DNA from: a virus | Length of the DNA stretch: 21,886 bases | Virus record (IMG/VR): IMGVR_UViG_3300032282_002808 | Coordinates: 1 to 21,886 of that record | Strand: one strand, 5' to 3' | Part shown: one piece after another, positions 1 through 21,886 of the stretch | How the letters are laid out: each line of letters starts with the position of its first letter | Numbering within the stretch: position 1 is the first letter of the stretch | The notes under the pieces: generated by a model | Databases searched by the model: none | The model's input: only the letters and a program-made list of their open reading frames with translations | What the model was told of the DNA's origin: nothing | Program-made: the position numbers and the translations under genes

Positions 1-73
1 GAACATCCTCAGAACGCTCACCAGCAACCGCCAAAATACCAACGGCACGCTGAACATCCTTAGGCACGCTCAT
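1..73 (-). CDS. Truncated gene at the left window edge, start only
   Basis: The first 24 codons of a gene that continues outside the window, beginning MSVPKDVQRAVGILAVAGER. Its ATG overlaps the TGA of the preceding nozzle gene (ATGA), the same coupling used elsewhere in this operon, which supports the start. The visible part looks like an amphipathic helix, and I do not recognise the family. By position after the tail genes it could encode another virion or a lysis protein, but nothing in the visible residues decides this. Confidence 0.65.
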   Translation of the reverse strand, partial: MSVPKDVQRAVGILAVAGERSEDV

Positions 74-1971
74 ACCGACTGAACCGTAACCTCAATGATG
101 CCACCAAAATTATCAAACCCAGACTGGCCATTACCATGTTCCTGAGTGAAAGAAACATCCTGAACAGTAATTGGAAGCCGTTCACCAGTACGCAAATCCT
201 GATACACAAGAACAGAACCATCAGTAGCAGCATTTTGTAAAGCAATCAACCTGTCGTAAGCGTAACCATCGTAGCCACGGGCAGCACCAGCACGATCCGT
301 TTCATGATCGAAACACATCAAAGGAATTTTTAACAACAAAAGCCTGGGGGAACCTGGCATTGCTTTCATTTGCCAACCCGTAACAATAGGCGTTTGGGTA
401 GCTGTTCCCCTAGTCAAAGTAAATTTCAAACCAAGGGACTCACGCAACAAATCAGTTGGATAAGTGATAGCAACATCTTGGTTAATGTCAACATTAGCAT
501 CGTAAGTAAACATGGATACAGATTGTTGACCGTACTGAACTGAACCAACATTGACTGAACCGTAACTCACGTCACCACGGATACGAAACGATCTGAAATT
601 CTTTTGCTCAAGGGTACCGTAACGAATTTGACCTGTTGTTAAATAGCCCGTGGTCACATAATCAGTTGCTGATTCGGTGTAAAGGTTAGTGTTTGTAAAA
701 ACAATTTGATCACCATAGGTTGCAACCGAATTAACCCTTCCGGTTGTACCGGAATCCAAATCGTTAGCCCAAGCATAACGACCATTACCATCACTTGATG
801 AAAGATCGAAACGGATCAAACCAGCATTGCCATCAAGTTCATTACCAACACCAACAAAAACAAAACGGTCTTTACCAGAAAAACCAGTAATACTTGTTGT
901 TGCGGTGCTAACAAAAGACAAAGGGCCATAAGCAAGATTGCCACTGTTATCAACCTCAGCAATACGAACACCCTTATTGGTGCCGATCACAACATATGAA
1001 CCAAGGTAAGAAAACATACCAGTAACAATCTCACCATAAGGAAGTTCAGCAGCAACAGAAGCTTGACTTAACGTTGGAAGGTCACCATTGTCTTGCAAAA
1101 TAAGTTTGTAAATGGCTGACCTGTTGCCAGCGTAACCAGCCGCAAGGATGGCACCAGGTGTATCAACACACGAAACCCATTCCCATGTTGATATTGGGTG
1201 AATATAATGCCAAGGCATTGAAGTAAAGTTTGTTGAACTTGTGGTGAAAGGTGTTGCGTAAAGGTCATGTGATGAACCAACCATGATCCGTTGTTTAACC
1301 CACCAGGTTTTAGTATTGGGTTGATTAACACCATTGTTTAAAATAACTGTTGGGGTGCCAGTGAACGGTGCATCCAAGTATTCAACGTAACCAGTTGTTC
1401 CAGTGTAAGTTGAAGCAATGATCTTATCGCCAAGGGAAGTAACCCAGCCGGTAGGGGTGTGGTTCCAACCAGTAATAGTTCCACTTGCCGCACCGTCACG
1501 GTACACATAACCAGCATCACCAGAAATAATGTAGTTATCTGTACCCAATGAAGCTGTACAAACAGTTGATGAACTGCTTGTTAAAGTTCGAGTTGAAGTT
1601 GTTTTCTTTAACAAGGTTAGTTTTCCACGAGTCCAACAATCAACACCGTTTGATGAAGCGAACCGTTTCATTTGGAAATCATCATTTGATGGTTCCATGA
1701 AAGTGATACCAGCACCACCAGTAAAATCTTGTTGGGATCTTAACCAGTAACCATTTAAGGATTGTTCACCAGGATTGTTGCTTGTGTCGTATTGTTGTTT
1801 ACGAATGTCACTTAGACCGCGACGGTAAGGGGAGTTTCTTGCAATGGCGTTAAGAAAAGCTGATTCACCAATAGCAAAGTCGTAACCAAAATTGTTTGCT
1901 TGGTATGCGGCAACACCAGCATCAACACCAAGGTTGAACACTGGTTCATTTGTTACATCAAAGGTTGCCAT
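70..1971 (-). CDS. Putative tail nozzle / beta-propeller-like tail protein (633 aa)
   Basis: Likely the tail nozzle of a short-tailed phage, the role played by gp12 (tail tubular protein B) in T7. Residues 59-91 hold a segment with QYDTSNNPGEQSLNGYW and a following GGAGI that I associate with nozzle-like proteins of actinobacterial podoviruses. Residues about 140-450 are beta-rich repeats of the type G-D-x-I-I-x-S / G-x-R-I-A-E-V with frequent YxGxR and aromatic turns, as expected for a beta-propeller. The C-terminal third is another beta domain. It starts at a TAATG overlap with the fibre gene stop, so it is translationally coupled. Its size is close to T7 gp12, which is about 800 aa. The nozzle role is inferred from fold-like features and position after the adaptor and fibre genes. 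A receptor-binding propeller is the main alternative. Confidence 0.6.
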   Translation of the reverse strand: MATFDVTNEPVFNLGVDAGVAAYQANNFGYDFAIGESAFLNAIARNSPYRRGLSDIRKQQYDTSNNPGEQSLNGYWLRSQQDFTGGAGITFMEPSNDDFQMKRFASSNGVDCWTRGKLTLLKKTTSTRTLTSSSSTVCTASLGTDNYIISGDAGYVYRDGAASGTITGWNHTPTGWVTSLGDKIIASTYTGTTGYVEYLDAPFTGTPTVILNNGVNQPNTKTWWVKQRIMVGSSHDLYATPFTTSSTNFTSMPWHYIHPISTWEWVSCVDTPGAILAAGYAGNRSAIYKLILQDNGDLPTLSQASVAAELPYGEIVTGMFSYLGSYVVIGTNKGVRIAEVDNSGNLAYGPLSFVSTATTSITGFSGKDRFVFVGVGNELDGNAGLIRFDLSSSDGNGRYAWANDLDSGTTGRVNSVATYGDQIVFTNTNLYTESATDYVTTGYLTTGQIRYGTLEQKNFRSFRIRGDVSYGSVNVGSVQYGQQSVSMFTYDANVDINQDVAITYPTDLLRESLGLKFTLTRGTATQTPIVTGWQMKAMPGSPRLLLLKIPLMCFDHETDRAGAARGYDGYAYDRLIALQNAATDGSVLVYQDLRTGERLPITVQDVSFTQEHGNGQSGFDNFGGIIEVTVQSV

Positions 1972-3023
1972 TATGCGGCCTCATAGGTTCCCGAAATGTA
2001 AAGGACATCACTTGAGTTTGGGTTTGTAACAACTGTTGATGACATAACATTGGAAATGGTTTCCATTGACATAGCACCAGTTCCACTATTGACATACTGA
2101 ACCCAAGCCTCAATGGATGTAGTTGATCCATTGCTGTAACCTGTGACCGGCAGTGGGCGAACACCCCCATAGTTGATTAAAAGGCCGGTGAAAACATTGC
2201 TGGAATTGGCTGCGGTAACTGGCAGGGAAAACTTTGTTCCAGTTGAAGTAAACGATGTTGTAGATCCAACAGTAAATTTCAGGGTAAAAGAAACAGTTTT
2301 AGAAATTTGAACATAACGAGCCACGAAAGTTCCATTGCCTACTGTGGCATTTGTTAAAGTAGGTGTCCATGCAGTCCATGAGGAAGCGGCAATAGCAGAT
2401 GAAGGAATCGAACTAAAAGTATTAGAAGAACCACTAATGGTTTTATTAGTCAAAGTTTGGGTATCACTGATCGTTGCGGCCTGCACACCACCCTGCTGAA
2501 GTGTGGTCGGATTAACAGTTCCACCAGTAATAGTTTTATTAGTAAGTGTTTGTGTGTCCGTAGTGCCAACTGCTGCACCAGACAAACCAAGATTGGTACC
2601 AGATAAACCAGTAATTGTATTTGCAGAACCGCTAATAGTTTTATTAGTCAAAGTTTGTGTGTCCGTAGTGCCAACCACGGAACCAGCAACACCATGCACA
2701 GCCGTAGAAGCAGCAAAGTGAGCTGAACCATCCTCAAAATCTTGGGCATAAACACCATGCCGAATTGTTTCACCAGTCGAATGTGCCTGTGCCGAAGTGC
2801 CACCAACACCACGAGTAACAGTTAAAGTGGTACCAGCCACAGCAGTAACAGTAACCAGTTCCTCAACCGCAGTATCCTCACCAATGATCGCAGTAAAAGG
2901 ATAAGAAGAAGGCCAACCAGTAACGGTACTAACAACAACAGACGTTGCAGTATTAGTAATACTTGCTGACAAAGTTGCTGCAACAGCAGTTGAAGAATAA
3001 TAACGACGGGTTGGTGTCGGCAT
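1971..3023 (-). CDS. Tail fibre protein with TLTNKTI repeats (350 aa)
   Basis: A beta-rich structural protein, most likely a tail fibre. Residues 17-90 form a beta domain ending in TRGVGGTSAQAH, which also occurs in the adaptor gene next door. Residues 91-110 (DFEDGSAHFA...AVHGVAGS) form a linker, followed by three copies of DTQTLTNKTI at residues 121, 156 and 187. This motif is common in phage fibre shafts. Residues from about 215 (SSWTAWTPTLTN) to the end look like a compact beta-sandwich tip with alternating Thr/Ser/Val strands, which would be the receptor-contacting part. The start has the SD-like AAAGGTGA that overlaps the adaptor stop, and the gene ends in TAATG overlapping the nozzle start. 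The fibre identity is fairly secure; the receptor is unknown. Confidence 0.8.
   Translation of the reverse strand: MPTPTRRYYSSTAVAATLSASITNTATSVVVSTVTGWPSSYPFTAIIGEDTAVEELVTVTAVAGTTLTVTRGVGGTSAQAHSTGETIRHGVYAQDFEDGSAHFAASTAVHGVAGSVVGTTDTQTLTNKTISGSANTITGLSGTNLGLSGAAVGTTDTQTLTNKTITGGTVNPTTLQQGGVQAATISDTQTLTNKTISGSSNTFSSIPSSAIAASSWTAWTPTLTNATVGNGTFVARYVQISKTVSFTLKFTVGSTTSFTSTGTKFSLPVTAANSSNVFTGLLINYGGVRPLPVTGYSNGSTTSIEAWVQYVNSGTGAMSMETISNVMSSTVVTNPNSSDVLYISGTYEAA
2436..2663 (-). repeat. Three tandem copies of the TDTQTLTNKTI fibre repeat
   Basis: Within the fibre gene the decapeptide DTQTLTNKTI occurs three times (residues 121-130, 156-165, 187-196), spaced 35 and 31 residues apart. The DNA copies are nearly identical: each contains ggttttattag or agttttattag followed by a short gtttg/gtgtgtcc tract. 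The 5' two copies in transcription order also share GTTGGCACTACGGAC upstream. Such shaft repeats let fibre length change by slippage or recombination. Confidence 0.85.
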
Positions 3024-3031
3024 TTACATCA

Positions 3032-3958
3032 TCACCTTTGGAAATTGATAACAGGTTGGGTGTTGCGGAGAAGCAAGTCGCGTTCATTTTCAAGACGTGC
3101 CTGGTGGAAAGCGTAAAGTTCTTTAGCAATAGCACTTGCCGATTGTCTCCAGTTGGAACCATAACCATCAGCAAGAACATTAGAAGAAACACCAGTCTGG
3201 TTGTTTCGACCACCCTCAATGGCCCAAGCTAAACGTGCAGCAGCACCATAAGTGATCACATCAAAACAAGACTCAGGTAAAGTTGTTTCACTGAAAGGGT
3301 TTGAACCATCAGCATCAATGGGGAACGGCTGTGGACTGGTTGTGTAAACAACGTTCACATCAACACCGTTACGGATCGGGTCAAAGATTTCAACTGAGTG
3401 ACCTGAAGGAAAATAGGTTAAATTTGCTTGCACACTGTAACGCCAGCGACGCACAGGGATCCAAGCTTCAGTGGTGTTTTCGGTATTCCAAGACAAAGAA
3501 ATGATGTCAAGGATTTCACCAAATTCTGGAAGCGGAAGTTCGTAAGCAACTTGACCTGAATTGAATTCAATGGTGTTGTTTGAAATACCAAACAAGTCAC
3601 CACTTACAGCGTTGATTGTTTCATTGATTGCCTGTCGAACACGGTAACGTGGGAGCAAAGGATTCATTTTTACTGGAACAAGGTTAGCAACATGGGCCGC
3701 TGCGGTGGTTCCACGGTAACCCCTACCGAAAGGTGCAATGGTAACGGTTTTAGAAATTGTGTCCACAGAATCAACCCACAACAACTCATCTTCAATTTCA
3801 ATAATTCCACGACGCAAACCCTCAACTGAACCAAGTTGTAAACTGGTTGATGTTGAAGTGATATTAGAAGTCAAATAAGTTAGTTGCTCATCTTGACCAG
3901 TGTGACCATGAAGCAAAGCCTGGGTTGCCTCAATCACATCATCCAATGTGTACGCCAT
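3032..3958 (-). CDS. Putative head-tail adaptor (gatekeeper) protein (308 aa)
   Basis: Probably the adaptor ring that joins portal to tail, the role of gp11 (tail tubular protein A) in T7. The N-terminus (1-20) is helical. Residues 28-95 form a beta domain ending GRGYRGTTAAAH, homologous by eye to the fibre N-terminal domain. From about residue 103 (RYRVRQAINETINAVSGDLFG) to the end, an alpha/beta body is closed by a long C-terminal helix (KELYAFHQARLENERDLLL). It starts one base after the preceding TAA, with SD GGGAG five to six bases upstream. The adaptor call rests on size, the RVRQAINETI helix and its place between small tail genes and the fibre/nozzle genes. A second baseplate-hub-like role cannot be excluded. 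Confidence 0.55.
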   Translation of the reverse strand: MAYTLDDVIEATQALLHGHTGQDEQLTYLTSNITSTSTSLQLGSVEGLRRGIIEIEDELLWVDSVDTISKTVTIAPFGRGYRGTTAAAHVANLVPVKMNPLLPRYRVRQAINETINAVSGDLFGISNNTIEFNSGQVAYELPLPEFGEILDIISLSWNTENTTEAWIPVRRWRYSVQANLTYFPSGHSVEIFDPIRNGVDVNVVYTTSPQPFPIDADGSNPFSETTLPESCFDVITYGAAARLAWAIEGGRNNQTGVSSNVLADGYGSNWRQSASAIAKELYAFHQARLENERDLLLRNTQPVINFQR

Positions 3959-4222
3959 TTATACTCCCTGAAATGCTGAACCAGTGGAATCACTAATTCG
4001 ACGAGCTTGCTCAACCTGTGCCATGCGGGTACCAGCAGGTTGGATACCCTCAGCACGCGCAGACTTGTAAGCATCAAGTTCACGGTCAACTTTTTTTTGT
4101 GCCGTGTAATCCTGGTTGTTTGCTGAATTGGCGTAAGCAACACGAATGTTTGCATCCTGTAAGCATTCAATCCAAGAATTGTGGTTTTTTGTTCTACAAC
4201 CCGACCGGCAATTCTTACCCAT
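3959..4222 (-). CDS. Small Cys-containing conserved phage protein (87 aa)
   Basis: A small basic protein with Cys at 5, 9 and 20 and His at 14 near the N-terminus (CRSGC...H...SWIECL). It is followed by a helical segment with QKKVDRELDAYKSARAEGIQPAG. I recall similarly built small proteins in aquatic and actinobacterial phage tail modules, always of unknown function, but could not check this. The Cys/His spacing could bind a metal ion or form a disulfide; neither is proven. It begins shortly after the TAA of the repeat-rich beta protein, with AAGG about 11 bases upstream. Only one base separates it from the adaptor gene, so it is probably part of the head-tail joining module. Confidence 0.8.
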   Translation of the reverse strand: MGKNCRSGCRTKNHNSWIECLQDANIRVAYANSANNQDYTAQKKVDRELDAYKSARAEGIQPAGTRMAQVEQARRISDSTGSAFQGV

Positions 4223-4224
4223 TA

Positions 4225-5691
4225 TTAAATGATCCTTGTCTGAACTGTGTAACCGGCTGCCTCAAGTTCGGTTTTCTGTGAAGCAGTAACCCTGTTTTCG
4301 TGGCCGCCATTTAGTACAACGGTGCAACTATCCAAATAACTTTTACGCCTGTTCTGTACTGTTAACCAAACACCATCTTTTTTAACCACAGTTTTGGCCA
4401 AACTATACCCAACGAGTTCTGCGTAAGGGTCGTAACTTAGTGGTGCTATTTCCCTGATTGGACTGAGCAGGTAGTAGGCAATGATTCCAAGTGTTGCTGA
4501 ACTTGTTGCTGTCACAACATCTGATGAAGTAATTGTTGTCAATAGTGTTGCTGTCAAGTTAGCGTAACCAAGGGCATTGACATTACCTGATGCTGAAGTT
4601 GTGTACTTGTATTTGATTGTTGCATCAGCTGTTCCAGTACCAGTAATGGTTCCTGTGGTTTGTAATCCTTTGGTGTGTGTCATTGTTACTGACACGTTTG
4701 GTGAAACAGTTGCACGATCAACAAAAATTGTTTTGTTTGAAACGGATGTTTGTGTGGTGTCTGCGGTACCAGTACCAGTTATGGTTGATGTTGCTGAAAT
4801 TTTATATGTTGCGGTTAAAGCAGCGGTACCTGTTCCGGTGATGCTCGATGAAGCTGAAGCGTTCGCGGTGTAGGTGATCGCACCCGTACCGGTTGCGGTT
4901 TCTGTTCCCGTCGCTGACCCTGTCAGGGATTTGGTTAGGGATGCGGTACCAGTCGCGGTGATCGTGCTTGAGGCTGATGCGGTGTACGCGGTGCCTGATG
5001 ATGCTGACTTGAACGCGAGGGTGGCGGAGTAGAAATTGTCGCCTGGGTAAGTTTGACCGTTGTAAGTATCTGACCCAATACCAGTATTATCTGCGCCGGA
5101 GTAGTAACTTCCCCACGTTGTCGTTCCTGGCGAATTAGTGCTGAGGGCTTTGTATTGGACTTGAACGGCGAAATCGTCCCAGTCCCAATAATAAAAAACC
5201 CCAAAAAAGTCAAATGGCCCGTTGCCATTGTAATCCGTTGCCGATGTTCCAGCAGTAAAACCAGACGTTGCTGCAGGTGTTGCATCCGTGTTGGTTTCAA
5301 ACCCATCTAACCAAATTGTTCGCGGCCAGTTCACAGCAACAACAACAAGTTCATCAGTTGAACCTGACAACGCCGAGCCACCATTGGGTGCAGGGGCCAC
5401 TGACGATGTGTTGTCCCACGTTCCCGACGTGTAATCCTCGGTCACGCCAGAGTCAAAGACTAAGCCGGTTCCATAAAAGGCGTTGCCAAAGTTATCAGTT
5501 GAGGTGCCATTGGCTGTTCGACTAAACAACTTGAAGTTGGAACCGGTGCGAACCAGAGTCCAACCAGTCGGCGTGCTTGGGTTGATAAATACCGTGTTCG
5601 CGACAACGAACAAAGCTTTGCCACTGGCCACGCTGAGCGTAAGCGACGTGCCAACCCTGTTGTATGTAGCATTAGGGGTAGGTGCAGCCAT
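4225..5691 (-). CDS. Repeat-rich beta structural protein, possible fibre or head decoration (488 aa)
   Basis: A three-part protein. Residues 1-230 form a Thr/Ser/Gly/aromatic-rich beta domain (PTGWTLVRTGSNFKLF, FGVFYYWDWDDFAVQV). Residues about 235-400 are imperfect repeats around S-x-I-T-G-T-G-T-A-x-L-T. Residues 405-488 form a small alpha/beta C-terminal domain with SYDPYAELVGYSLAKT, LNGGHEN and VTASQKTELEAAGYTV, which resembles the ends of other actinophage virion proteins and may anchor it in the particle. No transmembrane or signal segment is evident. SD AGGA sits five bases before the ATG. Position between capsid-proximal small genes and the adaptor suggests a head fibre or a secondary tail fibre; the sequence does not decide between them. 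Confidence 0.6.
   Translation of the reverse strand: MAAPTPNATYNRVGTSLTLSVASGKALFVVANTVFINPSTPTGWTLVRTGSNFKLFSRTANGTSTDNFGNAFYGTGLVFDSGVTEDYTSGTWDNTSSVAPAPNGGSALSGSTDELVVVAVNWPRTIWLDGFETNTDATPAATSGFTAGTSATDYNGNGPFDFFGVFYYWDWDDFAVQVQYKALSTNSPGTTTWGSYYSGADNTGIGSDTYNGQTYPGDNFYSATLAFKSASSGTAYTASASSTITATGTASLTKSLTGSATGTETATGTGAITYTANASASSSITGTGTAALTATYKISATSTITGTGTADTTQTSVSNKTIFVDRATVSPNVSVTMTHTKGLQTTGTITGTGTADATIKYKYTTSASGNVNALGYANLTATLLTTITSSDVVTATSSATLGIIAYYLLSPIREIAPLSYDPYAELVGYSLAKTVVKKDGVWLTVQNRRKSYLDSCTVVLNGGHENRVTASQKTELEAAGYTVQTRII
4489..4968 (-). repeat. Degenerate STITGTGTA protein repeats
   Basis: Seven or so copies of a 12-20 residue unit with consensus S-x-I-T-G-T-G-T-A-x-L-T lie at residues 242, 261, 282, 302, 346, 369 and 389 of the 488-aa protein. 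The clearest are SSITGTGTAALTATYKISAT and STITGTGTADTT. The spacing is close to 20 residues for the first four and looser afterwards, with a 30-residue unrelated insert at 314-345. Alternating hydroxyl and small residues suggest stacked beta strands. Confidence 0.75.
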
Positions 5692-5706
5692 GACTTCCTA
5701 CCCTTC

Positions 5707-5922
5707 CTATTGTTGTGCAGCGCGAGCCGCTTGCAAATCCTTGATCTTCACTATCAGATCAGCAAAGAACTCAGCCGGACGCGGAGCATCAGGAACAACA
5801 CCAGCAAAATGATCCTCGGCAGCGATCAACGCCAACGCCGCATGAGCATCCGCATCAGTGTCACCGGCATCGCTCAGCGCAACCCTGACAGCCTCAAAAG
5901 CCTGACCAAAGTTTGAGGCCAC
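5707..5922 (-). CDS. Small acidic helical protein of unknown function (71 aa)
   Basis: An Ala-rich acidic protein that should be mostly helical: FEAVRVALSDAGDTDADAHAALALIA, then a Pro-containing turn (VPDAPRPAEFF) and a final helix KIKDLQAARAAQ. The start is a GTG two bases after the TAG of the preceding gene, and I see no Shine-Dalgarno motif, so translation probably depends on coupling. Base composition here is higher in GC than the flanking genes. I do not recognise a family. Position next to a small virion protein suggests a particle component or assembly factor. Confidence 0.7.
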   Translation of the reverse strand: MASNFGQAFEAVRVALSDAGDTDADAHAALALIAAEDHFAGVVPDAPRPAEFFADLIVKIKDLQAARAAQQ

Positions 5923-5924
5923 GA

Positions 5925-6311
5925 CTACGCAGCAATCGGTGTCAGAGCCAACGTCAGAGAAGTCAACTGGAGCGAGTCACCGCTGACGACAGACTTGGAT
6001 GAAGATAGTGCAATAGACCATAAGAACGTCGTCCCAGCCGAGTCCCAAAGGCTGATGTGACTGATCGTCTCGGTCGCGGTCATTGACCACGCCGTTGGCG
6101 ACGACGACAAAGCCATCGAGCCAGCCGAGGCTGCCGCGAAAGTTAGGGACTGCTTTGTGGTGTTTGATGAAGCCGCAGTCGTACCCGACGCGCCTGGGTC
6201 AGCGGTGTGGATGGCCACTTTCATAGTCCCAGCCGTAAACGTGGTTCCGGTACGACCAAGGGTTTCTAGCAACTTGTTAGCCGTGTTAGCAGCTGATAAT
6301 CCTACGGTCAT
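5925..6311 (-). CDS. Small virion protein of the ADPG / LWD type (128 aa)
   Basis: A beta-rich small protein. It has an N-terminal helix (AANTANKLLETLG), a FTAGTMKVAIHTADPG segment at residues 25-40, and a C-terminal half HISLWDSAGTTFLWSIAL...VVSGDSLQL at 85-116. Proteins with this arrangement (short helix, ADPG turn, strand with W-D, then GD) are common small structural proteins in many phages, often labelled tail-fibre or head-decoration proteins without a firm function. The ATG overlaps the TGA of the upstream 33-codon gene (ATGA). Position directly after the capsid gene favours a head-decoration role; this is inference. Confidence 0.7.
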   Translation of the reverse strand: MTVGLSAANTANKLLETLGRTGTTFTAGTMKVAIHTADPGASGTTAASSNTTKQSLTFAAASAGSMALSSSPTAWSMTATETISHISLWDSAGTTFLWSIALSSSKSVVSGDSLQLTSLTLALTPIAA

Positions 6312-6409
6312 ACCGTTTCCTCATTCTCAATAGTTTGTGCAGGGATGACATCCATCGAAGCCTCGGCAACGATGGATGCGATAACTTGCATTTCATTCGG
6401 ATCAGACAT
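6308..6409 (-). CDS. Very short coupled ORF downstream of the capsid gene (33 aa)
   Basis: A short open frame starting MSDPNEMQVIASIVAEASMD and ending NEETV. An SD-like GAAAGGA lies about ten bases before the ATG, and the stop overlaps the next start as ATGA, so it looks like a leader gene for the 128-aa virion protein. The first half is helical and the end acidic. No family is recognised. The RBS plus the stop/start overlap are the main reasons to believe it. It could instead serve only to deliver ribosomes to the next gene. Confidence 0.6.
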   Translation of the reverse strand: MSDPNEMQVIASIVAEASMDVIPAQTIENEETV

Positions 6410-6424
6410 TGAAACAAATTCCTT

Positions 6425-6448
6425 TCAAAACGATTCCTTGGGAACCGT
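6425..6448 (-). terminator. Terminator-like hairpin after the capsid gene
   Basis: Read on the minus strand, ACGGTTCC and GGAATCGT can form an eight-pair stem (one G-U) closed by a three-base CAA loop and followed by TTTT. It lies about 70 bases after the capsid stop and just before the RBS of the 33-aa ORF. It could partly terminate capsid transcripts so that coat protein is made in excess over tail proteins. The U-tract is short, so leaky termination or RNA processing is more likely than a full stop. Confidence 0.4.
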
Positions 6449-6517
6449 CCAATGCCCCCCACCCACAATATGATGAGGAACAAAGGACAACCACCAAGAG
6501 ATGATTGTTAAAACAAA

Positions 6518-7471
6518 CTAGATGCTTGTACCAGACTCAACGCGGTACAGGCTTTCCTCGCGGAAACGTGCCCAACCAATCAAAGCCTTCCAGCCGATTG
6601 GACGGAAACGCATCAACTTGTCAGTCACAGGCCCAACAACAACCTGCGGTTCGTAGGCAACAGCCTCAGCAAGAGCCTGCTGACCCAAGAACAACGTGCG
6701 GTGATCCTTAGCAGATGAAGCACCATCAGTGGCAACATAAGTACGAGGCGATTCAATGAAGAAACAACCCTCGTAAGTACCAAGAACAGCGTTCCAAATG
6801 TCAGAAGCACCGGAATACTCGTGCGGTGAACGCCAAGCAGCATTACCCGACTCAGCACGAAGGTCGTGCGAAACATCAGGGTGAATGTAGCAAGCGTACA
6901 AACCGTTAGCCAAAGGCAAAGCGTTACCGCCACGCAACTTAGCAACCGCATAACGCACAAGCTTCGAAGAGAACGTGTCAGCAGCGGTCAACGTGGTACC
7001 GTTACCACTGGTACGAACAGCACCAGCGTTAGAGTAAATCACGTTGGTTCCACCAACAAGGACAGTACGCACCAACTGGTCAAGCGTGTCAGCCTGGTTG
7101 TACGCAATGATGTTGGCAATAGCAGGATCAACATCGGACAAAGATTCGAACTGCAACTTGGCAGTAGGAATAACAGCATTACCATACTCGTTAAGAGTCA
7201 CAGTAACCTGGGTGGTGTTGGACAAAGCAACAGCATCTGGGTCAACGTTTTCAGTCAACGCAGTAGTAGCTGCACTCAGGTCAACATACTTTTGAAACAC
7301 CACGGATGAACCAGGACTGGTCACATCAACCGGACGCTTCGTTGCAGCCATGCGGAACATGGGCTGTGAACGCAACGCGAACTCAACATACTTGTCGTAA
7401 GCAGTTGTGACTAGGTTAGTGATACCAGTCTGGTTTGTGATGGTGCTTGTACCCGTATAGGTATTAGCCAC
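6518..7471 (-). CDS. Major capsid protein, HK97-type fold expected (317 aa)
   Basis: The coat protein. The N-terminus VTTAYDKYVEFALRSQPMFR (residues 21-40) is followed by a P-loop-like strand GSSVVFQKYVDLSAAT (54-69), acidic ENVDPDAVAL, and the strand VTVTLNEYGNAVIPTAKL (89-106). LSDVDPAIANIIAYN (111-125) comes next. This layout matches capsid proteins of many actinobacterial and aquatic phages with an HK97-like fold. The C-terminus is VGPVTDKLMRF...WKALIGWARFREESLYRVESG. The start is a GTG with AAAGG twelve bases upstream, modest for a highly expressed gene. No prohead protease gene is visible nearby. It follows the scaffold gene by 45 bases, the classic scaffold-coat order. Confidence 0.9.
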   Translation of the reverse strand: MANTYTGTSTITNQTGITNLVTTAYDKYVEFALRSQPMFRMAATKRPVDVTSPGSSVVFQKYVDLSAATTALTENVDPDAVALSNTTQVTVTLNEYGNAVIPTAKLQFESLSDVDPAIANIIAYNQADTLDQLVRTVLVGGTNVIYSNAGAVRTSGNGTTLTAADTFSSKLVRYAVAKLRGGNALPLANGLYACYIHPDVSHDLRAESGNAAWRSPHEYSGASDIWNAVLGTYEGCFFIESPRTYVATDGASSAKDHRTLFLGQQALAEAVAYEPQVVVGPVTDKLMRFRPIGWKALIGWARFREESLYRVESGTSI

Positions 7472-7516
7472 GGATATTCACAACCTTTCAAACAGACATT
7501 GGATGGGTTAAAAACA

Positions 7517-8029
7517 TCATCCGCCCATTAGAAGGCGAGTCAATTCTTCAGGGCTTGTGGCATTTTGGATTGCTGCCAAAGCTTGCGCTTCTGAAGTCAT
7601 GGGAACTGCGCCTTGAGATGTTTGGTTGATGGTCGTAAAAGCATCAACCTGTTGCTGGCTCACCCCAACTGCCGGTGTGACCGTACCTGACAAATCAAAA
7701 GGGTTTGATCCGGTTTGAGCCGGAACTGCCTCATTTGATGCGCCAAGGTTAATGTTAAAAATGGCTGCGTTTTCCACAAGCCACTCATTAACAGACGATT
7801 CATCATCAACATTTGATGGAATGAACTTAGCAATAGCAGGATTGATACCGTTACTATTCAGGACTTCCTTGACAGTGCGTTCACGAGAGGACTTTTGAAG
7901 CGAAGCAAGTTGTTCTTCCAACTGCTTACGTTCCTTCTGTTCCTTCTTCAACGCATCCCGCAAAGCCTTAGGGCCTTCGCCCTGCTCACCGAGATCATCG
8001 TCGTAGTTATCCCATTCGTTGTTGCTCAT
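7517..8029 (-). CDS. Scaffold protein for head assembly (170 aa)
   Basis: A capsid scaffold by composition and place. It has an acidic N-terminus (MSNNEWDNYDDDLGEQ), then a charged coiled-coil segment at residues about 21-57 (KALRDALKKEQKERKQLEEQ) and a helical EVLNSNGINPAIAKFIP segment. A flexible Gln/Ser/Thr-rich stretch follows, and a C-terminal helix (SPEELTRLLMGG) is the usual coat-binding end of scaffolds. I chose the internal ATG at 8029 rather than the upstream ATG at 8125 because AAGGGAG lies eight bases before it and the 32 extra residues look non-coding (WW, TTTS). The scaffold is expected to leave the mature head. Confidence 0.8.
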   Translation of the reverse strand: MSNNEWDNYDDDLGEQGEGPKALRDALKKEQKERKQLEEQLASLQKSSRERTVKEVLNSNGINPAIAKFIPSNVDDESSVNEWLVENAAIFNINLGASNEAVPAQTGSNPFDLSGTVTPAVGVSQQQVDAFTTINQTSQGAVPMTSEAQALAAIQNATSPEELTRLLMGG

Positions 8030-8157
8030 CGCAACGTCTCCCTTACTTGTTGTAGTTTCCGTAACCCGCAACCACCACAGGGGAATAGGTGACTGGCTGT
8101 TACTACCGGACTTATGACGCTCCACAGGGCCGGTCGGTCTGCGAGAGGTTTAAATGG

Positions 8158-8182
8158 GCTAGGGGTTTGCACCGCGCCTAGC
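8158..8182 (-). promoter_or_regulatory. GNRA-capped bulged hairpin in the scaffold leader
   Basis: On the minus strand the arms GCTAGG and CCTAGC pair, then a three-base CGC bulge, then GGT pairs with ACC around a GCAA tetraloop. GCAA is a stable GNRA loop able to dock into tertiary receptors. The hairpin lies about 130 bases ahead of the scaffold start, so it does not occlude the RBS directly. It may protect the 5' end of a processed or newly initiated mRNA. The pairing is visible in the sequence; the role is inference. Confidence 0.4.
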
Positions 8183-8204
8183 GATCTGATACATTATGTT
8201 AAGG

Positions 8205-8246
8205 AAGCGGGTAACACTGATTGGGGAAGATCGGTGCTACCCGCTT
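8205..8246 (-). terminator. Strong hairpin just after the ejection-protein cassette
   Basis: On the minus strand AAGCGGGTA pairs perfectly with TACCCGCTT. It extends through a G-U pair, CAC/GTG, one C-A mismatch and GAT/ATC, giving about 17 stacked positions with an eight-base loop. It begins four bases after the stop of the 332-aa gene. The following bases are CCTTAACAT, not a good U-tract. It may therefore be a weak or factor-dependent terminator, an RNase processing site, or a stabiliser of the upstream mRNA's 3' end. Confidence 0.55.
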
Positions 8247-8249
8247 TAA

Positions 8250-9248
8250 CTATAAAGCTTTCTGCTCCTGGGCCAACGAACCAGCCCTGATACCTGAAGT
8301 ACCAGCAAACGATGCACGTTCCTGGCTGGCCAACATCTTCTTACGGGCAGTAGCGGAAGCGGCACCAGCAGTACCGAACTGTTCAGACGTTGCCTGCTCG
8401 ATACCGTACTGGTCGCCACCATAAATCTTTGACAAAGTTTCGCCACGTTGAGCGTTCTCCGAAGCCTGAGCAAACCCTGAAGCTGCCTGAGCGTAACTAA
8501 TGTTCGGGTTAACATTACCAATTTCTTGGGCCAAAGAACCAGTAACATTTTTACCCAAACCCTGATCCTGGGCAGCACCAAGAATGGTGGCCTTACGGAT
8601 TTGGTTGTTGATAACAGGTTCAGCAACTTTAGGATCAAGGAAAGCTTCAGTAAGATGACCTGCATCAACACCATACAGTTTCAGGTATTGATCCCTAACT
8701 GATTGTGGTGTTGAATAAACAAAATCTGATGCTGCTTTAGCCCTATCAGCAACTTCATTAGCCGAAACACCTGCACCAATAATTTTGGCAACGTAATCAT
8801 GGTTCATAAACTGATCAGAAGAAACACCATATTGTTTCAGGTTTTGGCGAATCTGATTTTCTGTTGCCAGATACTCACCCTCAGACAAAACATTTTGTCC
8901 AGCTGCTCGAAGCATTTCGTTACCAGCAAAACGAGTTTTGTACTGGCTGGTTTCTTTAAGTTTAAGATTAACAGTATCAGCATCAGTGTAACCCTGCTGA
9001 ATGTAACCATTGATAATATCAATAAGTGATTGGCCTGACGAGTCAGGAACATTCAAACCGTACTGCGTAAACGTATCTTTAAGAAGATCAAAAGCAGATT
9101 TTTGATCGCTAGTCAAATCAGGTGCCGGTGGTACTTGACCATTTTTGGAATTATTTCTTGCGTAAGCAAGCAGGGTTGCTGGATCACCAACAGCCTTGGT
9201 TCGGGAATAATAATCAAGCCATGCTTGAACTTGCGGAGTTTCAGCCAC
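8250..9248 (-). CDS. Helical putative internal virion / ejection protein C (332 aa)
   Basis: An almost entirely helical, Gln/Ala-rich protein with no membrane segment. Recognisable pieces are a motif LKETSQYKTRFAGN at residues 97-110, the NLKQYGVS segment, and a low-complexity C-terminus rich in Ala, Gly and Gln (SEQFGTAGAASATARKK). It starts with a GTG that overlaps the previous gene by eight bases; GAGGTG eight bases upstream is a good SD. It is the last of the cassette and is followed at once by the strong hairpin. Similar helical proteins with a T-x-x-Y-x-x-R-F motif accompany giant virion proteins in actinophages, so an internal core or ejected protein (T7 gp14/15-like role) is my best guess. 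The motif is also weakly shared with the 373-aa neighbour. Confidence 0.5.
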   Translation of the reverse strand: MAETPQVQAWLDYYSRTKAVGDPATLLAYARNNSKNGQVPPAPDLTSDQKSAFDLLKDTFTQYGLNVPDSSGQSLIDIINGYIQQGYTDADTVNLKLKETSQYKTRFAGNEMLRAAGQNVLSEGEYLATENQIRQNLKQYGVSSDQFMNHDYVAKIIGAGVSANEVADRAKAASDFVYSTPQSVRDQYLKLYGVDAGHLTEAFLDPKVAEPVINNQIRKATILGAAQDQGLGKNVTGSLAQEIGNVNPNISYAQAASGFAQASENAQRGETLSKIYGGDQYGIEQATSEQFGTAGAASATARKKMLASQERASFAGTSGIRAGSLAQEQKAL

Positions 9249-10362
9249 TTAAACCCCACCTCTGAAGAATTGAATTAGCAACATTAGCCGTTGTTTGACG
9301 AGCATTGTTTGTAAACTGCCAACGTGGATCTTTACGCAAATCATTCTCAAACTGCCACAAAGATTTAGCCTGAGCTTTACCCGTGTCAGGGTTGCGACCA
9401 GACAAGGCTTCACGAATGTGTGGATCAAACAAGTTAACATCAGTTGGGTTTAGTTCAAGCAATGTACTCATACGTTGAACGTATGGGGAAGCAATGTCCG
9501 AAACATTTTGACCGGCTTTAATTTGATCAGCATAAACAGGAAAAGCCGAAGCGGCCTGCGTCCTGATATCGTTCTCATAATCTTGGGCTGTTCTAGTACC
9601 ACTAACAACACCACGGGCAGCGGTCGAATACCACTCGTCATTATAAGACACACCGTTAAGTTGTGCGAGTTGACGCAAATTTTGTTGTGCAGTACCAGCC
9701 GCACCACCCATTACACCATTATGTTCAGTGACATAACTGGATAAAAGCTTTGTTACATCCTGACCTTTAAGACCAAAACGGTAAACTTGGTTAACAGCCC
9801 TGGTTAAAGTGTTGCCCGTAAGTGTTGCACCAAGTTGTGCGGCCTGTGCAACCAGATCGTTTTTAACACTGTTCCAGTCCTGGGTGTAGGACTTTGGATC
9901 AGTTAACCTTTTGATCTCGGTTAAACGCCAAGTTTCTGTGTTGGTTTTGTACCACTTGGTGTTTCGAACCTGTGCAGTTAAATGTTCTGGAGACCAACCT
10001 TCAGCAACTCCACGCCTAAACAACGCAGCAAGTTCAGGGTAGGTTGTCAAAATTGCTTTATTCCAACCAACATCAGCAAGGTTCAAAGTATCTCTGGTTG
10101 TTGTTGGTGTGGTACCAGCAATAGATGGAGCAACTGCTGGTACAGACGATTGTGCCGCTTGTTGTTGTGCTACACGATTAGCATGGATTTGGTGCGCTGT
10201 GGGTTGCGCAGGGCCAGTTCCATAGGTTGATGCAGGATCGCTCATCCACCAATCACCGTAAGTTGCGCTACTTGAATCATCAACAGGCGCAATAGAACTA
10301 CTACCAGATTGACCAGCCAAAACAGTGGCAACAGCATCCCTATTAGCGTTACTTCCAGCCAT
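9241..10362 (-). CDS. Helical putative internal virion / ejection protein B (373 aa)
   Basis: A disordered N-terminus (1-95, Ser/Gln/Ala/Pro-rich, with ATYGDWWMSDPAST) is followed by helical modules. The motif VRNTKWYKTNTETW (132-145) recurs near the C-terminus as LRKDPRWQFTNN (342-353). Between them lie LTRAVNQVYRFGLKG, QLAQLNGVSYNDEWY and YENDIRTQAASAFPVYADQI. The start overlaps the previous stop as TAATG, and the end overlaps the next gene by eight bases. No enzymatic signature is visible. Position after the giant protein and the shared motif with the 332-aa neighbour support a structural internal role. A tail-needle or measuring function is an alternative. Confidence 0.5.
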   Translation of the reverse strand: MAGSNANRDAVATVLAGQSGSSSIAPVDDSSSATYGDWWMSDPASTYGTGPAQPTAHQIHANRVAQQQAAQSSVPAVAPSIAGTTPTTTRDTLNLADVGWNKAILTTYPELAALFRRGVAEGWSPEHLTAQVRNTKWYKTNTETWRLTEIKRLTDPKSYTQDWNSVKNDLVAQAAQLGATLTGNTLTRAVNQVYRFGLKGQDVTKLLSSYVTEHNGVMGGAAGTAQQNLRQLAQLNGVSYNDEWYSTAARGVVSGTRTAQDYENDIRTQAASAFPVYADQIKAGQNVSDIASPYVQRMSTLLELNPTDVNLFDPHIREALSGRNPDTGKAQAKSLWQFENDLRKDPRWQFTNNARQTTANVANSILQRWGLSG

Positions 10363-11168
10363 TACACATTCACCGGACTTTGAATAGCTTTCATTAGTGC
10401 ATCCATGTATGTTGTTTCAGTTTGATACTCGGCATAATCCTTAGCAGATTTAGCATAATCTGAAGTAAACTGGCCGGAAGCAAGTTGACTTACACCACCA
10501 GTACTGGTTGAAGAACTTGTGGTATTTCTAGCACCTGTATTAATTTGTGCAACTGAACCATTAACATTAGCAAGTTGTGAAGTGCCAGGATTTGATACCT
10601 CTTGCCCAGTTGTTGTTGTGTAACTGGGGTTTGCTTTTTCCATACTATTCAAAGCATTGGTAAAAAGTTTAATTTCTTTAGCCGTTGGATCTCGACCAAG
10701 CAACTGTTGAGAAGCGTTACTTAAAGCACCTTTGGCTTCTTCAGATGTGCTAATTGTTAAATTTTTCTGAACATTGTTTATGTTTGTTAAATTTATTTGT
10801 TGATTTTGTGAAGTTTTTGAACCAATAAGATCAATCGCTGCAAACGGATCAAGTCTGTAATAACCAGAAGCATAAGCTTTGCTTGCTGCACCAACAGCTT
10901 TTTCCCAATTTTTTTGAACAGTTTCAGGATCACTAACATCAAGACCAGAAGATGCCATACGATTAACAATTTTTTGGTATTCAATTGGGTTGGTTGCTTG
11001 CAACGTGTACAAATATCCAACAACCTGTCCAGCTGTTTTTACTGAACTATCTACTGGTTTTCCATCTGGGCCGTAAGTGGATTGACCAACAGTGAAAATG
11101 AGTTTATCTGAACCTGTTGGTGCAAATCCTAAAGTTACAGCCGCAGCTATTCCACTTGTGTCTGCCAT
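10362..11168 (-). CDS. Helical putative internal virion / ejection protein A (268 aa)
   Basis: The N-terminus (1-45, TLGFAPTGSDKLIFTVGQSTYGPDG) is beta-like or extended. The rest is helical: AGQVVGYLYTLQATNPIEYQKIVNRM, then SNASQQLLGRDPTAKEIKLFTNALN...EKANPSY at residues about 150-183. The last 80 residues are Ser/Thr/Asn-rich and probably flexible before a short final helix. The LLGRDPT...EI...LN..E..NP pattern occurs, to my knowledge, in internal virion proteins of actinobacterial phages, where the genes also follow a giant protein. It is coupled on both sides by TAATG overlaps. The function is inferred from context only. Confidence 0.5.
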   Translation of the reverse strand: MADTSGIAAAVTLGFAPTGSDKLIFTVGQSTYGPDGKPVDSSVKTAGQVVGYLYTLQATNPIEYQKIVNRMASSGLDVSDPETVQKNWEKAVGAASKAYASGYYRLDPFAAIDLIGSKTSQNQQINLTNINNVQKNLTISTSEEAKGALSNASQQLLGRDPTAKEIKLFTNALNSMEKANPSYTTTTGQEVSNPGTSQLANVNGSVAQINTGARNTTSSSTSTGGVSQLASGQFTSDYAKSAKDYAEYQTETTYMDALMKAIQSPVNV

Positions 11169-14100
11169 TAGTTTACCGCCGTCCCAACATTTTCAAGACG
11201 AGAAAATTCTCCGTCAAGTTGTCGATAATAAATTTCACCAAACCTGGGATTTTCATTAATCAAATTATTAACAAAAGAATTCCATGCCTCATTGATATAA
11301 ACATATTTTTGTGAAGAATCAAGAACGCCAGCATTGTAATTTGATGGCAAAACATCAACAATTTTTTGTCTTTCTTCAATGTATTGCTGAAGTTGTTTAA
11401 CAGGTATAGCGGAATTTGGATCTTTGTTTGACTCAGCCTGAACACTTGGGTTTGAAATAATTGTTTTTAAACCCTCAACTGTACTGGGATAATTTTTACT
11501 ACCACCAAAATCAATATCATTTCTAAAAGCAGGATTTTCTGCTTTAAGACTGGCAACAAAAGTTTTAAAACCCTCATTCAAAGCAGGCCATTGAGTAATT
11601 GAAGTTAAACCATTTTCATTCAATAAAGCCTGAACCTTTTGACGTTGCTGAATGTATTGCCTATAACCTTCTTCAACCTGTGTTTGATCAATTGCATCAG
11701 TAGCTGAACGATTACCCCGATAAGACTCAATGGTTCCAGGTATCTTATTTTTAATTTGCCAGTTATAAACAGCTGAATTAAAATCTTGTTTGCCGCTAGG
11801 ATCATTAACAAGCAAACCAATAAGTTTAGGATTTGATCGAGCAATCTCTAAAATAAAATCCTTAGGGTATGAATCAAGTTTTTTCTGAGCAAACAATGTT
11901 GGATTAATTCCTGCATTGTTTTGTGTTACAGAAAAAGTGTAAGCCGCTGCTGTATTTTTTGATCGAAGCCAAGGTGAAAAATCGTTAATAAATCTTGTTG
12001 TTGCATCAAGTTGAGTTTGTTGACCAAAAGTTGGTGATTGTGGATCCTTGTCTAAAGAAACAATTGTTCCCTGCTTTTCGTATTCCCTATATTTGTTGAC
12101 AAGGAATTGTTGTCTTGGGTCAATAATGTTTGTTGAAAATGGTAAAGAAATTGAACCAAGAATTTTTACAATAAAAAGTTTATCAACTTTTTTATCAACT
12201 TCCACAATGTCCTGTGGAGTCAAGTAAGGACTTTGACCAGAATTAATTTTTTGCTCAATTTGATTTACGAGCATTAAAGATGTTGCATTGGCCCGTGTTG
12301 TACCAGACTCATCATTGGAATTAAACCATTGGCGAATCCATGATGGCAAAACAGCTTTAAACGGATTTTGAGGTATTTGTGCTTTCTTGGGAATAAACCC
12401 ACGATCAGAGTTTGAAGGAAAAATATATTTTCCTAATTCTTGAACAATAAAATTGCTTGGTTCCCTATTCGCAAACCAGGCAAAGGGAAGTGCAATCGTT
12501 GGGCCGCTTGATGGAAGCAAAGGAACATTACCTTGAAGTACCAAGTTAAAGGACGTAATGGGTGGTGCAAGAACAAACCTATCATCAATGCCAATAATTT
12601 TTTTAAAAAATTTTGGTACAGGCAAAACAACACCATATTTTGCATTTGGAAAAGCAGGTAAAACATTTGGATTGTTGCCGCTAACATCACCACTATCAAG
12701 GTTTACAATTATACCTGTTTTTGCTGGCATTTGAAAAAGATCATAAGCGTAAACAAGTGTTTGTGGTTTGCGACCAATAATTGCAGCCCAAGTTCTTACA
12801 GTATTATTTGATGCTGCAATGAATGGGGAAATCACTCTTAAAGCATCGGCACCATTAGAATAACGATCAATAGTGTAAATCCATTTTTTAACATCTTGAA
12901 CTGCACCAAGTCGAGCCGTTCTACTGAGATCAGCAACTTCAGCTTCAGTAAGTTTACTTACATCAACGCCTTGTTTGTGCAAAGCATTAAGAATTTCTTG
13001 GTACCTGTTTCTGAAAGAAATTGCACCAAAAGGAAGCCTTACAAGACTGTCCTCAAGGTCTGAACCAATTTTTTTAAACATATAGTCAACAGTTACTTTG
13101 CGGGTTTTTTGCAAAGCAGCAATTGCTGTATTGTTTGAAACGGCTTCCTCAACGCGGACACCATGAATTGTTCCAATTAGTTCTGGGTCTTGAATAATGT
13201 TTCTAAATTCTTCACCACTAAAATTTTTAGAACGCAACTGATCAATAATTTCTTGTGGCAAACCAGACCATTTTGACCCAGGTGTTCCAGTAATGTGTTT
13301 CTGAACTTGGCGTTCAATTTCTAAAAATTTGTCAACAGCTTGTTCAACAGTTGCTTGTTGACCTGGTTCAATATGGTAGCCAAGACCATATTTTTTTCTA
13401 AGGTTAACTGCATCACGGTTGGTTGAAGTAAACCAGCTTAGTAATTGGTTTCGATCTTCGCCGGAAATTAAACGCCTAGCAATTGGATCACTAACAAGTT
13501 GTTGAACATCTCTTGCATAAGAATCAAAATAATATTTAAGATTTTCTTCAAGTTGTGCCTTAGCACGCCGTTCGCTTATTTTGCCAGCTTCAATACCGGC
13601 TTGATCAATAACAGGTGGGTCAATTGGATCATTCCAAGTAATTTTTGCTGAATTAACTTTTTCATCCGGCCTTAAAGCCCTTTGTGTTGTTCTTTCAGCA
13701 GAAATAACAGATCGAACATCAGCAGCATATTCTGGGTTATACATATCACCTACGGTTGAAACTGGTGTTCCTCTCCCTTGTTCTGGAACAAGACGAAGTT
13801 GACCATTTTTTTCAACAACTTTTAAACTACCCGTTGCAGAGTATTCGGGATTTGCAACCCTTGCATTTGCTGCAATTTTTTCAGCATCAGTTGCAAAACC
13901 AACACCATGTTTTGCATTAACAAAAAGTGAGTTAACACCAGCTAAGCGATTCTTTGCCCATGCGTGCATTGCCTCTGGGCCAATTTGTGAAGCCATTTGT
14001 GTTAAAACCCCAAGGGCTGCTAGACGACCATAGGATTCTGAAATGTTTCTTGGTGCAAAACCACCACGCAAAAGAATTGATGGTTTCCAAAAATTGTCAA

Positions 14101-16138
14101 TAATAAAATTCGTTGCTTCAACTGATCGGTTAACAGCAACACCAGCTGCTCGATTAACTTTACCTAAAACACCTAGTTCATTAAAAGATATGGGATCATA
14201 TTTGTGAAATTTTCTGATATATGAAATGTCAAGTAAAGGATAACCTGCATCAAGTTGTGAAAGAAGAAGGGCATCGTGAACAATGGTTACACCATCATCG
14301 GCAATGTAATAACCATTTTTTGCCGTTTCATTAACAACTTCTTCTTGTTTATTGATAAGTTTGTTAACGGCGTGATCTAAAGATTCCCCTTCATAACCGA
14401 GTTCATCACGCAAAGTTGCTCGAACCCTGGCTTCATTAAATTGTTTAGCAAAATCTCTTTTTTCACTATCCGTAATTGCAAGTTGATAGTTTTCCATCCA
14501 CGACAAACGTTCTTCTGGTGTCCAACTTTTAACATCATAAGCTGCTGCTTGAATTTCTTTTCCACCATCAGCAATGTTTGTTCCTTTAAAAACAATAAAG
14601 TTTGCTGGTCTAACTTGCCCAACATGGCGAGCAATAGCAATTGTTCTGGCAAGTGGTGATATTTGATATTTGTCAACAACCCATGATCCGTCTGTTCTTT
14701 GACGTGAAGCTTCATGACTTGTTGGATTGTTTAAAATGTTTGGTTTTCCACCAAGGGAAAGCTCCCCTCTAACCCTTGCCATATCAGAATATATATTTGC
14801 AAGGTACTTATTTTTTGGCCCCATCTCGGCACCAATAAGACTCATGTTAAGCCCTGTTCCAACGTAACCAGAGGATTCACCCAAGGCTTTAGCCATTGCT
14901 TTATCAGCAAGCAAATATTGATCCAATAATTCTTTTGTTACTGGTGGGGCATCGGCAATTGGATTAGTAGCGCGCTGCATTGCCTCAGTAAGTATTTGTG
15001 CATTGTTTTGAATAAATTCCCTTGATGTTTGATCACCCAATTGTGAGGCAATTAAATGACCAACAAGTTCTTTTGGTGTTGCCTCAACAGCATCAGTTGA
15101 ACCAACTTTTATAAACAAATCTATTGCTGCTGCAAGATCATCAGGGTTGGTTGCTTTCCAACCGTTTTCACCAACAAGCTCCCTGATTTGAGCAAAATTC
15201 ATGCTGTCTGAACCGTCACCAGTTTTACCAACAATGTTTTGGAGTTGTGTACCAATACCAGAATTACTATCACCAGCAGCAAAGTTTTTTGCTTCCTGGG
15301 CCAATTTTGGTGCGCGAGCTTGATACCAAACTGGCGACCATTTTCCAAGAATTTTTTTATCAGTACCCGTTGCTGTTCTATAAAAATTGTGGTCAGCAAA
15401 AACTGATGCACCTTTACCAACCCAAATTAAAGGATCAAGAAGATATGTTGAAGCATCAGTTGTTCCAGAAATAAAATTTGCCCATTTGTTATTTATAAAA
15501 CCATGTTGAAGAACACCATTACCATCCGTGTATGTTAATTCGGAATTCATGGCTATTGCTCGATTAACTTGTTCCCTTGGTGATTCGGCATTTTTATCAC
15601 CAAAAAAACGATTAGCCGATGCAACAAGTTCTTGACCTGGTGACAAGTATCCTGCCGCATTCCATACGTCCCCAAGTCCTTTACCGGAACTTGTTAGCTG
15701 ACGGCCACCGGAAAGATAATCAAGTGTTAACATTCCAGCTGTTAAGCCGTGTTGAACTAATTGAACTGGTTGCATTGCAACATCGGTTAATGCACCAATA
15801 TTTGCAAGACCAGATTCTTGTAAAGCTTGAGGGTTATAATTTTCTTCAGCTGGTTTTGTTTGTGGTTGAACCATTTGTGCGTATGGATTGCCTGTTTGTT
15901 CTTGAACTGATCCAGCAGCAATGGCACCAATAGGGTAAGCGGCGGCTTTAACAACTTCTCCAAGTGCTGTTTGAGCAGTTGATTTGTATGCGCTTACCAC
16001 TTGACTAATATCATTAATGTTTCCTGCTGGTCTTAAAGCACCAGCAGTTCCATTGGCAACACCTGGACCCCCAAGGTATCCACCATAATTTTCAACAGCA
16101 TTTTTTGATGCTGAAACAATTGTTCCCCATAAACTCAT
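11168..16138 (-). CDS. Giant virion protein, probable internal/ejection protein (1656 aa)
   Basis: By far the largest gene. The protein is mostly helical, with an N-terminal Gly/Ala-rich region (1-80). A conserved-looking block FWKPSILLRGGFAPRNISES lies at 683-702, and another at 1103-1126 (ISPFIAASNNTVRTWAAIIG). A Pro/hydrophobic stretch follows at 1158-1218 (NVLPAFP...LQGNVPLLPSSGPTIALP). These pieces recall giant structural proteins of actinobacterial phages. The C-terminus (1492-1638) is a tandem duplication. I see no clear lysozyme, transglycosylase or polymerase catalytic motif. Codons are strikingly AT-rich (two sampled 60-base lines are 30% and 32% GC). It starts at an ATGA overlap with the 48-aa gene. 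A T7 gp16-like or N4 RNAP-like ejected protein is plausible by size only. Confidence 0.6.
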   Translation of the reverse strand: MSLWGTIVSASKNAVENYGGYLGGPGVANGTAGALRPAGNINDISQVVSAYKSTAQTALGEVVKAAAYPIGAIAAGSVQEQTGNPYAQMVQPQTKPAEENYNPQALQESGLANIGALTDVAMQPVQLVQHGLTAGMLTLDYLSGGRQLTSSGKGLGDVWNAAGYLSPGQELVASANRFFGDKNAESPREQVNRAIAMNSELTYTDGNGVLQHGFINNKWANFISGTTDASTYLLDPLIWVGKGASVFADHNFYRTATGTDKKILGKWSPVWYQARAPKLAQEAKNFAAGDSNSGIGTQLQNIVGKTGDGSDSMNFAQIRELVGENGWKATNPDDLAAAIDLFIKVGSTDAVEATPKELVGHLIASQLGDQTSREFIQNNAQILTEAMQRATNPIADAPPVTKELLDQYLLADKAMAKALGESSGYVGTGLNMSLIGAEMGPKNKYLANIYSDMARVRGELSLGGKPNILNNPTSHEASRQRTDGSWVVDKYQISPLARTIAIARHVGQVRPANFIVFKGTNIADGGKEIQAAAYDVKSWTPEERLSWMENYQLAITDSEKRDFAKQFNEARVRATLRDELGYEGESLDHAVNKLINKQEEVVNETAKNGYYIADDGVTIVHDALLLSQLDAGYPLLDISYIRKFHKYDPISFNELGVLGKVNRAAGVAVNRSVEATNFIIDNFWKPSILLRGGFAPRNISESYGRLAALGVLTQMASQIGPEAMHAWAKNRLAGVNSLFVNAKHGVGFATDAEKIAANARVANPEYSATGSLKVVEKNGQLRLVPEQGRGTPVSTVGDMYNPEYAADVRSVISAERTTQRALRPDEKVNSAKITWNDPIDPPVIDQAGIEAGKISERRAKAQLEENLKYYFDSYARDVQQLVSDPIARRLISGEDRNQLLSWFTSTNRDAVNLRKKYGLGYHIEPGQQATVEQAVDKFLEIERQVQKHITGTPGSKWSGLPQEIIDQLRSKNFSGEEFRNIIQDPELIGTIHGVRVEEAVSNNTAIAALQKTRKVTVDYMFKKIGSDLEDSLVRLPFGAISFRNRYQEILNALHKQGVDVSKLTEAEVADLSRTARLGAVQDVKKWIYTIDRYSNGADALRVISPFIAASNNTVRTWAAIIGRKPQTLVYAYDLFQMPAKTGIIVNLDSGDVSGNNPNVLPAFPNAKYGVVLPVPKFFKKIIGIDDRFVLAPPITSFNLVLQGNVPLLPSSGPTIALPFAWFANREPSNFIVQELGKYIFPSNSDRGFIPKKAQIPQNPFKAVLPSWIRQWFNSNDESGTTRANATSLMLVNQIEQKINSGQSPYLTPQDIVEVDKKVDKLFIVKILGSISLPFSTNIIDPRQQFLVNKYREYEKQGTIVSLDKDPQSPTFGQQTQLDATTRFINDFSPWLRSKNTAAAYTFSVTQNNAGINPTLFAQKKLDSYPKDFILEIARSNPKLIGLLVNDPSGKQDFNSAVYNWQIKNKIPGTIESYRGNRSATDAIDQTQVEEGYRQYIQQRQKVQALLNENGLTSITQWPALNEGFKTFVASLKAENPAFRNDIDFGGSKNYPSTVEGLKTIISNPSVQAESNKDPNSAIPVKQLQQYIEERQKIVDVLPSNYNAGVLDSSQKYVYINEAWNSFVNNLINENPRFGEIYYRQLDGEFSRLENVGTAVN
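11225..11665 (-). repeat. Tandem C-terminal duplication in the giant protein
   Basis: Residues 1492-1545 (YRQYIQQRQKVQALL...LNEGFKTFVASLKAENPAF) and 1583-1638 (LQQYIEERQKIVDVL...INEAWNSFVNNLINENPRF) align with few gaps. Shared positions are Y-I-x-x-R-Q-K, L, N-E-x-(F/W)-x-x-F-V, L and E-N-P-x-F. The second copy lies about 91 residues after the first. Divergence is high enough that this is an old protein-level repeat, not a recent DNA duplication. Confidence 0.8.
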
Positions 16139-16281
16139 GGTTTACTCCATCCACCAAGAATAGAAGCCAACTTGTAATGGTCATCATTGTTCATTGGAAG
16201 GTGAGCTAAATCCCATGCGGCGGCAACATCTTGCAGCCCAACTGCTTGAGTGTAAAGTGCAAACCGATCAAAGAAATCCAC
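16135..16281 (-). CDS. Small GTG-start protein between stop/start overlaps (48 aa)
   Basis: An easily missed gene that fills the gap between the 158-aa gene and the giant gene exactly. Its GTG shares the G of the preceding TAG (TAGTG), and its TGA overlaps the giant gene's ATG (ATGA). The product starts VDFFDRFALYTQAVGLQDVA (Met in vivo), contains AAWDLAHLP, and ends with LASILGGWSKP. It is rich in aromatic and amphipathic helix residues, unlike random sequence. There is no SD, so it should be translated by re-initiation. No family is recognised. An assembly chaperone or minor portal-associated protein is a guess from position. Confidence 0.7.
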   Translation of the reverse strand: MDFFDRFALYTQAVGLQDVAAAWDLAHLPMNNDDHYKLASILGGWSKP

Positions 16282-16757
16282 TATTGGTACGCTTTCAAAT
16301 ACATAACAATGTTTCGAAGTGTTTGTGAAGATTCAGCCGAGTTTGCTCGTTCCTGAATTAACGGCAAATAGGGCAAAAGTTTTTGAATATCAGCATCCGC
16401 TGTCAAAGGTTGCTGTGGGGCACCAGGCCCAGGGCCAGCATTAACACCAGCAGTGACAGGTTCATCGGGACGCTGTGTTGGGGCTGTAAGGGCTGTTGGT
16501 GGTGTCATTGGTGTGACTGGCGCGGCGGGGGGTGTTTGTCCGTTAGAAGGCAACACAGGGCTTCCTGATGGCATACCATCTTGAGCCATAGTTGCACCAC
16601 CCTGAATATCATGCATTTCCTGCCGATCACCATAATTGGCAGCAGGTACATCCCTAATAGGTTGGCCAGGGCCACCATCAGTGCGTTGCGATAGTGACCC
16701 TGGCCCTGAAACAGGAGCAGGGTTGGTGGGCTTACGGTATCCACCTTGTTGCGCCAT
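16281..16757 (-). CDS. Pro/Gly/Gln-rich low-complexity protein with helical tail (158 aa)
   Basis: Residues 1-115 are low complexity: Pro, Gly, Gln, Ala and Thr dominate (SGPGSLSQRTDGGPGQPIRD, TPPAAPVTPMTPPTALTAPT), so the chain is probably disordered. Residues 118-158 form a compact helical end (DADIQKLLPYLPLIQERANS, SQTLRNIVMYLKAYQ). That is a plausible docking domain. SD-like TAGGT lies eight bases before the ATG. Composition resembles the Pro/Gly tail of the portal, but I see no alignable homology between them. The function is unknown; a portal-to-internal-protein linker would suit the position. Confidence 0.75.
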   Translation of the reverse strand: MAQQGGYRKPTNPAPVSGPGSLSQRTDGGPGQPIRDVPAANYGDRQEMHDIQGGATMAQDGMPSGSPVLPSNGQTPPAAPVTPMTPPTALTAPTQRPDEPVTAGVNAGPGPGAPQQPLTADADIQKLLPYLPLIQERANSAESSQTLRNIVMYLKAYQ

Positions 16758-16766
16758 TGCGTTTAC

Positions 16767-16961
16767 CTACTTTTGAATAGTTTTTTCTTTTGGTGTGTGA
16801 GCCAAGTGTGCTAGATGAGCCGTATGAACAACGTGCAACTGATGTGCTGCATGAGCACTCAACGTAGAACTACCAGTTGGACTGGTATTAACATTGGGTT
16901 TCGGTACAGCGTTACCACCAGCTAGTCGACCAGGCCCATTGCTAGGTGGGTTAATTGCCAT
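16767..16961 (-). CDS. Small protein with seven His at exact three-residue spacing (64 aa)
   Basis: The N-terminal 33 residues are Pro/Gly/Asn-rich. The remainder holds LSAHAAHQLHVVHTAHLAHL, with His at 37, 40, 43, 46, 49, 52 and 55, a perfect H-x-x series. The segment from NV at 23-24 aligns without gaps to residues 6-35 of the neighbouring 123-aa protein. It starts by TAATG overlap with that gene. The His ladder could chelate divalent metal or line one face of a threefold-type helix; neither is shown. No enzyme signature is present. The gene sits in the five-gene cassette between portal and giant protein, so a particle component is likely. Confidence 0.8.
   Translation of the reverse strand: MAINPPSNGPGRLAGGNAVPKPNVNTSPTGSSTLSAHAAHQLHVVHTAHLAHLAHTPKEKTIQK
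16797..16853 (-). repeat. (H-x-x)7 tract in the 64-aa protein
   Basis: Nineteen residues (37-55) carry His at every third position seven times, with small or hydrophobic residues between (A, Q, L, V, T). The DNA copies are not identical (codons vary between CAT and CAC, spacers differ), so the periodicity is maintained at protein level and is not simple slippage of one triplet unit. Confidence 0.85.
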
Positions 16962-17332
16962 TACTTGCCAGCCTTACGCTTTGCTGCATTTCGTGCGATC
17001 AAACGCAACGCGTCATTTTCAGAAATAACAGGCTTGGTTGAATTGCCAGACAAAGAACTACGAAACATTGCTTTAGAAGGTGTTACAAGCCTTGAAAGAT
17101 TAGCCCTGCTTGGTTTGTTTTGCGATGAATTATAAATTTTCTTTGTTTCACGCTTAACAGTGGCACCAGCAACTGAGGCATTTCCTGCTGCTTTTTTCAT
17201 GACTTCTGCTTTTTGCATGACTTTTGCGTGTTGCATATGAAGTTCGTGTTGAACCGCAGCCTGATGCTTTGCATGAGCACTCAAATTGCCATCGGCACCA
17301 GTGCTAACACTTACATTCGCTTGCTTTTCCAT
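16961..17332 (-). CDS. Basic protein with His-ladder N-terminus (123 aa)
   Basis: Residues 6-35 carry the same element as the 64-aa neighbour: NV, nine residues, LSAHA-x-HQ, then V and His at 29, 32 and 35 (also His 20 and 23). After it comes a strongly basic helical region (KVMQKAEVMKKAAG, VKRETKKIYNSSQNKPSRAN) and a basic C-terminus (ALRLIARNAAKRKAGK) that may contact DNA. SD GGGAG sits eight bases before the ATG. The gene precedes its shorter paralog with a TAATG overlap. The lengths differ because only the N-terminal segment is shared. A DNA-associated virion protein is a reasonable guess; function unknown. Confidence 0.8.
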   Translation of the reverse strand: MEKQANVSVSTGADGNLSAHAKHQAAVQHELHMQHAKVMQKAEVMKKAAGNASVAGATVKRETKKIYNSSQNKPSRANLSRLVTPSKAMFRSSLSGNSTKPVISENDALRLIARNAAKRKAGK

Positions 17333-17350
17333 AACATTGTCTCCCGTAAT

Positions 17351-17521
17351 TTAGCGTGGTGAACGCTTGTCGTTGTTAGGTGTGCCAGGAACTTGAACAC
17401 CAGTAGCAGTAGTGCCATGAGTTTGAGTAGGGGCGTTCTCCCAATCAACGGGATTACCAGCCTTGATCGGCTGCGCTGTATTAACCGGCGCAGCAGTGCC
17501 TTGCTTACCAAAATCAGCCAT
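17351..17521 (-). CDS. Small hydrophilic protein right after the portal gene (56 aa)
   Basis: A short gene with an excellent ribosome binding site (AAGGAG, nine bases before ATG) starting 22 bases after the portal stop. The product begins MADFGKQGTAAPVNTAQPIK, continues with NPVDWENAPTQTHGTTATG and ends NNDKRSPR. It is hydrophilic, Pro/Thr/Gly-rich and probably disordered. No known family. The strong SD and tight fit between portal and the 123-aa gene argue that it is real. It may be a portal-associated or head-filling minor protein; that is inference. Confidence 0.75.
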   Translation of the reverse strand: MADFGKQGTAAPVNTAQPIKAGNPVDWENAPTQTHGTTATGVQVPGTPNNDKRSPR

Positions 17522-17542
17522 TTGCTGACTCCTTATCTTTAC

Positions 17543-19417
17543 TTACGCCGGTTGGCGACGAATGACGCTAGCCGAAAGATTCGGTGCGCCCGATTGGGAC
17601 AAACCCGCCAAAAGGGTTTGCATATCTGGGCGACCACCAGGAGCCATACCCGCTTGACCAGGTGCAACTCCTTGCGGTAAACCAGTTTCTTGCATACCAG
17701 GTGGCATACCAGAAGGTGTCCCCTCAGGGACGGATGCGCCAGGAGTGCCAAGTTCGTTAGGCATCTGCGTACCGGCGGTTCCGTTTTCCGGCTGAGGGGA
17801 AGGCGGTGGGGCAAAAGCGTCAGCAATTGCCGTCTCAATAGGAGTACCCTTTTTACGGGACTCAATTATTGCTGCAAGTTTAGTAACAACATCAGTAGGA
17901 TCTTGGCCCTGTGCCGCCATTGAAGGAATGGACTGCACATAAGCTGCAACACCCTGGAATCCCGCTTCACGCAAACGCTCAATGTCAATGAGTTCTTCCT
18001 CGGTTTTAACATTCATTGAGTTTGGCAAGTTGCGTCGAACAAACGACTTGGAAACAAGATCAGCACCCAAAGCTTGCAAAGACCAAACAAGTGCTCGGTT
18101 AGGATCAAGACCAGCCATCAAACCATAAGTAACCTCAACACCAGTTTCAGTACCAATGTCGCGTTGCGGAACATATTTGATGGTGTACGAGTTTCCGTTC
18201 TGCTGACCTTTGATTTCTTTACTTTCCATTGGCCAGTAAAGCGTGTCCATTTCAAAACACATTTGAATAATTTCAACAAAAGTATCAGCCAAAACATCCT
18301 GTGCTGTTTTAATTTGGGTATCAAACCCACCCATCAAAGCCTGCACACCACGACCAGTGATGATACTTGCATCAATGTTTCCTTGACGACCCTCAGGGTA
18401 ACGGGCACCGTTACGCATTTCCTGATCCAAAGCCTGAGCTTGAGCAAAAGCAGACTGTGGCATTTCAATGGGGGCGCGTCGAACGTTCTGCGGTTCACGG
18501 GTACGAATGATTGCATCCCCACCAATGGGGAAATGCTGAATGTCTGACGGCACAAACAATGGTGCCTCAACAGCTTTGTGTGCTGCTTCCAAAGAAAGCA
18601 AAGCAAACTTGGCACGAGCCATCTGAACCCAAAGCACATCATCAAACTGCCCACGTTGCTGACCATCAAAAGAAGGTTTGCGTGCAACCACAATGGGGCA
18701 ACGACCCAAAGGGTTGGGGGCTTGAGCTAAAACAAGATTGGAACGTTCAGGGATAAACATGATTTCTTGTTCATCATCAACCCAACGAATAACCTCAAGC
18801 ATTGTATCAGTGGTACCAAACACAACACCCTGGCTTGGATTCTTACCACGAATCTTATCAGCATACTCAGGGAACATGGCACAAAGTTCTGAAGTGGGTT
18901 TAAGAAAACGCCTAGCAAAAGCAGTGCAATTACCCCAACGATCAAACTCTGGGTAAGAACCCATTGGATCTTCAACCGTAATATGTGGACGCTTGTTGCT
19001 GAAGTTGGGTTCAACACGAAAAGGAAGGAAACCATAAGTGATGTACTGGTCTGCACCAGCATACATTTCACGACCAAGCTTAGAGGCCATCACATACCAA
19101 TTAGCAATGATGGTTCGCTTCTCAGCTTTGGTTCGCTTACTATCATCAACCATGTTAGTTTGTGAACAAGAAAACGTTGGTAACGGTGCAATCACTTCAG
19201 CAAGGTCACGCGCAACCGTGTCAATAAAGTTTGAAACAATAGGCTTAGGCCAGTCACTAGGAAACAAACCAGGAAAAGCCTCATCGTAGTTACCACCACG
19301 AACAGAAGCCACCTTATTCATGCGACCGTCACGTTCAGCGTAACGTGATTTTAATACGTCAAAACGGCGGCGAATAGAATTATCCGCGTACTGCGCCATA
19401 GGCGTATCTTCTGCCAT
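17543..19417 (-). CDS. Portal protein (624 aa)
   Basis: The dodecameric DNA-entry ring protein, expected from its place after the large terminase, its length and its sequence features. These include PKPIVSNFIDTVARDLAEVI (near residue 60), a clip/stem region with VEDPMGSYPEFDRWGNCTAF, and LVLAQAPNPLGRCPIVVARK. The helix QMARAKFALLSLEAAHKAVE and ITGRGVQALMGGFDTQIKTA follow. The last 90 residues are Pro/Gly/Met-rich and probably disordered, unusual for the family and likely inside or outside the ring. I take the ATG at 19417, which overlaps the terminase stop as TGATG; a GTG one codon upstream is possible. No SD is visible, consistent with coupling. Confidence 0.85.
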   Translation of the reverse strand: MAEDTPMAQYADNSIRRRFDVLKSRYAERDGRMNKVASVRGGNYDEAFPGLFPSDWPKPIVSNFIDTVARDLAEVIAPLPTFSCSQTNMVDDSKRTKAEKRTIIANWYVMASKLGREMYAGADQYITYGFLPFRVEPNFSNKRPHITVEDPMGSYPEFDRWGNCTAFARRFLKPTSELCAMFPEYADKIRGKNPSQGVVFGTTDTMLEVIRWVDDEQEIMFIPERSNLVLAQAPNPLGRCPIVVARKPSFDGQQRGQFDDVLWVQMARAKFALLSLEAAHKAVEAPLFVPSDIQHFPIGGDAIIRTREPQNVRRAPIEMPQSAFAQAQALDQEMRNGARYPEGRQGNIDASIITGRGVQALMGGFDTQIKTAQDVLADTFVEIIQMCFEMDTLYWPMESKEIKGQQNGNSYTIKYVPQRDIGTETGVEVTYGLMAGLDPNRALVWSLQALGADLVSKSFVRRNLPNSMNVKTEEELIDIERLREAGFQGVAAYVQSIPSMAAQGQDPTDVVTKLAAIIESRKKGTPIETAIADAFAPPPSPQPENGTAGTQMPNELGTPGASVPEGTPSGMPPGMQETGLPQGVAPGQAGMAPGGRPDMQTLLAGLSQSGAPNLSASVIRRQPA

Positions 19418-21339
19418 CACATCACCATTTCGTTTCGGCTACTTGCCCACTCATTCAAATCAACAACAGAACGTTGACTCATTCGACGGGGAGAGGAGTA
19501 AGGGTTCTTGGTGAACCAACCAAGATCATTAGCATTCTGACCAATAGTGTTTCTTGCAGACAATTCACAAAACCACAACGCCATAACAAGGTCAGTTTTG
19601 TTACGGGTTTTAGGTTGCCAAGAAACCAACTGTTCAACAAGGGCCTTCATACCCTCAGTGCCCTCAACAAGTGGCAACTCAATCTGGTTATCCCCCATTG
19701 AACGCGCAACACGGTTCTTATCACTAGCTGTTTCAATGGTGCCAAACAACGGTGCCATACTTGCCACACCAAAACCATCATCCCACTTGTTGATACGGGA
19801 CGTGTAGTGTGGTTTAACAATACAACCACGAGTATTCAAATACTTATTCAAGTTTTCATCGTGAACCAGATACAACTGGAAAGCATTCGATTCAATAACC
19901 CACTCAGATGGACGATACCTGTCAGTCCAAGAAGTAACAAGATCATAAATCTTTGAAGGTGTTGCACCACTCATACGAACAGCATCAAGGATGTAACGTT
20001 TACCTGACTGCCTATCCACTGCCATAGCAATCGCTGCCGTGTCTTGGTCGGCAGCAGGGTCAAGTCCGCAAATGATGTAGAAACCTTCGGGGTTAGCTGG
20101 GTGTCCAGCGGACTTTCCGTTTAGTGGCCCTGGGCGGCGCATACCGTTTACGCTTCCGCGTACAGCAGCTGGGTGGAAGATTGCATCTTCGGCAACGTCT
20201 TGTTGTTGGTAAACCATTGACCAGATGCGGGGGCCAACAGCACCACGCACGTTGTCAAGGTGTGGCCCATCCCACCTTCGGTACAAGCCTTCCTCATTGG
20301 GTTCTTCACCTTCTGAACCTTCAAAAGGCACTTCGGCTTTGGGCCAAAGTGTTAACCAGGTGTCTGAGTTACCTGAACCGTAATCTAAAACAGCTGGTTG
20401 TGAGAAACGTGTCCAAGGTGAAACACCTGAAACGTAGTGATCACCGTTCATTAGTTGTTGATACAGGTCGATTGGGGCGACACGGGTGCCAATAACGAGT
20501 AGTTTACCCGTGGGGGCTAGTCGTGAACTAACTTCGATACGAAGCCAGTCCAGGTGCTTCTCCCACTCACCAGCGTTAGCCAACACCACCGCGTCGTCAA
20601 CAATGATCAGGTCGGCACGGGCACCATAAATCTGGCCACCAATACCAATGGCTTGAACTGTTGGGTCTTTTTCTTGGCCGTCCCGTTCCTCGCCACCCAA
20701 ATAGATTTGGTTGGCAGTCCAAGAGTCAGCGTTCTTTTTGAAACCACCCTCAGGGCTGAAGTTGGCTTGCAATTTGGCGTACGCTGGGTGTGTCAGTCGC
20801 TGCTTGATACCGTACAAGAACTGCTGTGCCATCTTCTGTGTCTTAGACACGAGGATCACACGAACATCAGGGTTCTTACAAATCCGGTACACCACATAGT
20901 CAATGGAAACGGTCTGTGACTTGGCGTGTGCAGGTGGGGTGTTGATCAGAATACGACTAGCTTGACCTGGTTGGTACTCAATGGCCGGATGGAACAGTTC
21001 CGGTTCTCGGCCTTCAAGCAGATCAATCCAGCCCTGCTGATGGGGGTAGGTTTCCCTGTTGAGGAACGTGCGTCGAAACGACGCGAAATCCCCAATAGGT
21101 TCCCTGCCAGTGGTTTTTACTTCTTTAAGAACAGCACGAGCGTTGTCCACGTCCCGTTTGAACTCTGGGTGGTCGCGGCGTGCAGCCTCATACCAAGATA
21201 GGGAACGCCCAACCTTTGCCAAAGCGGTTGGGTTGTTTGAACCTGTTGCCACCTCAGCAAGAAACATTTTGCGGGCCTCAGCGGGGGAAAGGGCTGAACT
21301 GGGTTTGCGACCAGAGCGGCCCTTCTTACCCTCAGTCAT
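19417..21339 (-). CDS. Terminase large subunit with HTH-like N-terminus (640 aa)
   Basis: The packaging motor. The ATPase part has a Walker A-like NTPPAHAKSQT at residues 133-143, Walker B LIIVDDA at 244-250 and the coupling strand LVIGTR at 281-286. The RNase H-type nuclease shows three acidic positions: D427 in ICGLDPAADQDTA, E483 in EWVIESN and D583 in NKTDLVMAL. Residues about 31-72 (NPTALAKVGRSLSWYEAARR, then HPEFKRDVDNARAV) look like the helix-turn-helix found in terminase small subunits and related proteins, and no separate small-subunit gene is evident upstream. It starts with a TAATG overlap. It cuts concatemeric DNA and pumps it through the portal. Confidence 0.92.
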   Translation of the reverse strand: MTEGKKGRSGRKPSSALSPAEARKMFLAEVATGSNNPTALAKVGRSLSWYEAARRDHPEFKRDVDNARAVLKEVKTTGREPIGDFASFRRTFLNRETYPHQQGWIDLLEGREPELFHPAIEYQPGQASRILINTPPAHAKSQTVSIDYVVYRICKNPDVRVILVSKTQKMAQQFLYGIKQRLTHPAYAKLQANFSPEGGFKKNADSWTANQIYLGGEERDGQEKDPTVQAIGIGGQIYGARADLIIVDDAVVLANAGEWEKHLDWLRIEVSSRLAPTGKLLVIGTRVAPIDLYQQLMNGDHYVSGVSPWTRFSQPAVLDYGSGNSDTWLTLWPKAEVPFEGSEGEEPNEEGLYRRWDGPHLDNVRGAVGPRIWSMVYQQQDVAEDAIFHPAAVRGSVNGMRRPGPLNGKSAGHPANPEGFYIICGLDPAADQDTAAIAMAVDRQSGKRYILDAVRMSGATPSKIYDLVTSWTDRYRPSEWVIESNAFQLYLVHDENLNKYLNTRGCIVKPHYTSRINKWDDGFGVASMAPLFGTIETASDKNRVARSMGDNQIELPLVEGTEGMKALVEQLVSWQPKTRNKTDLVMALWFCELSARNTIGQNANDLGWFTKNPYSSPRRMSQRSVVDLNEWASSRNEMVM

Positions 21340-21533
21340 TACTTACCCTTCTTAGCAGCCTTCTTAACCCCAGAAACCTTCTTCAAATTAGGGTTAGCCT
21401 TAACCGCTTTAGGCGAAGCCTTACGCGCAGCGGAAGCCAAAATGGCTGAAGCACCCTTCTTCGAAATGCCCTGCTTCTTAGCAATACCAGCAGCCACCTT
21501 AGCAAACCCAGGATGCGTTTTCTTACCAGCCAT
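21339..21533 (-). CDS. Very Lys-rich small protein (64 aa), DNA-binding candidate
   Basis: About 17 Lys and one Arg in 64 residues with almost no acids. The middle, GISKKGASAILASAARKASP followed by KAVKANPNLKKV, is a recurring pattern in small proteins of aquatic and actinobacterial phages as far as I recall. I take the ATG at 21533, with GGGG about ten bases upstream; a GTG at 21539 would add two residues but has too short a spacing to that motif. The stop overlaps the terminase ATG (TAATG). A nucleic-acid-binding role, perhaps in packaging, fits charge and neighbour. A histone-like or small-terminase substitute is speculation. Confidence 0.75.
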   Translation of the reverse strand: MAGKKTHPGFAKVAAGIAKKQGISKKGASAILASAARKASPKAVKANPNLKKVSGVKKAAKKGK

Positions 21534-21535
21534 AA

Positions 21536-21763
21536 TCACTTACCCCGCTTAACCGACTTGCCAGCAACCTTCTTAACAGGCACCGACTTCTTAACCTTCG
21601 AAACAAGACGAACATCCTGCTTCTTATCCTGAGCCACCGTCTTATTCATCTTATTCATCTTAGAATCAGCCTTGTTAAACGCCGCGCGTTGAGCCGGTGT
21701 TAGCTTTTTCGTCAAAGCAGCATTCTGCTTCTTATCAGCTTTCTCATTAAACTTCGCAGCCAT
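21536..21763 (-). CDS. Very Lys-rich small protein (75 aa)
   Basis: About 20 Lys and 3 Arg against five acidic residues. The N-terminal part is helical (FNEKADKKQNAALTKKL, PAQRAAFNKADSKMNKMNKT), and the C-terminal 25 residues are a basic tail with KVKKSVPVKKVAGKSVKRGK. It is the first gene of the minus-strand operon, with only a weak GGAT before the ATG. Charge suggests nucleic-acid binding. It is similar in composition but not alignable to the 64-aa protein that follows. It could bind DNA during packaging or in the head; unknown otherwise. Confidence 0.7.
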   Translation of the reverse strand: MAAKFNEKADKKQNAALTKKLTPAQRAAFNKADSKMNKMNKTVAQDKKQDVRLVSKVKKSVPVKKVAGKSVKRGK

Positions 21764-21833
21764 AACAATCCAATCGGGTAAGGATCACACTCAAGGTGCA
21801 AACAACAGTAAAAAACTAAGGGAGCAGTAAACC
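21764..21833. promoter_or_regulatory. Probable divergent intergenic region
   Basis: Seventy bases between the first minus-strand gene and a possible plus-strand start. It should carry the promoter of the structural operon, but I see no convincing -10/-35 pair on either strand. It contains an A-run at 21810-21815 and the SD-like AAGGGAG at 21818-21824 on the plus strand. The GGAGCAGT word at 21821 recurs at 21853. Confidence 0.3.
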
Positions 21834-21886
21834 GTGAGTAACTGCGACAAAAGGAGCAGTTACGAACCACTACCCTGCTTCTACGC
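21834..21886 (+). CDS. Possible start of a divergent plus-strand gene (partial)
   Basis: A GTG at 21834 preceded by AAGGGAG with a nine-base spacer opens a frame that stays open to the window end, encoding (M)SNCDKRSSYEPLPCFY. If real, it marks the switch to rightward genes. Only 17 codons are visible, and the same bases contain an inverted repeat, so a non-coding control region is a fair alternative. No family can be named. Confidence 0.3.
   Translation, partial: MSNCDKRSSYEPLPCFY
21838..21863. repeat. Perfect 8-bp inverted repeat near the right edge
   Basis: GTAACTGC at 21838-21845 and GCAGTTAC at 21856-21863 are exact inverted copies separated by ten bases. The loop includes AAAAGGA. It could be an operator or an RNA hairpin exposing an SD-like loop in a plus-strand transcript. 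The minus-strand reading is not followed directly by a U-run, so it is not a typical terminator for that strand. Confidence 0.45.

Follow-up and report, generated by a model that had tools for sequence, protein, structure and literature searches.

A histidine at every third position is known from the His-Xaa-Ser (HxsA) repeat peptides, whose tripeptide His period goes together with radical SAM maturases. For H-x-x-H repeat proteins and small His-rich virion proteins of phages, a literature search returned nothing relevant. Helices rich in Ala, Leu and His are represented by the designed LAH4 peptides, which contain four His and switch their membrane orientation with pH (PMC8160934). The described phages with which the present DNA may be compared are Streptomyces Beephvirinae (WRightOn, Immanuel3) and LanE43-AprF5, whose isolation host is the freshwater actinobacterium Planktophila LanE-43 (PMC10202952).

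The window analysed here is a stretch of 21,886 nucleotides (positions 1 to 21,886 of the IMG/VR virus record IMGVR_UViG_3300032282_002808). Its portal protein is 41–45% identical to those of Streptomyces Beephvirinae and ct2KA10 records, one of which is named LanE43-AprF5, and its genes follow the order terminase, portal, 56 aa, 123 aa, 64 aa, 158 aa, 1656 aa, more late genes and the major capsid protein (Table 1). In WRightOn the order is the same; its portal gene is separated from the gene of its protein of about 1650 aa by five small ORFs, of which one is phrog_8200-like by sequence. The window thus holds a module of the Beephvirinae type, in which homologs of the portal, phrog_8200-like and phrog_10618-like proteins follow the terminase in the same order, and the portal kinship together with the WRightOn gene order indicates that the host is probably actinobacterial. 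Unlike in the window, the small ORFs between the portal and phrog_8200-like genes of Beephvirinae and LanE43-AprF5 carry no His ladder. Scanning for promoters and terminators yielded no signal above chance; the ATG of the 123-aa ORF is preceded by GGGAG, and the stop and start of the 123-aa and 64-aa ORFs overlap by one base. Two further small Lys-rich ORFs (66 and 75 aa) are located upstream of the terminase gene at 21339–21763.

Table 1. Features at and around the two ladder ORFs (window coordinates).
Feature	Position	Strand	Description	Basis
64-aa ORF	16767..16961	(-)	Pro/Gly-rich N-terminal half, His ladder helix at residues 34-56, short basic tail	ORF call; homolog in nearest contig (L082)
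His ladder LSAHAAHQLHVVHTAHLAHLAHTP, residues 34-57 of the 64-aa protein	16791..16862	(-)		sequence; repeat test; AlphaFold2 helix 36-55
123-aa ORF	16961..17332	(-)	basic (22 K/R, 7 D/E), shorter broken ladder near N terminus	ORF call; no counterpart in nearest contig
Broken His ladder LSAHAKHQAAVQHELHMQH, residues 17-35 of the 123-aa protein	17228..17284	(-)		sequence; AlphaFold2 helix 14-69
18-nt tandem repeat	17188..17236	(-)	encodes six-residue unit prolonging the helix directly after the 123-aa protein's ladder	2.7 copies, 87% matches
56-aa ORF	17351..17521	(-)	Gly/Pro-rich; upstream edge of variable slot	clade-conserved
158-aa phrog_8200 family protein	16281..16757	(-)	downstream edge of slot	phrog_8200 E 9e-22
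Portal protein	17543..19420	(-)		phrog_104 E 3e-19
1656-aa protein, phrog_10618	11168..16138	(-)		counterpart by gene order: 1644-aa gp10 of phage WRightOn

Sequence comparison with relatives indicates that the slot between the portal and phrog_8200 genes is hypervariable. Where the portal is 89–90% identical, the interval from the 56-aa to the 158-aa gene is occupied by a Lys-rich ORF of 85–122 aa, by a 30-aa ORF, by both or by almost nothing, and no His protein or ladder was found in the slot of these relatives. The nearest contig, L082 (portal 98% identical), lacks the 123-aa gene and possesses a 63-aa homolog of the 64-aa protein; the overlap between the stop and start codons of the ladder gene and the gene before it is present in both contigs. 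The 56-aa gene of L082 terminates in ...CACAAGGCTAAGTAATGG. In the window it is the 123-aa gene that precedes the shared downstream gene, and it terminates in ...CGTAAGGCTGGCAAGTAATGG; the C terminus of the 56-aa protein of the window is changed relative to that of L082. These gene ends are compatible with the 123-aa gene having been inserted or lost at a short stretch of similarity.

The slot ORFs of L084, L085, L089 and L094 (85–122 aa) are differing Lys/Ala/Pro-rich small ORFs, most of which end in RRASY or similar, and resemble basic DNA-binding tails. Kinship of the 123-aa protein with the slot proteins of relatives was considered and rejected, as the best candidate, the 85-aa ORF of L084, was not significant (20/1000 shuffles over eight ORFs). 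In more distant relatives (L003, L007, L042, L045, L053 and L227), a slot ORF of 170–180 aa starting with MTTI(I/L)(A/G) lies just before the phrog_8200 gene and is, by appearance, a putative Ntn-hydrolase (proteasome-like).

The His residues of both ladder proteins are confined to the ladders. The 64-aa protein has all seven at residues 37, 40, 43, 46, 49, 52 and 55, exactly as originally predicted, and the 123-aa protein has all five in one phase at residues 20, 23, 29, 32 and 35; these positions were also read correctly, but the strict period of three claimed for them does not hold, since residue 26 is Ala and the ladder is therefore broken. With the number of His fixed, such arrangements would arise by chance with probabilities of 7e-8 and 2.5e-6, respectively, under a null that ignores how readily low-complexity segments originate. 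The nearest rival to a functional reading of the ladders is incidental low complexity, in which a short Ala/His unit expanded in a young ORFan and the ladder has no function tied to the His spacing, and we regard it as a serious possibility that nonetheless falls short of an even chance. It is favoured by the ladder of the 123-aa protein, which runs into the 18-nt tandem repeat. The non-His codons of the ladder of the 64-aa protein, on the other hand, are devoid of a 9- or 18-nt DNA repeat signal (p 0.84 and 0.53), which argues against both fresh slippage and a fresh tandem repeat.

The two ladder segments align without gaps, as the original prediction of a pair of paralogs had it. The ungapped local score of the 64-aa against the 123-aa protein is 75, compared with a mean of 28 for full shuffles (0/3000 reach 75), 44 for shuffles with His fixed (1/3000) and 50 when local composition is kept as well (8/3000). 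At the DNA level, TTGAGTGCTCATGCA (15 nt) is identical in both genes and is followed by one differing codon and then by CATCAG in register; the alignment thus goes beyond shared His and composition in the shuffles as well as in the nucleotides. The sole match of the 123-aa protein in L082 is the ladder gene itself (E 0.002). The shared DNA, the alignment statistics and this match together make a common origin of the segment likely, so that the two segments are probably homologous; no similarity of the two proteins was seen outside them. The tandem arrangement of a short and a long form, also predicted, was seen only in the window: L082 carries just the short form, and neither form occurs in the wider clade.

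The 63-aa homolog in L082 is 82% identical to the 64-aa protein and keeps all seven His. It is the sole homolog found, and in it the ladder is intact. Between the window and L082 the gene shows dN of 0.10 and dS of 0.31, indicating moderate purifying selection; its dN/dS of about 0.3 exceeds the 0.17, 0.09 and 0.04 of the 56-aa, 158-aa and portal genes, and this weaker constraint relative to the neighbours speaks for incidental low complexity. The 24 ladder codons differ by three synonymous changes and one replacement, and the retention of the seven His alongside synonymous changes in ladder codons speaks against it. Since the 64-aa protein has one homolog and the 123-aa protein none, the case for constraint on the ladder rests on four codon differences, and these hint only weakly at selection on the His spacing. 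A homolog search of IMG/VR with both proteins gave no confirmed relatives (its tblastn step may mask low complexity), and neither protein had a Pfam, PHROGs or NCBIfam family match above chance. For the 123-aa protein, no PDB match was found and PHROG matches at E 0.02–0.06 were rejected. Homologs are thus very narrowly distributed, as incidental low complexity would have it, and the two ORFs are probably young, lineage-specific accessory genes.

Ladders of this kind are also widespread for trivial reasons, another point in favour of incidental low complexity. When viral DNA was scanned for seven His codons spaced three apart, at least 120 stretches were recovered, and the scan was uninformative because of repeats. 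Among the matches listed, only 8/85 loci had a ladder ORF that exceeded all others there in length and reached 60 aa; the other viral ladders were mostly off-frame readings or low-complexity linkers, and real proteins carry them as low-complexity segments. The DNA pattern common to both ladders (A-H-A-x-H-Q-x4-H-x2-H) gave 65 viral matches, of which one, L082, is a true relative, and in genomes the same pattern fell in unrelated proteins or off-frame readings. In favour of a functional ladder, starts resembling S-A-H-A-x-H-Q are found in exported cellular proteins; judged by eye, that of Henriciella is cupin-like and that of Comamonas a membrane protein. His-rich linker runs like those of the window, such as AHQLHVMHEVHEEHLAHLAH or SAHAQHQAHSEHSGH, are found in a phage protein of 1210 aa and in the Henriciella cupin-like proteins; unlike the small ORFs of the window, these are large unrelated proteins, and the likeness is probably convergent. 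The phage protein is encoded at 9448–13080 of contig L175, matches phrog_21715 at its N terminus and contains an internal run, AHQLHVMHEVHEEHLAHLAHQHAEHDAHTAHEAHEAHEAHE, that is very similar to the window ladder, again probably by convergence. A match of the 64-aa protein in WRightOn (E 1e-4) is antisense to the 1644-aa gene in which it lies and is interrupted by a stop; it was taken as chance.

AlphaFold2 predicted an alpha-helix at residues 36–55 of the 64-aa protein (pLDDT about 89 mid-helix, pTM 0.33) and at residues 14–69 of the 123-aa protein (pLDDT about 86–90 across the ladder, pTM 0.27), with the best confidence in both proteins over the ladders; the input comprised two sequences and one sequence, respectively, and inputs this small bias Ala-rich segments towards helix. 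Judged from these models, the ladder stretch is probably an ordinary alpha-helix. The fold first proposed, a metal-binding virion element built as a 3-10 or polyproline-like helix or a triangular beta-solenoid in which the His form a single row, is at odds with the predicted helices of both ladders, and the segment shows neither Gly/Pro periodicity nor a beta-rich pattern and is short for a solenoid. Spaced three residues apart on an alpha-helix, successive His are offset by 60 degrees, and seven of them thus wind once around the helix as a left-handed spiral stripe, which speaks against a single row unless metal binding alters the backbone. It is only in folds of the proposed type that period three aligns His in a single row, and the hydrophobic moment of the 64-aa protein's ladder rises from 0.07 at 100 degrees to 0.27 at 120; even so, we consider such a fold quite improbable.

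The same geometry bears on the comparison with LAH4. The window ladder is likewise a predicted Ala/Leu/His helix of about 20 residues, whereas LAH4 has its His on one face and Lys at its ends. One could imagine a pH-switched, membrane-active helix acting like LAH4, nearly neutral and membrane-inserting with uncharged His and cationic once these are protonated, which could serve DNA entry or lysis. The 20-residue Ala/Leu/Val/His helix with strings such as HLAHLAH would suit this role, and in several relatives of the phage, a small ORF containing a single hydrophobic stretch immediately precedes the phrog_8200 gene. However, with the i, i+3 spacing spiralling around the helix and a moment of 0.07 at 100 degrees, His on one face of an amphipathic alpha-helix was not found, and the ladder of the 123-aa protein is hydrophilic and continues into a Lys-rich helix. 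LAH4 is therefore a lead only, and a membrane role by this analogy appears unlikely.

With HxsA, the ladder shares the tripeptide His period, but its H-x-x units lack Ser at the third position. None of the ten window proteins scanned against Pfam matched a radical SAM or maturase family, and the 123-aa protein gave a weak match to the maturase HxsB (E 0.02); His-Xaa-Ser repeats with HxsB or HxsC nearby, as in an HxsA system, were not found.

From these results, a tentative reading, to which we give somewhat less than an even chance, may be put forward. The two ORFs would be small accessory genes, presumably expressed late, in the hypervariable slot of an actinobacterial phage. The 64-aa gene would be older than the split from L082, and the 123-aa gene would have been inserted in, or lost from, one lineage, its N-terminal segment being derived from a copy of the ladder or both segments coming from one source. 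The predicted Ala/Leu/Val/His alpha-helix, with His at every third position forming a slanted stripe around it, would serve as a contact helix through which the protein attaches to a partner, to another copy of itself or to nucleic acid, with binding that might change with divalent metal or protonation, and the flexible Pro-rich part of the 64-aa protein or the basic part of the 123-aa protein would do the rest. The locus may, in short, be a recently acquired accessory-gene cassette with a helix responsive to metal or protons; association of the two proteins with the virion is something we only infer. The boldest version, in which a helix with His at every third residue, present as duplicates in two small proteins of different build, would act as a metal- or proton-gated element of the particle or of its DNA delivery and would lack any described phage counterpart, seems to us highly unlikely.

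At present, the locus mainly warns that viral DNA often contains period-3 His runs for trivial reasons. It also illustrates the turnover of small accessory genes at one portal-adjacent slot in actinobacterial phages, as well as the ability of a His ladder to pass from one small gene to its neighbour. If the response to metal or pH is true, the ladder would offer a simple natural helix for studying such a response.
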